Source: a virus. From it: DNA of 64,000 bases. The notes under the pieces were generated by a model. That model had not been told where the DNA came from and did no database searches. It saw nothing but the letters and a program-made list of their open reading frames with translations. The stretch spans positions 1 to 64,000 of the IMG/VR virus record IMGVR_UViG_3300012211_000003; one strand, written 5' to 3'. Shown here one piece after another: positions 1 to 64,000 of this stretch (within the stretch, counting starts at the first letter, position 1; the number at the start of each line of letters is the position of its first letter). Both the position numbers and the translations under genes were made by a program.

Positions 1-1
1 C

Positions 2-646
2 AAGGCAACCTATGGACTGGAAGTCAACGGATTCCCATACCACATTAACAATTCGCTGACTGGTTCTTACCAGGGAATCACCAAGACCAGCTTGCCAGAG
101 GGCTTTATCCCGGTCGCCGAGGATGCGGGCGGCGGAAACATCTCGGTTGCGTTGATCGAGCGCAACAAAGGAATGATTAAGTACAAGCCCGGCAACACGC
201 TCAGCATGAAGCATTTCTTCCTGTCGAGCCCGACCCAGATCAATAGCTATCTGTCTTTGGGCGGTAAGGAGGGCGCGAATACCATTTGGCGCGCACAGCA
301 ATCCGGACGAACGCTTGATCTCCAGTGGAGCGCAGTGGAGTATTGTGGCGATACGTTCTTTGAAGACATCGATTGCCCGGATGACACTCTATACTTCATG
401 CACGATCAGATCATTGCCCGGTACGAGTATAAGAAGCTCGGACCTGAAACCTTCGACGGTGGCGACAATGGTTCGTTGCTCTGGCCGATCCCTGGATTCA
501 CTTCCGGGACTGGCAATTGGTACGATCAGCGGATGATGATCACCACGATCAAAGAGAACTGGGGTTCGGTTAACCCGGCGTCAGCCTTTGTGATTAACAA
601 TCTGAGCACTGGACCGTATGCTAATCGCGGTCGAATGCTCCAATAG
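2..646 (+). CDS. Major capsid protein, C-terminal part (partial)
   Basis: The reading frame is open from the first bases of the window, so the true start lies upstream; the visible part is about 214 residues. It is rich in Gly, Asn and aromatic residues with alternating strand-like segments, as expected of a capsid shell protein, but I see no unique signature. The call rests on position: it lies directly before the connector-like genes, is followed by a strong terminator (highly expressed late genes often end this way), and the portal gene is at the other end of the window. A tail or decoration protein is possible. Confidence 0.55.
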   Translation, partial: KATYGLEVNGFPYHINNSLTGSYQGITKTSLPEGFIPVAEDAGGGNISVALIERNKGMIKYKPGNTLSMKHFFLSSPTQINSYLSLGGKEGANTIWRAQQSGRTLDLQWSAVEYCGDTFFEDIDCPDDTLYFMHDQIIARYEYKKLGPETFDGGDNGSLLWPIPGFTSGTGNWYDQRMMITTIKENWGSVNPASAFVINNLSTGPYANRGRMLQ

Positions 647-676
647 TTGTTGTTTGCTCCTTAGCCATTGGGAACT

Positions 677-701
677 GGGGGCCGGAGAGGCCCCCGATTT
701 T
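677..701 (+). terminator. Intrinsic terminator after capsid gene
   Basis: A perfect 7-bp GC stem (GGGGGCC/GGCCCCC, 677-683 and 689-695) with a 5-base GGAGA loop is followed by GATTTTAA. It sits 30 bases past the capsid stop and ends 6 bases before the next start codon. It would separate capsid expression from the head-completion genes, probably partially. Confidence 0.7.
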
Positions 702-706
702 AAACT

Positions 707-1453
707 ATGTCGAATTTAGAATTACCAGCAGACATAAAGCCACGCGACATCGCGCGAATGGCATTGCCGGTCAAGCCAGCGTGGTTTGATAAGGCGCTAC
801 AGAAGATCGTCGGTCTTAACCGATTCGGTGGTCTGAATATCCGAGTGGTCTTTGGACAAGACCCGGAGTTGATGGTTACTGCGTTTGGCGAGCGTCGATT
901 GAAATACCGGGCGGCGACCTCCACGCAATTGATGGAATCCAAGATCGAGGGCCAGTTATCTCGTGTTTGGGAAGACAAGTTTGATATCGGCATTCCTCTA
1001 TGGTTTGCCGAAGTCTGGATTCCACCAGAAGAGTTTGGCAGCGCATCCCAGTGGGAGCGACTGCGCTGGAAGTGGATCAACGGCGTTCGGACAGAGGTAT
1101 TGAATCCTTACCCGACATTTGGCGATTACAGGGAGTGGTTACGGTTCGAACACAAAGAGCCCGGTCGGGGTTCATATTGGGCACCGAATCAAAAGATGCT
1201 CGATATTATCGCCCAGGGCTGGAAGATGATGCAGGAAATGAAAGTCCTGTCGGTCGATGATCAGATTATCCGCAGCTACAAGGAAGCAGCCCGCAAAGAT
1301 GAGGAAGCCGACAACGTGCTACGTCCTGAATTTCAGGATCTGGCAAAGGACTGGGCGAAGCTCGTCAGGCAGGATTTCACGATTGACCAAAATCCAAAAG
1401 GAGCGAAACAGACAGATGGCAGCAAACTTACTACAGGGACTACCGAAGCGTGA
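707..1453 (+). CDS. Phage structural-region protein, unknown
   Basis: 248 residues, not recognised. It starts with ATG just after the capsid terminator hairpin. The protein is soluble-looking, rich in Trp, Arg and Lys, with an acidic and Lys-rich C-terminal half and no membrane segment. The position immediately downstream of the capsid gene suggests a head-associated or connector role, which is inference only. The next gene starts inside its last 38 bases. Confidence 0.6.
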   Translation: MSNLELPADIKPRDIARMALPVKPAWFDKALQKIVGLNRFGGLNIRVVFGQDPELMVTAFGERRLKYRAATSTQLMESKIEGQLSRVWEDKFDIGIPLWFAEVWIPPEEFGSASQWERLRWKWINGVRTEVLNPYPTFGDYREWLRFEHKEPGRGSYWAPNQKMLDIIAQGWKMMQEMKVLSVDDQIIRSYKEAARKDEEADNVLRPEFQDLAKDWAKLVRQDFTIDQNPKGAKQTDGSKLTTGTTEA

Positions 1454-2417
1454 GCAAGGTTCCGGATTAATCATCCCGGATACCTTCATAGCCCAACCCG
1501 ATCCGATTGACCGACGCGATCGTTACGTGATCTCGCCTGGCGAGACTCTGAAACTGGCGCATCGGCAGCTTTGCCGACTCAGAGTTCGCCAAGGATATAT
1601 TGAGCGTATTTTTCTAAATACGCCGATCAACTACAACTTCGACGCCGAGGACCTCCAAAGGTTCGATGAAAGTACACTTCCTCGCGGACACAAACGGGTT
1701 GAGGTCGACTATCCGGTAACCCAGGTGCGCGACCTTTTGCAGTATCGCGAGAATGGCTTGACCGACCTTGAGGAACTGGTGGGACTGAGCGTCACCGACA
1801 TTGAAGACATCGAATCGGTGGTCTTGCCACCTGTCGAAACCTATTTGTGGCAGTTGAAGCTCTATCTCGAAGATCCTCAGTATGCAGAGACTGCAATCAG
1901 AGCCGCACGAATCGACAACCAGTTCAAGGAAATCGCGCGCCAGACATTGCATCGCATCCTCAAAGGTGTCGAGCAGGCATGGGCATATCAGACTTTGCAC
2001 CTTGACGAGCGAGAGGCTGAGATGCAGGACCGGATGATGCCCAGCGGACGTGGACAATCGCAGTTGAGCGCCCGCGAACGACATTTCTATAAGAACCTGA
2101 ACCGAACGCCTCCAGCCGGACGACGGATGGAGCTCGAAGGTGAGCGCGATAATCCCGGTGGAATCAAGAGCTTCCTTGCTGAGATTGTGGGCGGAAAGCA
2201 GTCAGAAGAACTGTCCAGAAAAGACGACCAATTGACACAGGCAATGGCGATGATCGAAGCTCAAAACGAGCGCATCGAAGCCCTGATGAAGATGCAGGAA
2301 ATAAACAGTAAACCAGCGGTCACGGAGGCCCCGAAGAAGGTGGCACCACCGGCGATGGTGCCAAAGGTCACCGTTGCCACTGTTAAGCCAGCAGAGACAC
2401 CGAAAGCCGGACAATAA
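1416..2417 (+). CDS. Phage structural-region protein, unknown
   Basis: 333 residues. The ATG at 1416 is chosen because AAAAGGAG lies about ten bases upstream; a longer frame from 1257 would overlap the previous gene by almost 200 bases. The N-terminal two thirds looks globular and charged. The last 80 residues contain a Glu/Lys/Gln-rich helix with coiled-coil character and then a Pro/Ala/Lys-rich tail. No family recognised. The stop abuts the next ATG, so the genes are probably co-translated. Confidence 0.65.
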   Translation: MAANLLQGLPKREQGSGLIIPDTFIAQPDPIDRRDRYVISPGETLKLAHRQLCRLRVRQGYIERIFLNTPINYNFDAEDLQRFDESTLPRGHKRVEVDYPVTQVRDLLQYRENGLTDLEELVGLSVTDIEDIESVVLPPVETYLWQLKLYLEDPQYAETAIRAARIDNQFKEIARQTLHRILKGVEQAWAYQTLHLDEREAEMQDRMMPSGRGQSQLSARERHFYKNLNRTPPAGRRMELEGERDNPGGIKSFLAEIVGGKQSEELSRKDDQLTQAMAMIEAQNERIEALMKMQEINSKPAVTEAPKKVAPPAMVPKVTVATVKPAETPKAGQ

Positions 2418-3083
2418 ATGAAGATCGTAGATGTAATCCCTCAGATCTATTCAGGTCTGGGGGAAATAGACCAGCAGAAGCTACCAATGGCGATTGTTCT
2501 GACGAAGTTGAACAGCGTCCTGGCAATGAATCTGAAGAAGCTGAACCTTTCCAGCCTCAACTGGTTTATGACCTCGTTTACTATCCCGGTATTCGATCAG
2601 ATCAACGACTACGATGGCTTTCCCGGTGACTGGGGCCGCGAGCTGCACGCCCAATACACTTTGGACTATGCGAGATGGGCGGCTCTCGATTTGGTCAACG
2701 TCAACTATCTGGACGAGATTGGAGCGGGTCAGCGACCGACCGCTGGAATATACGGGACTCCGCCGCATCTGAAGATTCGCAATATTCCCCGGGGGGCTGT
2801 TGCCGTTCAGATTTGGTATGAACCAGATACGGCGCCACCGGTCAATTGGAGCGCCGATCTCAATCCGATAGTCAGGGCCGGGTTTGAACCCGGGATAATC
2901 GCCGAGACCCAATTTTTATGCGCTCCGTTTGTCGTCGGCGGTCTGTCGAAGGAAATCTATGCGGTCATTATCTACGAAAAGGATCAATGGCAGGCACTTC
3001 AGGATGAATACCGGTATCGTCCGAGAATGACCGGCAGGGTACCGAAGCGCGGGTTTAGAGTAGGTGGGCGTCGATGGCTATAG
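2418..3083 (+). CDS. Head-tail connector candidate
   Basis: 221 residues starting directly after the previous stop. The N-terminus (about 1-60) is helical, followed by strand-rich sequence with several Trp and Pro. The C-terminus is strongly basic (RVPKRGFRVGGRRW), which could contact DNA or the portal. Size and place between capsid and tail genes fit an adaptor or stopper protein; no motif proves it. It overlaps the next gene by 10 bases. Confidence 0.5.
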   Translation: MKIVDVIPQIYSGLGEIDQQKLPMAIVLTKLNSVLAMNLKKLNLSSLNWFMTSFTIPVFDQINDYDGFPGDWGRELHAQYTLDYARWAALDLVNVNYLDEIGAGQRPTAGIYGTPPHLKIRNIPRGAVAVQIWYEPDTAPPVNWSADLNPIVRAGFEPGIIAETQFLCAPFVVGGLSKEIYAVIIYEKDQWQALQDEYRYRPRMTGRVPKRGFRVGGRRWL

Positions 3084-3733
3084 ACTTCACGACTATAAAA
3101 AACGAGGCGATGGCGATTATCAATGTCTCGACCGCGACCTATGGAGTCCACAACGGTAATCCATCGTTCTTTGATACGTTTATAAACGACGCGATTTATG
3201 ATGCAGATGTCGATGTTCAGACCGCGATTGTCCAGAATCCTAAGCACTCGCAGCGACCGGGATACCTGACGACCGTAACAGTCACGGACGGTGCTCTCCT
3301 GCCAGCGGCGATCGGCGACATTGGACCGATTGAGGTAACGACTACTGCCGGGGCTATTCGCACGGACAGGAAAGTCAGTATCGGCGATCTGGAGTTATGG
3401 AAAGCCGATAGTACACACGTCCAGTTTGGGGCGCTCGATGACGTTGAAGGACACTTTGCGCTGGCTGGTGATCGTATTCATTTTATCGGAACGCTTTGCA
3501 CGATCACCATTCCACGGATTGTGCGCGGTGCAGCCTCAGTGCTTTATGCTCCGATGGAGTATTTAAACACCGTCCTGGCGCTGGCGGTTGCAAAGGTTTT
3601 GCTAAAAGACCCTGAATTTGCTTTCCAGTCACAGACGGCTATGAGCGTCGGGATGGCTGGTCTTCAGGCGATTGGACGCGGAGAATTGGTTGTGCCGGAA
3701 CTGCGACCAGCAATGATGCAGCAGGCGGCCTGA
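3074..3733 (+). CDS. Head-completion protein candidate
   Basis: 219 residues. It begins with a short helix containing a D-F/A-I repeat, then long strand-rich stretches, and ends in a helical Ala-rich segment. It resembles in layout the product at 5289-5804 (short helix, strand domain with I-x-F/I-G-T), suggesting two related connector-type proteins. Function is inferred from position only. It overlaps the upstream gene by 10 bases, indicating translational coupling. Confidence 0.5.
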   Translation: MAIDFTTIKNEAMAIINVSTATYGVHNGNPSFFDTFINDAIYDADVDVQTAIVQNPKHSQRPGYLTTVTVTDGALLPAAIGDIGPIEVTTTAGAIRTDRKVSIGDLELWKADSTHVQFGALDDVEGHFALAGDRIHFIGTLCTITIPRIVRGAASVLYAPMEYLNTVLALAVAKVLLKDPEFAFQSQTAMSVGMAGLQAIGRGELVVPELRPAMMQQAA

Positions 3734-3759
3734 TTTAAATTGCTTGATGGAGGAATGTT

Positions 3760-4017
3760 ATGTCAGTAAAACTTAATGTTACACAGGTCGCACTAACAAC
3801 CGCAGCGGCGGTGGTCAAGGCGGCCAACACGGATCGCAAGGGCGTGACTCTTCAGAATGACTCGGCTGTCGATATGCTCTGGGGCGATAGTTCGACCACG
3901 TGTTTTAATCGATTACAGCCTGGCGAGAAGACTGTAGTTACCAGCTTCTCGAAGCTCTGGGCGAAGACCGCCAGTTCCACCGGAAACATGAACGTCTCGA
4001 CAGAAGCAGAGGTCTAG
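3760..4017 (+). CDS. Small strand-rich virion protein, unknown
   Basis: 85 residues with a good ribosome site (GGAGG, seven bases before ATG). The sequence is Thr/Val/Ala-rich and strand-forming with one Cys and ends VSTEAEV, typical of small decoration or adaptor proteins. No family recognised. Confidence 0.55.
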   Translation: MSVKLNVTQVALTTAAAVVKAANTDRKGVTLQNDSAVDMLWGDSSTTCFNRLQPGEKTVVTSFSKLWAKTASSTGNMNVSTEAEV

Positions 4018-4053
4018 GCGCAGCGCACAAATTTGATTAGAAGGAGATTCCAA

Positions 4054-4680
4054 GTGAAGAATTTACGACAGCAAATATTGGCGCTTATCGCCGTGATACT
4101 CGTTTACGCAGTGATGGTGATTCCGTGGGGAACGCCCGGCGTCGGAGCGTTCGCCGGTTCCGATATTGTTCGCGCGAGTACCCTCCCGGCATCTTGTACA
4201 CCTGGACGAGCACCGGCATATCTTTTGACCGCCTCTCCGTATGGTCTCTACACTTGCTCAGCGACTGGGATAATGGTCTCGGCTGGCAACATTGGCGGCG
4301 TCAACGGTTCGTCGATCCAGTTATTAACAGCGACGGCGACTATAAACGGTGCAGCCGCAGCCACGATTTCGGCAACTAACCTGATTCCGGCTGGGTCGCT
4401 ACTGATGGGGGTTACCGTTCGAGTCTTGACGACATTTTCCAATACATCATTGACCAGCCAGACAATTGGGGATGGCACCACAGCCGATCTATTTGGGACT
4501 GGCATTGCGCTAACCGCAGGCACGACCACTACGTACGCAAACCAGAAGACTACGTTTACGCCAAAGATATATCAAAGCGCAGCCAGCGTGGTTTTCACCG
4601 GAACGGGCGCAAGCTATGCCGCAAATGGCTCGGTCGAAGTCGTGATCTATTATTATGCACTGACCGCCCCGACTTCTTAA
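4054..4680 (+). CDS. Secreted or anchored fibre-like protein with Cys module
   Basis: 208 residues from GTG 4054, chosen because AAGGAG sits seven bases upstream; a TTG 21 bases earlier is in frame but has no ribosome site. Residues about 4-30 form a hydrophobic signal peptide or anchor, unusual for a virion gene. Next comes a short Cys module (LPASCTPG ... GLYTCSA) that recurs in the proteins at 11385 and 13218. The rest is Thr/Ser/Ala/Gly-rich beta sequence like a fibre or appendage. Location in the structural operon argues for a virion or surface role. Confidence 0.6.
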   Translation: MKNLRQQILALIAVILVYAVMVIPWGTPGVGAFAGSDIVRASTLPASCTPGRAPAYLLTASPYGLYTCSATGIMVSAGNIGGVNGSSIQLLTATATINGAAAATISATNLIPAGSLLMGVTVRVLTTFSNTSLTSQTIGDGTTADLFGTGIALTAGTTTTYANQKTTFTPKIYQSAASVVFTGTGASYAANGSVEVVIYYYALTAPTS

Positions 4681-4717
4681 TTGTAGCAACGATACAATTT
4701 CAGCTTTTGGAGGATAA

Positions 4718-5272
4718 ATGATTTACGCAAGCAAAAGACATCTGATGGAAGTCCAGAAGATTACTCACAATGGGACGTTCAGCACGCGCGCCGGAATGGT
4801 CCAGGGGAAGACCGGCGACCTGCTGGTTTACGATCCGGCTGATGTGGTTTATGTCGTCGGTGAAAACCCGCGCAACAATCCGCACAACTGGCGACTGGTC
4901 TTTGCGTCAGACTTCGAGAAGGATTTCGAAGTTTACTCAAAAGACGACCGGAAGCTTGACCCCATCCCGACCGACATGGGCGTTCACCAGTTTGACGAGA
5001 ACGGTGTTTTCCTTGGCTACAAATCACTGGTCGATATTGAAGCTGAGAAAAAGGCAGAGGCGGACAGGATCGCAGCAGAAAAAGCCGAGCAGCGACGACA
5101 AGCTGAAGAGCAAAAGGCGCTTGAGGCCAAACAGAAAGCCGATGCCAAGAAGAAGTCGGACGCCGAAGCAAAGGCCGCGCTGGATTTGGAAGACGCAAAA
5201 GCAAAGGCCGACGCCGAAGCAAAGGTAACCAAGCCGATTCCCGCAGCTACCGAAATCGGGGAAGTCAAATAA
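4718..5272 (+). CDS. Structural-region protein with coiled-coil tail
   Basis: 184 residues; GGAGG precedes the ATG. Residues 1-105 look globular and include V-G-E-N-P-R and a V-H-Q-F-D-E-N-G-V-F segment. From about 106 to 170 the sequence is an uninterrupted Ala/Lys/Glu/Gln helix, a long charged coiled coil, ending in a short Pro-containing tail. It could be a scaffold-like or tail-assembly protein. Not recognised. Confidence 0.6.
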   Translation: MIYASKRHLMEVQKITHNGTFSTRAGMVQGKTGDLLVYDPADVVYVVGENPRNNPHNWRLVFASDFEKDFEVYSKDDRKLDPIPTDMGVHQFDENGVFLGYKSLVDIEAEKKAEADRIAAEKAEQRRQAEEQKALEAKQKADAKKKSDAEAKAALDLEDAKAKADAEAKVTKPIPAATEIGEVK

Positions 5273-5288
5273 CAGCTAAAGGTGAGTA

Positions 5289-5804
5289 GTGGCGTTATCC
5301 GATGGAGAGATTGCAACTCAAGTTCTTAAACGTCTCGGTCTTCCAATAGAGCAGAGACCTAATATCTTTGTGCATATTCCGGCGGCCCGCGTGGCAGTCG
5401 CGCGCGCTGCTGGATTCTCCCAGGATGAATCACGGAAAACTCTCCAGCACATTTTCACACCGTTATCCATCGCGTCACAGGCGATTGACCTTTCGTCTTC
5501 GGTCAACCTGGACCCCAAAACAGCAGAGCCGATGTTGATCACCTATCCTTTCCCGGCTGTCCGCGTGGGATCGGCAATCGCGATCTACAAAGCGGATTAT
5601 CAACTACTGCAATTGGGAACGATTCGCAGCGATCAAATCTTCTATGCGATGGAGGGGAACGTTATCCACTTTCGCAATAAAACAACGGTCACCGGAACGG
5701 CCTCGATCACCAGCCAGATCGTTCCACTAACAGCGAATTGGCCGGCGGGTCGGTACGAGATCGAGTTGATCGACGAAACCGCATCCAGATTTGGAGGACG
5801 ATAG
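5289..5804 (+). CDS. Connector/tail-completion protein candidate
   Basis: 171 residues from GTG 5289 preceded by AAAGGTGAG. An N-terminal helix is followed by strand-rich sequence with Y-A-M-E-G-N-V-I-H-F. The general layout resembles the product at 3074-3733. The stop codon shares one base with the GTG of the next gene (TAGTG), so translation is coupled. No specific family recognised. Confidence 0.55.
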   Translation: MALSDGEIATQVLKRLGLPIEQRPNIFVHIPAARVAVARAAGFSQDESRKTLQHIFTPLSIASQAIDLSSSVNLDPKTAEPMLITYPFPAVRVGSAIAIYKADYQLLQLGTIRSDQIFYAMEGNVIHFRNKTTVTGTASITSQIVPLTANWPAGRYEIELIDETASRFGGR

Positions 5805-6400
5805 TGACAGAAGAACTCTACGTCCCTGAATGGATGCGCGACATCAACCCGGAGCTTCAGCAACGGATCGACCGCGAGCAACAACAGCGTCGGCGAGCCA
5901 ATGAAGCGCAGTTGCGGCCTAGAAATGAAGAACAGAGGTTTTTCAAGCAGTGGCAAGGGGAGGCCGACTCAGCGACCGCACACCTAAAGACCCTGGCAGG
6001 AATCGGAGCGCCAAAGGCAGATGTTGATAATCAGAGACTCAGATTGACGGACGCGCTGGTTCATCTCGGAAGGTTCGAGGAAGCATTACTAACTGCCCCA
6101 GATGACCAGACGCGTCACCATGTCAGGAAAGTCATTGCGGCAGTTGATAAGGATGATTCACGGGTCTGTAAATGCGGCGACGTTTCACGTGTAACAAAAG
6201 TCGGGGAAGGCATACTTCCTGGTTCGCATAAGAAAGATTCGATCTTTAGCCCGGTCCATAACAAGATTACACCCGTGGTGGTCTGCGCGAAATGCGGATC
6301 GATGAACGTCACCCCGGCTGTTCCGGTTCATCATCAGGGATTTGAAAAGACTCAGGCTGAGAAAGAGGCTTTTTCGCGGTACGTCAATCGGCAGAGGTAA
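5804..6400 (+). CDS. Zinc-binding protein in tail operon
   Basis: 198 residues; the GTG start overlaps the upstream stop by one base and follows GGAGG. The N-terminal half is an Arg/Gln/Glu-rich helix. A C-terminal domain holds C-x-C (VCKCGD) and C-x-x-C (CAKCGS) separated by about 36 residues, which would bind one zinc ion. Zinc ribbons are not common in connector genes; a chaperone or assembly role is possible. Function unknown. Confidence 0.6.
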   Translation: MTEELYVPEWMRDINPELQQRIDREQQQRRRANEAQLRPRNEEQRFFKQWQGEADSATAHLKTLAGIGAPKADVDNQRLRLTDALVHLGRFEEALLTAPDDQTRHHVRKVIAAVDKDDSRVCKCGDVSRVTKVGEGILPGSHKKDSIFSPVHNKITPVVVCAKCGSMNVTPAVPVHHQGFEKTQAEKEAFSRYVNRQR

Positions 6401-6401
6401 G

Positions 6402-8246
6402 ATGGCGATCTTTCGGCAATTCGTACAGTTCGTGGAAGGATTTATCGGCGCAGCAATAGTTAGCCTGGCGCTGACCGTCAACCACATTATCAGTCCGTCT
6501 CAGAACGTGCTGTACGATTCGCTGGGAATCCTGACGACCTTCAGGGGTAGCTCTGCCGGTCCTACAAATGTCGGTGGTCAGTATCTCCATCCTCTCGGCG
6601 ACACCTTTGCGACCTCAAACGGTGGAAATGTCATTCAGTATCTCGGAAAATCCGCGTGGTTTATCGGCGGCTCTGGAGCGGTCAAGACCACAGACCCGAC
6701 AACTCCGTCAACAATTGTCACGATTGGTACAGGCGGCTCACTCCTTCAGATAGCGATTGTCTCTGCTGGTCACTACATCACGGCGGTCCAGGCCGGGTTG
6801 ATTGCACCGGCAGCGGTAACCATCGCCGGACGGTCATCGCTGGGTGCGGGTTTCACTGGTAAAAACACCGGGATTTACTCAATAGTAATTACGAAAGTTC
6901 GATCATCGACTGGGGCTGAGAGCTTGGCATCCGATTCGTCAAATGTCATCTCGGTAACCAGCCAATCGATTCGAGTGGAGTTTGGCTCAGCGCCGACCGA
7001 TGGATCAGACCTGTATATCATTTATGCGACTGGTGCGGGCTTTGGAACCTCAGGACCATACTTCAAATTAATGGAGGTCACTGAAGCTACGGTAAATGCG
7101 TCGACAACCGATAGCATTGCGCGGGCAATTGAGATCGAATGGGCAGACTCAGACCTGTTGCCGATCAAGCCTCCGCTCGACAACTTCCCACCGGAAGCCG
7201 GGAACTTCGTGTTCACGCTCGGTAACGTAATGTGTGTGGCGGGTACCTTTGGCGGCGTCGGGCTGTCGGTCTCTGTACCGGGTCAGCCAGAGGCATTCCC
7301 GCCAGATTTCGCGTCGTTCCTTCCAGAACAGATCATCGGAGTAGCCAAAGGTCGCGCTCAGAATGGGTTTGCTTATCTTCTGTGCGCCAACTCGGTTCAC
7401 GCAGCGATGTATACCGGCGCTCCCGGCGCTCCTGTAATCGTTAGACCGGTCTGGGATACTATAGGCTGTTCTGGTCCGGCGTCGGCTTGTGTTGCCGGAA
7501 CGACTCTCTATATGGCAACCCCTGATGGTTCGCTTGTTCGGACGGGCACCAGCGGCGAGCCCGATACACTCTTTGGAACGCCAATCGACGCTCAGATAAC
7601 CGGCTGGACTCCCGCGAATATTGTGGTCGCTAATGACATAAAGCGGAAGCAGGTTGCATTTATTCACGGTCAGGAAGCATACTTGTGGCAGTTTAAGAGT
7701 ACGCCGAGTTCGGACATCATAAGTTCTGGCGTCTCAGTCGGTGGTGATTCACCCGGCGAAAGCGTGTCCCAGGGTCGATGGAGCGGAACAATCAATCTGG
7801 CGGCTGTCACAGGTTCAGGTCAACCAACGGGGACGATCACCAGCGCGATTACTCTTGGTGGACGTCTGAAGATGTTGAGCCACGAATCATCAAACTACAA
7901 TATCTACACCTTGGATGACGGATCGACCGGAGTATCGACATGGTTCTTTACTACTGGTCATCAGGCATTTGGTAATCCGGACATAAAGACTGTCACTGGT
8001 TTCCAACTTGGATACGATTCGACGACAAGTCCGACTATCACGACGACTATCTATAAGAATCTAAATGTCTCGTCCGGTGTTTCAGGGCCATCGTTTGTGA
8101 TGGACTCGACAAAGAAGATTACGAGCTGGCAACCTACGAACATCGATCAATGTGAGTTCGCGGCAATCAAGCTGGCGGGAGTCGGCGCAAACCAGAAACT
8201 GCGATTCCTTCAGGTCAAAGGCTATTCATCGGGGGTCAAAATATGA
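6402..8246 (+). CDS. Large tail structural protein, propeller-like
   Basis: 614 residues. ATG 6402 lies one base after the previous stop and follows GAGGTAAG. The protein is Gly/Thr/Ser-rich with many short strands and aromatic turns such as YLWQF and IGVAKG, a layout seen in beta-propeller stabilisation or hub proteins of short-tailed phages. A hydrophobic stretch at residues 10-30 may be a buried helix. The stop overlaps the next start (ATGA). A tail tube or hub is the likeliest role, from place and size rather than homology. Confidence 0.5.
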   Translation: MAIFRQFVQFVEGFIGAAIVSLALTVNHIISPSQNVLYDSLGILTTFRGSSAGPTNVGGQYLHPLGDTFATSNGGNVIQYLGKSAWFIGGSGAVKTTDPTTPSTIVTIGTGGSLLQIAIVSAGHYITAVQAGLIAPAAVTIAGRSSLGAGFTGKNTGIYSIVITKVRSSTGAESLASDSSNVISVTSQSIRVEFGSAPTDGSDLYIIYATGAGFGTSGPYFKLMEVTEATVNASTTDSIARAIEIEWADSDLLPIKPPLDNFPPEAGNFVFTLGNVMCVAGTFGGVGLSVSVPGQPEAFPPDFASFLPEQIIGVAKGRAQNGFAYLLCANSVHAAMYTGAPGAPVIVRPVWDTIGCSGPASACVAGTTLYMATPDGSLVRTGTSGEPDTLFGTPIDAQITGWTPANIVVANDIKRKQVAFIHGQEAYLWQFKSTPSSDIISSGVSVGGDSPGESVSQGRWSGTINLAAVTGSGQPTGTITSAITLGGRLKMLSHESSNYNIYTLDDGSTGVSTWFFTTGHQAFGNPDIKTVTGFQLGYDSTTSPTITTTIYKNLNVSSGVSGPSFVMDSTKKITSWQPTNIDQCEFAAIKLAGVGANQKLRFLQVKGYSSGVKI

Positions 8247-9748
8247 TTTCCAATGACGCCTTGATGAAATTGCGGTTTGAAGAACTCCAGCAGCAGGTGC
8301 GCGATCTTCAGACACAGACACAGACCCTGCAGGAGCAGGTTGCCTCTGGAGCGACCGGAACGCCTGGTGCGCCATCATCCGGGTCGACAGTCCCGACTGG
8401 CGATATAGTGAATCAACTCCGTAACTCCGACTTCACTTATCCCGATTCGACTTACAACCCGACATCAACCTACGCGGCGAAGGCAGACCGACCGGCAGAC
8501 TGGTACGCGCGACTGGCGACAACCGCAACTCAGTTCACGGAAAACAATGGCGCCACTGAGTCGCCGGAGTCCGTCAAGCTTCTGAAGTTCTCAAATACCG
8601 GGGCGATCACCACAGGGACAAAGAATCTTGCGGTCTCTGATTCGCTATTCGTTGCCGGAGATGCCACGAGCGAGGTCACGATTTCCGGGGCGGGAGCATC
8701 CGGAGGAATTCATGATTCGATAATCGACACATTCACCGACGCTAATCATGTGGTCATCCATGACAACGCCATCGATTCGGTCATTCAGGCACTTACCAGG
8801 GTATGGCCTGCCAGCACTCCCACGGCATGGAATAGACAGCGCGGGACAATCGAACTCGGTGGAGGATGGTGTATAGCTTCTCCACTTATCCAGAACCTTC
8901 CAGATCCCGGAAAGACTCTGTTTGGTCAGGCGATATTCAAGTTGAATAGCGATGCCGGGATTACGAGTCTGCCAGCGGGAACCGGTTTGCAGTTCTCGTT
9001 GTGGGACAATACTTCGACGATCAAAGCTACAGTCGAGGGCGCGGTATTCGATATTACCGGATCGATCATCAGCGGGGCGGGCGCGGTCACTCGTTATTAC
9101 ATTCTCGAGGTCGTGATTTCCGAGTCCGAGACTTTCTTTTCGAATGTCGCATCGCCGTTGACAATCGCCAGCACGCCAGACCCGACGAATATAAGTCCGG
9201 GGCAAATAAAGGTCTCCTGGCAGAAATTTAGCGCGGCGTTCAAGTACAGACTTTGGCGGGCAGATAGTGTTATAGGCGCTACTCATTTCTATCTGGTTGA
9301 AGAGGTCGAAACCGGAGTCACTGAGGTCAACGATAACGGTGGTCGAAACGGGACATCGAGAACGATTGCGGCAAAAAACCAGAAAGCACTGGCGATTTTC
9401 AAGGATTTCAGTGCCCAGATAACCACCGATTGGCAACGCGCGTTCTTTCCGATCAACGTTCCGACGACCTATAACAAGGCAGCGACAACAGACAAGCTCT
9501 GGCTTCGGATAGATTTCGTGGACTCAACTGGCGCATATGTCGCGGTCGACCCGCTGGCGGTTGCAATTGACAGAGTCGGATGGTCAAATAGCCGCGGGAA
9601 CTGGGCAGCGTCTTCGCTCGACATCGGATCAGGAGCGCAGATAGTATCTGGAAGCCCTGACCCCACAGCCGGCGGCGGTGGCGGAGATCCGGGAGATGGC
9701 GGAGGTGGAGTCGGAGGGAGAGGGGAGATCGGCTTCCTGCCGTTCTAA
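8243..9748 (+). CDS. Tail fibre/appendage protein
   Basis: 501 residues, coupled to the previous gene through ATGA. The N-terminus has a Gln/Leu coiled-coil (residues about 8-36), followed by a Gly/Pro/Thr linker and long beta-rich sequence. The last 30 residues are a glycine-rich tail (GGGGGDPGDGGGG) ending GEIGFLPF. A short coiled coil, beta shaft and Gly-rich tip fit a trimeric fibre. One segment (K-V-S-W-Q-K-F-S-A-A-F-K-Y-R-L-W-R-A) looks like a fibronectin-type strand pair. Receptor specificity unknown. Confidence 0.55.
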   Translation: MISNDALMKLRFEELQQQVRDLQTQTQTLQEQVASGATGTPGAPSSGSTVPTGDIVNQLRNSDFTYPDSTYNPTSTYAAKADRPADWYARLATTATQFTENNGATESPESVKLLKFSNTGAITTGTKNLAVSDSLFVAGDATSEVTISGAGASGGIHDSIIDTFTDANHVVIHDNAIDSVIQALTRVWPASTPTAWNRQRGTIELGGGWCIASPLIQNLPDPGKTLFGQAIFKLNSDAGITSLPAGTGLQFSLWDNTSTIKATVEGAVFDITGSIISGAGAVTRYYILEVVISESETFFSNVASPLTIASTPDPTNISPGQIKVSWQKFSAAFKYRLWRADSVIGATHFYLVEEVETGVTEVNDNGGRNGTSRTIAAKNQKALAIFKDFSAQITTDWQRAFFPINVPTTYNKAATTDKLWLRIDFVDSTGAYVAVDPLAVAIDRVGWSNSRGNWAASSLDIGSGAQIVSGSPDPTAGGGGGDPGDGGGGVGGRGEIGFLPF

Positions 9749-9752
9749 AAAT

Positions 9753-10310
9753 ATGCCACATAAAGCAGAGCAACAGAAAGCCGATGCCTATCAGTCACAA
9801 CAGCAGACGGCGACCAACACGGCTATTCAAGCGGCTGGACCTGATCCGTATATCGAAGCAGCAAAGAAACACGCGGCTGGCGAACTGGAGGGGATGGGCA
9901 AGGGCGACTTCAGCGGTATAGACGAGGTATCGAACATCAACACTGCGGCGAATCGGGTTAGATCGATGTCCCGGACGCCCATCGGTGACGCCGAACTCGG
10001 GAAGTACTCGGCTGACCCGAATTACACCCAGCAACTCGATAGTTATAACAAGCGGGTGTTTGATGCCTCGGTCGGTGATGCCACACTCGGCGCCGTCGAA
10101 GATGCGCGAAACTATGATACCAACTTGCTTTTACAGGGTGGGGCTCAAGGACTTCAGGCGCGGCAGGGTCAGGCAAACGCTTACGAAGGAACCCTTGGGG
10201 TAGCCCAACAGGGCGTTCAGTTTAGTCGTCGTCCATCGTTCTGGTCACAATTGGCGCTGGCTGGAGCTGGCGCAGCCGGGCAAATAGGCGGAGCGTACGC
10301 AGGTAAGTAG
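9753..10310 (+). CDS. Small internal virion/ejection protein candidate
   Basis: 185 residues from ATG 9753. It is Ala/Gln/Gly-rich, mostly helical, cysteine-free, and ends with a glycine-zipper hydrophobic segment (residues about 165-185, GAGAAGQIGGAYAGK). Cys-free, Gln/Ala-rich proteins with glycine zippers are typical of internal or ejected virion proteins, and the proteins at 17605 and 18937 share this. There is no clear ribosome site before the ATG. Function inferred. Confidence 0.5.
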   Translation: MPHKAEQQKADAYQSQQQTATNTAIQAAGPDPYIEAAKKHAAGELEGMGKGDFSGIDEVSNINTAANRVRSMSRTPIGDAELGKYSADPNYTQQLDSYNKRVFDASVGDATLGAVEDARNYDTNLLLQGGAQGLQARQGQANAYEGTLGVAQQGVQFSRRPSFWSQLALAGAGAAGQIGGAYAGK

Positions 10311-11024
10311 ATGCTAATAACCATCGCGTCGGACATTCTGAAATACTGGGACTCGCCTGAACTGGCGGTCGAGCTGTGGATAATCGCCAAACAATCGTTC
10401 GTGGCTGTCGATGGCGTCAATCAGGTGTCCATCCAGGCTTCGGGTTTCGAAGGCGATTTCAAACAGCGAATAACCTGCACGCCGGATTTGAACGCCAAAA
10501 CCCTGAGTATCCCATCGGCTGTACTCTACTCGACGACCGATGCGGCAACGCCAACGGGAACATTTGCGAAGTACGGAGCGAAGTTTTATACACCAGATGG
10601 AACGTCCTTGGCGGATTTCGGGAAGCTAACCGACTTCTTTTTGACTCACACCCGGATGTCCACAACCTGGGAGTTGGTCGAGATCGATAACGACGTTCCG
10701 ATCAACAGGTTTCAGAACTACCGGGATTTCTTTATCTCACAGACCGGTCGAATGGGCTGGGTTGGTCGAGAACTGGACAATGGGGAGATTTCACCAAATG
10801 TTGACAACTGCGACTGGCTCGGCACGAACAACACGACGCCGCAGGTACTTAATCCGGCTGGCTTCACGAATTCGCGAAAGGGTCAGCGGCTTAGCTTTAT
10901 TTTTGGGGATGCCGTCACTCAGTATCCGACCACTCAGGGAAATCTGAGTTTCGGAATCGGCAGTATTCTGACAGTCAGGTACAACGGAACAGCCTGGTTA
11001 TTCGAAAGTATGATCCAACAATAG
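10311..11024 (+). CDS. Tail-region protein, unknown
   Basis: 237 residues starting directly after the previous stop. Mixed alpha/beta, aromatic-rich middle (R-F-Q-N-Y-R-D-F-F-I-S) and a C-terminal strand region (FGIGSILTVRYNG). No family recognised. It sits between ejection- and fibre-type genes, so baseplate or fibre attachment is possible. Confidence 0.5.
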   Translation: MLITIASDILKYWDSPELAVELWIIAKQSFVAVDGVNQVSIQASGFEGDFKQRITCTPDLNAKTLSIPSAVLYSTTDAATPTGTFAKYGAKFYTPDGTSLADFGKLTDFFLTHTRMSTTWELVEIDNDVPINRFQNYRDFFISQTGRMGWVGRELDNGEISPNVDNCDWLGTNNTTPQVLNPAGFTNSRKGQRLSFIFGDAVTQYPTTQGNLSFGIGSILTVRYNGTAWLFESMIQQ

Positions 11025-11031
11025 GAGCGTT

Positions 11032-11388
11032 ATGCCCGGACAATTCTCAGGAACAGTAACATTGACAGCGGCGGACACGAAGTATCTGCTTTCGGACTTG
11101 ATAAAAGCGGTCGATTCGACAGCCGAGTTCAGTGTCAGTGAATTGACAGTCAAGTCGGATGACACGGTTCCAAATACCGCTCCGATCTTCAAAGGATCTT
11201 CACGGATGGTCAGCCCCGGCGCTGGACTCCCTCCGGTTGATTACGGTCGGAAGCTGGACGTTGGTGACAGTTTCACTATAGGTCAAGGAGCAGAGGGCAA
11301 CGCCGTGGATACCTCGAATAAGAAGCTCTATTACTTTATGTCGACGGCGGCGGGCCAGAAGATGCACGTTGATACGGTGGTGAAATGA
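11032..11388 (+). CDS. Small beta-rich tail protein, unknown
   Basis: 118 residues; ATG 11032 follows GGAG. It is strand-rich with Thr, Ser and Val and no Cys. Its last four bases overlap the start of the next fibre gene. In size and composition it resembles 3760-4017; both may be small adaptor or decoration proteins. Confidence 0.5.
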   Translation: MPGQFSGTVTLTAADTKYLLSDLIKAVDSTAEFSVSELTVKSDDTVPNTAPIFKGSSRMVSPGAGLPPVDYGRKLDVGDSFTIGQGAEGNAVDTSNKKLYYFMSTAAGQKMHVDTVVK

Positions 11389-12794
11389 GAATCAAATTAT
11401 TAATACTACTGGTCCTGCTGTTCTGCGGAGTCGCCGATGCCCAGGACTCGCAATCAGCGGCCCGTCGAATAAAGGTCGTGGCGACACTTCCGGCGACCTG
11501 CTTGACGACCACCGCACAGAAAGACGTGGTAATCAAGACCGGCGCGACACCGGGATTATATTACTGTGCGGCCGATGGAGCTAGCTGGACACAGGACGCG
11601 GGCAGCACTGGTATAACCAACGGGGCCGGGAATAATGTAATCACCAAGTCGAATGGTACGAATATCGTCGCGTCTGGACTGACCGATGACGGAACGACGG
11701 TTACGTCTGCTGAGAACCTTGCGCTTGGGTCAAATAGCCTGACAATGACTGGCTCGCTGGGTGCAACAGGTGCCCGATTGACCAAGGGCTGGTTTACCGA
11801 TCTCCAGGTAACTAATGCTATTGCCGGTAGTATCACTGGAAACGCAGCGACGGTCACGACAAACGCCAATCTGACCGGTCCAATAACCTCGTCTGGAAAC
11901 GCAACGTCAATCGCCTCACAGACGGGGACCGGCACAACGTTCGTAGTCAACACGTCGCCAACGCTGGTTACACCTAACATCGGAGTGGCGACTGCTACGT
12001 CGCTGGCGTCTGGCGCGATCACCGATAGCTCAACATTCGTTCAAACCAGCAATTCAGCGGCAGCATTCGAGTCCGGTCCAAATGGTTCGACAAATCCAGT
12101 TGTTAGAATAAAGACAAATACTGCGTCACAAGCTGATGGTATCCAGATTGACGGCCTTGCTGCTGGTTCTGGCACGACTATCACGGCGCTGTCGAGTGGA
12201 TCGAATTCACCAATAACCCTTACGCCAAAAGGAAATGGCGCGGTTGTTCTTCCTCCCGGCCCTGACACGGCCACGAATGGCTTGGGGTTCACCGGGTTTA
12301 CGAATATCGGCATCGGCGCCGGCAGTAACGCTCTCAGGTTGTTCAATAATGGCGAGCGTTTTGCTATCACAAGCTCTGGGATGATTACCTACAGCACGGC
12401 CCTCATCGGCTTTTCCAGCAGTGGAACAGTCGAGGGGACGATGGATGTTGCGATATATCGTAACGCTGCGGGCAAACTGGAGGTCAACAGCGGTACAGCC
12501 GGAACGTTTCGCGATCTGATCGTCCGTCAGTATTTTGCCGACTCGACAGCGGCTGGGTCTACTGGCGCGCAGACAATAAATAAAAGCGTCTTCTCCGTTC
12601 AATTCGCCGGGGCGGCCACGTCCCTTGTAGTCACAAACAGTCTGGTGTCGACGGCAAGTTTTCCGATCTGCACGGTTAACACGAATGACACAACGATGAA
12701 GAGCGTGGCGGCTGTGCCGACAAGCGGAACACTGACGCTGACTGCGAACGCGGCAGCGACCGGAACAACGGTCGTTAGTTGCGTAATTCACTGA
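11385..12794 (+). CDS. Fibre-like protein with signal peptide and Cys module
   Basis: 469 residues. The first 20 residues (MRIKLLILLVLLFCGVADAQ) form a textbook Sec signal peptide with cleavage predicted after ADA. The recurring module follows (LPATC ... GLYYCAADGASW). The remainder is Gly/Thr/Ser/Asn-rich beta sequence with repeating T-x-N-x-T and G-N-A-T units, typical of phage fibres. A cleavable signal on a fibre suggests export during infection or a shared origin with host surface proteins. It is coupled to the previous gene by ATGA. Confidence 0.6.
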   Translation: MRIKLLILLVLLFCGVADAQDSQSAARRIKVVATLPATCLTTTAQKDVVIKTGATPGLYYCAADGASWTQDAGSTGITNGAGNNVITKSNGTNIVASGLTDDGTTVTSAENLALGSNSLTMTGSLGATGARLTKGWFTDLQVTNAIAGSITGNAATVTTNANLTGPITSSGNATSIASQTGTGTTFVVNTSPTLVTPNIGVATATSLASGAITDSSTFVQTSNSAAAFESGPNGSTNPVVRIKTNTASQADGIQIDGLAAGSGTTITALSSGSNSPITLTPKGNGAVVLPPGPDTATNGLGFTGFTNIGIGAGSNALRLFNNGERFAITSSGMITYSTALIGFSSSGTVEGTMDVAIYRNAAGKLEVNSGTAGTFRDLIVRQYFADSTAAGSTGAQTINKSVFSVQFAGAATSLVVTNSLVSTASFPICTVNTNDTTMKSVAAVPTSGTLTLTANAAATGTTVVSCVIH

Positions 12795-12806
12795 GGAAGG
12801 TCCATC

Positions 12807-13208
12807 ATGAAAGTGAAAAACATCTGTTTATTTTTGGTCATACTGTTGGCTGGATTTCTGGCTGGTACATTAGCGGATCGGCATTTACACTCGTCGGCGT
12901 CTACCAATGGACTAGTTGAGTCTACGCCAGCACCATTGGTCACTCCGGGCGCTCCGACGACCTTTACGGCAACTGCGACTATCACAATGACGCTGGGCAG
13001 CTCCACGGTCGATCAGGCTACCGCGAACGCATTGCGAGCGGCTGTGCTGCTGGATTACTGCAAGGCGAAGGGGCTTGACCAAACCAGTCCCGGAACGTCA
13101 GTCGATACCGACGTGAAGGCGCTGCTTAAAGCTATCGTCGTCGGCTATCGAGCCGATCAGGCCGGAGTGACACAGAGAGCCGTAGATAACGCGGCGATTC
13201 AACCATAA
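12807..13208 (+). CDS. Small membrane-anchored protein, unknown
   Basis: 133 residues. Residues 6-23 form a signal anchor (ICLFLVILLAGFLAGTLA). A Thr/Pro/Ser linker follows and then a helical domain with one Cys (LLDYCKAKG) and a tyrosine-containing motif (GYRADQAG). It lies between two fibre-type genes with SD GAGG. It might be a periplasmic or envelope protein; function unknown. Confidence 0.5.
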   Translation: MKVKNICLFLVILLAGFLAGTLADRHLHSSASTNGLVESTPAPLVTPGAPTTFTATATITMTLGSSTVDQATANALRAAVLLDYCKAKGLDQTSPGTSVDTDVKALLKAIVVGYRADQAGVTQRAVDNAAIQP

Positions 13209-13217
13209 CGAGGTAAA

Positions 13218-14732
13218 ATGTCCGACACCCCAAGACTGCGAGCCCCCAGCGGGCCGACACTGCCAGCAACATGCACGCCTGGACCGCCACAGGCTGATCA
13301 GTTTATAAAGACTGGCAGTAATCACGGTCTTTATATCTGTACCGCTCCGAATGTATGGGAGCTTCAGGCGAACGCTGCGACAGGTGGGGTTACCTCGGTC
13401 AACGGAGATTCTTCGACTCATCAACTAATTGCGATTGGTTCCGCTGGCAGCGCCCCGAACGTCGATAGTGCCTCGACTCCCGGTACAACCAAAATTAATG
13501 TTCCAGCCGCCAGTCCGACCGTTGCGGGAATCGTCACCACGGCATCACAGGAATTCGCCGGAGCAAAGACCTTTGATAACGATGTCTCGTGTTTCGCTAC
13601 TCTCCACGGACTCGCCGTAGAGACAGGCAACGCCCAGACAAATGTGACCGGCGTTGACATAATGTCCTTTCCGAACGACACAGGAACGGGCACGGTCATC
13701 AACAGATTGGCGAAGTTATCGAACGGCAAGGCCATCATTCCGACGACCAGCGACCGCGAAGGAATAATCGGCGTCGTCAAGGGACTAGCGGGAGCGACAG
13801 GAAATTGCCAGATTGCGGTCGGTGGAGTCGCGACGGTCGCCACGGACGGAGCATGGACAATCGACAACTACGCGGTGGTCAGTATCTCGGTAGCTGGTAA
13901 GGTCCATGATGGCGGTAACTCCCGACCAACGGACGTACAGGTAATAGGTCGATTTCTCGATACTGGCGGTTCGGCTGGTTTCGCAACTCTATTGATCTTC
14001 ACACCTGGAATCGTCTACGGCGGTGGTGGTGGCAGCGGAAATGCCGAACCTCTGGGATACGCGGCAATGATGATCGGCGTTTCGACTCCCAATCAGGTCG
14101 TGATGCTGCTGCCGATCAATGACTCGTTCACGCTCTCATTTACAGGATCGACAGCAATCGCCGAGGTTGCGGCCACTGCTCAAACGGATTTCCTGGTCAA
14201 AGTCAACGGTGCGACCAAGATGACAATCAGGTTCGCTGCCGCTGGTACAATCGCGTCACTGGTGGGCATCACCTCGGTCAACGTAACTCCCGGTGACATC
14301 GTTAAGATCGTGGGGCCAGCCTCGCCCGATCTCACCTTGGCGAATTGCGCTTTCAATCTGAAAGGTACGTCGAGCGTTCCGGCTTCAACGGTCGTCGGCA
14401 TCGCAGACAATATAATTGGTCCGACGACACCGAATCAGAAGATACTTATCTATGTTGCGAATGCTCCATTTACATTGTCGTTCACGGGGTCAACGGGTAT
14501 CGCGGAAGTGGCGGCAACCGCTCAGGCAGATTTTGGAGTTTGGGTTGGCACAGCCACATCGAACGGTACGCTTAAATGTACCTTTAGATTCGCGGCGTCG
14601 GGGACCATTCCGTCGCTGGTTTCGCCTACTTCGACTTCCATTGTTTCAGGTGACGTGATAAGAATAATTGGGCCGGCCACTCCCGATCTGACGCTGGCAA
14701 ATATTGCGTTCAACCTGAAAGGACTTACGTGA
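13218..14732 (+). CDS. Tail fibre with Cys module and duplicated tip domain
   Basis: 504 residues with SD GAGG. The N-terminus, without signal peptide, carries the same module (LPATCTPG ... GLYICTA) seen at 4054 and 11385. The middle is beta-rich. Residues 281-391 and 392-504 are two copies of one domain, each with FTLSFTGST, EVAATAQ, FRFAA and PDLTLAN. Tandem tip domains are common in receptor-binding fibres. The stop overlaps the next start (GTGA). Confidence 0.6.
   Translation: MSDTPRLRAPSGPTLPATCTPGPPQADQFIKTGSNHGLYICTAPNVWELQANAATGGVTSVNGDSSTHQLIAIGSAGSAPNVDSASTPGTTKINVPAASPTVAGIVTTASQEFAGAKTFDNDVSCFATLHGLAVETGNAQTNVTGVDIMSFPNDTGTGTVINRLAKLSNGKAIIPTTSDREGIIGVVKGLAGATGNCQIAVGGVATVATDGAWTIDNYAVVSISVAGKVHDGGNSRPTDVQVIGRFLDTGGSAGFATLLIFTPGIVYGGGGGSGNAEPLGYAAMMIGVSTPNQVVMLLPINDSFTLSFTGSTAIAEVAATAQTDFLVKVNGATKMTIRFAAAGTIASLVGITSVNVTPGDIVKIVGPASPDLTLANCAFNLKGTSSVPASTVVGIADNIIGPTTPNQKILIYVANAPFTLSFTGSTGIAEVAATAQADFGVWVGTATSNGTLKCTFRFAASGTIPSLVSPTSTSIVSGDVIRIIGPATPDLTLANIAFNLKGLT
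14058..14729 (+). repeat. Tandem duplication encoding fibre tip domain
   Basis: Two consecutive copies of about 111 codons (14058-14390 and 14391-14729) within the fibre gene. Shared protein blocks include FTLSFTGST, AEVAATAQ and IVGPASPDL/IIGPATPDL. The DNA has diverged, so the duplication is not recent. Confidence 0.75.
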
Positions 14733-16573
14733 TTCGAACAACTCTGATCCTGTCGATGCTCTTTGGAGGAGTCTTAATGCCGACGTTTGTTGCGAGAAAT
14801 ATCCAGCCCACAATCTTACAGCCGAACCTCGTCGCACAATGGAGTTTCGTCGAAGGGTTCAATCAGTGGTCGCTCAACAAGGCCGGGGCATCTGGGTATC
14901 CAGTTAACATCTTTGGCGCGTATAGCGAACAGCTTACCCAGACTCTCGACTCCCCGACGCAGCAATGGTCCCAGCCCGGCACGACACTGACTGACTTTTA
15001 CGGCGGGACGACTGATCCGAATGGAAACAACTCGGCAACTCGGGTTCAGATGATATCCGGCTCGGGGTCAGCGCTCTATCTTACTTTGACCCTGGCCAAC
15101 GTCGCCTACACCCTTTCTGTTTATGTCAAATCAAATACCGGCTCGTCTCAGGCGATTAGAATGGGTAACGCTGCCTCGCCGGGCACTGATAAAACCGTCA
15201 CGACATCATGGACGCGAGTTTCACAGACGTTCACCCCATCGGCAGGAAGCAATATAGTAGGAATCCTAAACGATACCGCACTCGACGTTTTGGACATCTC
15301 AGTCTATGGGTTTCAGCTTGAACTCGGTAGTTCGCCAACAGCCTATCCCCTGCCAATAGCCGACCTGATGCTGGGTTCGCAATCTTACGTGGACGCGAAC
15401 GATCCGACGTGGAACGCGACCGGACTTACCCATGGCGCGTCGGTTTACACTCACGGAATCAGTACCGCCCCATTGACCTTTTCAAATATCACCGTTTATA
15501 GCGTCTTCAAGAAATCACCCGGCACGGATTCACCCGGTTTCTTTGAGCCGATACTGACAAGCGAAGCGCCCGGTTACAAGATCGTGATGGAATCGCGTGA
15601 CAGTCTAAACGCAGGAACAGCCGCTAATAGCGTGGGGCCCGGTTTTGGCTTTGGTTTTGGTGGGGGCGCGCCTCCGGTGAAAGTCGCCAATGCCAGCGGC
15701 GTGAAAGTTGATGACGGGGCTTGGCATGTGTTCGCGGCAACATATGATGGGGCAAATATAAAACTGTACTTCGACGGCACTCAGGTAGCACAGCAACCGC
15801 TTGTAGTCGGCTCACAAACGGTTCATCGATTTTACACTGGAATATTCGAGCAGATCGCATCGGCTACAAATTATTTTCCCGGTACGCTTGGCAATATTGC
15901 GATTTACTCAGCCGCCCATTCAACCGCGCAGATCCAGCAAAACACCACGACGTTACAAGGAGTTATGGCCTATCGCGGTATCTGTATGCCAGCGCCGACG
16001 CAATTTATAGGAATCGAAGGCGATTCAATTGCTGCCGGTCTTGGGCTGACTCAGGCGCAACGATGGTCATGGCTGATGCTCCAGTCGATCACGCCGGTTG
16101 TCCAGCAATGGAATGATGCGGTGGGTGGTTCAACAGTAGCGAATGCCACTGCCCGCACTGCGGTTTTTAATCAAGCGATCAACCTGAGCACACCGCGCCG
16201 ACTGCTGGTAGTTGAACTGGGCGCAAATGATATAACTGGCGCGGCCGGTACGGGGCTCGCATTTGTCGCGGCTCTGAAGACCTACTGCATCGCCCAGCGT
16301 GCGGCTGGGTGGAATAAGATCGTGGTCGTTCCTGTGTTGCCAAGGGGAGACATATCAGGCTTCAACACAGAACGAAATATAGCAAACGTGGCAATCGCGG
16401 CTGACCCATCGTTCTACGACGCCCTGGCTGTGATAAATCCAACAATGATGGCCGACAGCGCGCCAAGCAATGCAACATTATATCAACCCGATTTGGTGCA
16501 TCCGACGGCGCTCGGTAATTCGACTTATCTATGGCCGGGAATTCAGGTATCGGTAATTCCGCTACTTCCCTAG
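14729..16573 (+). CDS. Tailspike-like protein: lectin domains plus SGNH esterase
   Basis: 614 residues from GTG 14729 (GTGA overlap). A carbohydrate-binding-like beta domain covers about 60-210 and a LamG/concanavalin-type domain about 220-400 (WHVFAATYDG, LYFDG). A C-terminal SGNH/GDSL hydrolase runs about 425-614: GDS at 431-433 (Ser433 nucleophile), GAND at 498-501 and DLVH at 588-591 (Asp588/His591). Such modules deacetylate or de-esterify surface polysaccharide, so this is probably a spike enzyme. The first 20 residues look like a signal peptide, but a second start at 14777 would omit most of it. Confidence 0.75.
   Translation: MIRTTLILSMLFGGVLMPTFVARNIQPTILQPNLVAQWSFVEGFNQWSLNKAGASGYPVNIFGAYSEQLTQTLDSPTQQWSQPGTTLTDFYGGTTDPNGNNSATRVQMISGSGSALYLTLTLANVAYTLSVYVKSNTGSSQAIRMGNAASPGTDKTVTTSWTRVSQTFTPSAGSNIVGILNDTALDVLDISVYGFQLELGSSPTAYPLPIADLMLGSQSYVDANDPTWNATGLTHGASVYTHGISTAPLTFSNITVYSVFKKSPGTDSPGFFEPILTSEAPGYKIVMESRDSLNAGTAANSVGPGFGFGFGGGAPPVKVANASGVKVDDGAWHVFAATYDGANIKLYFDGTQVAQQPLVVGSQTVHRFYTGIFEQIASATNYFPGTLGNIAIYSAAHSTAQIQQNTTTLQGVMAYRGICMPAPTQFIGIEGDSIAAGLGLTQAQRWSWLMLQSITPVVQQWNDAVGGSTVANATARTAVFNQAINLSTPRRLLVVELGANDITGAAGTGLAFVAALKTYCIAQRAAGWNKIVVVPVLPRGDISGFNTERNIANVAIAADPSFYDALAVINPTMMADSAPSNATLYQPDLVHPTALGNSTYLWPGIQVSVIPLLP
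14765..14779 (+). promoter_or_regulatory. Internal ribosome site and alternative start
   Basis: GGAGGA (14765-14770), six bases, then ATG 14777, in frame at codon 17 of the SGNH gene. The first start (GTG 14729) also has AAAGGA upstream. The two starts would give forms with and without the hydrophobic leader. Confidence 0.55.
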
Positions 16574-17134
16574 CTAAGAGATTGCAGGTAAAACGTGTAC
16601 GTTCCCAACCAGATAATTCGCGATGACCAACAGGTCGGTAGCAGTTACCGCTCCGTCATAATTGACATCGGCGGCGGCTCTCTGGTCGGCGGTCAACGTG
16701 ACATTTCCAACCAGCGCATTCGAGAGGGCCAGCAGGTCGGTGACGGTAACAAATCCGTCGCCGTTCAAATCACCGTACCGGGTAAACTGAGGAACTGGAT
16801 GCGGAAGGCCACCGGATATTGGCAGACTTGTGTTACTGATGTGTCCGGCAAGCAACAGTTGCAGGGTCACCAGATCGTTGTTATCCAGATAGTCACTGTC
16901 TGTGTAGCCGCGATAGAGATTTGCCAGCGGGTAATATTCGGAAAGGGTCAGATGGCTGATGACCATCGACTGAAGCCTGATGGCGTCGGCGGCATCAACG
17001 GTTCCAGACATATCGACATCGCCCCAGCGGGAAGGATCGACACAGGAACAGTCTTGAGCGTTTACTGAAGTGTGATTGACGGAAACGAAAATGAACAGGG
17101 CAAATACGGAAAGGATCAGCCTGAATTTATGCAC
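16574..17134 (-). CDS. Secreted dockerin-type calcium-binding protein
   Basis: 186 residues on the opposite strand to all neighbours. GTG start with AAAGGA eight bases upstream. Residues 1-26 are a signal peptide (cleavage after VNA). Four EF-hand-like loops follow in two pairs: 39-50 (DVDMSGTVDAAD), about 78-87, 122-133 (DLNGDGFVTVTD) and 156-167 (DVNYDGAVTATD). Each strong loop is followed by a dockerin-type helix such as LLALSNALVG. Dockerins bind cohesin domains in secreted or surface complexes. The gene has its own promoter and its stop abuts the stop of the SGNH gene, so it looks like a moron acquired from a host. Confidence 0.8.
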   Translation of the reverse strand: MHKFRLILSVFALFIFVSVNHTSVNAQDCSCVDPSRWGDVDMSGTVDAADAIRLQSMVISHLTLSEYYPLANLYRGYTDSDYLDNNDLVTLQLLLAGHISNTSLPISGGLPHPVPQFTRYGDLNGDGFVTVTDLLALSNALVGNVTLTADQRAAADVNYDGAVTATDLLVIANYLVGNVHVLPAIS

Positions 17135-17177
17135 TGGAATTGTCCTTTTGGTGATTTTGCTCCCTCAAGCAGCCTGG

Positions 17178-17206
17178 GTTATATCAAAAGATTATTCCAC
17201 TGTCAG
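17178..17206 (-). promoter_or_regulatory. Promoter of dockerin-type gene
   Basis: Read on the minus strand: CTGACA (17206-17201), 17 bases, TATAAC (17183-17178). The predicted start is near 17171, leaving about 37 bases before the GTG, with a ribosome site. Confidence 0.6.
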
Positions 17207-17280
17207 TAAGGAATCATACACAGGTGATTATGTGCCAGAAAAGTTACAAGGCGTGTTAAAGTGATGACAAAGGAGCATCT

Positions 17281-17595
17281 ATGAAACCACAATACAGAGC
17301 AACGGCATTCGTCTTACTAATCGCGCTCATCTTGCTGGCAGGTGTTTTTCTGAAGATCATCGCACAGGAAAAGCCAAAGGGCATCGCCGTCAAATCCGAA
17401 GAGCGTAAAGTCACGGCAGTCGATTTCAAACCGGGTGACGCAGCCCAACTCGCGTTATTGCGTGTCCAACGACAGGAAATCGACAAGCAAATCAGCGGGA
17501 TTCTTCAAAGTTATAATCTCGACGGCTCGGAGATCGTGACCGATGCGCGGGGTAACTGGACAGGCTTGAAGATGCCGGAAGTCAAGAAACAGTAA
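17281..17595 (+). CDS. Single-pass membrane protein, unknown
   Basis: 104 residues with AAAGGAG before the ATG. Residues 8-27 form one membrane helix (AFVLLIALILLAGVFLKIIA). A soluble helical segment (AAQLALLRVQRQEIDKQI) resembles a short coiled coil. It could be a spanin- or holin-like lysis protein or an envelope partner of the ejection proteins. Place before 17605 and 18937 favours the second. Not recognised. Confidence 0.5.
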   Translation: MKPQYRATAFVLLIALILLAGVFLKIIAQEKPKGIAVKSEERKVTAVDFKPGDAAQLALLRVQRQEIDKQISGILQSYNLDGSEIVTDARGNWTGLKMPEVKKQ

Positions 17596-17604
17596 GAGGG
17601 CACT

Positions 17605-18930
17605 GTGGCATTCAGCGTACCAGCCGATTTAGCAGCCAATCTCCAATCGATGACGCGCAAACGTCGGGTAACTGATCCGGCGACACCGGATGTGAGTCAG
17701 GCCTATCCGAACGTCAACGACGACCAATCGGAAGTGCAGAACTACCAGTCAATGCCTGCGTCCTACCCTTCGGTGACGGCTCTTCCGGCAATGACTCCAC
17801 CGGGAACAGCGGCGACTGATACGACTTCGGGTGTCCCAATGCCAGCGCTCCCTGGCGCAAATCCATACTCGCAGTTTCCAGCAGGACCGGCGCCACAAGA
17901 CCCGAATGTTCCAGTTCAGCCAAATAGAAGCGATGCGATTTACAACGACAAATTCAGTCGGAAGCGCGGGTTCGTCGAAGGTCTGATGCGCGGACTGGCA
18001 ACTGGAAATCCATTAGCAGGTGTGATCGAGGGCGGAATCGGAGCGGCATCGAAACGTATCGGCGGCGACATGGCCTATCAGCACGATTTCGGTAATTACG
18101 CCAACACCAGAATGACCCAGTTGAAGCTGGAGGATGCTGACCCGAACCTACGTCATCAACTTCAGATGGATACCCTGAAACAGCAGATGAACAATCTGAT
18201 TACTCGCACGGGTGCCATTGGGGATATTCAGACGAAGAACAAAGAAGCGCTACAGGACAACGCGGCGGGTAACAAGGCGACCTTCGCAACTGAAATATCC
18301 GGACCCCAGCGATTAGCAGAAATTAAGGCTCGCGTTGAAGGTCAAAAGGGTGTCAAGGAATTGGCGGGCCAGATAAAGGCGTCGGGTAAACTGGACGAAG
18401 CGACCGCTCTTTTCAAAGCAATGGGATTCGATGATGTGACGGCGAAAGCCCACGCGACACAATACCTGAATGGAGTCAATGAGGCTGGATACGAGAAGCT
18501 GTTGGCACAGGCCGACCAGGCCGGGGCGACCGCAGACTTGAGAGACAAACAGGCGGCAAACGTCGGACAGGGTAAGCCAGCAAACGGATTGACTGCGAAT
18601 AAGAGCTTGGATGTCGATCTAAAAGAAACGAATGATACACTGAAGGCTCTCAACGCGGAGGAGGCGGCTCTTGGAAAACAACGGAACACGATGTCGCCTA
18701 CGCAGTACCAGACCAAGCTGAAAGACATTGCTGACAGGAAGGTTGCGGCACACGCCAAGTATAGCGAGATCGTCAACCAGCACCGACAGCCAGCGGCCGG
18801 GGTGACACGGCCATCTGGGAAGAGTCCGTATCCCAAAGGACAGGTAGTCACAAAAGGTGATGGCACGAAGATGGTATCAACTGGCGAACTCGGGCCAAAC
18901 GGTAAACCGACATTTATTCCGCAACAATGA
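17605..18930 (+). CDS. Internal virion/ejection protein candidate
   Basis: 441 residues from GTG 17605. The first 110 residues are Pro/Ala/Asn-rich and disordered-looking. A glycine-rich amphipathic segment lies near 128-155 (GLMRGLATGNPLAGVIEGG). The rest is Gln/Ala/Lys helical sequence with a Pro/Gly tail. There is no cysteine, as in the giant protein that follows six bases later. The arrangement fits a second internal-core protein ejected with the genome; this is inference. Confidence 0.5.
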   Translation: MAFSVPADLAANLQSMTRKRRVTDPATPDVSQAYPNVNDDQSEVQNYQSMPASYPSVTALPAMTPPGTAATDTTSGVPMPALPGANPYSQFPAGPAPQDPNVPVQPNRSDAIYNDKFSRKRGFVEGLMRGLATGNPLAGVIEGGIGAASKRIGGDMAYQHDFGNYANTRMTQLKLEDADPNLRHQLQMDTLKQQMNNLITRTGAIGDIQTKNKEALQDNAAGNKATFATEISGPQRLAEIKARVEGQKGVKELAGQIKASGKLDEATALFKAMGFDDVTAKAHATQYLNGVNEAGYEKLLAQADQAGATADLRDKQAANVGQGKPANGLTANKSLDVDLKETNDTLKALNAEEAALGKQRNTMSPTQYQTKLKDIADRKVAAHAKYSEIVNQHRQPAAGVTRPSGKSPYPKGQVVTKGDGTKMVSTGELGPNGKPTFIPQQ

Positions 18931-18936
18931 AACACA

Positions 18937-21900
18937 ATGCTTTTAGATCCAGTCGAATTAGACCCGTCCGAAATACAGCAGGACAAGCCGGTCGCGCCAC
19001 CAAAGCCCGAACCGGTGGAACTCGATTCGTCTGAAATCTCTACTCCCGACCTAAAGGACCCGCAGGAACTCGTCAAAAGATACGCCACCGAGCGCGGGAT
19101 TGACCCTGGGATTGCTCATCGATGGGCGACACAGGAGTCTGGTTACAATCAAAAAGCGATCAGTCCGAAAGGCGCGATCGGTGTCACTCAGTTGATGCCG
19201 AATACCGCAGCCCGTCTCGGTGTCGACCCCCACGACCTACAGCAGAACATTGAAGGGGGCACTCGTGAATTACGGAGATTGATCGATAAATATGGCGGCG
19301 ATCAGCGAATGGCCCTAGCTGCGTATAATGCGGGAGAGGGCGCGGTTGATTCCCACGGCGGCATTCCTCCCTATAAAGAAACCCAGGACTATGTGAATAC
19401 CATCGCTGGCAAGCAAGCGAAACCCGTTGAGGTTGATCCATCAGAAATAACAACGAAACCTATCGAACTCGACCCAAGCGAATTCACGGTTGAGCAACCA
19501 GAAGCAGCGCAACCAGCACAGGCGAGTCCATTCACAGCCGCCAATCGTCCGGGATTTGGTCATCCAGCTCAGTCACAGAGTCCATTTAACGCGGCGAATC
19601 GCCCAGGGTTTGCACCACCAAAGCCCGGCAGCGTTCCCGATGTGTTGTCACGGTTGCAGAGTCCGACGACCGGGCAGGAGGTAGGTTCAGTCAGCGGTCG
19701 GCCAACCGCAACGCCACACCAGGGACAAGGTATTCAGACGCCAGTCGGCCAGCGGAATAATCTTTACGAAGTTCCAGAACAGACACAGGCTCGAGTAAAG
19801 ATCGAACGAAACTCGGCACTGATGGAGGCAGCAACGGCTGCAACACCAGAAGCACGACGAGCGGCAATTGTTAAGCTCGCGGGTTATGGTCCTCTGAGCG
19901 ACGAAGAGAAGCGAACGCTCGGCGTCGGTCAAAATGATGCTCTTGGTTACGCCAGCAGTTTCGGAACAGGTGTTGCCGATACTGGATTATCGGCACTCGG
20001 TGCGGTCGGTCGCGTACTATCCACACCGGGAATACCGGGAACTCAGGGCGTCGGACAATCAATATCGGATTTCGCCGATAATCGCCGTAAGGAAGTTGAT
20101 GCCCTTGCGAACGTCTTCAACAAAGAGAATGTCAGCGGTCACGCTCTGAACACGGCTGGCAGGGTAGCGCCACAGTTATTAGCCGCAGTTGCCGCGGCCC
20201 CTGAGACACTGGCGGCAAAGATCGCGTATTGGGACGCGACGACCGCAGCCCTCGGCTTCGGTAGGGGTGAAACACCAGAGCAATACATCAAAGAAGGACT
20301 GGCTGCAACGCCGATGGTTGTCGGTTCTGAGGCATTCGCGGCTGTCGGTGAATCACTAGCGCCGGCAGTGGCAAAAGCTTTGGGCAACGGACCAACCACG
20401 CTGTTCGTATCTAAACAGGTTCCGATGATGGTCTCGATCTTCGGTAATGCTCCAACCCAGGGAATGCTGGTCAGGGTTGCTGGCGGCGACGAGCAAGCAG
20501 CGACTTCGGCCGTTGCCCTCTCGGTGTTCATGGGCTTGCTTCATGCCAAACTTCCGACTGACGTAGAATATGGTAAAGCGGCCCTTGAAAATCTCCGCGC
20601 GGCAGACGAGTCTGCGGGAAACACCAGATTTGCGGATTTAACGGAGAAGCTGGCCGATGTCGCCAACCGCACAGGTGAAGACCCACAAGCGGCAGAGCAC
20701 TTTGCAGCCCGGACGGTTGACGAGGCTCGACGCGGTGGCGAAACGGCGATCAGGAACCTTGAGAACATTTTCAAGGATGTCGGGGAATTACCACCAGCGG
20801 AAGGACCAGCCGCACAGGACGCACAGCCTGGCGCTCCAGTCGTTCCCAGTTCTCCGGCCGGAACTCCGGTTACCCAACCAGAACAATTAACTGGCAACCG
20901 CGCGTTCTGGGAGATGACGAAGCAGGAAGTTCAAGACCGCGCAGGTGGAGCTGTCGCGCCTGAAATGCTCGCCCAGATGCACGAAGACTCGGTTAGAGAT
21001 GCGCTCGCTCGTGGTGAAATCGTGCCTCCGCAGGTACTCGCCGAATTCCCTGAACTTCAATCGAGATCGGCGTCGTCAGTAGCTCCTGAATCGGCAGCGG
21101 TGCCTACTCAAGAGTCTACGACGGCGCCAGAAGATCAGCGACTGCCCGGCCATAAGCTACTCAACGACAATGGAATCATTGATGCCCAGATTCGACAGAT
21201 GACACCTGAAGAGGTCAGTCAGAAGCTTAACAAGATTCGCTTAGGTGTCGAACCAGCGACAACCCCAGCCGAGAGTCAGGCAATCGACCGGCAGGTTCAA
21301 CGGCTATCGAAACAGGGTGTCAAAGACTTCAGCCCGACCGAAACGTATGGTGAAGAACCGGTGAACGACCGTCGCGCGGAATCCAGAGGACCAGACAGGC
21401 GCGGAGAGGATCGGCGGCAGGCGGAAGGCCTTGGACCAGGTGGCGAAGAACGACGTATAGGGCCACGTCGAACCCAGATCAAGAATATGACGCTGGACGA
21501 AGCCCGGCAAGCGGCGGGAATCAGCAAAAAGACCGGGTTGCCAAACTATGAAGTATTTCACGACGACCAGCAGGATATGCAGCAGTCGCACCCGCACGTA
21601 GGATACGCCGATATTGACGGATTCAAAGCTTATAACCATATACTCGGTCACAAGGGAGTCGATGAATCTGTTCTGCCAGCAGTCGGTGCGGTCTTCAGGG
21701 AGTCGGCGGCGCAAGAGCCAGAAGGCAGCGTAAAGGTTTACCACAGGTCCGGCGATGAATTCTTATTCAGGTCTGATGACCCAGCGCGTGTCTCGCGGAT
21801 TGTCGAGCGTGCGAACAAAGTTCTCGATGATATGACGTTCACCTATCAGACCCCAGGTGGCAAGATACTCACAACGAAAGGACTGGGATTTAGTCATGGC

Positions 21901-24900
21901 ACAGGATCAGACGAAGACGAGGCTGAAGCTGCGGCCAATCTCGACAAACAGGTCAGGAAAGCAGCAGGACTCAGGACTGGCGAACGAGACATCCCCGACG
22001 TGGGCACAGGGAGTGCCACCGGGGAGCAAGTTGCTCAAGGTAACGTTACCAAACGGAAAGACGTATCCAGCGAAGTAAAGGAGGAAGGCAATGCCGTTAA
22101 ACCCACAGAAAACAAAGGCCGCGTTTCAACAGAACATGAGGGAACTGAACAAAGGCCCGCACCACCGGGCAATGAGCCGCAAGTACGGAGAGCAAAAAGC
22201 GAGCAAAATAGACGCGGCGATCAGTTACAAGGAGCAGGAGAAAAAACCGAAGTAAAGCAACCTTGGCAGATGACGCGCAAGGAATTCCGAAACAAATACT
22301 GGGTGCATTTCGATCTTCGTCCAGATCCAGAATCTCGCGTTGACGAGATGATGAAAGGCATCAAGAGCGGATGGGGAAGCCCTGACCTGAACTTTGAAAA
22401 GCGTGCGGATTTGCCAGAACGGGCACCAGCACGCGGATGGTCGACCTCTACCGGACAGGACAAGGCTGGAAATCGCGCCTATGTCCTTCCACAAAGCGCA
22501 CTGAAGTCAAATGGTCGAGGATTCAAACCCGGAACTGTGCCGGTCGCTACGACTGTTTTACAACGAGAAGGCCAGTCAGTCCATCATCGATTGATCGAGG
22601 AAGCCTTGGAGCGCGGCGACAATGTTCCAGAAAAGGTTTTGGCTGAGTATCCAGACCTTCAGGGGAAAGCGAGGAAACCAGATGAGGAAAGTCAGAATCA
22701 GGGGATCAGCCCCGAAGTTGCCGAGAATTTCAAGCCTCTCGAAGCCGAAGTCACAAGACCCGACTCCGTTCTTAGACAGCACATTGACGCAACCATCAGC
22801 AATCCCAGCGTCGATAATAGAACAGCGCTCCACGACGCCGCAGTCGAAGAACTTGGGCACGTCGAAGACCCAGCCGTTCGAGAACAGCACGCGGCCGCAA
22901 TCGTCGATGAAGTCGTCGATAGATCAGAGTCTGGCGATACTGAAGGGCGCACAGAAGAGACTGAGCCGGAATCCATAACCTATCGCTATCAAGCTGCTGA
23001 TACTGGAAAACGTGGACATCATACGGTCGAAGGTAAGCCCGTCACGATTCCCGGATTTGAGCAATTCGACCTCTATATATACCGGACTGAGGGCGGAAAG
23101 GGACTACCCGATTCATGGTCGGTAAACGAAGGAACAACCGGTTCTCGCATCGCCAAGGCTTTCAGCGAAGAACAGGCGATTGAACACGCGACGGCGACCC
23201 TTAAGAAAGCGGGCGTCGATGGCTTTAAAAAGGTTATTGCCGATTGGATAGAGAAACACGGAACGATCAAGGGCTACGCTCCACCAGCAAAGAGACAGCC
23301 GTTTAAGACACCTGAGAAACCAGTGCTTCCACCCGACCAGAGATACTATATCGCCTCAAAAACTGGAACCTTCGAGGAGGTGGAAGGCAAACGATTCACG
23401 ATACCAGAGCATCCCGACCTGGACGTATTCACTCATCGTAGCAGGTCTGGACAAAGCTGGATGGCGAGCGAAGGCACGACAGGCCACGCAATCACCGACT
23501 ACACCCCGACTATCAAAGACGCAAAACAGGAAGCCGCTTTCACCGTCGAGCGAATGGGCATCGACAAGTTCCGCTCCTCAATCGCGGATACGCTTGAAAA
23601 GAACGGCGGAACTCCGCGTTATAAGTCGGTTGACACAAGACCCAAAGAGCCTACAATAGAACCAACGGAGGCTACTAATGAGCCAGCCACAACGCAAACT
23701 CGGCCCCCTCGGACGAATGGCAAAACGCCACTGGGAGCAAAACCTACCGAACAAGTACCAGGAACTGCAACACCAGGGCGGACTAAAAGAGGCACTACTG
23801 AGCGCCCAGGAGAGAGCGAAGGACCAGTTCGCCGACCGAGTGAGCAAGGGTCAGAACCCGGAACAGGCGAGGGAGCAGGCGTTGGCCGACCACATACTAC
23901 TGAAACCGGAGAGCGACCAGCCGGAACCGTGGGAGAAGGAACGGGCGAACGACCAGATGCAACAGGCAGTCGACCAGTCGCTGAAGTCATCGAAGAAACG
24001 GCGCCACTCGGCGGGTACCGGCCCGCAGCCCCAAAACACGCCGGAGATTTCTACCTAGACGATCCTGCGCTGATTACCAGTGGCGGAGCAAAAACAAAGC
24101 TGCAGCGTAACATCGCGGCAATTCGACTTGTCCGGAACATCACGGCAGAGGGACGACCAGCGACCGCCGAAGAACAGAAGATACTCGCGCAGTTCACGGG
24201 GTTTGGTCAATTCCCAGCGGTTTTCAATCAATACGCACCTGAAGGAAAAGAGTATTCCAAAGAGCGCGACATCATCTTAGGCAAAGGTGATGAGCCTGGA
24301 TTGCTGGAAGGCCCCGAACTCGCGGCCGCCAAGCGCTCGACCTTGAATGCTCACTACACATCCCCAGAAGTCGTCAAACGAATGTGGGACATTGCCCGGC
24401 GTCTCGGGTTCGACGGCGGTCGAGTACTCGAACCATCAATGGGCATCGGTAACTTCTTTGCGCTTATGCCCCGTGATCTGCATGGCAAATCGAGATTGAC
24501 AGGTATCGAACTCGATCAGATGACCGGACAGATGGCGCGATTGCTCTACCCGGAATCGAATATCCAGATCAAAGGTTTTGAGAAGCACAACATACCGGAC
24601 AACTTCTATGACTTTGCAATCGGCAACGTTCCTTTTGGTGACTACAAGATAAACGACAAGGATTACAATCGCTTCCAAGCAAACATTCACGATTACTTTT
24701 TCCTTCGGTCGCTGGACAAGGTTCGACCCGGGGGATTGTTGATGTTCATCACGTCAACCGGAACGCTGGATAAACTCGATTCAAAGATTCGTGATGCACT
24801 TGTCGATAAAGCCGATCTGGTCGGGGCAATGCGCTTTCCAGAAAACACGTTTCAGGAATCAGCGGGAACGGCGGTCGTTACCGACCTGATCATTCTCAGG

Positions 24901-27900
24901 AAGCGGTTACCAGACGAGAAAGCCAAAACCGACTGGACGGGCTTGGGCGAGCTTCCTGATGCCGATGGTGGCGAGCTGATCAAGATCAACAAGTATTATG
25001 AGAATCATCCCGAACAGATTCTGGGAACGCTTGATCGTCGATCGCGGCTCTACGGCAAAGGTAGTTCGCACGTAACCCGGACCAAGGATTTTGTTGAGCG
25101 CTTCGAGAAAGCTGTCGAGAACCTACCAAAAGACGTGATGTCCGAGCGGCCGAAGAATCCGGTCTTTGAGCCAAATAGACTGGTCGATGACGGAGATACC
25201 AAGCAGGGCGGGTTCGCAATCAAAGACGGTAAGCTATTCGTCAAAGAAGGCGACGACCTGATAGAGCAATCTGCCAGTCCAGCGGAGATTGCGCGTATTC
25301 AGGGAATGCTCGATGTCCGGGATGCTCTTCGAAAAGTAATCAACGCTCAGCTTGAGCATCAGGGCGAGACGGCAACAGCCGCAGCTCGCAAGGAACTCAA
25401 CAAGGCCTACGATCAGTTTGTTAAAAAACACGGCTATCTCCACGAGCCCGCAAACGCGCGCGCGATGATGGACGATCCGGACAAGTATGTATTACTTGCG
25501 CTGGAAGACTACAACCCTGAGACAAAGAAGGCGACGAAGACCGCGGCCTTCACCCAGAACACAATCAGGGTCTATGAACGACCGGAAAAGGCAGATAACG
25601 TCGGGAGTGCCGTGGGTATCAGTCTCAGCGAATACGGCAAGGTCGACATTCCCAGAATCGCGGGACTGGTCGGAAAGAGTGAAGCGCAGGTTAGTAAGAC
25701 TCTCGTAAAGGACGGGCTTGCCTTTCAGAATCCAAACGGCACTTGGGAAACGGCAGACATTTACCTCTCCGGCAATGTCAGGCAGAAACTCGCACAGGCA
25801 CAGGAGGCAGCAGCGGTTGACAAGCAATTCCAGCCGAATGTCGATGCGCTGTCAAAGATTCAGCCTGAAGATCTGGATTACACTGACATCGATGCAAAAC
25901 TTGGCTCGCCGTGGATTGCCCCTTCAGATGTCGCGCAGTTCATGGCGGACAAACTCGGTGGTCGTCCTGAGAACTACAAGGTTAGCTACCTTGTCGGTCA
26001 GGGTCAGTGGATGGCCGACTATGCAAGGAGGAATAGTCCTCTTGAGTTTTCCGAGAAGGCGCGAAAAGTTTACGGTACTCCGCGCGCAAACTTCATTGAT
26101 ATTGTTCAGTCGGCTTTGTCGGATAAGCCAATACTGATCTACGATGGATCAAAAGAAACCCGCGTGCTAAATGCTCAGGAAAGCGCAGATGCAAACGCCA
26201 AGGTCGCGGAAATAAAGACCCTGTTCAAAGAATGGCTCTGGGAAGACGAGGAGCGCCGGACAAGACTCCATCGCTACTACAACGACAATTTCAACAACAT
26301 TCGGCTGGTCAAATACGATGCGCGGCATTATAAGGACGAAGACGGTCAGTATCGATTACCGGGAATGAACCCAGCAATCAGCCTCCGACCGCATCAAGCA
26401 AACGCAATCTGGCAGATTATCAGTCAGGGTCGGGCGTTGCTCGCCCACGAAGTCGGGACTGGCAAGACCTTCGCGATGGTTGGCGCGGCAATGGAAATGC
26501 GTCGGATGGGATTGGCAAACAAACCGGCCATTGCGGTACCAAAGTCGATCATCGAAGGATTTCTGGCAGATGCCCAGCGATTGTATCCAAACGCGAAGAT
26601 CATCACACCTGGAGCGAAGTTCACCAAGGACACGAGGAAGCAGACGGTCGCGCGGATTGCGACCGGTGACTACGATCTGGTTGTCCTAACCCATGACAAT
26701 CTGGATATGTTACCCATGCACCCGGACGTTGTTCGAGATTTCGTTAACCGGGAACTGGACGAACTGGAAGCCGCGATCAGAGCGTCACAGGCGGAGGATG
26801 CGAGCAAGGGTAACAAGGTCGTAAAACAATTAGAGAAAGCGAAAGCCAAACTGGAAGCCCGGCTAAAGGAAGCTGTTGAAGGATCGAAAACCGACGACGC
26901 TGTGTACTTTGAACATACCGGCGTCGACTTCCTGTTCGTCGATGAAGCCCACAAATACAAGAGTCTTCCGGTCTACAGCGCACGCCAGAGGGTCAAGGGT
27001 ATCCCGACCAGCCGGAGCGATAGAGCAACCAATATGCTGATGCGTACTCGCTGGTTGATCGAGCAAAACAAGAATCGCGGAGTGGTCTTTGCCACAGGTA
27101 CACCGGTCGCCAACACGATGGTCGAACTCTACAACATGCAGAAATACCTGCAATACCAGGATTTGGTTGATCGTGGCATTCAGGCGTTCGATGCCTGGGC
27201 AAATACCTTTGGCGATACGACAACTAAGATGGAAGTCGGGGTAACCGGAGATTACTCGGCGGTCACCCGGTTTGCGAAGTACTCGAACCTTCCTGAACTA
27301 CTGGCGCTCAGTCGTCAGATTATGGACGTCCAAAGAGTAGATGATCTTGGCGGTACGGTCGTCCGACCAAAGCGAAATGACCAGGTGGTAAGCATTCCAA
27401 TCTCCGACAGCCAGACCGCTTTCATGAACGACATCAAACGTCGGGCTGTCGCGATCAAGAATCGGAAGGTCGAACCGAAGGTCGACAATATGCTGAAGCT
27501 CAGCTCGGATGCCCGCAAGGTCTCGATGGACATCAGGCTGGTCCGTGGCGGAAGGGAAGACGCGAAGAACAAGGCAAAAGCCGTAGCCGGTGAAGTCCTG
27601 AGACTTTGGAAGAAACAACCGACCAGAACGCAAATGATCTTCTCTGACATCGGAGTTAACAAGACCGAGTGGGGATTCTCGATGTATGACGAGATTACGA
27701 AGCTACTCGTCAAAGGAGGAATGCCGAAAGATAAGATCATCGACTTTGCGACCCTGACAGAGAAGCAGAAAACGGGCGCCATTGAACGATTGGCAACCGG
27801 GAAGGCGTTAGTAGCCATCGGCGGAACTGACAAGCTGGGAACTGGCGTCAATGCTCAGAAGTATTTGATTGCGCTTCACCATATCGACGTTCCGTGGCTT

Positions 27901-30900
27901 CCGGCAGCGGTCGAACAGCGCGACGGTCGAGGCTGGCGACAAGGGAACGATCTAGCGCAGGAAGGGAAACCGCTTCAGATATACCGATATGTCACGACCA
28001 ACAGTTTCGATACCTTCATGTGGCAACTGGTCGACGCCAAATCGAAGTTCATCCGTCAGGCGATGCAAGGCGACTTGAAACAGCGGACGTTCAAAGACGA
28101 GGACTCAGAAGAGCTTTCGCCGGCAAAGGTCATGGCTATCGCTTCGGGCAATCCCGACCTTTTGAGAAAGGTTCAGGTTGACGAAGATGTCCAGCAATTG
28201 GAGGCCTCGGAACGGCGCCACACCAAAGCACAGAACGCGCTGAAAGATTCAGAGAAGAAGTTGAAGCGCGAGGCCCAGCCGTACCTGGACCGAATTGCCA
28301 AGTACGAGGAAGAATACGAGACTCTGAAGCGTAAAGATGATGAAAAGTTCTCAATAGATATAAACGGCAAGAGATATGACAAGCGAGAGGAAGCTGGGAA
28401 AGCTCTTGAGACTTATCTGACGACGCTGCCGGAAGATGCTCATACCAAGATTGGCGAGTTTCGAGGCTGGGACATTATCTATCAGAAAGGTAACGCTTAT
28501 CTTGGCAAAGGCAAAGAGCTCGGACGTAATAACTACAACTTCAACCTGAACATTGAGGATGGCGAATCCACTATCAGTTCGATTGAGCATATTCCACAGA
28601 GCATAAAGAACCGGATCAAATCGACTGAGGCCAGCCGCCAACAGGGGGTCGCGGACCTCGAAGCCGTCCAGAAGGAAATCGGGAAACCGTTTAAGCAGGC
28701 CGACGAGCTGTCTGCAAAGAAAGCCGAACAGATAGAACTGGAAAGACGGTTATCAGAGAAAAGGGAAACACCGACCGATAACATCGAAGCCGTGCCGTTC
28801 GATCCATTCGACGGTGAAGAGCCGCTTGAATTCAATACACCGGAATCGACGGAGCCTGACTCGAAGAAGTATTTCCTCTATAACCAGGGAGCGGGAGAGT
28901 TCCAGGAAGTCAAAGGAGCTAAACCGCTGGAGATTCCCGGCTTTGAGGATATGGATCTGTATATCCACAAGACCGATGATGGATGGTCAATTGGCGAAGG
29001 CCGAACCGGGATGCTCGTCGGGGGTGGCAAGACCAAACAGGCGGCGATTGCCGACGCCACGAAGAAGCTGACGAACGCCACGCCTGAGAAGATCAAGCAG
29101 TTGATGGCGGCGGCGGTCGAGAAACAGGGCGAATCTCCGCGAGTGAAATCACGCAGGGGCGAGCCCTCCGGCAAATCCCCGATCGTAGCCGCTCCGTCTC
29201 TCGGCGGTGGAAGCGGCAAAGGCACGCCGATCCTGACAAAGATCAAAGACTGGAACAAGGCACGAATAGCAGCGAAACCAGTGGCGATCAAAGAACCTGG
29301 TGGTTTCCGTGCGACCTTCTCAGATATGTTCACTCGTAACGGCGCGAAACTCCGAGCTGAGAACGTAGAAGCTTTCGAGGCGTTCATAAAGGCCGCATCA
29401 TCAAATGCTCAGTCGTATAACCTGATGCGAAAGAATGTTCCGGCAATTGAGGAAGCGGCAAAGATGAAGTTCTCAAACTTCGCGTTGCACTTAATTGAGT
29501 CTCGATTGAGGGGAATCCGACAACGCTACCAGGATATTGCCGATGAAGTATCGATAATCAGCGACGATGATCTGGTCGAAGCTTTCAACCAGGATCACGG
29601 ATTTGCCGACATTCTCGACAACATTGCTGGGAAACGTGATTTGGGCGACAACTTGCGCGCCGAGGCTGAGACTCTGCTGTCTGACGGTGATCTCGACGGC
29701 TTGCGGACATTCATCTACGACAAACTGCTGGCTGCTGCCGACGCCGTGGGTACGATCCCATTCAGCCCGAACTATTCATTCGAGAAGGCAATTGAAAACG
29801 AGGGGTTCAAGAAAGCTCTGGAAATCTACAAGGAGCATTTCGAGAAACCGTTGGCTGAAAATCACGTGCAGAATGAGGGAGTGTTTAGTGACGCGCTGGG
29901 ACCGCTCGATACCTATTATCCGCTGATTGCCAAGAACGAGGACGGCGAACTTGTCGGTAAAGGTGGGGCGATTCCCGGACAGCGGGCGCCACTGGCAAAA
30001 CCGCGCAACATCGCCAATCGATTTGCCACGGGACTGGCTGAGCAATACAGCGCCGAGGCTGCGGACCTGCAAGACCGAATTAGACAGGCGTTCAAGGGCA
30101 ACAACATGGCTGCGTTCTATCAGATCCTCGAAGACGAAGGAATCACAGTCCCGTATAAGTCCGGTCCAACCCTGCCCGGTTACATCAAAAAGGACGCTGG
30201 TCCGTACACTCGCATCCTGAAAGATGGAAAGACGATCAGCGTCAAAGCTCGTCAGGTTCAAGTCCCTGAATGGCTCTGGCGCGAAATCTCCCCAATGATC
30301 GAACAGAAGATACACGGGAAGTCACTGCCCGGCCGGTTATTCAGGAAACTGACCGGACTGGGATTAGTCGGCTTGCTCGAACCGGCGATACACAGCCAGA
30401 ACATCGTGAAGACGTTGACGACCAGTACGCCGTTTATATTCAAGAACCCGCTTCAGACGACAATCGGCAAGACTCCGATCCTGAAGGCGCTCGACATCGT
30501 GGCGAACATTGTCACCAATCTGCCGGTGTTGACGAAACCTATCGCCGCAGGCGTGAAGATCCTCTCGACATCGACAAAGAGCCAGAAGGCAATGCGTAAT
30601 AAGCGACGACTGGCCGACGCCGGAGCCTTGCCGGAAAAGACTGGGAGTATCACCTTCAGTAAAAAGATTGCCGAACAGACTGGGGCGAAACGCTCGCTGT
30701 CAATGGGACCGATTTTGTATGGGCCATCGGGGATTGATACGCGCGCACGACTGGCAATGCTCGACATCCTCGACGCGATGAATCCGGACGCTACAAACGC
30801 CGAGATATTCGACTTTGTAAACAACCTGGGGATTTATAACCGGGCACTTGAACCGCAGTTAGGTCGGTTCGTCAAAGACCTGGGGATTGGACCGTTCTAT

Positions 30901-32157
30901 ACCGCAGGCTCGACCAGAATCAGGAACGGCGTCCGTGCGCTGACTCTCCAGCACGATATTCCGGCCGCTGGTGGTTCAGGCGGTGGTAAGGGCGCTGGCG
31001 GCGGTCCAAAAGCTGGGCCGGGCGCAGAGTACACGGCAGGCGACAGAGCGGCCTACGTCATCGCCCAAGCTCTTTCTGGCGGAATTATCGGCCTGCTGGC
31101 AATGTGGGTTTTGCTGCACTATGCATATCGAAAGAAATTCCCCTGGCAGGAAGAAGACGCGAAGTTACTGCAGATCAAACTCAATGACGACGACCGGAAA
31201 TCTGACGCCGCAAACGCGCTCTATGGTAAAGGTGACAACGGTGCATACATCGGGCTCGACTTCAGTTCACATATTCCCAGTGCTACCCGCGCACTCGGGA
31301 TGGCTGGTTATTTCAATACCACTCAGGCTGGTGGTACAGTCGGGCAGTCGCTCGAAAAGGGAATGGCGGATTCCATTAGTGGACTGACTCAGCCGTTGAT
31401 CAGCGCTCCCGGTATACATATGGGCTCAGTCGCGATCTTCGGAAAAGAGCCACGATTGACCGGGATGCGAGACGTTGAAGGAAACTTCGGGCCGCAGTTT
31501 GCAGCGGCAGCGCCAAAACACGAACCCGGTTGGAAACAATTTAGTTCTAATCTGGCAAACGGTATATTGGGCGTCAACGGTTTCCTCAAGAATGTGGCTG
31601 GTGTTGGCGGTGTCGGATACGAGGGTCAACGCGACGACGACAAGACCAAGACCGCGAAACTGATGTCCCTGGTGGTTAATCTGGCCGCGCCGGGGCTCAT
31701 CAAAGGAACGTCTGACGTCACTGACGATTCGATCAGACTGGCATTGCAAAGACAGAACACCGACGAGAACGCGACAAAGCCACTGCGCGATCAGTTTATC
31801 AAACAGATGCGATCAGGTGGCGACCTGGACAAACTGCACGATGACATCGCAGCCGCCTATCAAGCGGGTAAACTGCGAGAATCGGACATCAACCAAATCT
31901 ACGACAAAGGTTCTCAGGGTCACACGGAAGAGCGCTGGAAGACCTTAAACGGTCGAAATGCCATCGACGTGTTTGTCAATCATATGACACCGGAGCAACA
32001 GGAAAAGACGGTTAAGCTCCAGCAAAAGAACGGTGACTCGGTACTCGGTCGTCGGCGCGCACAGTATGCGGAATCGCTACCAGAGAGCCAAAGGGATACC
32101 GATCCGTTGCTGATGAAACTTGATAAGTTGTGGGATGATCTTTTATCGAAGAAATAA
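18937..32157 (+). CDS. Giant polyvalent ejection protein (SLT, GGDEF, methylase-helicase)
   Basis: 4406 residues with no cysteine. Domains in order: lytic transglycosylase 45-160 (Glu67, GVTQLMP 82-88, AAYNAG 128-133); hydrophobic Gly/Ala region about 330-530; paired motifs A-L-x-R-G...V-L-A-E-x-P-x-L-Q at 689-708 and 1223-1242; GGDEF domain about 860-1010 (TGLPN 866-870, DIDGFK 892-897, SGDEF 938-942); a repeat domain at 1349-1443, 1469-1564 and 3310-3405; N6-adenine methylase about 1790-1985 (EPSMGIG 1832-1838, NVPFG 1897-1901); SF2 helicase about 2480-3060 (GTGKT 2507-2511, DEAH 2669-2672, TGTP 2720-2723, QRDGRGWRQGN); C-terminal helical region with a membrane segment near 4040-4065. The set matches phage polyvalent and DarB-like antirestriction proteins: probably packaged and ejected, opening peptidoglycan and protecting or processing entering DNA. 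No SD is visible. Confidence 0.85.
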   Translation: MLLDPVELDPSEIQQDKPVAPPKPEPVELDSSEISTPDLKDPQELVKRYATERGIDPGIAHRWATQESGYNQKAISPKGAIGVTQLMPNTAARLGVDPHDLQQNIEGGTRELRRLIDKYGGDQRMALAAYNAGEGAVDSHGGIPPYKETQDYVNTIAGKQAKPVEVDPSEITTKPIELDPSEFTVEQPEAAQPAQASPFTAANRPGFGHPAQSQSPFNAANRPGFAPPKPGSVPDVLSRLQSPTTGQEVGSVSGRPTATPHQGQGIQTPVGQRNNLYEVPEQTQARVKIERNSALMEAATAATPEARRAAIVKLAGYGPLSDEEKRTLGVGQNDALGYASSFGTGVADTGLSALGAVGRVLSTPGIPGTQGVGQSISDFADNRRKEVDALANVFNKENVSGHALNTAGRVAPQLLAAVAAAPETLAAKIAYWDATTAALGFGRGETPEQYIKEGLAATPMVVGSEAFAAVGESLAPAVAKALGNGPTTLFVSKQVPMMVSIFGNAPTQGMLVRVAGGDEQAATSAVALSVFMGLLHAKLPTDVEYGKAALENLRAADESAGNTRFADLTEKLADVANRTGEDPQAAEHFAARTVDEARRGGETAIRNLENIFKDVGELPPAEGPAAQDAQPGAPVVPSSPAGTPVTQPEQLTGNRAFWEMTKQEVQDRAGGAVAPEMLAQMHEDSVRDALARGEIVPPQVLAEFPELQSRSASSVAPESAAVPTQESTTAPEDQRLPGHKLLNDNGIIDAQIRQMTPEEVSQKLNKIRLGVEPATTPAESQAIDRQVQRLSKQGVKDFSPTETYGEEPVNDRRAESRGPDRRGEDRRQAEGLGPGGEERRIGPRRTQIKNMTLDEARQAAGISKKTGLPNYEVFHDDQQDMQQSHPHVGYADIDGFKAYNHILGHKGVDESVLPAVGAVFRESAAQEPEGSVKVYHRSGDEFLFRSDDPARVSRIVERANKVLDDMTFTYQTPGGKILTTKGLGFSHGTGSDEDEAEAAANLDKQVRKAAGLRTGERDIPDVGTGSATGEQVAQGNVTKRKDVSSEVKEEGNAVKPTENKGRVSTEHEGTEQRPAPPGNEPQVRRAKSEQNRRGDQLQGAGEKTEVKQPWQMTRKEFRNKYWVHFDLRPDPESRVDEMMKGIKSGWGSPDLNFEKRADLPERAPARGWSTSTGQDKAGNRAYVLPQSALKSNGRGFKPGTVPVATTVLQREGQSVHHRLIEEALERGDNVPEKVLAEYPDLQGKARKPDEESQNQGISPEVAENFKPLEAEVTRPDSVLRQHIDATISNPSVDNRTALHDAAVEELGHVEDPAVREQHAAAIVDEVVDRSESGDTEGRTEETEPESITYRYQAADTGKRGHHTVEGKPVTIPGFEQFDLYIYRTEGGKGLPDSWSVNEGTTGSRIAKAFSEEQAIEHATATLKKAGVDGFKKVIADWIEKHGTIKGYAPPAKRQPFKTPEKPVLPPDQRYYIASKTGTFEEVEGKRFTIPEHPDLDVFTHRSRSGQSWMASEGTTGHAITDYTPTIKDAKQEAAFTVERMGIDKFRSSIADTLEKNGGTPRYKSVDTRPKEPTIEPTEATNEPATTQTRPPRTNGKTPLGAKPTEQVPGTATPGRTKRGTTERPGESEGPVRRPSEQGSEPGTGEGAGVGRPHTTETGERPAGTVGEGTGERPDATGSRPVAEVIEETAPLGGYRPAAPKHAGDFYLDDPALITSGGAKTKLQRNIAAIRLVRNITAEGRPATAEEQKILAQFTGFGQFPAVFNQYAPEGKEYSKERDIILGKGDEPGLLEGPELAAAKRSTLNAHYTSPEVVKRMWDIARRLGFDGGRVLEPSMGIGNFFALMPRDLHGKSRLTGIELDQMTGQMARLLYPESNIQIKGFEKHNIPDNFYDFAIGNVPFGDYKINDKDYNRFQANIHDYFFLRSLDKVRPGGLLMFITSTGTLDKLDSKIRDALVDKADLVGAMRFPENTFQESAGTAVVTDLIILRKRLPDEKAKTDWTGLGELPDADGGELIKINKYYENHPEQILGTLDRRSRLYGKGSSHVTRTKDFVERFEKAVENLPKDVMSERPKNPVFEPNRLVDDGDTKQGGFAIKDGKLFVKEGDDLIEQSASPAEIARIQGMLDVRDALRKVINAQLEHQGETATAAARKELNKAYDQFVKKHGYLHEPANARAMMDDPDKYVLLALEDYNPETKKATKTAAFTQNTIRVYERPEKADNVGSAVGISLSEYGKVDIPRIAGLVGKSEAQVSKTLVKDGLAFQNPNGTWETADIYLSGNVRQKLAQAQEAAAVDKQFQPNVDALSKIQPEDLDYTDIDAKLGSPWIAPSDVAQFMADKLGGRPENYKVSYLVGQGQWMADYARRNSPLEFSEKARKVYGTPRANFIDIVQSALSDKPILIYDGSKETRVLNAQESADANAKVAEIKTLFKEWLWEDEERRTRLHRYYNDNFNNIRLVKYDARHYKDEDGQYRLPGMNPAISLRPHQANAIWQIISQGRALLAHEVGTGKTFAMVGAAMEMRRMGLANKPAIAVPKSIIEGFLADAQRLYPNAKIITPGAKFTKDTRKQTVARIATGDYDLVVLTHDNLDMLPMHPDVVRDFVNRELDELEAAIRASQAEDASKGNKVVKQLEKAKAKLEARLKEAVEGSKTDDAVYFEHTGVDFLFVDEAHKYKSLPVYSARQRVKGIPTSRSDRATNMLMRTRWLIEQNKNRGVVFATGTPVANTMVELYNMQKYLQYQDLVDRGIQAFDAWANTFGDTTTKMEVGVTGDYSAVTRFAKYSNLPELLALSRQIMDVQRVDDLGGTVVRPKRNDQVVSIPISDSQTAFMNDIKRRAVAIKNRKVEPKVDNMLKLSSDARKVSMDIRLVRGGREDAKNKAKAVAGEVLRLWKKQPTRTQMIFSDIGVNKTEWGFSMYDEITKLLVKGGMPKDKIIDFATLTEKQKTGAIERLATGKALVAIGGTDKLGTGVNAQKYLIALHHIDVPWLPAAVEQRDGRGWRQGNDLAQEGKPLQIYRYVTTNSFDTFMWQLVDAKSKFIRQAMQGDLKQRTFKDEDSEELSPAKVMAIASGNPDLLRKVQVDEDVQQLEASERRHTKAQNALKDSEKKLKREAQPYLDRIAKYEEEYETLKRKDDEKFSIDINGKRYDKREEAGKALETYLTTLPEDAHTKIGEFRGWDIIYQKGNAYLGKGKELGRNNYNFNLNIEDGESTISSIEHIPQSIKNRIKSTEASRQQGVADLEAVQKEIGKPFKQADELSAKKAEQIELERRLSEKRETPTDNIEAVPFDPFDGEEPLEFNTPESTEPDSKKYFLYNQGAGEFQEVKGAKPLEIPGFEDMDLYIHKTDDGWSIGEGRTGMLVGGGKTKQAAIADATKKLTNATPEKIKQLMAAAVEKQGESPRVKSRRGEPSGKSPIVAAPSLGGGSGKGTPILTKIKDWNKARIAAKPVAIKEPGGFRATFSDMFTRNGAKLRAENVEAFEAFIKAASSNAQSYNLMRKNVPAIEEAAKMKFSNFALHLIESRLRGIRQRYQDIADEVSIISDDDLVEAFNQDHGFADILDNIAGKRDLGDNLRAEAETLLSDGDLDGLRTFIYDKLLAAADAVGTIPFSPNYSFEKAIENEGFKKALEIYKEHFEKPLAENHVQNEGVFSDALGPLDTYYPLIAKNEDGELVGKGGAIPGQRAPLAKPRNIANRFATGLAEQYSAEAADLQDRIRQAFKGNNMAAFYQILEDEGITVPYKSGPTLPGYIKKDAGPYTRILKDGKTISVKARQVQVPEWLWREISPMIEQKIHGKSLPGRLFRKLTGLGLVGLLEPAIHSQNIVKTLTTSTPFIFKNPLQTTIGKTPILKALDIVANIVTNLPVLTKPIAAGVKILSTSTKSQKAMRNKRRLADAGALPEKTGSITFSKKIAEQTGAKRSLSMGPILYGPSGIDTRARLAMLDILDAMNPDATNAEIFDFVNNLGIYNRALEPQLGRFVKDLGIGPFYTAGSTRIRNGVRALTLQHDIPAAGGSGGGKGAGGGPKAGPGAEYTAGDRAAYVIAQALSGGIIGLLAMWVLLHYAYRKKFPWQEEDAKLLQIKLNDDDRKSDAANALYGKGDNGAYIGLDFSSHIPSATRALGMAGYFNTTQAGGTVGQSLEKGMADSISGLTQPLISAPGIHMGSVAIFGKEPRLTGMRDVEGNFGPQFAAAAPKHEPGWKQFSSNLANGILGVNGFLKNVAGVGGVGYEGQRDDDKTKTAKLMSLVVNLAAPGLIKGTSDVTDDSIRLALQRQNTDENATKPLRDQFIKQMRSGGDLDKLHDDIAAAYQAGKLRESDINQIYDKGSQGHTEERWKTLNGRNAIDVFVNHMTPEQQEKTVKLQQKNGDSVLGRRRAQYAESLPESQRDTDPLLMKLDKLWDDLLSKK
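21896..22078 (+). CDS. Possible nested small gene 1
   Basis: 60 codons in the +1 frame relative to the giant gene, beginning inside the end of the GGDEF coding region. The C-terminus (PPGSKLLKVTLPNGKTY) looks like ordered beta sequence, unlike a random shadow. AAAGGA is 13 bases before the ATG, rather far. Its stop is followed after 12 bases by nested gene 2 in the same frame, which is the main support. It could still be a shadow. Confidence 0.3.
   Translation: MAQDQTKTRLKLRPISTNRSGKQQDSGLANETSPTWAQGVPPGSKLLKVTLPNGKTYPAK
22091..22255 (+). CDS. Nested small basic protein gene 2
   Basis: 54 codons inside the giant gene, +1 frame. A strong ribosome site (AAAGGAGGAAGGCA) runs directly into the ATG. 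The product is Lys/Gln-rich and helical (AAFQQNMRELNKG, SKIDAAISYKEQEKK) and recalls small basic phage proteins of similar size. In the main frame this stretch is a low-complexity Glu/Arg/Pro linker, as expected if selection acts on the other frame. Confidence 0.55.
   Translation: MPLNPQKTKAAFQQNMRELNKGPHHRAMSRKYGEQKASKIDAAISYKEQEKKPK
22981..23628 (+). repeat. Tandem copies 1 and 2 of a repeated domain in the giant gene
   Basis: Codons 1349-1443 and 1469-1564. Both copies follow V-x-G-K-x-x-T-I-P, D-L/V-x-x-x-x-x-R, S-W, E-G-T-T-G, a helical Ala-rich stretch, and I-A-D-x-x-E-K-x-G-T. A third copy lies at 28864-29151. The pattern fits a large-polyvalent-protein-associated domain; the exact family is not identified. 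Confidence 0.75.
23678..24058 (+). CDS. Nested overlapping gene 3 in giant-protein linker
   Basis: 126 codons in the +1 frame within the giant gene. CGGAGG (23666-23671) lies seven bases before the ATG, a textbook ribosome site. The N-terminal 80 residues look like a real helical domain: LGPLGRMAKRHWEQNLP, then a Y-x-x-L...G-x-L-x-x-A-L pattern and QAREQALADHILLKPE. This recalls small phage proteins with an L-G-x-x-A-x-x-H-W start, though I cannot name the family. The main frame here is a Pro/Thr/Gly/Glu linker (about 1581-1707) between the second repeat domain and the methylase. Confidence 0.65.
   Translation: MSQPQRKLGPLGRMAKRHWEQNLPNKYQELQHQGGLKEALLSAQERAKDQFADRVSKGQNPEQAREQALADHILLKPESDQPEPWEKERANDQMQQAVDQSLKSSKKRRHSAGTGPQPQNTPEIST
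28864..29151 (+). repeat. Copy 3 of the repeated domain in the giant gene
   Basis: Codons 3310-3405, after the helicase. It shares the signature (LEIPGFEDMDLYIHK, GWSIGEGRTG, VEKQGESPRVKS) with the two tandem copies before the methylase, so the methylase-helicase block is bracketed by this domain. Confidence 0.75.
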
Positions 32158-32160
32158 CTG

Positions 32161-32430
32161 TTGACAAATCCGAGATTCTGTTGAAAATAGTTTTCGCGAT
32201 CATCTGATCTTTATATCCAGCAAAGGGAGCGAACCGGGTATCCAGTCCCGGCCCGAGGGCATGGTAGTCTGACAAGCGCTGATTGAGTGTCAGACCGACC
32301 CAGACGAGTTTCTTGTAGCCGAAGATGCAGGGGATGAGTTATGGCGTAAGGTACTACGAATCAGCCGGTGCAGTTCCCGCTTAACGAAAGAGAAACCCGA
32401 TAGCGCGTCAAAACGTTGTCGGGTTTTTCG
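32161..32430 (+). ncRNA. Candidate small structured RNA
   Basis: The 382-base gap after the giant gene has no supported ORF but has order. TTGACA (32161-32166) is followed after 16 bases by GAAAAT, a weak promoter. Then come hairpins CCGGG/CCCGG (32234-32238, 32247-32251) and an 8-bp perfect stem GTCTGACA/TGTCAGAC (32267-32295), and an intrinsic terminator ending at 32428. A 200-240 nt RNA would fit. It could instead be the leaking 3' end of the late transcript. Confidence 0.35.
32393..32428 (+). terminator. Intrinsic terminator ending the late region
   Basis: An 8-bp stem AAACCCGA/TCGGGTTT (32393-32400 and 32419-32426) closes an 18-base loop and continues into TTTTT. It lies between the giant late gene and the promoter of the next operon, the expected boundary. 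Confidence 0.75.
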
Positions 32431-32502
32431 CTTTCCGAAACCCGCGCCGGTCAACGGTTTACAGAATTAATTTAGCAATCTGCATTTTCCTACAAATAGT
32501 AG

Positions 32503-32532
32503 TTGACATACAAATACGACTTAGCGTATAAG
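32503..32532 (+). promoter_or_regulatory. Promoter for leaderless RHH gene operon
   Basis: Perfect -35 TTGACA (32503-32508), 18-base spacer, -10 TATAAG (32527-32532). The expected start point coincides with the ATG at 32540, and there is no SD, so the mRNA is probably leaderless. Confidence 0.75.
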
Positions 32533-32539
32533 TACGCCT

Positions 32540-32725
32540 ATGGAAAACGACATCAGGAAAACGATCAAAGTTCCAGAATCGACGCACGGCAAAATCAAGC
32601 TTGCGGCGGTCCTGGCGAGTGAGAACATTTCCCAATTACTGGATAGGCTTGCTGGTGCGGAGATCGAGGCGCGGAGTGCCAAGCCCGCAAAGAAACGAGG
32701 CAAATCCAATGGCAAGACCAACTAA
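32540..32725 (+). CDS. Ribbon-helix-helix DNA-binding protein
   Basis: 61 residues. RKTIKVPESTHGKIKLAAVL followed by a second helix (SQLLDRLAGAEIEA) matches the ribbon-helix-helix layout (strand K-T-I-K-V, helix A, helix B); the tail is Lys-rich. RHH proteins dimerise and repress promoters, so it may regulate its own operon. It is first in the recombination operon, leaderless, and overlaps the next gene by 17 bases. Confidence 0.65.
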   Translation: MENDIRKTIKVPESTHGKIKLAAVLASENISQLLDRLAGAEIEARSAKPAKKRGKSNGKTN

Positions 32726-32999
32726 GGCAGAACGGGATTTACGCGACCTGAGAACGAAACTGGCGGTCGCCGAGCAGGGTAAAAAGAACTGGATGGACGA
32801 GGCCGACGAGTGGCGCAAGAAAACGGGGGAGATAGAAACGCGGCTTGAGGCAAGGACTTCGTCTGCTAAGCGTGACGTTGAAATTCTGATCAAAGATGTC
32901 GAGGGCTACAAATCTGAAGTCACCCGACTAAATGAAAAGGTGCTGCATCTTCAGGCGCAGATCGGCCGGATATGTATCGAGAAAGGAATCGTCCGATGA
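32709..32999 (+). CDS. Small coiled-coil protein, unknown
   Basis: 96 residues from ATG 32709 (CGAGG upstream), overlapping the RHH gene by 17 bases. Nearly the whole chain is a Lys/Glu/Arg helix with heptad-like Leu and Val spacing, ending near a single Cys (RICIEKGIVR). Coupled to the next gene by ATGA. Not recognised. Confidence 0.6.
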   Translation: MARPTKAERDLRDLRTKLAVAEQGKKNWMDEADEWRKKTGEIETRLEARTSSAKRDVEILIKDVEGYKSEVTRLNEKVLHLQAQIGRICIEKGIVR

Positions 33000-33349
33000 A
33001 CGAATTATCAGCAGAATTGACAATCAAGAAACATTCCTCGCTGGAAAAGATGCAGTTCGCGAAGGATCACAACGCGGAGATCATCTGGACCGACGAGGAC
33101 GACGAGGGCGGGCTTAATGTGGTGGCGGTGCAGCCGATGTCTGCCGGCCTCGAAAAGTATCAGGTACTCAGCCGCGCAATTGCGGAAACCACCTGCTATC
33201 ACGTCTCGGCCGAGGAGTACGCGATCATCAAGACCTTTCCTGGCACACAGGAGACCCAGTACCAGAGCGGCAACAAGATGCTGCGCTTTATGCTGAGCGG
33301 TGGGGCGTTCAGGGTCTGGTGTTTAGCAGAGGACGAAGTAGTTTATTAG
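32996..33349 (+). CDS. Early protein, unknown
   Basis: 117 residues from ATG 32996 (AAAGGA eight bases upstream; ATGA overlap). Mixed alpha/beta with an acidic patch (WTDEDDEGG), a Y-H-V-S-A-E-E-Y segment and a C-terminal hydrophobic strand. No motif recognised. It sits in the operon leading to the recombination genes. Confidence 0.6.
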   Translation: MNELSAELTIKKHSSLEKMQFAKDHNAEIIWTDEDDEGGLNVVAVQPMSAGLEKYQVLSRAIAETTCYHVSAEEYAIIKTFPGTQETQYQSGNKMLRFMLSGGAFRVWCLAEDEVVY

Positions 33350-33441
33350 GGTTTAGCGGCGGTCCAGCATCGGGAAAGCGGTGCCAATCCGATAGCCCTG
33401 TCAGACGTTGGAGCAAGCCGCCGCTGATTATTGGAGGGAAA

Positions 33442-33645
33442 ATGCAGATACAGACGACAAGTTACGCATGTGATCTTTCAGGATGCCCGAACGTGACGGA
33501 CAGTAAGGGGCTCGGTGCTTATGTGCAGTTGTGCCAGTTTTCGTTCGGTTATCACAATCGCGGTAACGAATTGAAGCGCGGCGAGGAAAAGCATTTTTGC
33601 TGCAAAGATCATTTTATGCAGTGGGTGGATACTCAGGTCGGATAA
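33442..33645 (+). CDS. Small Cys-rich protein, probable zinc binder
   Basis: 67 residues; ATG 33442 has GGAGG upstream. Cys residues at CDLSGC, LC and CCKDH with a His suggest one zinc site. It lies between early operon genes. Function unknown; similar small zinc proteins are frequent in this genome. Confidence 0.6.
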   Translation: MQIQTTSYACDLSGCPNVTDSKGLGAYVQLCQFSFGYHNRGNELKRGEEKHFCCKDHFMQWVDTQVG

Positions 33646-33654
33646 GGAGCGGCG

Positions 33655-33834
33655 ATGGATTATGTACTTGCAGCGGAGTTTAGCCCAAACGAGTTAGCTA
33701 AAACCGTGGAGCGTTATTTCGAGGCGAACTTCAAGTTATATGGCAATCCGTTCGCTGTGGTTGAAACATCTCTACATCCGCTTCAGGAGGATAGAATGGT
33801 GTTTTGCCAAGCCTTAATAAGAGAGAGAAAGTAA
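33655..33834 (+). CDS. Small early protein, unknown
   Basis: 59 codons; AAGGAG precedes ATG 33655. The sequence (VLAAEFSPNELAKTVERYF ... HPLQEDRMVFCQALIRERK) looks like a compact alpha/beta protein of a type often found among phage early genes. It ends nine bases before the SbcC-like gene. Confidence 0.6.
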   Translation: MDYVLAAEFSPNELAKTVERYFEANFKLYGNPFAVVETSLHPLQEDRMVFCQALIRERK

Positions 33835-33842
33835 GGAGCAAC

Positions 33843-35210
33843 ATGAAAGAACAAAAAGAACTACGAGTAACCCGGCTGTCGATTAAGAATATCTTGGGCA
33901 TCCAGAGTCTCGAAATCAAGCCGGGCAAAGGAATCACGGTCATTGAAGGTGAGAACGCCAGCGGTAAAACCTCAGTGATCGAGGCGTTGAAGTCGATCTT
34001 CAAGGGAGGCAACGATGCTTCCCTCCTTCGAAGAGGAGCTGAACAGGGCGAGATCGTTTTGGAACTCGACAACGGTGTGCTGATCGAGCGGACAGTCAGG
34101 GAAACCGGCTCAGCGACGATGGTAACCGATCCGATGTACGGTCAGATTCGGAAACCAAAGGCGTTTTTGGAACAGCTAATCGATCAACTGGGAATGAACC
34201 CCGTCGATTTCCTGACTGCTCCGGCGAAGATGCGCGTCCAACTGCTACTGGAGGCGATGCCGATCAAGCTGGACAACGACCTGATCGAGCCGATCATTGG
34301 GCACACGGTCGATGAACTGGACACGAACGCCCTGGAATTGATCGACCGGGAGCACAAGCGATTCTACGACGACCGGACGGGTGTCAACCGGGTCGCAAAA
34401 GAGAAGCGTGCGACGATCCTGCAGATGAAGCAGACGCTGCCGGAGGACGCAGAGGATACCGACTGGGCTCGTATCGTTGTGGCCACCGAAGGCAGTCTTG
34501 CCCTTGTTAATCAAAGCACTCAAATGAAGATTGACGCAATTATCACCGATATGGAAGGCGAGAAAGATGCCTCAAAAGCCAATGGCACGCATTCAATACA
34601 GGAGATCGACCGAGAATTAGAGTTGGAAATATCCAAATTGCGCCAAGAGGCAGAGACGAAAAAGGAAGCCATTCGCGAAAACGTCATCGCCGGACTTGGG
34701 ATTATCACCAAGGGAGCGCAGGAAAATGTCGACAAACTGAGAGGTGAGGCAGAGCCAGAACGCCGTAAGCTGACTGATAAGCTGGCCGTCGCCCGTGAGA
34801 ACCTGACCAATCAGTCGAAGATCAACCAGACCAAAGAGTACATCAAGACTCTCGGTGAAGAAGCAACGAAGGCCGAAGCGCAGTCAGACAAAGACACCAA
34901 AGCAATCGAGGCGCTGGCTGACCTGAAAACCAAACTCCTGAACGACCTGCCGATTAAAGGCGTCGAGGTCAAGGACGGTGAGTTGTTCGTCGACAGTATA
35001 CCCTTTGATCGAGTCAACGAGGCGCGCAAGGTCGAGATTGCGATTCAGATTGCGGGGCTCAGAAGCGGCAAGTTGCCGCTGGTCATTGTCGACGGTCTGG
35101 AAAGACTCGATAGCAAGACATTCGAGGCATTCAAGAAACAGGCGGCGAAGTCAAAGGTCCAGATGATCGTAACGCGGGTGTCAGATTCGGCGCTCGCAGT
35201 GGAGGCGTAA
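33843..35210 (+). CDS. SbcC/RecF-like AAA ATPase
   Basis: 455 residues from ATG 33843 (AAGGAG upstream). Walker A GENASGKT is at 36-43, after an N-terminal strand pattern (L-R-V-T-R-L-S-I-K-N-I-L-G-I) typical of SMC/RecF/SbcC proteins. A central charged coiled coil covers about 200-370 and Walker B LVIVDGLERLD about 413-423. It is a short phage form. Next to a Cas4-like nuclease it probably forms a DNA end-processing and recombination module. Confidence 0.8.
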   Translation: MKEQKELRVTRLSIKNILGIQSLEIKPGKGITVIEGENASGKTSVIEALKSIFKGGNDASLLRRGAEQGEIVLELDNGVLIERTVRETGSATMVTDPMYGQIRKPKAFLEQLIDQLGMNPVDFLTAPAKMRVQLLLEAMPIKLDNDLIEPIIGHTVDELDTNALELIDREHKRFYDDRTGVNRVAKEKRATILQMKQTLPEDAEDTDWARIVVATEGSLALVNQSTQMKIDAIITDMEGEKDASKANGTHSIQEIDRELELEISKLRQEAETKKEAIRENVIAGLGIITKGAQENVDKLRGEAEPERRKLTDKLAVARENLTNQSKINQTKEYIKTLGEEATKAEAQSDKDTKAIEALADLKTKLLNDLPIKGVEVKDGELFVDSIPFDRVNEARKVEIAIQIAGLRSGKLPLVIVDGLERLDSKTFEAFKKQAAKSKVQMIVTRVSDSALAVEA

Positions 35211-35411
35211 ATGAAGTGCGGAACTCGACGGTTTGGAAAAGTTGTCAAGATGGAAGACTGGGTAGCGAAACATATCCCGCATGGCGAACCGAAGAAAGTC
35301 TATCCAGATGCCCAGCCACCGAGTTACCGACTCTACAATCTGGTGTGTCCGTGCGGGGCAAAACTTTTATGCGACGAACCAAAGGAGCAATCAAATGTCA
35401 AGCGTACTTGA
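35211..35411 (+). CDS. Small early protein with CPCG motif, unknown
   Basis: 66 residues; ATG 35211 follows the previous stop directly. A C-P-C-G motif and later Cys (LLCDEP) suggest metal binding. It overlaps the following nuclease gene by 17 bases. It may be an accessory to the recombination module; function unknown. Confidence 0.55.
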   Translation: MKCGTRRFGKVVKMEDWVAKHIPHGEPKKVYPDAQPPSYRLYNLVCPCGAKLLCDEPKEQSNVKRT

Positions 35412-36255
35412 AGAGATCGACGGAGCGGTGACGACACCACAGGCTAAGCCACAGCTACACATTAGCGCAATCAACATGCTTTCATTCTGTGGGGAACAAT
35501 TCAGACGGCGGTATATCCTCAAGGAAAAGCGACCACCGGGAGTTGCTATGATTGTCGGAACTGCTACTGACAGATCAGTCACGGCGAATCTACAGAGTAA
35601 GATCACCGACAAGAAACTACTGGCGATTGATCAGGTGAAGCAGATCGCATCAGATAGCCTCAAAACCGAGTGGCAAACCGGAATCGAACTTGACCAGGAA
35701 GAAGCAATGCTCGGGGCCGAGAAGGTCAAAGGTAATGCGATTGATAAGGCAGTGAGGCTGTCGGTTCTGCACGCCAGTAATCTTGCGCCGGTGCTCGACC
35801 CGACACATGTTCAGCGTCCCTGGGTCGTCGAACTGAACGGCTATCCGCTGGACCTGGCGGGAACAATCGACGTACAGGAAGGATCGATTGCGATCCGTGA
35901 CACGAAGACCAAAGCAAAAAGCCCCAGTGAGGGCGCAGCGGATCAGGATACGCAATTGACGGCCTATGCTCTTGCGGCAAAGGTAATCGACGGCCGCGCA
36001 CCGGAGAAAGTGACCCTCGATTGTCTCGTGGACAACAAGGTTCCGGTTGTCAAAGTATTCAGTTCGACCAGAAACGAGGCGGATTTTGATGCTTTTCTTG
36101 CTCGTGTCGAAAACGCGGTGTTAGCCCTACAGGCCGGGGTATTTGTTCCGGCGAAACAGACAGATCCATTATGCAGCCCTAAATATTGTGGATTCTTTTC
36201 CACGTGCAAATTCGTTATGCAGCCCAAACAGTTTCAGATCGGAGGATCCAAGTGA
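35395..36255 (+). CDS. Cas4/RecB-type PD-(D/E)XK exonuclease
   Basis: 286 residues from ATG 35395 (AAAGGAGC upstream). The nuclease core is visible as GTID (Asp159) and RDTKTK (Asp169, Lys171). Cys32 near the N-terminus with Cys260, Cys265 and Cys271 matches the four-Cys iron-sulfur arrangement of Cas4/AddB-type nucleases. It would resect DNA ends for recombination with the adjacent ATPase and annealing-protein candidate. The stop overlaps the next start (GTGA). Confidence 0.8.
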   Translation: MSSVLEEIDGAVTTPQAKPQLHISAINMLSFCGEQFRRRYILKEKRPPGVAMIVGTATDRSVTANLQSKITDKKLLAIDQVKQIASDSLKTEWQTGIELDQEEAMLGAEKVKGNAIDKAVRLSVLHASNLAPVLDPTHVQRPWVVELNGYPLDLAGTIDVQEGSIAIRDTKTKAKSPSEGAADQDTQLTAYALAAKVIDGRAPEKVTLDCLVDNKVPVVKVFSSTRNEADFDAFLARVENAVLALQAGVFVPAKQTDPLCSPKYCGFFSTCKFVMQPKQFQIGGSK

Positions 36256-37373
36256 GTAAACAAATCGGAACCGAAGAGACAGCGCTTGCGACCAGAAACG
36301 AGTTTTCAAGCGAACTCGCACCGACAAGCGCCCAGGCTGAGAAGCAATTCGAGATTCAATCAGCAATCATAATCGCCAACAAGTTCCGGCGCGATGAGGA
36401 CGCGGCCTTCCTGGCGCTGATGAAAGCGTGTAAACGGTTGTCGTTCGCCGAACAGTCCAGTTACAGTTTCCCGCGCGGCGGACAGCAGGTGACCGGCCCC
36501 AGCGTTCATATGGCAAGAGGCGCGGCCCGTGTGTGGAAAAACCTTCAGTACGGATTGCGAATCACCCGCGACGATGACGACAGCCGACAGATTCAGGCGT
36601 TTGCGTGGGATCTGGAAACAAACGTCAAGGTTACAGCGGAGGATGACTTTAAGAAACTCGTACAGCGCAAGAATAAACAGACCGGGCAGACGGCTTGGGT
36701 GTCCGTTGATGAACGGGATTTGCGCGAACTGACCAATAGGCGTGGCGCCATCCTCGTTCGCAACTGTATTCTTCAGATTCTCCCAAAAGACTTGATCGAA
36801 GATGCCCGCGAAGAATGCCTGAAGACCGTTCGCAAAGGTGTCACTGATGACCCAGAGAGCGCACGGAAACGATTGATTGCAGCGTTTGGTGAGATATACG
36901 TTGACCCAGATATGCTTGAGGTGTTTCTTGGTCACCCGGTCAATCAATGCAGTCCGGCAGAGATTCAGAAACTGCGCGGAGTCTATCAGTCAATCAGGGA
37001 CGGGCAATCGACCTGGCAGGAATACGCAAATCCAGCGCCGAAGAACGGACCCGACAAGGGAACGATCAACGTCTCGGACCTGAAGCCCGGCACAGAAGAG
37101 AACCGCGGTCACGGTCAGGACAATCTCGACCAGGCGGCGAAACCAGCAGAGCCAGCAACGGAGCGCGTTTCCGCCTGTTCCGATGAACTCTACTCGCAAC
37201 TGGTCGATACGATTCAGAACGCGAAAGAGGTCGGCGTCGCCAAAAAGAAGATCGACGACACGATCAAGAACTACACTGGTCCGACGCGCACAAGGGAACA
37301 GTTGAAAGACGAAGAGGTCCAGGCGCTGATCAAGTCGATTGCGGACGCGGCGGAGAAGATCGGGAAACCATAG
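36252..37373 (+). CDS. Phage recombination protein, annealing-protein candidate
   Basis: 373 residues from GTG 36252 (SD GGAGG, GTGA overlap). The core (about 30-240) contains SYSFPRGG, GPSVHMARGAARVW, FAWDLET and RNCILQILP, a pattern I associate with a phage family encoded beside Cas4/RecB-type exonucleases. Its role is likely single-strand annealing, but no assigned catalytic motif proves it. The C-terminal third is charged and linker-like. Gene order ATPase, exonuclease, this gene supports a recombination function. Confidence 0.55.
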   Translation: MSKQIGTEETALATRNEFSSELAPTSAQAEKQFEIQSAIIIANKFRRDEDAAFLALMKACKRLSFAEQSSYSFPRGGQQVTGPSVHMARGAARVWKNLQYGLRITRDDDDSRQIQAFAWDLETNVKVTAEDDFKKLVQRKNKQTGQTAWVSVDERDLRELTNRRGAILVRNCILQILPKDLIEDAREECLKTVRKGVTDDPESARKRLIAAFGEIYVDPDMLEVFLGHPVNQCSPAEIQKLRGVYQSIRDGQSTWQEYANPAPKNGPDKGTINVSDLKPGTEENRGHGQDNLDQAAKPAEPATERVSACSDELYSQLVDTIQNAKEVGVAKKKIDDTIKNYTGPTRTREQLKDEEVQALIKSIADAAEKIGKP

Positions 37374-37388
37374 AGAAATAGCAGTCTC

Positions 37389-37959
37389 GCCCGGTCCTCA
37401 AGCGCCAGTACCAAAAACTGAGGAGTGACGCGAACGGGGCCGGGCCGAGGGAGGGGATTGAGTCTAGCCAGCTACAACGTCGAAAGACGGTTTTGACTTG
37501 GACGGATGAAACATAGAGTAGCTTAAGCCGTCCCGCGAGCCGTTCGTGGATTTGCTGTGGTCGGGTGCTAAAAACGGTGCGACCTGACAGGCTGGAAAGA
37601 CAGCCAAACGTCGAGACGGCGCGCAATTGCACCGCATCGCAAGCGCCATATAAATAGGTTTAATGCGGTTGGCTTTGGCGGAGCTCGACAGTAAACCGGC
37701 ACAGATTGACATTGCCGCGTCCGATACCTGACGACTTGGTAGATACAACGACCAAGGATAAGGGCGCGGTGAAAGCTATGAGCCACGAAACATCTAGCCT
37801 CGGTGTCCGATACGATAAAGTGAGGCTAAACGGAAGCGCCTGTAAAAACGGGCTAGAAAACTCGGGGTGGCTCGCCAGCTTGGAATCTCCTAGAAAGCGA
37901 GGTGAAACTTCAAACACGCAGATGATTTGAAACTGAGGGGCCGCTGCTCGCGGGCGGCC
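37389..37959 (+). ncRNA. Candidate large structured non-coding RNA
   Basis: The 601-base gap between 37373 and 37975 has no convincing ORF but is dense in complementary segments: GCCCGG/CCGGGC (37389-37394 with 37440-37445) enclosing TCCTCA/TGAGGA; CGTC-GAAA-GACG (37478-37489); GGTCG/CGACC (37559-37584); GGCTG/CAGCC (37590-37605); ACCGCAT/ATGCGGT (37631-37669); CTTGGT/ACCAAG (37735-37756); TAGCCTC/GAGGCTA (37795-37828); GCCTGT-AAAA-ACGGGC (37838-37853); GGCCGC/GCGGCC (37939-37959). Size and A-rich or GNRA-like loops recall the large ornate RNAs of phages (GOLLD, ROOL class), but I cannot assign one. Confidence 0.5.
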
Positions 37960-37974
37960 ACATAAGGAGAGATG

Positions 37975-38412
37975 ATGGCAACGAAATACGCAGGCCGCGA
38001 CTGGCTGAATCAGGTACTGAGCCAGAACGGTAATAGTAAAATATGGAAAGGTCCGCTGTCCGAATTGGGGGCCGAAGTCGGGGATCTGTTGGGCGAATTA
38101 TTCTACGGCATTTATCACGTTGACAATGGCGCACTATCGAAAGTGGATTGGTCGAGCAGCTACTTTATTGAACTGGCAATTGACCAGACGATGGCGACGT
38201 TCGACTTTAATCATCTGACACGGTTCGTTTTTCTTTGTCACGATCATTGTATTCGCGGACAGATTTCGCCGCGATCAAACCGTACAATGACGCTGATGTT
38301 TCATAAGCGGGAACGCTCGGGCGAGATGAATCACAGACACCCGACACTTGAAATGGCGCTATTTGATTACCGAAAACAGCATCCATTGGAGGCTGCCAAT
38401 GCCGCGAGCTAA
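37975..38412 (+). CDS. Early protein, unknown
   Basis: 145 residues. Two adjacent ATGs (37972 and 37975); the second is better spaced from AAGGAG. The N-terminal half is helical with an acidic segment (GDLLGELFYG). A Cys/His segment (FLCHDHCIRG) in the middle could bind metal. No family recognised. First gene after the putative structured RNA. Confidence 0.6.
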   Translation: MATKYAGRDWLNQVLSQNGNSKIWKGPLSELGAEVGDLLGELFYGIYHVDNGALSKVDWSSSYFIELAIDQTMATFDFNHLTRFVFLCHDHCIRGQISPRSNRTMTLMFHKRERSGEMNHRHPTLEMALFDYRKQHPLEAANAAS

Positions 38413-38581
38413 ACCCGCGAAGCCCGCACCCGAGCCTGACGAGATGGTTAGGCAGCGTGTAATCGCAATATATGCGGCACTTCGGAAGTGTAAAAGATGC
38501 GGCGAATTTGGCGGACATAGGTGCCGAATGAGTGGCGTAGTTGCGACGCAGCAGGTTTATCATAGAGGGGTGACGCGATGA
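38399..38581 (+). CDS. Small zinc-knuckle protein
   Basis: 60 residues; GGAGG is six bases before ATG 38399. The N-terminus is Pro/Ala/Lys-rich, followed by CKRCGEFGGHRCRM, a C-x-x-C-x-x-x-x-x-H-x-C zinc knuckle. It overlaps both neighbours, so the run 37975-39337 is one translationally coupled unit. Confidence 0.6.
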   Translation: MPRAKPAKPAPEPDEMVRQRVIAIYAALRKCKRCGEFGGHRCRMSGVVATQQVYHRGVTR

Positions 38582-38667
38582 TCCTGCTAACCCTATCCTT
38601 GATCGCGTGGGCGGTAATCGCGCGGTGGGGCGTGAATAAGTGGACGGTGGAAAAGAGGAAACGATGA
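38578..38667 (+). CDS. Tiny membrane peptide
   Basis: 29 codons. A single hydrophobic helix (MILLTLSLIAWAVIARW) with a basic tail. It overlaps the upstream gene by four bases (ATGA) and the downstream ASCH gene by four (ATGA), which supports real translation. Tiny single-pass peptides of this sort are common in phage early regions. Confidence 0.5.
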   Translation: MILLTLSLIAWAVIARWGVNKWTVEKRKR

Positions 38668-39152
38668 AGCACTTAATGGCGCTGACGACCTATCAGCCGT
38701 GGGTCCATGCGATATTCCATTGCGGTAAAGACGTGGAAAACCGCGACTGGCCAACGAAGTTTCGTGGAACGCTGGCGATTCACGCGGCAAAGAAAGAACC
38801 GAGAGACGAATACGTTTTCGTCCAGCAGAGAATAGCAGACGACATCAAGGGATATGGTAAGAGTCCATTCGGCGAGCTACCCTCCAGTGAATCATTGCCA
38901 CGTGGTGCAATCGTCGGACTTGTCGAGGTCGTTGACTGTGTGACGCATTGGAACGGCGACAATCCGCCAAGTGGCTCAACGCTGGATCCCAAGTGTAGTT
39001 CGTACTGGTTCGTCGGTGACTATGGCTTTGTACTGCGCAGTCCGCGATTGCTACCGACGCCAATCCCATGCCGTGGCTATCAGGGATTCTGGAAAGTGTC
39101 GGATGATATTCGAGCACAGATTGATGAGGTGGCTACATGCTCACAATCATAA
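38664..39152 (+). CDS. ASCH/EVE-like RNA-binding domain protein
   Basis: 162 residues from ATG 38664 (ATGA overlap). TTYQPWVHAIFHCGKDVENR near the N-terminus, KFRGTLAIHAAKK, GAIVGLVEVVDCV and a C-terminal GYQGFWKV match the ASCH fold found in many phages. ASCH proteins are thought to bind RNA or modified nucleotides. A role in nucleotide or RNA metabolism is likely; the substrate is not evident. Confidence 0.75.
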   Translation: MKHLMALTTYQPWVHAIFHCGKDVENRDWPTKFRGTLAIHAAKKEPRDEYVFVQQRIADDIKGYGKSPFGELPSSESLPRGAIVGLVEVVDCVTHWNGDNPPSGSTLDPKCSSYWFVGDYGFVLRSPRLLPTPIPCRGYQGFWKVSDDIRAQIDEVATCSQS

Positions 39153-39337
39153 TCGGCGTGGTCGCGGTCTTCGCGATCTATGCAATCAGGAAAATCATAT
39201 TCCGACCACGCGACCTGTGGGTCAGAGGAAGTCACAGGGAAAGCCTGCCGATGATCCTGGGGCACATTGACAATAGCAGCGTTGACACGGCCGGCGAGCG
39301 GGAAATCCGCGCGTGGTTATATCCGGAGGAAAGATGA
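39137..39337 (+). CDS. Single-pass membrane protein, unknown
   Basis: 66 residues; GAGG lies about eight bases before ATG 39137. Residues 2-17 form a membrane helix (LTIIIGVVAVFAIYAI) followed by a basic, soluble tail. It overlaps the ASCH gene by 16 bases and rusA by four. Not recognised. Confidence 0.55.
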   Translation: MLTIIIGVVAVFAIYAIRKIIFRPRDLWVRGSHRESLPMILGHIDNSSVDTAGEREIRAWLYPEER

Positions 39338-39681
39338 GCCAAACCCTGACCCTGCCCTATCCACCAACGGCGAACAACTTCAAGATGATCATTCGCAACC
39401 GGATGATATTGACATCGGAAGCTCGGGCATACAAAGCAACGGTGACCCACTTGGCGCGAAAGTCGGGACACCCAATGCTGGTCGGCCCAGTTGCGGTTAC
39501 GCTGAACGTCTATCGTCCGCGCAGGACTGGGGATCTCGATAACTGTTTAAAGGTCTTACTTGATTCTCTCACTGGCGTTATATGGGCCGACGACTCGCAA
39601 ATTACCGAGATTCATGCTTATAGACATGAGGACAAGAATAATCCCAGAGTCGAGATAACGAGTAGTATTGCAGCGGTTTAA
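39334..39681 (+). CDS. rusA: RusA-type Holliday junction resolvase
   Basis: 115 residues from ATG 39334 (GGAGG upstream, ATGA overlap). Conserved acids appear in RTGDLDN (Asp67, Asp69) and WADDSQI (Asp86/Asp87), matching the catalytic aspartates of RusA, and the N-terminal PYPPTANN is typical. It resolves recombination or replication intermediates as a dimer. Its C-terminus (EDKNNPRVEITSSIA) recurs, diverged, after the HNH gene at 40276-40335. Confidence 0.85.
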   Translation: MSQTLTLPYPPTANNFKMIIRNRMILTSEARAYKATVTHLARKSGHPMLVGPVAVTLNVYRPRRTGDLDNCLKVLLDSLTGVIWADDSQITEIHAYRHEDKNNPRVEITSSIAAV

Positions 39682-39683
39682 CG

Positions 39684-39732
39684 TGGTAGAATAGGTCCGA
39701 AGTGGATTGACGTATCAGCATCAACCCACTTC
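39684..39732 (+). promoter_or_regulatory. Extended -10 promoter and 5' stem-loop of HNH gene
   Basis: TGGTAGAAT (39684-39692) is an extended -10 with no clear -35. The predicted start, near 39699, is the first base of a long stem, GAAGTGG-a-TTGA pairing with TCAA-c-CCACTTC (39699-39732). The hairpin would cap the mRNA 5' end upstream of the ribosome site. It could also end rusA transcripts, but no T run follows. Confidence 0.45.
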
Positions 39733-39758
39733 TAACAATCAACCTGAATGGAGGCTGA

Positions 39759-40283
39759 ATGCCGAACAAAGACTACTTCATTGTTGACCACCTTTCAACC
39801 GCAGAACTGTCGCGAATCTTCGGGAAAATCGAAATTAACGCAGAAACTCAGTGCTGGCTGTGGATGGGGAATAAGCCGAGTGGATACGGACACGTTAAAC
39901 TTCGCGGAGAGACCGTCAAGGTCCATCGACTTATGTACGCTTGGCTGGTAGGTCCATTGCCGCGAGGATTGAAGATACGACAGGTCGATCATCTTTGTAA
40001 GATCAAGCATTGTTGCAATCCGGTCCATCTGGAAAAGGTAACGCCGAGAATTAATACGCTTCGAAGCAATGCGATTCAAGCGGTCAACTTCAGAAAGACT
40101 GAATGCGGACGTGGACATTCTCTATCCGGTGGCAGCCTCAGGATCGACCCGCGCGGGTACCGGCAGTGTAGAACCTGTGACAAGATTCGAAGAGGCCAAC
40201 AATATGGTGACGCGCAACGAATTTATGCCCGTGAATGGTGGAGACGAAAGACCGGATACTATGAGAAGCGGGCAGCATCTTGA
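39759..40283 (+). CDS. HNH endonuclease
   Basis: 174 residues with GGAGG before ATG 39759. The N-terminal part has the CWLWMG...GYGHVK...HRLMYAW layout of HNH_3-type enzymes; the catalytic core is VDHLCKIKHCCNPVHL (His78, then Asn87 and His90). A second Cys cluster (CGRGH ... CRTCDK) probably binds zinc. Such free-standing enzymes make site-specific cuts and spread with flanking DNA. Its 3' end reads into the rusA-tail copy in another frame. Confidence 0.8.
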   Translation: MPNKDYFIVDHLSTAELSRIFGKIEINAETQCWLWMGNKPSGYGHVKLRGETVKVHRLMYAWLVGPLPRGLKIRQVDHLCKIKHCCNPVHLEKVTPRINTLRSNAIQAVNFRKTECGRGHSLSGGSLRIDPRGYRQCRTCDKIRRGQQYGDAQRIYAREWWRRKTGYYEKRAAS

Positions 40284-40335
40284 GGATAAAGTAAACCCGC
40301 GCGTGGAGATCACCAGCGGGATTGCACAGATATAA
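40276..40335 (+). pseudogene. Remnant C-terminus of a second rusA
   Basis: Codons 40276-40335 read HLEDKVNPRVEITSGIAQI-stop, matching the tail of the upstream RusA (HEDKNNPRVEITSSIAAV-stop) at about 13 of 16 aligned positions. The codons differ widely, so this is a diverged allele, not a recent local duplication. It has no start of its own. Confidence 0.65.
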
Positions 40336-40345
40336 GGAGCAACCG

Positions 40346-40501
40346 ATGATCAACCTCGAACACAAACTGAAGCGCATCGAAGAATATCGAGTGAAGAAGC
40401 GTCTACGGAGTAGAGAGCGGTATCGCAAGGCGTGCGACGAGAAACGAGCGGCAAAGATCGACGGGGGTAAGATTCCAGTTGACGGCGATCTGAAATCGTG
40501 A
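40346..40501 (+). CDS. Small basic protein, unknown
   Basis: 51 residues; AAGGAGC precedes ATG 40346. It is strongly basic and helical (KLKRIEEYRVKKRLRSRERY) and could bind nucleic acid. Last gene before the replication-region leader. Not recognised. Confidence 0.5.
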   Translation: MINLEHKLKRIEEYRVKKRLRSRERYRKACDEKRAAKIDGGKIPVDGDLKS

Positions 40502-40768
40502 GAATATCAGGTTGCCAGAAGATTGACTGTATTTTATGATGATTTCCAGCAACCTCAATTCAAGTTTCGGTGTAAGTACGCTGGGCTACCGTGCCCAAAA
40601 CGCGTCATGGAATATCTTTCTTCTGGCAAGTCGGAAGACTCCTAAACGTAGCTCAGCGTAGTTACCCCGGTACTCCTTCGACTGTTTTAATTCATACATC
40701 GTAAACCGCACAGCAGGCGCTAGCTGCGTACTGGCTCGGTATGGTGTGAGAATGTGAGGAATCCCTAG
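40502..40768 (+). promoter_or_regulatory. Untranslated leader before replication genes
   Basis: 267 bases without a supported gene. A 7-bp stem AGGTTGC/GCAACCT (40509-40515, 40549-40555) encloses an AT-rich loop, followed by TGGGC/GCCCA and AGTC-GGAA-GACT hairpins. No clear -35/-10 pair is visible. It probably acts as a structured 5' leader of the replication operon. Confidence 0.35.
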
Positions 40769-41656
40769 TTGTCAGCAAAGCTGATGGGTCAGATATGGGG
40801 CCTTGTCTTAACAGAGCCCGAACGTTCGGTGATGATGGCGCTCGCCGATCACGCCGACGACGATGGCTCGAACTGCTACCCCGGAATGGAATATCTCGAA
40901 TGGAAAGTCGACAAAAGCGAGCGTCAGCTACGACGTGTTATTACTCGGCTTGTCGATCTGGGCGTCGTTGAAATCGTTGAACGCGGGCTTGGTCGAGGCA
41001 ATGTTTCCGGCTTCAAAATTCACGTTATGAACGGTCAACTAAAGCCAAATCCACATCAGAGAAAAGCGGTAATCCAGAGCATAAAAGCGGACATTCAGGG
41101 CAGAAAAGAGGACATCGAGGGAAATAAAAGCGGACATTCAGGGTTTGAAAAGGGGACATCCACGGTAGCAAAAGAGGTAATCCAGGGTCAAAATTCAGGC
41201 GCTATAAGGAAGAACCATGTAGGAACCAATATAGAACCAGATAAGGAACCAGAGAGAGACGCGCACACAAAAAAGAAACCGCCGAGAGTTTTGATCGACG
41301 ATGAAGAGTGGATGGCCACGATGGAGGCGAATCCGCTGTACGAAGGAATCGATATTCGACGACTTCAGGCGAAAATGGTCGTATGGTGTCAGGTGAACCA
41401 CAAGCAGCCGAGCCGACGCAGATTGGTAAACTGGCTCAATCGCGAAGAAAAGCCGATGACAAACGGAAACGGAGTTAAATCGAATGGTAACGGATATAAA
41501 ACACAACCAGAGCGACAAAGAGAGTCGTTCGAAAAGCTTGGATTTACGTTTACAAACGATGGCGAGGATTATCACCAAGAGCATCCTGGCCTTGAACCCC
41601 TCCGCATTGCTGCCAGAAGCGACGATATTGAAATTGACGGCAGAAAGCTGGAATGA
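40769..41656 (+). CDS. Replication initiator, lambda O-like winged-helix protein
   Basis: 295 residues from TTG 40769 (GAGGA nine bases upstream); ATG 40784 is an alternative. Residues 1-90 form a winged helix-turn-helix (ALADHADDDGSNCYPGMEYL, recognition region KSERQLRRVITRLVDLGVVE), as in phage O-type initiators. Codons 99-140 contain DNA iterons, so the origin lies within the gene, as in lambda O. The C-terminal part (EEWMATMEANPLYEGID ... RRLVNWLNRE) is typical of phage replication proteins. A helicase-loader candidate follows, overlapping. Confidence 0.75.
   Translation: MSAKLMGQIWGLVLTEPERSVMMALADHADDDGSNCYPGMEYLEWKVDKSERQLRRVITRLVDLGVVEIVERGLGRGNVSGFKIHVMNGQLKPNPHQRKAVIQSIKADIQGRKEDIEGNKSGHSGFEKGTSTVAKEVIQGQNSGAIRKNHVGTNIEPDKEPERDAHTKKKPPRVLIDDEEWMATMEANPLYEGIDIRRLQAKMVVWCQVNHKQPSRRRLVNWLNREEKPMTNGNGVKSNGNGYKTQPERQRESFEKLGFTFTNDGEDYHQEHPGLEPLRIAARSDDIEIDGRKLE
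41062..41189 (+). repeat. Iterons of putative replication origin
   Basis: Six direct repeats starting at 41062, 41083, 41104, 41126, 41148 and 41170, consensus AAAAGCGGACATCCAGGG plus 3-4 variable bases, with a partial seventh at 41190. Spacing changes from 21 to 22 bases, which shifts the reading frame between copies, so selection is on the DNA and not on a protein repeat. Confidence 0.75.
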
Positions 41657-42359
41657 AATCCTATCGGATATTCCTGTCGAAAGCTTGAACGATGCCTACG
41701 TAGCGGCTGTTAAAACTCGTGAGTCGAAGGCTGCGACATTCCCGATCAACGCAGCGGAAATTGCGATCGCCTGGGCTAGGTCTTCGAAATCCGATCAGTC
41801 CGGCCCTGCTCTCGCTTGGTCGTTAGTCGTCGCGGCAATGCGAGTTGTTCGGGCTCCAGAACAACCGAAGTTCGATGACCCGCTGATAAATGCACTCATC
41901 AAGCGGTTCGGCTGGTTCTGGATGACTCACAACGAGAAGCAAGAAGACGTGAGGTTTGCCTTTATCGAAGCCTATAAACAGCTTCAGGCATCGCCGAAAC
42001 CGGAGAGCGATGGTCTACGCAAGGAGCTTCCCGCTTTCGACCAATCTGCGCTGCCGAATCCTGAGATCGAAAAACAGATCGAGAGCGCTGCATCCGGAAT
42101 GGTGTTCGATTCGCGCCGGGATAATATTCTTGAGGGTGTCGCGAAGATGCGAGCGGCTCTTGGGCGTCCAGAGGTGAAAGTCGAGGAGCAAAAACCTGAT
42201 ACAACTTGCGGGAACTGCCATCTTGTTCGGTTTAAAAGCACTTATCCGCTCACTTATTTTTGCAATCATGAGTCTGTGAAGATCGAAGGCGAAAAGAAAT
42301 TAATCGGACACGATGCCACGATTCAGCCAGGCTGGTGCCCGCTGAAGAAAGCGAGTTAA
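41559..42359 (+). CDS. Helicase-loader candidate (lambda P / G39P role)
   Basis: 266 residues if started at ATG 41559; an ATG at 41484 is possible, but the overlap with the initiator would grow to 173 bases. The N-terminal domain (ESWNEILSDIPVESLNDAYV ... FPINAAEIAIAWARS) follows the pattern of SPP1 G39P-type loaders: helical bundle, then F-P-x-x-A-E-I. A C-terminal Cys cluster (CGNCHLV ... C ... WC) would bind zinc. It probably delivers host replicative helicase to the origin. Confidence 0.6.
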   Translation: MARIITKSILALNPSALLPEATILKLTAESWNEILSDIPVESLNDAYVAAVKTRESKAATFPINAAEIAIAWARSSKSDQSGPALAWSLVVAAMRVVRAPEQPKFDDPLINALIKRFGWFWMTHNEKQEDVRFAFIEAYKQLQASPKPESDGLRKELPAFDQSALPNPEIEKQIESAASGMVFDSRRDNILEGVAKMRAALGRPEVKVEEQKPDTTCGNCHLVRFKSTYPLTYFCNHESVKIEGEKKLIGHDATIQPGWCPLKKAS

Positions 42360-42360
42360 G

Positions 42361-42681
42361 ATGCCTCAGAAACGATCAGCATTCGCACCAGATCGACACG
42401 TTTGCGCCTACTGCCGTGGAACCGGCTGGGCGAATCAGCGAGACACCTGGAATGATGACGCGCAGCGGACCGTCCGGCAGTTCATCCCTGGTGTCGTTCC
42501 GTGCCTCTGTACACAGGGACACAATCGACAGTCGGCGTATCAGAAGGCGGTCGAGCACAACTCCGAAGAGATGCGGAAATGCTTTGGCAATAACTGGCGC
42601 GAGGATTACAAAACGGCGATGGACTTGGAACTGGCGCGGTTGAATCCACCAGTCGAGAAGATTCAGGAGAGTTTGTTTTAA
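42361..42681 (+). CDS. Zinc-binding replication-operon protein
   Basis: 106 residues starting one base after the previous stop. CAYCRGTGW near the N-terminus and CLCTQGH about 30 residues on give a four-ligand zinc site; the rest is helical. Similar short Cys proteins often follow phage helicase-loader genes. Exact role unknown. Confidence 0.6.
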   Translation: MPQKRSAFAPDRHVCAYCRGTGWANQRDTWNDDAQRTVRQFIPGVVPCLCTQGHNRQSAYQKAVEHNSEEMRKCFGNNWREDYKTAMDLELARLNPPVEKIQESLF

Positions 42682-42702
42682 ATCAAATAGCGAAGGAGCA
42701 AT

Positions 42703-43539
42703 ATGCCGAAAACTGAGAAGTTCGAACTGAAAACCAAGATCAGCGAAGAGTTACTTGCTGACCTGGCGGTGAAACTGGCCGATGAGTGCGTGGCCCGTGA
42801 TGTCTTGAAAGAGGAATTGAGCATCACTCGCACGCGATACAATAACAACATCAAGGGCAAGGAGGATCTGATTCAGGAGTTATCGAATCAGGTTCATTCA
42901 AAGCATCACGTCGAGAAACTGGATTGTCCGCTGAATCCATTGCCGGCGTCGAAGCGGATGGAGCTGCTTCACCCAAACACCGGAGAGGTCGTTCATACCC
43001 GACCAATGACCGCCGACGAGGCAAAGGAGGGGTATCTGTTCGAGGGCATCAACGATCCGGAGAAGTCCGCGGAGAACGTTGCTGGGTTCTTTGACGCTAC
43101 CAACGAAACCGGTCCCCAGTTTGTGGGCGACAACGACGAAGACTCTGACAGTGAGCCAGCGCGGGTTGAAGAGATCGAGGCAGGCGGCGAGCAGTTCCCG
43201 AAGAAAAAGGTAACCGAATCGCCGATCAAATTCGACGACGATCTACATTTCGGCGCCGTGCTGAAAGTCGCGCAGGACAGCGGCGATGGTTTCCACTTTG
43301 GTTATCGCGTTGCCTCGAAGGTGACCCCAAAGGCGAGCCACGCAATTCCAGTCTACGTCGACAGCGTGACCTATGCCGATTACGACCGAATGCTTGAGAG
43401 CGCTGCGGCTGCGATGATCAATAGATTGACGTCAGACCCGAAGTTCTCGGCAATGGGCGTCGATCGTACACGCAGAATCACCGATGCAATCCAGGCGTTT
43501 TGTCTGCCGGAGAATGCCGAATCAGCGGTCGCCAATTGA
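42703..43539 (+). CDS. Early protein, unknown
   Basis: 278 residues with AAGGAG before ATG 42703. An N-terminal Lys/Glu helical region (1-60) is followed by an acidic middle (DNDEDSDSEPARVEEIEAGG) and a C-terminal alpha/beta part ending in a helical segment. No family recognised. Its stop abuts the next ATG. Confidence 0.6.
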   Translation: MPKTEKFELKTKISEELLADLAVKLADECVARDVLKEELSITRTRYNNNIKGKEDLIQELSNQVHSKHHVEKLDCPLNPLPASKRMELLHPNTGEVVHTRPMTADEAKEGYLFEGINDPEKSAENVAGFFDATNETGPQFVGDNDEDSDSEPARVEEIEAGGEQFPKKKVTESPIKFDDDLHFGAVLKVAQDSGDGFHFGYRVASKVTPKASHAIPVYVDSVTYADYDRMLESAAAAMINRLTSDPKFSAMGVDRTRRITDAIQAFCLPENAESAVAN

Positions 43540-43725
43540 ATGTCTGGCGTAATCCGGACTCAAGATCCAGCCGACGAGCAACTGAAGCAACTCGGCTGGC
43601 TCCTGGTTCTGGGTGGCGGCGATCATAGCCAGTGGTTCGGCCACCACGAGAAGACCAATCGGCTGACCGAAGGCTTTGAGACGCGATTCGAGGTTGAGCA
43701 ACAGTTGAGGAAGATATGTCTGTGA
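43540..43725 (+). CDS. Small protein, possibly frameshifted at its end
   Basis: 61 residues starting directly after the previous stop. The N-terminal part (LGWLLVLGGGDHSQWFG) looks ordered. The frame stops at 43725, but the +1 frame from 43709 continues with a C-x-x-C tail that couples neatly to the methylase start. The natural product may therefore be longer, with a shift near 43706-43714. Confidence 0.5.
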   Translation: MSGVIRTQDPADEQLKQLGWLLVLGGGDHSQWFGHHEKTNRLTEGFETRFEVEQQLRKICL

Positions 43726-43801
43726 CGGCTGCAAGCGCATCATCGCAGATCTGGTCGCGGAGGCGGGGCGGGAGAACGAGAGGCAAGGTAAATTATTTTG
43801 A
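43709..43801 (+). other. Putative +1-frame zinc-knuckle tail
   Basis: 30 codons with no ATG, GTG or TTG of their own: YVCDGCKRIIADLVAEAG and then ENERQGKLF. The C-x-x-C-K pattern and helix look like real coding sequence, and the stop (TGA 43799) overlaps the TTG start of the methylase gene (TTGA). It probably belongs to the gene at 43540 through a programmed shift, a mutation or an assembly error. Confidence 0.45.
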
Positions 43802-44655
43802 GCGCTGAACTGAAAATCACACGGCCGCTTGTTCGTTATCACGGATCCAAGTTTCGACTTGCGCCGTGGATAATATCGAACTTTCCGCCACACCGAACCT
43901 ATGTCGAACCGTACTCCGGCGGAGCCGCAGTTCTGATGCTCAAACCCCGCACCTACTGCGAGGTCTACAACGATCTGTCGCTGGACATCGTGAATGTGTT
44001 TCGGGTTATGCAGGACGCTGAAGCCGCAACAGAGCTGAAGCGTAAATTATTTTACACGCCTTTTGCCCGTCTCGAGCTCGAGCTATCACGAGAAGCGACG
44101 AACGATCCTGTCGAACGCGCGCGGCGGCTTATCGTCCGGTCGTTTATGGGGTTTGGTTCGGCTGGGCACAATATCGCGTTCAAGACTGGGTTTCGGTCAA
44201 AGTCGCAGCGATCCGGGACGACGCCGGCTCATGATTGGCGAAACTTCCCAGATTGCCTTGACGCAATAATCGAACGGCTACGGGGCGTGGTAATTGAAAA
44301 CCGGCCCGCGCTCGAGATCATGGAATTATTTGACGCGCCGGACTGCCTGTTTTATTTGGATCCACCCTATCCCAGATCAACTCGGTATCTTGGCGAAAAC
44401 ACCGAGTGCTACGAATTTGAAATGTCGGACGATGACCACAGGGTACTGGCTCGAGCTCTGTACACCGTCAAGGGAATGGCTGTCGTTAGCGGTTATGCTT
44501 GCGACCTGTACGACCTCGAGCTCTATTCGGGTTGGACGCGGATACAAAGAGACGTGGCGGGTAACGGTGGTAAAGGCGGGGTACAAAGAACCGAGGTGCT
44601 CTGGCTGAATGAGGCGGCATCTCGAGCTCGGATTCAGGGTACACTTTTCGAGTAG
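43798..44655 (+). CDS. D12-class (Dam-type) N6-adenine methyltransferase
   Basis: 285 residues from TTG 43798, overlapping an upstream stop. YHGSKFRLAPWI and the AdoMet-binding motif EPYSGGAA (37-44) are at the N-terminus and the catalytic DPPY at 188-191. The alpha-class order matches Dam/D12 enzymes. It probably protects phage DNA from restriction; the recognised site cannot be read from the protein. Confidence 0.85.
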   Translation: MSAELKITRPLVRYHGSKFRLAPWIISNFPPHRTYVEPYSGGAAVLMLKPRTYCEVYNDLSLDIVNVFRVMQDAEAATELKRKLFYTPFARLELELSREATNDPVERARRLIVRSFMGFGSAGHNIAFKTGFRSKSQRSGTTPAHDWRNFPDCLDAIIERLRGVVIENRPALEIMELFDAPDCLFYLDPPYPRSTRYLGENTECYEFEMSDDDHRVLARALYTVKGMAVVSGYACDLYDLELYSGWTRIQRDVAGNGGKGGVQRTEVLWLNEAASRARIQGTLFE

Positions 44656-44742
44656 TAAATTATTCGCTTTCTATTAATCGAGTCATTGTGATACATTCGG
44701 CTTTCAACGTGCTGTCGCGCCAATCTTGACCTAAAGGATTTT

Positions 44743-45273
44743 ATGAGACCTAAACGCATCCTATCCGGCCTCCTCGCAATTTGCTTCCTGTTTACCCTCT
44801 GTGCCTGTGGCACGCCAAAGCCGGGCACCCCTGGCGGCGGCTTCAACGCTAAAGCTATCAGCTCTGGCGCGATCACATCGTTGACCATCGCACAGACCAC
44901 ATTGCAAGCCTTGGTGAGCGCTGGCAAAACGGGATTCCAGACTGAACTGAGCGCAGTCAATCAGGTTATGGCGGTCGCCGGACCGATCAACGCAGATATT
45001 CAGAACGGGGTATTCAGCGGTACAACCGACAAAAAGATACTGGCGTTCGCGGCTCTTGCATCATCGCTGGCAATCCAGTTTGGCGCGAACTCTAATATCG
45101 TTCTGGCGGTAAACATCGCCGTGGGGCTGTACGAGTCGATCAGCGCGGCACTGAATGGTAACGCTGCACCTGCTGGGGCCGCATCGGCGCCGGTGGATTA
45201 CAAAGGGCAACAGCGGCAGCTTGACGCGGCTGTTAAAGCCTACAAGAGCGAGTTGTCAGCGAGGTCAAAATGA
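44743..45273 (+). CDS. Phage lipoprotein, unknown
   Basis: 176 residues; AAAGGA precedes ATG 44743. The N-terminus is a lipoprotein signal peptide with lipobox L-C-A-C (lipidated Cys22), followed by a Gly/Pro linker and an Ala/Leu/Ile-rich helical domain. Phage lipoproteins may act as outer spanins, superinfection-exclusion factors or surface maskers. It overlaps the next gene by four bases. Confidence 0.65.
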   Translation: MRPKRILSGLLAICFLFTLCACGTPKPGTPGGGFNAKAISSGAITSLTIAQTTLQALVSAGKTGFQTELSAVNQVMAVAGPINADIQNGVFSGTTDKKILAFAALASSLAIQFGANSNIVLAVNIAVGLYESISAALNGNAAPAGAASAPVDYKGQQRQLDAAVKAYKSELSARSK

Positions 45274-45605
45274 GCGAGCAAAAACCATCAATCGGTAGAA
45301 TCGTTATATACAAAGTTACCGCCGAACAAGCGGATCAAATCAATAGACGGCGCACAAGCAGCCAGTCCATTGCCGAGCGTATTAAAACCAGCAATCCTGA
45401 TAATACGAAATGGCCGCTGGGCGCGCAGGCGCATATTGGGAACTCGGTTTCTGACGGCGATTCGTTTCCAATGATCATCGTGCGTGTGTGGTCCGGTGAT
45501 CTAGTCAACGGGCAGGCTTTCCTCGATGGCAATGACACCTTGTGGACTTTGAGCGTCAAATGTGGCGACGAAGACGGGCAATGGAATTGGCCCCCGAAAG
45601 TGTGA
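45270..45605 (+). CDS. Small soluble protein, unknown
   Basis: 111 residues, ATGA-coupled to the lipoprotein gene. The sequence follows a pattern seen in small phage proteins of the lysis region: GRIVIYKVTAEQADQINRRR, then N-S-V-x-x-G-D-x-F-P-M-I-I-V-R-V-W, and a Trp-rich C-terminus (GQWNWPPKV). The family is common but its function is not established. Neighbours suggest the envelope or lysis region. Confidence 0.65.
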   Translation: MSEQKPSIGRIVIYKVTAEQADQINRRRTSSQSIAERIKTSNPDNTKWPLGAQAHIGNSVSDGDSFPMIIVRVWSGDLVNGQAFLDGNDTLWTLSVKCGDEDGQWNWPPKV

Positions 45606-45692
45606 AGTAATTTCACGTCGTCGCCTGCATTAGCCCCTATTTGCACAAGGCTGAACCCGATGGAAAGCGACGGCGGGAAGGATTGAAATGGT

Positions 45693-45872
45693 ATGATCCG
45701 GTCAGGCGAGAATAACGTTGTCATCTTTACCTTGAATGATTCTGATATAGAATCAGCAATTAGGCAGTTTATATGCTCTTGCCATCCCGATATGGCAACC
45801 GGCTACGTCGTCAATCCGACAGGTGATGAACGGATCAAGGTGGACTGTCAATACGTAGCAGAAAAGAACTAA
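45693..45872 (+). CDS. Small protein, unknown
   Basis: 59 codons. AAGGA lies about twelve bases before ATG 45693. It contains a C-S-C-H cluster and one further Cys, so it may bind metal. Bases 45606-45692 upstream hold no recognisable element. Confidence 0.45.
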   Translation: MIRSGENNVVIFTLNDSDIESAIRQFICSCHPDMATGYVVNPTGDERIKVDCQYVAEKN

Positions 45873-45970
45873 AGCGGCGTAGACCGCGAATAGTCCGGCG
45901 GCCCTGGCTGGACCACAGAGACGAATGAGTACGGGAACGGATTTTGCACTGTTGGGAGCGAGGGCCAAAC

Positions 45971-46300
45971 GTGTCTCAGGAGATATTAGACCGAATGTCT
46001 GCACTCGAAAGCAGGATTGATCGAGTAGAGAATAGCCAAAAGCTGTTCGTTAAGAAAAATGACCTTGTTGACGAGATTAGAGACTATATCGGTGACGTTG
46101 TTCGGGATGTGGTCTCTGAGATCCTTAAGCCGATGGCGGACACCTATTCTCGGCTAGTGTCCGATAAAGCTGAGAATGTATGGTTAAAGAAAACTGCACT
46201 CTGGCTTACGGTTTATTGCCTCGCCCTGACTGCCGTAACCGGTACGGCAACTATTTTCGTCTGGCTTGTTAGAAGCGCACTTAACGCCTCGGGTCACTGA
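45971..46300 (+). CDS. Coiled-coil membrane protein, holin or anchor candidate
   Basis: 109 residues from GTG 45971, chosen for GAGGG about eight bases upstream. Residues 1-75 form an amphipathic helix/coiled coil (SALESRIDRVENSQKLF); residues about 81-105 form a membrane helix (LWLTVYCLALTAVTGTATIFVWLV). This topology occurs in some phage holin-like and haemolysin XhlA-like proteins. It ends one base before the receiver-domain gene. Confidence 0.5.
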   Translation: MSQEILDRMSALESRIDRVENSQKLFVKKNDLVDEIRDYIGDVVRDVVSEILKPMADTYSRLVSDKAENVWLKKTALWLTVYCLALTAVTGTATIFVWLVRSALNASGH

Positions 46301-46301
46301 A

Positions 46302-47012
46302 ATGCAAGGACCGATCCTGATTATTGACGATCACCCCGACATGCGGGAGCTGCTTCTCATTAGCCTGGGATTCATCGATGAAGACATAACAGCAGTAGGA
46401 TCGCCTGACGAGGCTCTCTCATATATCCGGCGACGCGTCAAGGACCATAACCCACCGCGAATCATCATTTCAGATATTGCTTTGCGTAACGGCATTGATG
46501 GGTGGGCGCTTGCCAGAAAAATCCGAGAGATTGAACGATCCCCAGAGAATAAAGGACATGCGTTGTCGGCCTGGGTAATGGTCTCGGGTTATAGTCAACA
46601 GGAAGCAGATAAGCCGATGCAGGTTCTTTCTGATGTCTATGCCGTTGTAGAGAAACCGATTGTTGACTGGGAAAAGTTCAGGGCAACACTCAGGTCTGCT
46701 TATCAAAGAAGGTTCGCTGCCGAAGAGATGAAAACAATGGGAGCGCCAAGCCGTGGCGGCCAAATGGGCGGCTCGTGGTTTTCTGATAAAGAATTGATGT
46801 TTGCTGTCGTGGCAGTAATCTGGATGCTCTTTACAGCCGTTGAAATGACCTTGCAATGGAATCAGAAGGCTCAGATCATCAAGAATGAAGAGCAGATAAT
46901 TTCCAATCAGCGTTTGCAAATTCTTCGGATTGACGATACACGCGAAGACCTGGCATCTTACGGGATGCTTAACAAAAATGGACCATTTGGGCATAAGGAA
47001 GAAAAGAAATGA
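46302..47012 (+). CDS. Membrane-tethered response-regulator receiver protein
   Basis: 236 residues from ATG 46302. Residues 3-125 are a CheY-like receiver: acid pair Asp9/Asp10 (LIIDDHPD), phospho-acceptor Asp58 (IIISDIALRNGIDGW), Ser95 (VMVSGYS) and Lys118 (VVEKPI). There is no output DNA-binding domain; a membrane helix lies at about 166-184, followed by a coiled coil. A phage receiver at the membrane might intercept host phosphorelay signalling or sense infection state. It overlaps the next gene by four bases. Confidence 0.8.
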   Translation: MQGPILIIDDHPDMRELLLISLGFIDEDITAVGSPDEALSYIRRRVKDHNPPRIIISDIALRNGIDGWALARKIREIERSPENKGHALSAWVMVSGYSQQEADKPMQVLSDVYAVVEKPIVDWEKFRATLRSAYQRRFAAEEMKTMGAPSRGGQMGGSWFSDKELMFAVVAVIWMLFTAVEMTLQWNQKAQIIKNEEQIISNQRLQILRIDDTREDLASYGMLNKNGPFGHKEEKK

Positions 47013-47299
47013 GCAGTGAAGATCCTCCCGCTGGATGCAATTTAGCTTGTCTACAGAAATGGTTTGAAGATCATCAAATCAACGGCGCGAAGCTTGTCCA
47101 GATTGGTAATGGCGCCGAAGCTATGCACGCTCGACACGCCGCAAATCCCGCACTGGTGTTTCCCGATGGGTTTCTTGCGGGGCTACCAGAGCTTCTGAAA
47201 GAACAGGTAGTGATACACGATCTGATCGTAAAACACCGAAGGAAGTGGCGGAAGCTCTGCGGATTTAAAGGACAGGGCCAGCCAGCGGGGCAAACCTAA
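47009..47299 (+). CDS. Small protein after receiver gene, unknown
   Basis: 96 residues, ATGA-coupled to the receiver gene, so the products may work together. Two Cys occur near the N-terminus (GCNLACLQKWF). The C-terminus is basic (KHRRKWRKLCGFKG). No family recognised. Last gene of this plus-strand block; convergent with the minus cluster. Confidence 0.55.
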   Translation: MSSEDPPAGCNLACLQKWFEDHQINGAKLVQIGNGAEAMHARHAANPALVFPDGFLAGLPELLKEQVVIHDLIVKHRRKWRKLCGFKGQGQPAGQT

Positions 47300-47308
47300 C
47301 CGCATCAC

Positions 47309-47368
47309 AGGCGACACGTCGGGCACTCGTGTTTGTGAGCCAAGGGGGAGCGCTCAGGGGTGTCGCCT
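47309..47368. repeat. Inverted repeat between convergent operons
   Basis: A 9-bp perfect stem, AGGCGACAC (47309-47317) with GTGTCGCCT (47360-47368), spans the 74-base gap between convergent genes. There is no T run on either strand. It may reduce read-through or mark a processing site. Confidence 0.45.
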
Positions 47369-47373
47369 TGAGA

Positions 47374-47511
47374 TTACCTATACGGCAACCGACACTCGAG
47401 ACACAGGTAGCGGCCCTCGTTACCTTCCTCAATGCATTGTGGGCATTCGCATAAGCGAATATCAGCCTCTGGTTCCTGCGTACCGCAAAGCTCGCATTCA
47501 TGTTCGTCCAT
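47374..47511 (-). CDS. Small zinc-finger protein
   Basis: 45 residues. ATG one base after the upstream stop, with GGAGG nine bases before it. Cys pairs CELCG, CECPQC and CLEC would bind one or two zinc ions. Last gene of the leftward operon. Function unknown. Confidence 0.6.
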   Translation of the reverse strand: MDEHECELCGTQEPEADIRLCECPQCIEEGNEGRYLCLECRLPYR

Positions 47512-47512
47512 C

Positions 47513-47899
47513 TTAGCCCTCCCTCGGTTCTGGGATCGGCCCAGCCCATTCAATATCGGCGCTGCGTTCGACTCGTTGCCATCGTTCATTACAATACATC
47601 TTAAGCCCATCACCGATTTCAAACACTTCCCCGCTGCGTTTACTGTACCTGCGCCAATAGCTTCCCGGCTCGCTTGGTATATCGTTCGTATATATGAGTT
47701 TGCGTGGCAGCGCCCGCCACAATCTCAGCGCTTCGTTAGTCGCGTCCTCTTCCTTCCCGCGTGTCACCCTGACGGCTGCACCTGTCGTCATACACCGTTC
47801 GCAGCGCCATCGGTAGAATTCGTCGCCCCGTGTGATTACGCTGCTTTGGCTGGTCGCCGCGCTATTGCATTCCGGATTGGGGCAATTGTCATTTGTCAT
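47513..47899 (-). CDS. Lar-like zinc-ribbon protein
   Basis: 128 residues from ATG 47899, overlapping the upstream gene by 11 bases. CPNPEC...CERC gives a zinc ribbon, followed by NEALRLWRALPR, which resembles the helix after the ribbon in Lar-type restriction-alleviation proteins. A C-terminal extension of about 60 residues (GSYWRRYSKRSGEVFEIG ... WAGPIPEP) is typical of phage early proteins with a W-x-G-P-I-P ending. Restriction alleviation is possible but unproven. Confidence 0.5.
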   Translation of the reverse strand: MTNDNCPNPECNSAATSQSSVITRGDEFYRWRCERCMTTGAAVRVTRGKEEDATNEALRLWRALPRKLIYTNDIPSEPGSYWRRYSKRSGEVFEIGDGLKMYCNERWQRVERSADIEWAGPIPEPREG

Positions 47900-49013
47900 C
47901 GATAAACCTCTTGCGGAATTCGGCTTGAACCTCTGTGACTCTGATAAAAGCGATAGGCCGTGATGTTCTTGCGCGGGAATCGATAATCCATTGGAGCCAG
48001 TCCGAGAATTCCTTGACGGCATCGGGGGCTGAGGCCTCTGATTGCGCCATCGCAGAGCGTAACGCGTCCCGTAGCTGCCGTTCGTCCTGTGATTCAACCA
48101 TCAGGACCGTTCTATACCGCTTCCCGCATTTAGGACAGTCTGGTTCCATTATCGTTCCTCCATTGCGCGTAGATGCGAGACGATCTCGCTTAACGTCGGC
48201 GTAGGTCAGTAGATTTTCTTCCAGCCAGTTTAACCGCGCGCCATCTTCGCTCCCCGAATCCGGGGCGAGGGCCTCGATTGCGGTGCGTAGGTTCTTATAT
48301 AAAACCGAATATCCGTCATCGTAAGCATCGGCAGCAAAGAAGTCGAAAGCTACAGCCTTGAGATTCTTCACAGCGCTAACCTGGGCGCTCTGCGGGGTGG
48401 AGTCGAAGTCGCCAGCGGTAATACCAGAGATGGCAGTTGAATAGTAATTCGGTGCACGGTTCATGTATTGCAATAGTTTTTCCCGGTCAAGCCCGACCGG
48501 CGCAACGGCGGGCCGTGGGGCCGCGCTCACTGCGACGCAAGCATTTTCTATTGAGCTTTGCGATCCTCCGCTTTCGAACCTGTAGCCGGTGAATTGCCAG
48601 CTATCGAGACTCCAATATTTTAGCTTATTCAGCTTATCAGCGACGGAGGCCATTTCGCTGAACAGGCTTGGCGCAGCGGTGGGCCCGGCGACCTGCGCAG
48701 CGATGTCGGCGATACGATCAATTCCGTGCTCGCTGATCTCTCGATAACCAGCCTGATCCGACTCAACGCAATACTTCGCGTCGGGGTCTGCGGCAATCGC
48801 ATCACGAATCCTGTCGCGTAGCTCCCCGGTTCTTATCGGCGTGTCGAAATGCCCGATCTTGGCTTTGTCGGCTCGTTCCATCGCCGCTGCTAGTCGCTCC
48901 GCTATTGTTGCGGACGTGATGACGGCGTCCATATCGGCCATCGCTGCGTCAATTAACTCCGGCGTGTTCGCTTGTTTGAAGCGGATCCATGCTTGCTGTA
49001 AATCGTTAGTCAT
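47889..49013 (-). CDS. Early protein with C-terminal zinc motif, unknown
   Basis: 374 residues, ATGA-coupled to the SET gene. The N-terminus is a helical Ala-rich region, the middle looks like phage accessory proteins that combine short conserved blocks (GARLNWLEENLL), and the C-terminus has CPKCGKRY. At 48149 an in-frame ATG has GGAGG seven bases upstream, so an 86-residue C-terminal form could be made alone. It may be a fusion of two formerly separate genes. Confidence 0.55.
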   Translation of the reverse strand: MTNDLQQAWIRFKQANTPELIDAAMADMDAVITSATIAERLAAAMERADKAKIGHFDTPIRTGELRDRIRDAIAADPDAKYCVESDQAGYREISEHGIDRIADIAAQVAGPTAAPSLFSEMASVADKLNKLKYWSLDSWQFTGYRFESGGSQSSIENACVAVSAAPRPAVAPVGLDREKLLQYMNRAPNYYSTAISGITAGDFDSTPQSAQVSAVKNLKAVAFDFFAADAYDDGYSVLYKNLRTAIEALAPDSGSEDGARLNWLEENLLTYADVKRDRLASTRNGGTIMEPDCPKCGKRYRTVLMVESQDERQLRDALRSAMAQSEASAPDAVKEFSDWLQWIIDSRARTSRPIAFIRVTEVQAEFRKRFIDDK

Positions 49014-49369
49014 TTTCTCTTTCTCCCATATTCCCTATAGTCCTCAGTGATCTCCTCGCCCGGCTGAATATCTCTGATCGCACGAGAGCGGTAGTTCGTG
49101 AAGCACGTATTAGCGGCAAGCGAGTGATTAATAAATCTCGCATTATCGCCACATAGAATAAGGTACCGATGCGACTTGCTGATGCCTGCATAGTTGATTA
49201 GCTCGATTCGTTTATGACGTGGAAGACTACGAACGAAATCATATTCAAGATGCAGATCCAGTCCCGGGGTATATTCCCAGATGAGGGTGTTTGTCTTGAT
49301 AAGCTCTTCCGCAAATAGCCCAAGGCCGTGGATAGGACTGAGCGCGATACGGGTTTTAATAATTAGCAT
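49010..49369 (-). CDS. SET-domain protein (putative lysine methyltransferase)
   Basis: 119 residues; GGAGG is six bases before the ATG. The compact SET fold is visible: HGLGLFA (14-20), WEYTPG, RFINHS (78-83, the AdoMet/pseudoknot NHS motif) and GEEITEDY (104-111). SET proteins methylate lysines of proteins; bacterial and phage examples are rare and their targets mostly unknown. Pre- and post-SET zinc regions are absent. It could modify host ribosomal, nucleoid or transcription proteins. Confidence 0.8.
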   Translation of the reverse strand: MLIIKTRIALSPIHGLGLFAEELIKTNTLIWEYTPGLDLHLEYDFVRSLPRHKRIELINYAGISKSHRYLILCGDNARFINHSLAANTCFTNYRSRAIRDIQPGEEITEDYREYGRKRK

Positions 49370-49372
49370 AGG

Positions 49373-49525
49373 CTACCTCCGTTGCTCGATCTTCTGTTCG
49401 ATTCTATCAAGCTGGTTCTCGATCCGGCTGAACTGCGTAGCCAGAAACAGCAGAAACAACAGCGCGAGTGTTGCTATTGTAACCCCGGTGATGACATGGC
49501 CTATCGTGTCGGGTTTGTTGTTCAT
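49373..49525 (-). CDS. Small membrane protein with coiled coil
   Basis: 50 residues, overlapping the upstream gene by four bases (ATGA). One membrane helix (GVTIATLALLFLLFLATQF) is followed by a short charged coiled coil (RIENQLDRIEQKIEQRR). It begins MNNKP like the preceding gene, with the same 17-base DNA around the start. Function unknown. Confidence 0.6.
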   Translation of the reverse strand: MNNKPDTIGHVITGVTIATLALLFLLFLATQFSRIENQLDRIEQKIEQRR

Positions 49526-49749
49526 GGTCTCAATACTCCCATAAATCGACGCATTTCTACCGCGCAAGCTTCGCACATATCATCCTCAACTGCTGGCGTG
49601 TAGACATCGATCCGCTGGCACTGAATGCACCACTCAGGTTCGGCGGTTTCCGGCATTGGACCAGTGGACGATTTAGCGGGAGACTTCTTAAGCCAGCGCT
49701 TTGCATGTCGTAAATAAACCTTAAGATCGTTTTTGGGTTTGTTGTTCAT
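49522..49749 (-). CDS. Small zinc-finger protein, unknown
   Basis: 75 residues with GGAGC nine bases before the ATG. The N-terminus is basic (LRHAKRWLKKSPAKS); the C-terminus has CIQC and CEAC, 20 residues apart, a zinc site. Its start region (MNNKP) matches that of the next gene in the operon. Confidence 0.6.
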   Translation of the reverse strand: MNNKPKNDLKVYLRHAKRWLKKSPAKSSTGPMPETAEPEWCIQCQRIDVYTPAVEDDMCEACAVEMRRFMGVLRP

Positions 49750-49763
49750 GGTTGCTCCGGTGG

Positions 49764-49916
49764 CTAGTCCGCTCGGGCTAATCGTTTTTCGCGGGCTTTA
49801 TTTTGTGGCAACTCTTCCTCGTTATCGATTAAAACCTCAAGCCAGCTAATCACACAGTTTATGCTTGGGGTCGATCCGTCAGGCGGTGGCGCACCAAACT
49901 CTTTTAACTTAGCCAT
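49764..49916 (-). CDS. Small protein, unknown
   Basis: 50 residues with AAGGAAGG before the ATG. It contains APPPDGSTPSINCVISWLE and ends in a charged Lys/Arg helix. It overlaps the previous gene by 13 bases. Second gene of the leftward operon. Confidence 0.55.
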   Translation of the reverse strand: MAKLKEFGAPPPDGSTPSINCVISWLEVLIDNEEELPQNKAREKRLARAD

Positions 49917-50056
49917 ATATTCGCCTTCCTTGTTTTTAGCGCAATATCAAGGCAACGATACGCCTGCGGTCTGTCGAACTCGGCCCGCGCGAACCAAAGC
50001 GCCTCGTATGCCCTGCGTCCATTTCGTCTTAATGTGAAATAAAAACTCAACATCAT
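49904..50056 (-). CDS. Small basic protein, first gene of leftward operon
   Basis: 50 residues; ATG ATG preceded by GGAGGTGG. The sequence (YFTLRRNGRRAYEALWFARAE) is basic and helical. It lies about 28 bases downstream of a strong promoter, so it is expressed first. Not recognised. Confidence 0.55.
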   Translation of the reverse strand: MMLSFYFTLRRNGRRAYEALWFARAEFDRPQAYRCLDIALKTRKANIWLS

Positions 50057-50083
50057 CCACCTCCGTCCAAATTCGATGCGAGG

Positions 50084-50111
50084 ATTGTAGCAGGATAAAT
50101 AAGGTTGTCAA
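50084..50111 (-). promoter_or_regulatory. Strong leftward promoter
   Basis: On the minus strand: TTGACA (50111-50106), 16 bases, TACAAT (50089-50084). It drives the eight-gene leftward operon 50056-47374 and is back to back with the rightward promoter at 50142. Confidence 0.75.
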
Positions 50112-50141
50112 CCACAAAATAGTTGTATTGCGACAAAATCG

Positions 50142-50170
50142 TTGACAACGAAAATAAAATGATTTAGATT
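50142..50170 (+). promoter_or_regulatory. Rightward promoter of leaderless HTH gene
   Basis: TTGACA (50142-50147), 17 bases, TAGATT (50165-50170). The predicted start coincides with the ATG at 50177; no SD is present. The 30-base AT-rich interval to the leftward promoter is a natural operator site. Confidence 0.7.
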
Positions 50171-50176
50171 GTAGTC

Positions 50177-50407
50177 ATGGCAAAGATAACAAAACGTACA
50201 ATGATTAAACGGCTACGGAAGAGAATCAAAGACATAGGGTCACAGACGGACGCTGCTGCGGAGTTCGGCGTATCCACATCATATCTGCAATATGTGCTAC
50301 AAAATGGCAAAGACAGCACGAAGGGGCGCGAGCCTGGGCAAAAGATTCTAGATGCACTGGGGCTGAGGCCAGCAGAACAGATGTACGAAGAGGTAAAAGA
50401 TGCTTAG
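50177..50407 (+). CDS. Helix-turn-helix regulator (Cro-like)
   Basis: 76 residues. SQTDAAAEFGVSTSYLQYVL forms a helix-turn-helix of the Cro/C1 type, with a basic N-terminus (KRTMIKRLRKRIKD). The gene lies beside a divergent promoter pair and is probably translated leaderless. It most likely represses one or both promoters. No lysogeny genes are visible, so it may be a timing regulator. Confidence 0.7.
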   Translation: MAKITKRTMIKRLRKRIKDIGSQTDAAAEFGVSTSYLQYVLQNGKDSTKGREPGQKILDALGLRPAEQMYEEVKDA

Positions 50408-50681
50408 ATTTAAGGCAACCGATGGTGACATAGTCCGCGTGATAAGTGACCTATGCCGTGTTCTGCTGCTCGGACCGAACGAATCATTCAGGAAAGCCAA
50501 TGGCGGCGTATCGCTGGATAGCAGCAACGACTTTTTCCTTCACGATGAGGGCGACAACGAATATACCCTTGATTGTCGATATGCTCATCAGCGGGAAAAC
50601 CTGGAGGCGGTCGGGGTGATCTTGGAATGGCGCGGGCTGTACAAGGTGATCGACGGGAAGCCAAAGAAAGGCACAAAATGA
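50400..50681 (+). CDS. Small early protein, unknown
   Basis: 93 residues overlapping the regulator gene by eight bases; AGAGG lies upstream. It is alpha/beta with an acidic middle (LHDEGDNEYTLDCRY) and a basic end. Not recognised. Part of the short rightward operon. Confidence 0.55.
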   Translation: MLRFKATDGDIVRVISDLCRVLLLGPNESFRKANGGVSLDSSNDFFLHDEGDNEYTLDCRYAHQRENLEAVGVILEWRGLYKVIDGKPKKGTK

Positions 50682-50797
50682 AACCACGTAAATTTCTCAT
50701 CTACGCACTGGCCCTAACCGTGCTCACAATTGGTATCGTGGTTGCCGCGCGTCTGGTGGCTGCGGCGGTGGTGATGTTCGTTGACTGGGTGGGATAA
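50678..50797 (+). CDS. Tiny membrane protein
   Basis: 39 residues from ATG 50678 (AAAGG upstream, ATGA overlap). A basic N-terminus (MKPRK) is followed by one or two hydrophobic helices (YALALTVLTIGIVVAARLV). Function unknown. Confidence 0.55.
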   Translation: MKPRKFLIYALALTVLTIGIVVAARLVAAAVVMFVDWVG

Positions 50798-50807
50798 GGA
50801 GGCGGGG

Positions 50808-51029
50808 ATGCTTGAATTAACCAACGACGAAATCAAAGACCTTAAGAAACTAACCAAGCTGGCAGATCCATTTGGATACGAAGGCGCATGGTCTGACGCT
50901 CGCGGTGATTATATTCATTGTGGACGCTGTCACGCCGAAGCTGATTTAGGTGCAGTGATCAAGCACCGCGCATATTGTGTGCGAATGGCAGCCCGGCGAC
51001 TACGGGAGAGATTGGAGGCGGGAAAGTGA
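50808..51029 (+). CDS. Small zinc-binding protein, unknown
   Basis: 73 residues with AAGGAGG before ATG 50808. CGRCH, then H-x-x-Y-C, forms a C-x-x-C-H...H...C cluster in a helical context. It overlaps the next gene by four bases (GTGA). Confidence 0.6.
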   Translation: MLELTNDEIKDLKKLTKLADPFGYEGAWSDARGDYIHCGRCHAEADLGAVIKHRAYCVRMAARRLRERLEAGK

Positions 51030-51460
51030 AGTCATACAAGCCTGTAAAATGCAATTCTCTCGGTACGCACTGGCGTGACATCGTGGACAATAAGGGCAAG
51101 CTCTTTGCCGTTCAAGTGCCCACGGATATAGCGGAAGCTTTCTGTGCTGAACCCGGTCGATTTCCAAATGTAGAAACGCCGATAGAATTTCTCAGACGCG
51201 ATCTCCTGGATATGATCTGGGCTCACAGTGTTTTACCAGCCGCTGATGAGCGGGAAAGGGGGGCAGGGGTGAAAATAATCACTCAAGGCAAGATCGCTGA
51301 AAAAGCGTTTCGGACAACGTGCAACAAATGCGAGACGGTATTTGAATGCGTGAAATCTGACGGCGAGTTTGTGACAGATTCACGCGATGGGGATGCGATT
51401 GTTGTTAAATGTCCCGTTTGCAAGAACGAGATATGGATCGACGTGGCGCTATTCAGGTAA
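51026..51460 (+). CDS. Zinc-ribbon early protein, unknown
   Basis: 144 residues from GTG 51026 (GGAGG upstream). The N-terminal half (DIVDNKGKLFAVQVPTDIAE) resembles phage proteins carrying a small alpha/beta domain. The C-terminal zinc ribbon uses CNKC and CPVC, about 32 residues apart. Last gene of the rightward operon, convergent with the minus gene ending at 51479. Confidence 0.55.
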   Translation: MKSYKPVKCNSLGTHWRDIVDNKGKLFAVQVPTDIAEAFCAEPGRFPNVETPIEFLRRDLLDMIWAHSVLPAADERERGAGVKIITQGKIAEKAFRTTCNKCETVFECVKSDGEFVTDSRDGDAIVVKCPVCKNEIWIDVALFR

Positions 51461-51478
51461 AACAGGGGGCTGGCTAAC

Positions 51479-51646
51479 CTAGACCGCGTGGCAATGCGTA
51501 GACCGTACCAAGTAATCGAAATCGGACTCCGCTGGCGAATCGTAAGTCCAGCCGGGTCCAAGCGCTGCGCAAAGCTCCTGCGCCTCAATCTCTGACTGCG
51601 TGGTCATCTTCAGGACGCGGTTACAGAATATCTCGTATGTGTTCAT
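51479..51646 (-). CDS. Small early protein, unknown
   Basis: 55 residues; AAGGAG is eight bases before the ATG. It contains LCAALGPGWTYDSPAESDFD and ends HCHAV, with three Cys. Last gene of a leftward cluster. Not recognised. Confidence 0.5.
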   Translation of the reverse strand: MNTYEIFCNRVLKMTTQSEIEAQELCAALGPGWTYDSPAESDFDYLVRSTHCHAV

Positions 51647-51682
51647 GGTCAATCTCCTTGTGGTTATATTATCGGCTGGGGT

Positions 51683-51705
51683 GAGCGGGACTTTAGGCCC
51701 CGCTC
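51683..51705. other. Hairpin between leftward genes
   Basis: GAGCGGG (51683-51689) pairs with CCCGCTC (51699-51705) around a nine-base loop, right after the stop of the 51713 gene. No T run on the minus strand, so an mRNA-stabilising or processing hairpin is likelier than a terminator. A similar one lies at 53044-53068. Confidence 0.4.
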
Positions 51706-51712
51706 GGATTTG

Positions 51713-52129
51713 TTACTCAATCACGATAATCTTTTCTCGCGGCACCATTGAAGCAAGTTCTTCTATCGGATCACGATGCTCAACCGAAAACGGCACGGCT
51801 TCCAGTTCGTGGTATTCGCCGAATCGTTTGCCCATGTCTGCAACAAACCAGTCAACAATCTCGGTAGTTTTCTCGCGGTCGCCCTTTAGCTCCTCAAGCC
51901 TTTGCTCAAGATTGCGGCACATTTCAAGGCATTTGGCGTTAGTCGTCCACGGCAACTGCTTATTGATCTCGGGGCGTACTTCCCCTAATGCTCGGGGCAA
52001 CTGATGGGTAAACAGATCATCACCTGTCATATAATTCAAAATCTTATAGACGTTTTTCATTCGCGGTTCCGGCGCTAATAGAAAACCGGCTGTGACGCTC
52101 AAGACTGTGCCAATGTGAAACTTCTCCAT
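51713..52129 (-). CDS. Phage accessory protein of a common unknown family
   Basis: 138 residues. The layout G-T-V-L-S-V-T-A-G-F-L-L-A, then I-L-N-Y-M-T-G-D-D-L-F-T-H-Q-L-P-R, is typical of a small phage family of unknown function (I recall the DUF7736 type). A charged helix follows. It belongs to the leftward cluster driven from 53422. Confidence 0.65.
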   Translation of the reverse strand: MEKFHIGTVLSVTAGFLLAPEPRMKNVYKILNYMTGDDLFTHQLPRALGEVRPEINKQLPWTTNAKCLEMCRNLEQRLEELKGDREKTTEIVDWFVADMGKRFGEYHELEAVPFSVEHRDPIEELASMVPREKIIVIE

Positions 52130-52140
52130 GCGAATCTCCT

Positions 52141-52362
52141 TTATCGAATTGTGATTTGATTCTCCGCAACAAGGACCAATCTCCCTGCGGCAAATAACGA
52201 TTGCTTCAGCCCGTCCGCAACCTGGGCGACGGTCGCCCCTTGGCAGAAGCGCGTATAAACCGGCGTGACATAGCGGTCCATCTCGCGCGCCTGGGATAGC
52301 GTGAGCCCGAGGTCGTTGTAGAGCGCGACGGATAACAGTGCGGTGAATGTGACGTAGTTCAT
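52141..52362 (-). CDS. Small early protein, unknown
   Basis: 73 residues. The helical N-terminus (FTALLSVALYNDLGLTLSQA) and Y-x-x-P-V-Y-x-R-F-C suggest a compact helical domain. Its start overlaps the upstream stop by one base. Function unknown. Confidence 0.5.
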   Translation of the reverse strand: MNYVTFTALLSVALYNDLGLTLSQAREMDRYVTPVYTRFCQGATVAQVADGLKQSLFAAGRLVLVAENQITIR

Positions 52363-52661
52363 TATGCGGACTCCTTTCTCAGAAGCTCGATATATCCGAT
52401 GTCGTTAAGATTAACCTGTGCGTACGTGCGGGCATATCCGCTGTCGCTGTTTGACAGGCTAAAGGTATATCCGCGATCATCGATCACACCGCTGATTGGC
52501 CGCGCGCCTTCGTGAATGTGATTATTCTTTTTATCAAAGATTGCGGCGATAAATTGGCAGTTCTGCCTTGCGGGCTCAAACATAAAGCTGCGCATTACCT
52601 TGCTGATCTCTGCCGGGCCTGTGATTCGATCAAAAGAATTATTGCTATATGGGTTAATCAT
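52362..52661 (-). CDS. Small early protein, unknown
   Basis: 99 residues, strand-rich with polar loops (SGVIDDRGYTFSLSNSDSGY) and one Cys. No motif recognised. Coupled to its neighbours in the leftward cluster by one-base spacings. Confidence 0.5.
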   Translation of the reverse strand: MINPYSNNSFDRITGPAEISKVMRSFMFEPARQNCQFIAAIFDKKNNHIHEGARPISGVIDDRGYTFSLSNSDSGYARTYAQVNLNDIGYIELLRKESA

Positions 52662-52662
52662 A

Positions 52663-52860
52663 CTATTTCCTCTCCTTCTTCGGTGCGCCCATCACGGGCT
52701 TGTACTGCTCCAGCCTGAGCGCGTCTGCGTCTGACAGGACCGCCGTGTTGCCTACCATGAACTCGGGTGTGATCCCAAGCGCAATGTAGCGCTTACGGAG
52801 CGTTACGTAAGCGATGCCGGTACGACGGGAAATGGCTACGAGGGTGTTGTTTGGGTTCAT
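52663..52860 (-). CDS. Small HTH-like DNA-binding protein candidate
   Basis: 65 residues. LVAISRRTGIAYVTLRKRYIALGI has the spacing of a helix-turn-helix, followed by a Lys-rich tail (MGAPKKERK). It may be a regulator of the early clusters or a nucleoid-type protein. It overlaps the upstream small gene by four bases (ATGA). Confidence 0.5.
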   Translation of the reverse strand: MNPNNTLVAISRRTGIAYVTLRKRYIALGITPEFMVGNTAVLSDADALRLEQYKPVMGAPKKERK

Positions 52861-53015
52861 GGGCGCTCCTTCACGAGAGCAAAATCGGGCATTCCATAGC
52901 GCTTACCCGTGGCTGTGTCGACTGCGTGAGCAGCGCTCTCTTTACGCCAAATTCTCGTATCGCCTAACCGGATGAACAGCGCGCTTTTTGTCAGTTGCCA
53001 ATAGTTGATGACCAT
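52857..53015 (-). CDS. Small early protein, unknown
   Basis: 52 residues, supported by its ATGA overlap with the following HTH-like gene. It contains F-I-R-L-G-D-T-R-I-W-R and ends ALVKERP; basic overall. Not recognised. Confidence 0.45.
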   Translation of the reverse strand: MVINYWQLTKSALFIRLGDTRIWRKESAAHAVDTATGKRYGMPDFALVKERP

Positions 53016-53043
53016 CTCAATTTCCTTATCTCTGCGGTTACTC

Positions 53044-53068
53044 GGTCGGGGCTTCGTGGTCCCCGACC
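53044..53068. other. GC-rich hairpin after first gene of leftward cluster
   Basis: GGTCGGGG (53044-53051) pairs with CCCCGACC (53061-53068) around nine bases. It follows the stop of the 53075 gene on the minus strand with no T run. It could tune expression of distal genes by partial termination or protect the 3' end. Confidence 0.45.
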
Positions 53069-53074
53069 TACTGG

Positions 53075-53359
53075 TTAGGATTGCGGGTTGGTAAATGGAT
53101 CGGCTTCCCGGTTCAGTTTTGCAAGCTGACGATTAATCTTCGTGCGCATATCCAGCAACTCATTGATTGCCAGTTGGGGCAGTACCTCGTCAAAGCCCTT
53201 CAGGTTCAAATCTCGACGTAACTCCAATCCTGTTAGCCGCGCGCGTTCAGCAACGGGCAACTCGCTCCACGTTGTCCAGCCTGGGCCGTGACCCGGAATT
53301 GCTTTAGCTTCGGCATCTTCGTAAACCTTTTTCGCACGTCCTGTGTAGTTGATTGCCAT
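53075..53359 (-). CDS. Early protein, first gene of leftward cluster
   Basis: 94 residues with GAAGGAGA before the ATG. A helical protein with GWTTWSELPVAERARLTGLE and an amphipathic C-terminal helix (LLDMRTKINRQLAKLNREA). Unrecognised. Transcribed from the promoter about 35 bases upstream. Confidence 0.55.
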   Translation of the reverse strand: MAINYTGRAKKVYEDAEAKAIPGHGPGWTTWSELPVAERARLTGLELRRDLNLKGFDEVLPQLAINELLDMRTKINRQLAKLNREADPFTNPQS

Positions 53360-53392
53360 CGTCTTTCTCCTTCATTCTCTTGACTGAAAGAG

Positions 53393-53422
53393 AGTGTAGG
53401 CTATATTACTTTACAGTGTCAA
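53393..53422 (-). promoter_or_regulatory. Leftward promoter
   Basis: On the minus strand: TTGACA (53422-53417), 18 bases, TACACT (53398-53393). It drives the seven-gene leftward cluster 53359-51479. A divergent rightward promoter starts 29 bases away. Confidence 0.65.
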
Positions 53423-53450
53423 GCGAATAATTCAACTACCAAAGAAAAGA

Positions 53451-53479
53451 TTGACTTTGTAAAGAGATTAGATTATAAG
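53451..53479 (+). promoter_or_regulatory. Rightward promoter of leaderless HTH gene
   Basis: TTGACT (53451-53456), 17 bases, TATAAG (53474-53479). The expected transcription start falls on the GTG at 53486; no SD. The second divergent promoter pair of the window. Confidence 0.7.
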
Positions 53480-53485
53480 AGTGAC

Positions 53486-53686
53486 GTGGAACCGAATGAT
53501 TTAGTCAGTCAATCCGAAGCAGCAAAGCGATTAGTCGTTTCGCGTCAGGTTATTAGCGAGCGGCTAAAGGCTGGCACGTTAACACCTTACAAGGATGGCT
53601 TTGGCATTGTTCGCGTTTCCTGGGCTGAAGTGTGCGAGTATCAGCCGCGTAAATCTGGCAGGCCAAAGAAAGCGGAGGTCGCGTGA
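53486..53686 (+). CDS. Excisionase/MerR-type helix-turn-helix protein
   Basis: 66 residues from GTG 53486. SQSEAAKRLVVSRQVISERLKAG is a helix-turn-helix of the excisionase/MerR type, followed by a wing-like strand pair and a basic tail (RKSGRPKKAE). With no integrase nearby it is probably a transcription regulator of the adjacent divergent promoters. Overlaps the KTSC gene by four bases. Confidence 0.7.
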   Translation: MEPNDLVSQSEAAKRLVVSRQVISERLKAGTLTPYKDGFGIVRVSWAEVCEYQPRKSGRPKKAEVA

Positions 53687-53892
53687 AGCACCACCACCGC
53701 AGCTCGACAATCGACCACTCGGACTATGATCCGGTCAAACGCGTTCTCTCGATCAAATTCCATTCGGGTGATACGATTTATCAGTATCGCGATGTCCCGA
53801 TGTCGGTCGTCAATGAGTTTCAGAAAGCGAAGTCTGCGGGTAAGTTCTTTCATTCCAATATTAAGACAGCGTACAAGACAACGAAACTGTAA
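53683..53892 (+). CDS. KTSC-domain protein
   Basis: 69 residues from GTG 53683 (GTGA overlap). YDPVKRVLSIKFHSGDTIYQ, YRDVPMSVVNEF and AKSAGKFFHSNIK match the short KTSC domain (Lys-Thr-Ser-Cys family), here with KTTKL at the end. The function of the family is not well established; it occurs beside nucleic-acid enzymes and in phages. Confidence 0.75.
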   Translation: MKHHHRSSTIDHSDYDPVKRVLSIKFHSGDTIYQYRDVPMSVVNEFQKAKSAGKFFHSNIKTAYKTTKL

Positions 53893-53904
53893 CTGTGTTA
53901 AAAT
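53875..53904 (+). promoter_or_regulatory. Extended -10 promoter before small terminase candidate
   Basis: TGTTAAAAT (53896-53904) is an extended -10; AAGACA at 53875-53880 is a weak -35 with 18-base spacing. The ATG begins eight bases after the -10 box, suggesting a leaderless transcript. The 10-mer AACTGTGTTA here recurs before the large terminase gene. Confidence 0.55.
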
Positions 53905-53912
53905 GACCCATT

Positions 53913-54374
53913 ATGAGCTCTGCTTTACAGAAACCTAACAGAATTTTGCCACCACAAATCTGGAAACCCGGTCAATCGGGTAATCCCGCTGGTGGCGGTC
54001 GAAAACCCTCGCTCATAACTGCGCTATATAAAGAGCTTGCGAAACCGGGCAAATCTCTCAAGACGCAGAACGATGAAGTAGCGGCAGAGATTGTTCGCCT
54101 TGCTCTCGAGGGAAAATCAGAAGACACCAGGGTCAAGGCGATCACTGAGATATTCAATCGGCTGCACGGTCGACCGCACCAATCGATTGCCGTTACATCG
54201 ACCAATGATGAGGAATTCCAGAATATGGTTCAGTTGTTCATCAACGAGTGTCAGCGGATGGGACTCGAATCGAATACCGAGGATGCAGAGGTCTATCTGA
54301 GCGAGACCGTGATCGAGGTTCAGGCTGAGAGTGTGAGCGAGACAAAGGAGCCAGATGAGCAAGCCGATAAATGA
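53913..54374 (+). CDS. Small terminase / DUF5681-type protein
   Basis: 153 residues. WKPGQSGNPAGGGRKP at the N-terminus is the hallmark of DUF5681-type phage proteins, often encoded where the small terminase is expected; a helical domain follows (ITALYKELAKPG, VRLALEG, AITEIFNRLHGRP). It probably binds DNA in packaging. The C-terminus is acidic. The large terminase is 5 kb downstream in the same direction. Confidence 0.65.
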   Translation: MSSALQKPNRILPPQIWKPGQSGNPAGGGRKPSLITALYKELAKPGKSLKTQNDEVAAEIVRLALEGKSEDTRVKAITEIFNRLHGRPHQSIAVTSTNDEEFQNMVQLFINECQRMGLESNTEDAEVYLSETVIEVQAESVSETKEPDEQADK

Positions 54375-54645
54375 ATACATCGATATGCTGAGCCGACAGA
54401 TTGATAGCCTCCGTTCTCAAAAAGTTGTCGATTGGGAGCTCGTGCATCAATTAGATGCCCAGAGAGCGCTCGCACAAGAGTTGATCTTCAAAGAGGCGGC
54501 TGTATCCACGCTGGTGAGTCCGATCACTCTGAAATCCGGTGAACAATTGCTGAAGATGCGAACCGACCAGATAAACGGGATGGTGCCAATCATCTTGCGA
54601 CGAGTGCCTTGGACAGAACTACTCGATCAATTTCCGGAGAAATAG
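54355..54645 (+). CDS. Small helical protein, unknown
   Basis: 96 residues overlapping the terminase-like gene by 20 bases. Helical throughout, with a Leu-rich heptad-like stretch (YIDMLSRQIDSLRSQ) and a hydrophobic end. It might partner the small terminase. Not recognised. Confidence 0.5.
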   Translation: MSKPINEYIDMLSRQIDSLRSQKVVDWELVHQLDAQRALAQELIFKEAAVSTLVSPITLKSGEQLLKMRTDQINGMVPIILRRVPWTELLDQFPEK

Positions 54646-54647
54646 CC

Positions 54648-55319
54648 GTGTATGATCGCAACTCCTGGGCATCACACCCTAACGGCAAAGGATTCGTCCA
54701 GTATGAGACGGAGATCAACCGTGACTGCGTTTTAAAGACCCCGGCAATGGTTTGGGCTGGTACAGAGATTCACGGACCAGCCTGGGTCACTGGGAAGACT
54801 CAGTTCAAGGGTGACAATCACGTCCTCGACCTGCCGTCAATCCACAACTCCATAATTGAGGGTCGAAACATCATTTCTGGACACGCAACCGTCAATAACA
54901 GCCAAATCAGCGGTGAATGCGTAAATTCAGGGCTCACAATTGCCGAGCATTGCGTGTTTACCGGGCAGGTAAGGCTAAGGGATAGGGCAATTTGCCAGCA
55001 TGTTCAAGCTTCTGGGCTGTCGATCATTGGTGGAGATGCGATTATCCGAGACTGTGTATTAGAGCCTGGCGTGATAATTCTCAGCGGACTTTGGTATCGG
55101 TCGCCTCGTGTTGTTCGCCTTGGCTGGATAACCGTGGTCGAAGGGAAGAATAATCGGGTTGCGCTTGATTGCGAGATGCGACCGGCGAAAGTCTGGCTGG
55201 AGAAAGGGCCGGCGATCGGCGTTCAAAAAGGAATGACCGAGCTTGAGGTTGATCAGATTAGGCAGGCGATTTTGTACTGCATAGGTGAACGCGAGAAACC
55301 ACAGACGGAGGCTGCGTGA
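54648..55319 (+). CDS. Left-handed beta-helix (hexapeptide-like) protein
   Basis: 223 residues from GTG 54648 (GGAGA upstream). Residues about 40-150 show short repeating strands with spaced Val/Ile and Gly (WAGTEIHGPAWVTG, SGHATVNNSQISG, ADAIIRD-like turns), as in hexapeptide beta-helix proteins found in phages. No acyltransferase catalytic His is evident, so a structural or surface role is likely. It overlaps the next gene by one base. Confidence 0.5.
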   Translation: MYDRNSWASHPNGKGFVQYETEINRDCVLKTPAMVWAGTEIHGPAWVTGKTQFKGDNHVLDLPSIHNSIIEGRNIISGHATVNNSQISGECVNSGLTIAEHCVFTGQVRLRDRAICQHVQASGLSIIGGDAIIRDCVLEPGVIILSGLWYRSPRVVRLGWITVVEGKNNRVALDCEMRPAKVWLEKGPAIGVQKGMTELEVDQIRQAILYCIGEREKPQTEAA

Positions 55320-55609
55320 TGTACCTTCAATGTCCATTTTGTCATCAGAGAGTTGACGAGGCTAAAGAGTTTCACGCCTGTACTGAATGTCCAGAGGACC
55401 AGGTATTCTTTCTGGCAATGCAGGAGATCAAAGAGGAAGACAATTGGGTACCTGACGAGCTCCCATTGGACGTCAACATGGAACCTTACGCCAAGCACGC
55501 TGTTTGCTGCATTTGTAAATCTGCGATGACGTTTACCATCGCTGAGCCCAATACGTCTTATATCTGCGCCAGTTGTCGGCAAAGGGCCAGTAAGTTCTGG
55601 GAGGAATAA
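55319..55609 (+). CDS. Double zinc-ribbon protein, unknown
   Basis: 96 residues; ATG 55319 is seven bases after GGAGG (a GTG three bases earlier is too close). CPFC...CTEC and CCIC...CASC make two zinc ribbons. Stop and next start share a base (TAATG). Function unknown. Confidence 0.6.
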   Translation: MYLQCPFCHQRVDEAKEFHACTECPEDQVFFLAMQEIKEEDNWVPDELPLDVNMEPYAKHAVCCICKSAMTFTIAEPNTSYICASCRQRASKFWEE

Positions 55610-55938
55610 TGAGCGACAGCAACGAACTTGTCCGAATCCACGAAGCTGAGATCGTCGAGGATATGCCGTACATTCCTCCGAGTCCCGGCAACAACTCCTA
55701 CGAGCAGCCTGGCGTTGGGCTTCAATTCGCCGACCTGAGATTCGAAGGTCGTCCGCGCCACAAATCAGACGAACTGCGTCGAGAAGAGCGTCACAAAGCA
55801 AAGTGCGAGGATGCGGCGATGGTCAGAGAGCGGAAGATCGCGGTTCAGTCATCTTATCGCAACAAGCAAAATCCGATGGTTGAATTTTATAACGATTTGA
55901 TTGAGAAGCTGGCGGTTGAAATCGAGGAAAGCGAATAA
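55609..55938 (+). CDS. Early protein, unknown
   Basis: 109 residues, start overlapping the upstream stop. The N-terminus is acidic and Pro-rich (VEDMPYIPPSPG); the rest is a charged helix (RREERHKAKCEDAAMVRERK). No family recognised. Ends just before a terminator that serves the opposite strand. Confidence 0.55.
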   Translation: MSDSNELVRIHEAEIVEDMPYIPPSPGNNSYEQPGVGLQFADLRFEGRPRHKSDELRREERHKAKCEDAAMVRERKIAVQSSYRNKQNPMVEFYNDLIEKLAVEIEESE

Positions 55939-55962
55939 AAAGGGCGGCACACTCGGCCGCCC
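55936..55962 (-). terminator. Intrinsic terminator of leftward cluster
   Basis: On the minus strand the stem GGGCGGC/GCCGCCC (55962-55956 and 55948-55942, seven-base loop) runs into TTTTTATTC. It lies 28 bases past the last gene of the leftward cluster. Confidence 0.75.
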
Positions 55963-55989
55963 AGTCTAGAAACCCCGTTCGAAAATTGA

Positions 55990-56340
55990 TTACGCAGTCG
56001 GTGCCGGTACCGGCTGATCCGGAATGATATTGCTGACCTTTGCCAGAATCGAATCGATGCTGGTATTGAGTCCGTCCAGATCCGCTGGTGTTGCGCCGCC
56101 CTGTTGAGCCAGTAATGCCGCAATCTGCGCTTTCAGGTCAACTACTTCCTGAAGAACAACGGCTGCCTGATCGTGTTCGGCATCGACCGCTGTTGTAAGT
56201 GCCTCTAGTCTGGCTTTTGTCTCTTCCAATGTCGCCATAATTCGCTCTCCTTGTGTCTTGATTGAAGCTTCAATTCGGTCCAGACGCTCGTTGTCGGAGC
56301 CATCATGGACGTACAAATGAATATTAACGTTAATTGTCAC
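55990..56340 (-). CDS. Phage coiled-coil protein, unknown
   Basis: 116 residues if started at GTG 56340. An internal ATG at 56238 has AAGGAG nine bases upstream and may be the main start (82 residues). The N-terminus TINVNIHLYVHDGS and the following LDRIEASIKTQGERIMATLEE, a coil and a Pro/Ala end follow a layout common among small phage proteins that occur near lysis genes. Probably trimeric or tetrameric; function unknown. Confidence 0.6.
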   Translation of the reverse strand: MTINVNIHLYVHDGSDNERLDRIEASIKTQGERIMATLEETKARLEALTTAVDAEHDQAAVVLQEVVDLKAQIAALLAQQGGATPADLDGLNTSIDSILAKVSNIIPDQPVPAPTA

Positions 56341-56375
56341 AGCGCGATAATAGAACAATCTCGGGCCGGTTTCAA

Positions 56376-56540
56376 TCAAAAGCTCATAAACTTGAGCATC
56401 AACAAAGACACAAATAGCGCAAGCCCACCGCCATAGCCCCAAACTCGTACGTTATTGTAAACTCCGTACACTCCACCAAAGCAGCCGACAGCCGTGAAAC
56501 AGAGCCAGATTATCAGGATAATTGGATTAGAACCGTGCAT
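56376..56540 (-). CDS. Two-helix membrane protein, holin candidate
   Basis: 54 residues from ATG 56540 (GAGGTG upstream). Two membrane helices (PIILIIWLCFTAVGCFGG and GGLALFVSLLMLKF) with a short loop. Small two-helix proteins next to coiled-coil proteins in phages may be holins, but no endolysin gene is adjacent. Confidence 0.5.
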   Translation of the reverse strand: MHGSNPIILIIWLCFTAVGCFGGVYGVYNNVRVWGYGGGLALFVSLLMLKFMSF

Positions 56541-56641
56541 TTTGTTCACCTCGGGATCATTAGTGCAAATGGTGTGCAAGTGTAAGGAAAGCCCGCTTAT
56601 GTTAAACAATCGTAAGGAAAGAAATGGGGCGATTTCTTTGC

Positions 56642-56857
56642 TTAATTCCCAGAGAATGCGGACTGAATTGGCGGTGGCCCGTAGTTCGCCTGCGTAACTC
56701 GACTCATTATGTGAGCTACCATCCTAATGCCGCCTCGGACTTCGTTTAAGATCACAAAGGCACACTGATTTGGATAACAATAATAATCGCCGCCGACGCA
56801 CACGACCGTATCGTCGAGTTCTGCGTTCCGGCCGCAGGATTTGCAGATTATTTTCAT
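56642..56857 (-). CDS. Small zinc-ribbon protein, unknown
   Basis: 71 residues. CKSCGRNAELDDTVVCVGG and a later CYPNQC give a zinc-ribbon layout. It has no strong ribosome site. Bases 56858-56961 upstream hold no recognised element. Confidence 0.5.
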   Translation of the reverse strand: MKIICKSCGRNAELDDTVVCVGGDYYCYPNQCAFVILNEVRGGIRMVAHIMSRVTQANYGPPPIQSAFSGN

Positions 56858-56961
56858 AAATTAACCCCGGCGTTCTATTGTCAGCCAATTCAACTAGCAC
56901 AAGCGGATTGGTTACCGCCCAGGCGCAGGGAGGCAGTCTGCATTTCCGGGGAACCGTGTCC

Positions 56962-57291
56962 TTACGCTTCTGGCGGTAAGGACTCTTCAGTGCCAGCAAA
57001 TAATCGCGCACCTGTCATTACCTCGCAGGTATGCTTTTCTTGCTGCTGGAACGACCATTTGATCACGTCTTTTAACGCCTTGCGTTGCTCCTTGTCGGGG
57101 GTTGACCCATCAATGATAGTCAGGACCTTGCCAAGTAGGAACTTTGTTTGTGATTGATAACAGCGAAAAGCCGCATCACGCTCCTGCTGCTGTAATGCCT
57201 TGATGTTTTCGATGGATGCCCCTTGGGTGGCAAGCACATGAAAGGGTGTTTCGGGCAGAAGGTTGGACGATACTGCGCATTGATCTGACAT
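56962..57291 (-). CDS. Small early protein, unknown
   Basis: 109 residues from ATG 57291 (GGAGAA upstream). Helical, with IENIKALQQQERDAAFRCYQ and DKEQRKALKDVIKWSFQQQE, and three Cys. Possibly nucleic-acid-associated. First gene of the leftward cluster that ends at the 55936-55962 terminator. Confidence 0.55.
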   Translation of the reverse strand: MSDQCAVSSNLLPETPFHVLATQGASIENIKALQQQERDAAFRCYQSQTKFLLGKVLTIIDGSTPDKEQRKALKDVIKWSFQQQEKHTCEVMTGARLFAGTEESLPPEA

Positions 57292-57341
57292 AACTTTTCT
57301 CCATAACTGAACTTGACTTGCCCCGAAGGGCGACAGGCGCA

Positions 57342-57347
57342 TATTAT
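57342..57347 (+). promoter_or_regulatory. -10 box before leaderless gene
   Basis: TATTAT (57342-57347) lies six bases before the ATG at 57354. A TTGACT at 57313 is too far (23 bases) to be a standard -35. There is no SD, as with the other leaderless candidates. Confidence 0.4.
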
Positions 57348-57353
57348 CACAGA

Positions 57354-57578
57354 ATGAGCCACGCGCAAATCATCGGACCTCAGCCTAAAGCTTTCAACCC
57401 GGCAAACTCCAACAGTTGCGCTTATTGTCAAGCGATCCTGGCGTACACCTTAGATGGCAAGAACTATGGACTGCTGGGTATCCAGGCGATCTACGAAGCT
57501 CAAGAGGCGTGCGAGAACCGATCCGGTGTCAAACTGGTGAACGTCCGCAAAAAACCGGGTGCGTTGTTCGCAAAATAG
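57354..57578 (+). CDS. Small early protein, unknown
   Basis: 74 residues. Two Cys in SCAYCQ and a later one; it ends in a basic tail (VRKKPGALFAK). The ATG is immediately after a -10-like box without SD, so leaderless translation is likely. Not recognised. Confidence 0.5.
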   Translation: MSHAQIIGPQPKAFNPANSNSCAYCQAILAYTLDGKNYGLLGIQAIYEAQEACENRSGVKLVNVRKKPGALFAK

Positions 57579-57580
57579 GT

Positions 57581-57586
57581 TATAAT
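57581..57586 (+). promoter_or_regulatory. Consensus -10 box before second replication gene
   Basis: Perfect TATAAT with no good -35 at normal distance (GGTGCG). It is followed by a 110-base leader with a CGGTGA...TCACCG stem upstream of the ribosome site for the gene at 57702. Confidence 0.45.
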
Positions 57587-57701
57587 GCAGCCATCGCGCC
57601 TTCTGACTTCGCGAGAGTCGGTTGGAAATCTGAGTTAGTCGGTGATTGCTTTCCTCCAATCGCGGTCACCGGCTGGCTCGAAATTGATTGGAGGATTCAC
57701 G

Positions 57702-58700
57702 ATGATTTCTATTTTCAACGGTAAGAGCCGTAATCTCGGCAAAGGCCTCAGGCAGGATGTATTCATTCAGGTATCAGTTGAGCTGCGGAAGCATCTGCAC
57801 CTGCTGAAAGGGGCAAGGCTGGGCGTCCTGATGTGTATTTCGCTGCATTCAGACCCAGAGGGATGGGCGTTTCCAAGCGTCGATACCATCAAACGCGAGA
57901 CCGGCTACAACGAGCACACGATTCATAAAGCGTTAGATGATCTATGCAAGTTGATCCTTGACGGTTCGCGGATTCTCCTACGCCACCAGAGGGTAAATAT
58001 CGAAAGAGGCTATTTTGAATCGAATCGATACCTGCTCTTTCCGTCCCCTGAAGAAATAGAAAAATGGGAGAAGAAGTCCGCTAATCCGACTGCACAAAAT
58101 GTGCATACGGTCGAACCGTGTGCTAGTTTCCCGCAGTCGGTAAAACCGCATGCGGTAAATGTGCATACTAACAAGAACCAACTTCTTAACCAGAACCATG
58201 ATAAACAAGAACCATTGAAGAGTAAGAGCGCTACGCGCATGTCAAATCCTTCGGATTCTGACGTTTTTGCTCGCGCGCTTTCAGATATTTTCGATTATTG
58301 GAAGGTTGCAACGGGACATACGAAGGCGAAACTTAAGGGAAGACGGGAGCGAGCGGTAAGGGCTCGTCTGAAGGACGGGTTCACGGTCCACCAGATCAAA
58401 CTAGCAATCGAGGGGTGCCTTGATTCTCCGTTTCACGCCGGGGATAACCCCACAAGCCGGGTCTATGACGATCTTGAACTAATCTGCCGCGATGCCGCAA
58501 AACTTGAACCGCTCATGCGAAGCCGAATTGCTTCAGTTGAGGACAAATGGACGACTGGGTGCTGCAAGGCAGAGAGACGACTATTTGATGCGAAATGCGT
58601 AGAATGCGGAGCTCAGAGCGATTTCAGCGGACTGCACGATCAATGGCTCCAGGCGCACGTCAAGAGCTACGGACGAGTTGAGGACGTTGCCTGTGCCTAA
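57702..58700 (+). CDS. Winged-helix replication-type protein
   Basis: 332 residues with GGAGG seven bases before ATG 57702. Residues about 45-110 form a winged helix (ARLGVLMCISLHSDPEGW ... TIKRETGYNEHTIHKALDD), as in phage replication initiators. A linker of about 60 residues contains the DNA dyads at 58091-58168. The C-terminal part (RARLKDGFTVHQIKLAIEG ... NPTSRVYDDLELICRD) matches a conserved C-terminal domain of phage replication proteins; a final CCKAE...CVEC cluster may bind zinc. It is a second initiator-like gene in the window. Confidence 0.7.
   Translation: MISIFNGKSRNLGKGLRQDVFIQVSVELRKHLHLLKGARLGVLMCISLHSDPEGWAFPSVDTIKRETGYNEHTIHKALDDLCKLILDGSRILLRHQRVNIERGYFESNRYLLFPSPEEIEKWEKKSANPTAQNVHTVEPCASFPQSVKPHAVNVHTNKNQLLNQNHDKQEPLKSKSATRMSNPSDSDVFARALSDIFDYWKVATGHTKAKLKGRRERAVRARLKDGFTVHQIKLAIEGCLDSPFHAGDNPTSRVYDDLELICRDAAKLEPLMRSRIASVEDKWTTGCCKAERRLFDAKCVECGAQSDFSGLHDQWLQAHVKSYGRVEDVACA
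58091..58168 (+). repeat. Dyad and repeat cluster inside replication gene
   Basis: Perfect dyads TGCACA-AAA-TGTGCA (58091-58105), ACGGT-CGA-ACCGT (58107-58119) and CCGCATGCGG (58146-58155), plus AAATGTGCATAC twice (58097-58108, 58157-58168). They lie in the linker-coding part, as origin sites do in the O-like gene. Confidence 0.5.
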
Positions 58701-58914
58701 CCTCGGCAAGATAACCCACAGGTCCCCACCCTGGCTCAACCGTCACCGCGTCGAATACCGGATACGTGACGCTGAGATCGACGGTGACGAGTGGCGAGAA
58801 TACTACAAGGCGAACCTGTTGAAGAAACTCACAGCGGCACAGCCGGACAACGTAGCGAGGAAACTTGAGAAGGAATTGAAGAGACTGGAGCCGAAGAGAA
58901 GAAAGAAACGGTAG
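58693..58914 (+). CDS. Small basic protein, unknown
   Basis: 73 residues from GTG 58693 (GAGGA eight bases upstream), overlapping the previous gene by eight bases. Basic and helical with a Lys/Arg tail (ELKRLEPKRRKKR). Possibly nucleic-acid-binding. Confidence 0.5.
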   Translation: MPNLGKITHRSPPWLNRHRVEYRIRDAEIDGDEWREYYKANLLKKLTAAQPDNVARKLEKELKRLEPKRRKKR

Positions 58915-58941
58915 ACTCGACTCCCGAAAGGCAGGTGCGGC

Positions 58942-59037
58942 GTGAAACCAATATTCTTCGGTGTCTCTGTACTGTTGATCCAGTGGGCGATCCGGTTGAT
59001 CTGGGTCACGTGGAAGATGAGAAAGGCGGGAATGTGA
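58942..59037 (+). CDS. Tiny membrane peptide
   Basis: 31 codons from GTG 58942. One hydrophobic helix (IFFGVSVLLIQWAIRLIWV) and a basic end. Its stop overlaps the next GTG start (GTGA). The layout copies the tiny peptide at 38578-38667. Confidence 0.45.
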   Translation: MKPIFFGVSVLLIQWAIRLIWVTWKMRKAGM

Positions 59038-59333
59038 ACGAGAGCGAAAAGGCAGAGCGGTGGAATCGATCAATTGAGAGCGACGTCAACACACGCGGCA
59101 CCTATGTGCCGAGCAAAGCCCTGGGCAGCTATCTGGCAGGTGATCACGAGGACTGCCTGCACGGCTGCGACGAGCGGACAGGGATTCAATTAACCCAAAT
59201 CGAAGCGCAGTTAGTCAGCGAGGCTCTTTGCGCCTATCGCGATGAGATCAATGAACGCTTACAACCGGAGTTCAAGGCGTTGCGAAACAAGATAGACATC
59301 ATCGTAATCGAGAATGCGATGGCAAGCCGGTGA
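59034..59333 (+). CDS. Protein upstream of large terminase, unknown
   Basis: 99 residues from GTG 59034 (GGCGGG upstream). Acidic N-terminus, a C-x-x-x-C pair (CLHGC) and a helical C-terminus (SEALCAYRDEINERLQPEF). It ends 35 bases before the terminase start. Role in packaging possible but unsupported. Confidence 0.5.
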   Translation: MNESEKAERWNRSIESDVNTRGTYVPSKALGSYLAGDHEDCLHGCDERTGIQLTQIEAQLVSEALCAYRDEINERLQPEFKALRNKIDIIVIENAMASR

Positions 59334-59348
59334 CCGTAAATCCAGCAT

Positions 59349-59362
59349 AACTGTGTTATCAT
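59349..59362 (+). promoter_or_regulatory. Extended -10 promoter before large terminase
   Basis: AACTGTGTTATCAT contains TG-T-TATCAT. The first ten bases match those before the small terminase candidate. The GTG start follows after six bases and has no SD, which suggests leaderless expression. Confidence 0.5.
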
Positions 59363-59368
59363 CCCCGC

Positions 59369-61450
59369 GTGATCGAAGAACTGAAAGAACTCAAACGCCA
59401 GATCGCCCAGAAGATCATCCTTGCCAGTCGAATCAGGACCGGCGTAAACCCTCAACGCGCAAGAACCAGGGCTGAGGCTGAATCTGGCTGGCGCAACTGG
59501 GCGCAATCGTGCTTTCCAAACTACATCAAAGGCGAGTTCTCATCATTCCACGCCGATATGTGGGATTGGGGATGGTCGATCAAAGCCGGAGAGTCACAGC
59601 GACCCTTCGTCGGTCTGTGGTTCAGACACGGCGCGAAATCGAGCTCGGTCCAAATGCTTCTGACGTGTCTCGGGGCAATGAAGAAGCGAAAGTACTGCTG
59701 GTATGTGAGTTCTACACAAGAGCAGGCTGATAATCACGTTCAATCGGTTGGCTCGATGCTGACTGCTTCACGAATCGAAGACTATTATCCAGACCTGGCA
59801 ACCCGCAAGACTGACAAATACGGGACATCTGCTGGCTGGCGTCGTAATCGATTCTCGACACAATCGGGGTTTACGATCGACGCGCTTGGTCTCGATACCG
59901 CCAGTCGTGGAATGAAGATCGAGGAACAACGGCCGGACATTCTCGTGATTGACGACGTGGATTTGAAGAAAGATTCGCCGAATGTGGTCGCCAATAAGAT
60001 CGATACCCTTACGACGTCAATTATCCCTTCTGGCTCTGATGACCTGATAATAATCTTTGTCCAAAACCTGATCCACAAGGATTCGATTGCCTCACAATTG
60101 GCTGATGGTCGCGCTCAGTTTATGTCGAACAGGATAATCAGCGGACCAATACCGGCGCTGGAGGGCTTCGAATACGAGACAAACCCTGACGGAACGTGGA
60201 GAATCACTAAAGGTGAGCCTACCTGGCCGTGGTTTGATCGTCAAAGATCCGAGAAGAAGCTGAACGATATGGGGCCTGCAGCTTTCCTCTCGGAATGTCA
60301 GCATGTTGTCGACCGCCCATTACCTGGTGCCTTGCTTCGAGAGTTCGACGAGGTTTACCACGTAATCACAGACTCAGAGTTCATCGAAGGCTATCGAAAA
60401 CTTGGCGTGCTGGTCAGGCGCGATGCCGACGGCCGGGCAATTATGCCTGATAGGTTCAATATCGGACGAGCTGAAGACGTGGGAACTACTGTCGCGCATC
60501 CGAATGTCACGACATGGACAGCTCGACCATCTCAGGTTCACCCGTTGAAAGAATGCGTATTCACCTACCGGGAATTAGTGTTTCCGGAATGGGCGTCAAA
60601 ACTTGTCGAGCCCGAACCAGTGTCGATCAAACGAATCTCTGAGGAAATCCACAGACTCGAAAAGCTGGGCGACGAGCGCTACTACGTCGATGATTTCCAG
60701 ACTGAGGATCTGAAACGCCGCGGACTCGAAGAATATATCGAGTGGGTGAGATTCGACAAAGACCGAAAGGCGATTCCGCTCTATAACCGGATCAAACGCG
60801 CGTTGATTTCCCATGAGGCATCGTCGGAGGTCAATACATTCGCGGTGGACCTACCACCAGAACTGCGACTCGGCTGGGAAAAGTGGAACGTCAAGGCTGG
60901 CTGGCTCGAAGGGGTGGCGCAGTTACAGAACTATCTGGAGATTAGACCGGGAATGACTCACCCTTTCCGGAACTATCCGGATGGTCATCCGAAGGCCGGC
61001 GAACCCCTGGATGGATGCCCTCGATACTTTTTGCTTGTTGCGGACGGACAAGGGGAGTTATATTGGGCTGAGAATCGGTTGAAGGTCAAAGCGGCAATCA
61101 ACGCCTCAGGATTAATGCGCGGCCGGTGGGAGATACCAAAGTATCGATTACCGGAGAATACGCAGGGCGTTGAACAGGCAAAGCCGCTGAAGATCGACGA
61201 CGATTGGGTTGATACGCAGCGGGCACTTGCTCTTGATTTCTTTCCGCCATCTGGTCCGTTATCTGAGGCTGAGAAGGTACAACGGGCGTTACCAGCGACG
61301 TTGAGGACTGAGGAAATCGTGAAACAGGATTTGAATGACGATGATCTGGCGATGGCGTGGCTGGCTCAGCAGGCATTTATCAACCAGCACGGACTTCAAA
61401 AGAAAAAGACTGGTCGACGGGACCGAGTTGGAAAGTATTTGATGCGATGA
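59369..61450 (+). CDS. terL: Terminase large subunit
   Basis: 693 residues from GTG 59369. The N-terminal ATPase has a variant Walker A, FRHGAKSS (85-92), and Walker B, ILVIDDVD (191-198), the typical order for terminases. The C-terminal half carries the nuclease-like region (DVGTTVAHP, YYVDDF, FAVDLPPELRLG and others). It powers DNA packaging and cuts the concatemer. It is longer than the usual 450-600 residues, with extra C-terminal sequence. Stop overlaps the next start (ATGA). Confidence 0.75.
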   Translation: MIEELKELKRQIAQKIILASRIRTGVNPQRARTRAEAESGWRNWAQSCFPNYIKGEFSSFHADMWDWGWSIKAGESQRPFVGLWFRHGAKSSSVQMLLTCLGAMKKRKYCWYVSSTQEQADNHVQSVGSMLTASRIEDYYPDLATRKTDKYGTSAGWRRNRFSTQSGFTIDALGLDTASRGMKIEEQRPDILVIDDVDLKKDSPNVVANKIDTLTTSIIPSGSDDLIIIFVQNLIHKDSIASQLADGRAQFMSNRIISGPIPALEGFEYETNPDGTWRITKGEPTWPWFDRQRSEKKLNDMGPAAFLSECQHVVDRPLPGALLREFDEVYHVITDSEFIEGYRKLGVLVRRDADGRAIMPDRFNIGRAEDVGTTVAHPNVTTWTARPSQVHPLKECVFTYRELVFPEWASKLVEPEPVSIKRISEEIHRLEKLGDERYYVDDFQTEDLKRRGLEEYIEWVRFDKDRKAIPLYNRIKRALISHEASSEVNTFAVDLPPELRLGWEKWNVKAGWLEGVAQLQNYLEIRPGMTHPFRNYPDGHPKAGEPLDGCPRYFLLVADGQGELYWAENRLKVKAAINASGLMRGRWEIPKYRLPENTQGVEQAKPLKIDDDWVDTQRALALDFFPPSGPLSEAEKVQRALPATLRTEEIVKQDLNDDDLAMAWLAQQAFINQHGLQKKKTGRRDRVGKYLMR

Positions 61451-61821
61451 CAGATTTAGTAATTATTATTATCTCGATCCTGGCTATCGCCTGCTGTGCG
61501 TTGCTTGCCTGGGCGATGGAGGAACGGCGTAAACGCTCGCTTGCCGAGGATCGCTACGAGATGACCAAGACCCAGCGCGATCAGGCCGTAGAGCGATTCG
61601 ATTCCTATCTTAACAAGAAAGTGGCCCGTGACGAGGCATTCGAGAATCACAATCTTCAGCGCCAAGGAATCCCGATCCCGAATCAACCACCAGAGGAAAA
61701 GAAACCACGCCAGCACGCTCCGATTGGTGGAGCGGCCCGGCTAGAAAAGTATTTCGCAGATCGACCTGCACCAGCGCCTGAGCCACCACGGACAGTCAGG
61801 CCAACCGACAAGGTTAATTAA
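61447..61821 (+). CDS. Membrane-anchored protein between terminase and portal
   Basis: 124 residues, ATGA-coupled to terL. Residues 5-24 form a membrane helix (VIIIISILAIACCALLAWA), then a charged coiled coil and a Pro-rich tail. It shares one base with the portal start. A single-pass protein in the packaging block is unusual; it may anchor packaging or be a lysis component. Confidence 0.55.
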   Translation: MTDLVIIIISILAIACCALLAWAMEERRKRSLAEDRYEMTKTQRDQAVERFDSYLNKKVARDEAFENHNLQRQGIPIPNQPPEEKKPRQHAPIGGAARLEKYFADRPAPAPEPPRTVRPTDKVN

Positions 61822-64000
61822 TGCCAACCGCCCAGCCTCCCATTGCAATCCACGGTCAGCCTGACGCCTCTGGTTTGCCCAACGAGATAGTCGAGAGACA
61901 GATCCAGCGGCGTAAACAGGATGATCAGACTTACGACGTCGATGTCTTTGACGCGATATTCCAGAAGATCAAACAGATCAAGCTAAAGCATCGAACGGAG
62001 TTGCTTCGACGTATACGCAAATGGGCACAGATCATCGATTTCTATCACAATCGACAGTGGGGTAAGGTCGAGGGTGGGCTTGAAAACGGTCGCTGGATAC
62101 CTGCCGACACTACGGCAATGCCGATTGAGGACCGGGTTTTCCTACTATCAAACAACCAGATCAGGCCGTTGATTGGAACTCTCGCCGGTGTCTGGGGTCG
62201 TTCTGATCCGCGAATCCTGTCAGAGCCCGCCAAGGAATCAGACCAGTCGCAAATGATGTCCAGGTTTGGAACAGCCTTAATCGACCACTATCAAGAGCAG
62301 TATCTGACAGAAGATTTCCGGCAGCGTGAGGCAAAGCTTGCCTTACTTCCGGGAAATTGGCTGTGCTATCAGTATTTCGATCCGACTGGCAACGGCGAAA
62401 GCTTCCAGATCAAGCAGACACAACCAGTGGCGGTCAAGCTGACGCCCGACTTGCTGAGTTGTGCAAGTTGCGGAAAGTCTATCCCAGCCCCTGCACCGAT
62501 CTCTGACAACGAAGCGCAAGAGAACCAGATGGGGATGCAGGAATCTCCACAGGCAGAGCAGCAAGAGCAGGCGTTGAATCTCAATCAGCCGGGAATGCCG
62601 CAGGTCGCACAATCGAGATGCCCGAGTTGTAGCGGCCCGATGATCCTAAAGCCAGGAACTACTCTCCAGGGAGAGGCCCCGGCGCCACCGATTGACGTTC
62701 CAATAGGCGAGGTCTTCACCGAACTGGTAAACCCAGCCGAGATTTGCTTGGAGTTGCGAGCGCGTGGTATCCAGGACTCGATGTACTTGCTGAGAACCCG
62801 TGTTCTACCGATTGAATTGCTCGAGCATACCTTCAACTGGGCTAAAGTTCCTCAAACAAGCTTGTCGATCGTAAGCTGGGAGCTGAAACGGCTGGAAGTC
62901 GCGCTTGGCGTCGATTCACAGGGACACGGTGGCTACGGCCCATCGATCTCGGATGGATTTGCAAACGACACAGAGCTTGACGAGGTTTGGTTTGAGCCGC
63001 CGATTTACTCCAGATGGCGCGCGAAAGATGACGTCCAGATTGGTGACGTCACAGTCCCAGCCGGGACAATGGTGATCGATACGTTTCCTCACGGACTCCA
63101 CGCAAAGTACGTTGACAGCGAACCACTGCATCTTCGACCAGAGACAAAGAATGACTTCTGGGTGTTGGGTAAATATGACCCAGCGGCAGAGGCAATCTGG
63201 GCAGATGGCGCGGCCGACGATATGATCGATCCCCAAATCGGAATAAACCAGGCAGAGTCCCTGAGGATGGAAAATCTTCGGGATAACGCCGTTTCTCATA
63301 ATATCTTCAACGGTTATCATATCGATGCCGAAGCCGTGGACGGCTGGCCTGATGCAAACATCGTCCTCAACAGTACTGGAAACCCGAACGTCAATCCGAA
63401 TGAGGTCTGGTCACAGATACCGGGCTCAGAGCTTCGTGGCGTCGAGGTATTCATTGAAAACAAAAAGATGGATATGCGGGAGTCCGGTCAGGCTGGCGCG
63501 GAACTCGCCGGAAATATTCAGTCTAACAATCGAACAGCTCGTGGAGTAATCACGGCCCGCAATCAGCAGGTAGAACAACTGGGTCCACGTCTGGCTTATC
63601 GCGCATACGTTGAATGCCTTCGTGTTCGCCAGATGTTGAAGTTGAAACAGGCGAACTATGTCCCCGGTCAGTACAAGGACGTGCTGGGCGATTACTCAGA
63701 TCTGGAAGAACAGGCGTTTATTGATGGCAACGTTGATCGAGACCTGAGGATCATCGCGCAAGACGGCTCGTGGTTACCGCGGACGGTCGATCAGGAGCGC
63801 AACGACATCGCGGCCTACATTCAGTTGAAAATGCAGTGGGCTCAACTTGGGCAGGCGATGCCCGATCCTCTCGAAGAATGGGCACAACGGAGCTTCAATG
63901 TCCCGTTCTCAATGGAGGAATACAATCCGGACAATCGAATCGCGGTCGTCAGAATCACCGATACCTGGGCTTTGATTCAGAGTCCACAGTCGTTATCACA
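61821..64000 (+). CDS. Portal protein with zinc-ribbon insertion (partial)
   Basis: Open from ATG 61821 to the window end, about 726 residues visible. The size, place directly after terL, and features such as LLRRIRKWAQIIDFYHNRQW near the N-terminus, a helical middle (NRTARGVITARNQQVEQLGP) and a late I-A-A-Y-I-Q-L segment fit a podovirus-type portal. Residues 214-270 hold CASC and CPSC pairs (Cys214, 217, 267, 270), a zinc ribbon not usual in portals. The C-terminus lies beyond the window. Confidence 0.7.
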   Translation, partial: MPTAQPPIAIHGQPDASGLPNEIVERQIQRRKQDDQTYDVDVFDAIFQKIKQIKLKHRTELLRRIRKWAQIIDFYHNRQWGKVEGGLENGRWIPADTTAMPIEDRVFLLSNNQIRPLIGTLAGVWGRSDPRILSEPAKESDQSQMMSRFGTALIDHYQEQYLTEDFRQREAKLALLPGNWLCYQYFDPTGNGESFQIKQTQPVAVKLTPDLLSCASCGKSIPAPAPISDNEAQENQMGMQESPQAEQQEQALNLNQPGMPQVAQSRCPSCSGPMILKPGTTLQGEAPAPPIDVPIGEVFTELVNPAEICLELRARGIQDSMYLLRTRVLPIELLEHTFNWAKVPQTSLSIVSWELKRLEVALGVDSQGHGGYGPSISDGFANDTELDEVWFEPPIYSRWRAKDDVQIGDVTVPAGTMVIDTFPHGLHAKYVDSEPLHLRPETKNDFWVLGKYDPAAEAIWADGAADDMIDPQIGINQAESLRMENLRDNAVSHNIFNGYHIDAEAVDGWPDANIVLNSTGNPNVNPNEVWSQIPGSELRGVEVFIENKKMDMRESGQAGAELAGNIQSNNRTARGVITARNQQVEQLGPRLAYRAYVECLRVRQMLKLKQANYVPGQYKDVLGDYSDLEEQAFIDGNVDRDLRIIAQDGSWLPRTVDQERNDIAAYIQLKMQWAQLGQAMPDPLEEWAQRSFNVPFSMEEYNPDNRIAVVRITDTWALIQSPQSLS

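What the first reader, a model, noticed from the sequence alone, without database searches (positions are those of the whole stretch)
21529..21975. Apparently intact GGDEF domain in an ejected phage protein
Residues 866-990 of the giant protein carry TGLPN, DIDGFKAYN, GHKGVDE, HRSGDEF and a final K-x-x-x-x-G-L-R-T-G-E-R helix. Metal ligands (Asp892, Glu941), guanine ligands (Asn900, Asp909) and Lys897 line up with those of diguanylate cyclases; SGDEF variants can be active. No RxxD inhibitory site is visible. A phage that injects a cyclic-dinucleotide synthase, or a GGDEF-derived nucleotide binder, could alter host signalling or anti-phage (CBASS-like) responses at entry.
Basis: partly seen in the sequence, partly recalled or inferred. 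Interest (0 to 1): 0.85.

Follow-up and report, generated by a model that had tools for sequence, protein, structure and literature searches.

The report
GGDEF domain in ejected phage protein
A giant protein that this phage probably carries in its particle and injects into the host contains a real, divergent GGDEF domain with its catalytic residues kept; the same domain is found in otherwise unrelated giant phage proteins, so it may make a cyclic-nucleotide signal at the moment of infection, an idea proposed in 2017 and still untested.

Summary
Residues 866-1007 of the 4406-aa ORF (18937-32157, +) are a genuine, divergent GGDEF domain: Pfam PF00990 at E 3.7e-7, a family profile matching solved diguanylate cyclases at E 1.9e-16, and an AlphaFold core with pLDDT above 90 that retrieves PleD, WspR and DgcR. 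One detail is wrong: by alignment with PleD the metal ligand is Asp940, and Glu941 is the predicted general base. In seven relatives from other giant phage proteins (30-56% identical) every metal, guanine and catalytic position is invariant (D892, D894, K897, N900, D909, G939, D940, E941), as are two arginines in the last helix.

The domain is the only stretch the window protein shares with six of those seven giants. One is a full-length N4-type virion RNA polymerase (Dyella contig), a class known to be injected; another is fused to a virion structural protein; two carry a 2H phosphoesterase just before the GGDEF.

Best reading: a mobile, virion-delivered module retained for catalysis, most likely making c-di-GMP at entry. 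Delivery is inferred and activity unproven; some diguanylate cyclase features are lost. GGDEF in polyvalent proteins, and this role, were proposed by Iyer et al. 2017: a new member of a known kind.

The parts
18937..32157 (+). 4406-aa polyvalent (DarB-like) protein
   Evidence: single open frame; PHROG 10089 'DarB-like antirestriction', 1510 bits over residues 1475-3548; downstream of tail-fibre/virion-protein genes
19069..19371 (+). SLT lytic transglycosylase domain, residues 45-145
   Evidence: Pfam PF01464 E 1.9e-19; also matches phage internal virion and tail lysin PHROGs
21475..21990 (+). GGDEF module shared with other giant phage proteins (residues 847-1018)
   Evidence: the only region aligning with the L002, L003, L004, L009, L010 and L011 giants by BLAST
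21532..21957 (+). Pfam GGDEF domain, residues 866-1007
   Evidence: searches (E 3.7e-7 excised; over cut-off), AlphaFold model m71bba7c4f771, Foldseek to diguanylate cyclases
21610..21636 (+). DIDGFKAYN: metal ligand D892, phosphate loop K897, guanine ligand N900
   Evidence: D892, D894, K897, N900 invariant in 8 polyvalent relatives; aligned to PleD D327/K332/N335
21661..21663 (+). D909, guanine ligand (PleD D344 equivalent)
   Evidence: invariant in 8 of 8
21739..21762 (+). YHRSGDEF signature (935-942): D940 metal ligand, E941 general base
   Evidence: Y935, G939, D940, E941 invariant in 8 of 8; HRS in 7 of 8, L009 reads YRVGGDEI
21955..21975 (+). R1007-K1008...G1011-R1013: candidate triphosphate contacts in place of PleD K442/R446
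   Evidence: R1007, G1011, R1013 invariant in 8 of 8; K1008 variable
23716..28791 (+). N6-methylase plus SNF2 helicase dyad, residues 1594-3285
   Evidence: 33-35% identical over about 1800 aa to giants of Klebsiella phage SopranoGao, Erwinia phage Stean and Pseudomonas phage Itty13, whose whole genomes have no GGDEF match; Pfam N6_Mtase, SNF2

Best explanation
The domain is a mobile GGDEF module carried inside a polyvalent, virion-packaged protein that is injected with the phage DNA (inferred). In the cytoplasm two copies pair (inferred; diguanylate cyclases act as homodimers, so several copies per virion would be needed). Each binds Mg-GTP through D892/D940, N900/D909 and the C-terminal arginines, and Glu941 activates the 3'-hydroxyl of the partner's GTP, giving a cyclic dinucleotide, most likely c-di-GMP because Asp909 is kept where cGAMP-forming Hypr enzymes have Ser. 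With no RxxD site it would not be product-inhibited in the usual way. The early pulse would perturb host cyclic-nucleotide signalling, alongside the other anti-host domains on the same chain. Shown here: homology, fold, conservation of the active site, and spread as a module among unrelated giant phage proteins. Inferred: packaging, injection, catalysis, product and benefit.
For: GGDEF homology and fold. In 8 polyvalent proteins D892, D894, K897, N900, D909, G939, D940, E941, R1007 and R1013 are invariant while the domains are 30-56% identical to the window's. In the 10-row alignment all 7 catalytic/substrate positions fall among only 10 invariant columns (chance about 4e-10 if columns were equal and independent; a crude figure, since these motifs are conserved in all GGDEFs). 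The module is the only region shared by the window protein and L002, L003, L004, L009, L010, L011, so it was transferred and kept. Virion link: L010 is a full-length N4-type virion RNA polymerase (PHROG 2206, 1775 bits), a class packaged in the virion (PMC5512222); L009 is fused to a virion structural protein (150 bits); the window gene follows virion genes and has an SLT domain. Nucleotide-conflict context: L003 and L004 have a 2H phosphoesterase with both HxT motifs just upstream of the GGDEF; its modest-confidence model matches 2H enzymes, phage Acb1 among the weaker ones. SGDEF does not preclude activity (PMC8079147).
Against: Below the NCBIfam GGDEF curated cut-off (20.1 against 37.4 bits). 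Cellular GGDEFs in the Dyella and Pseudofulvimonas genomes mostly score above 100 bits with PF00990, against 30 here. Departures from the canonical enzyme: Ser at position 1 of GGDEF; His936 in place of the usual Arg two residues before the motif; Tyr871 after TGLPN where PleD has Arg; PleD K442 position variable (K/T/E/L). No sensor or dimerisation domain was recognised next to it. No proteomic evidence that this protein is in virions.
Confidence: 0.55

Rival explanations
1. The domain no longer cyclises but still binds GTP or a cyclic dinucleotide, acting as a sensor, or as a sponge that soaks up a host signal on entry.
For: Departures from canonical residues and lower profile scores. Non-catalytic GGDEF domains with regulatory roles exist (CC3396, cited in PMC8079147). 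Single copy without an obvious dimerisation partner.
Against: The predicted general base E941 and metal ligand D940 are invariant in all relatives; pure binders usually lose the motif (general knowledge). There is no I-site for c-di-GMP binding.
Confidence: 0.28
2. It serves in virion assembly or packaging of the giant protein, with the palm fold reused as a scaffold.
For: Smaller GGDEF-like proteins of other phages lie among head or tail genes: L008 downstream of a portal gene, L006 between tail sheath and baseplate hub genes, and one in Myxococcus phage Mx1 between the prohead protease and major capsid genes.
Against: The genomes of SopranoGao, Stean, PBC5 and Itty13, with related giants, have no GGDEF match. 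Active-site conservation is not explained.
Confidence: 0.1
3. The domain is an active cyclase of altered specificity (cGAMP or mixed product) that feeds or confuses a CBASS-like host defence.
For: The Arg of TGLxNR is replaced by Tyr/Leu/Gln/Lys in the family. A Tyr at a cross-dimer Arg position shifts Hypr enzymes towards cGAMP (PMC6456294); that it is the same position was not verified. 2H phosphoesterase neighbours in L003/L004.
Against: D909 is Asp in all relatives, not the Ser typical of Hypr enzymes.
Confidence: 0.07

Closest known systems
GGDEF-containing polyvalent proteins of Iyer et al. 2017 (e.g. Acetonema longum prophage protein WP_004096050.1)
   Same: Giant phage-type protein combining GGDEF with SWI2/SNF2 ATPase and adenine methylase; same proposed role (PMC5512222)
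   Different: That protein also has zincin and ART domains, not recognised here by Pfam. Whether its GGDEF belongs to this SGDEF subfamily was not tested. Fusion to N4 vRNAP and adjacency to a 2H phosphoesterase were not mentioned in the passages read.
Canonical diguanylate cyclases (PleD, WspR, DgcZ)
   Same: Fold; metal, guanine and catalytic positions
   Different: SGDEF; HR instead of Rx before the motif; no RxxD site; no NR arginine; embedded in a giant phage protein without a recognised sensor domain
YuA gp44 and Vojvodinavirus stand-alone phage GGDEF proteins
   Same: Phage-encoded GGDEF; YuA gp44 is annotated with a putative role in host conversion; suggested link to extra biofilm in Bordetella lysogens (PMC8471281)
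   Different: About 150-aa proteins outside the structural gene block, presumably made after entry, not part of a virion giant
DarB-like / PLxRFG giants (phage SopranoGao, Stean, PBC5, Itty13)
   Same: Methylase-SNF2 dyad; N-terminal similarity over the SLT region in SopranoGao and Stean; position next to virion genes
   Different: The four whole genomes checked have no GGDEF match

Membership tests
GGDEF domain (Pfam PF00990) | profile score above curated cut-off | tested here: met
   30.5 vs 23.8 bits excised, 30.3 in the genome search; 23.7 when the full 4406 aa are scanned
GGDEF domain (NCBIfam TIGR00254) | score above 37.4 bits | tested here: not met
   20.1 bits
GGDEF domain | GGDEF palm fold | tested here: met
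   AF2 core pLDDT above 90; Foldseek prob 1.00, E about 1e-7 to diguanylate cyclases, TM-score by target up to 0.70
Active diguanylate cyclase | metal and guanine ligands and general base present | tested here: met
   D892, D940, N900, D909, E941 present and invariant
Active diguanylate cyclase | phosphate contacts K442/R446 of PleD | tested here: inconclusive
   K1008 not conserved; R1007 and R1013 invariant and may replace them
Active diguanylate cyclase | makes c-di-GMP from GTP as a dimer | not testable with these tools
   needs biochemistry
Product-inhibited diguanylate cyclase | RxxD I-site five residues before the motif | tested here: not met
   residues 929-932 are EGSV
Hypr (cGAMP-forming) GGDEF | Ser at the PleD D344 position | tested here: not met
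   Asp909, invariant in relatives
Polyvalent protein (Iyer et al. 2017) | several unrelated enzymatic domains in one phage polypeptide, encoded with virion genes | tested here: met
   SLT, GGDEF, N6-methylase, SNF2; upstream tail and virion genes
Polyvalent protein (Iyer et al. 2017) | packaged in the virion and injected | not testable with these tools
   only inferred from architecture and from the vRNAP relative

The most novel reading that the evidence does not exclude
Unrelated tailed phages share a mobile, virion-delivered cyclic-dinucleotide synthase module, plugged into N4-type RNA polymerases, methylase-helicase giants, Strawberry-notch helicase giants and structural proteins, that makes a second messenger in the host at the moment of DNA entry, before any phage gene is expressed.
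Probability: 0.42. Interest if true: 0.82.

Novelty: new member of a known kind. Interest (0 to 1): 0.52.

Why it matters
If active, these phages would set the level of a host second messenger in the first moments of infection, before phage transcription. That would be a different mode from expressed phage cyclases such as YuA gp44 and from phage enzymes that only degrade immune signals. The 2017 proposal that polyvalent proteins carry working GGDEF enzymes has, as far as I found, not been tested. A roughly 170-aa, well-folded domain with an intact predicted active site and seven natural homologues makes it directly testable. The fusion inside an N4-type virion RNA polymerase is the strongest available hint that the module really enters the cell.

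Tried and rejected
Chance motif resemblance: rejected by Pfam, PDB profile and fold matches. Degenerate pseudo-enzyme judged from the window alone: rejected as the default because the active-site residues are invariant in divergent relatives, though inactivity is not excluded.

GGDEF as a standard part of DarB-like giants: rejected, since four related phage genomes lack it and tblastn of the domain finds nothing in 50,697 phage records at E 0.01; that collection may omit very near relatives of the window.

Led nowhere: viral-contig scans with the L010 and L011 domains and with the window methylase region found no relatives, and the L009 scan found only itself. A search of 198 genomes of the Dyella family found only the original copy, so the domain is rare in cells. 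PADLOC gave no hit. The 2H model has modest confidence (pLDDT 67); its best matches are LigT/CPDase/Usb1-type enzymes and Acb1 only ranks 38th, so I do not call it an Acb1. The best BFVD hit, A0A516M277 (27% identity), carries no name here and was not identified. The dN/dS approach was not run because relatives at about 50% protein identity are saturated at synonymous sites.
Full report
WHAT IS THERE. The window is part of a 69,893-base virus record. The ORF at 18937-32157 (+) encodes 4406 aa without interruption. It carries an N-terminal SLT transglycosylase domain, a GGDEF domain, an N6-adenine methylase and an SNF2-type helicase, and its methylase-helicase part matches the PHROG family named DarB-like antirestriction with 1510 bits. 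Genes upstream match tail-fibre and virion-structural families; genes downstream match an exonuclease, a DNA methyltransferase, a replication initiator and the large terminase. This is a polyvalent protein in the sense of Iyer et al. 2017.

CHECK OF THE MOTIFS. Every quoted motif is at the stated residue. The excised stretch passes the Pfam GGDEF cut-off (30.5 against 23.8 bits, E 3.7e-7); in the full-length scan it misses by 0.1 bit. It fails the stricter NCBIfam cut-off (20.1 against 37.4 bits). A single-sequence search of the PDB returns diguanylate cyclases at E 5e-4; a profile of ten family members returns 51 GGDEF chains, best E 1.9e-16. AlphaFold2 gives a confident core (blocks of pLDDT 91-98 over residues 861-1001) with low-confidence ends, which suggests a discrete domain on flexible linkers. 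Foldseek retrieves Dcsbis, DgcR, WspR and PleD with probability 1.00.

ACTIVE SITE. I aligned the family with PleD, whose sequence was verified against PDB entries. Published roles: PleD D327 and E370 bind metal, N335 and D344 bind guanine, K442 and R446 bind phosphates (PMC7288161); the fourth residue of GGDEF is the general base acting across the dimer (PMC6456294). The window has D892, D940, N900, D909 and E941 at these positions. K442 has no fixed counterpart (K1008 varies), but Arg1007 and Arg1013 are invariant and could take over (inference). Departures from the canonical enzyme are SGDEF, His936 in place of Arg, Tyr871 in place of the Arg after TGLxN, and no RxxD site. SGDEF proteins can be active, with the caveat that the MbaA cytoplasmic domain was inactive in vitro (PMC8079147).

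RELATIVES. Pattern scans of viral contigs and genomes gave giant-protein relatives L002-L005 (49-56% identical), L009 (31%), L010 in a Dyella sp. contig (35%) and L011 in Pseudofulvimonas gallinarii (33%). Across these eight proteins D892, D894, K897, N900, G904, D909, Y935, G939, D940, E941, R1007, G1011 and R1013 are invariant. L009 has the more canonical YRVGGDEI, so the SGDEF form is a variant within the family.

A SHARED MODULE. All-against-all BLAST shows that residues 847-1051 at most are the only part the window protein shares with L002, L003, L004, L009, L010 and L011; L005 shares a little more and also some neighbouring genes. Conversely the window's methylase-helicase half is 33-35% identical over about 1800 aa to giants of phages SopranoGao, Stean and Itty13, whose genomes have no GGDEF match. 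The module therefore moves independently of its carrier. The carriers are: FtsK-gamma, ddrB-ParB and Strawberry-notch helicase domains (L002); an N4-type virion RNA polymerase matched over nearly its whole length with 1775 bits (L010); a RadC/DUF7178 giant (L011); a virion structural protein (L009, 150 bits); and giants with a 2H phosphoesterase directly before the GGDEF (L003, L004), with both HVT motifs intact. L003 also has a weak match to a minor head/DNA pilot family. N4 virion RNA polymerase is packaged and transcribes early genes (PMC5512222), so at least one carrier belongs to a class that enters the cell.

WIDER PHAGE GGDEFS. Smaller proteins with GGDEF-like domains, several with YHRSGDEF, occur among head or tail genes of other phages (L006, L008, Mx1) and match unnamed PHROGs 5594, 14602, 9661, 26035, 11823 and 8342. 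Stand-alone GGDEF proteins of YuA-like and Vojvodinavirus phages lie outside the structural block; YuA gp44 is annotated with a putative role in host conversion, and Bordetella lysogens of such phages showed more biofilm, cause not established (PMC8471281).

MECHANISM. Best supported is an injected cyclase (0.55). Homology, fold, active-site retention and modular spread are shown; packaging, injection, dimerisation, product and benefit are inferred. Diguanylate cyclase monomers are inactive because each binds one NTP (PMC6456294), so at least two copies must meet, which injected multi-copy proteins could do. Asp909 argues for c-di-GMP over cGAMP. A non-catalytic binder (0.28), a scaffold role (0.10) and an altered-specificity cyclase (0.07) remain.

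NOVELTY. Iyer et al. 2017 reported GGDEF domains in polyvalent proteins, named an example with SNF2 and methylase domains, and suggested interference with host nucleotide responses (PMC5512222). The window is thus a new member of a known kind. What I did not find in the passages read is the presence of the same SGDEF module in an N4-type virion RNA polymerase and beside 2H phosphoesterases, and the demonstration that the active site stays fixed while everything around it changes.

Noticed in passing
L010:6860-18121: Dyella sp. ASV21 contig encodes a full-length N4-type virion RNA polymerase (3753 aa, PHROG 2206, 1775 bits) with a GGDEF domain inside it.
   Followed up: partly
L003/L014:9281-9880 and L004:9386-9973: 2H phosphoesterase domain with two HVT motifs directly upstream of the GGDEF in two giant phage proteins; model matches LigT/CPDase/Usb1 folds and, more weakly, Acb1.
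   Followed up: partly
L019:5884-6615 (Myxococcus phage Mx1), L008:8575-9675, L006:9992-10456: Smaller GGDEF-like proteins of unknown function sit among head or tail genes; they match PHROGs with no named function.
   Followed up: partly
L002:5726-19075: 4449-aa giant combining FtsK-gamma, ddrB-ParB, a weak RelA/SpoT match, GGDEF and a Strawberry-notch helicase.
   Followed up: no
BFVD A0A516M277_1: Unnamed viral giant-protein fragment (1143 aa) is the best viral structural match to the domain, 27% identity, E 1.6e-13; organism not identified.
   Followed up: no
L013:5897-6514: A GGDEF-like protein with YHRSGDEF on a Saccharibacteria metagenome contig, matching phage PHROG 5594 at E 2.8e-23.
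   Followed up: no
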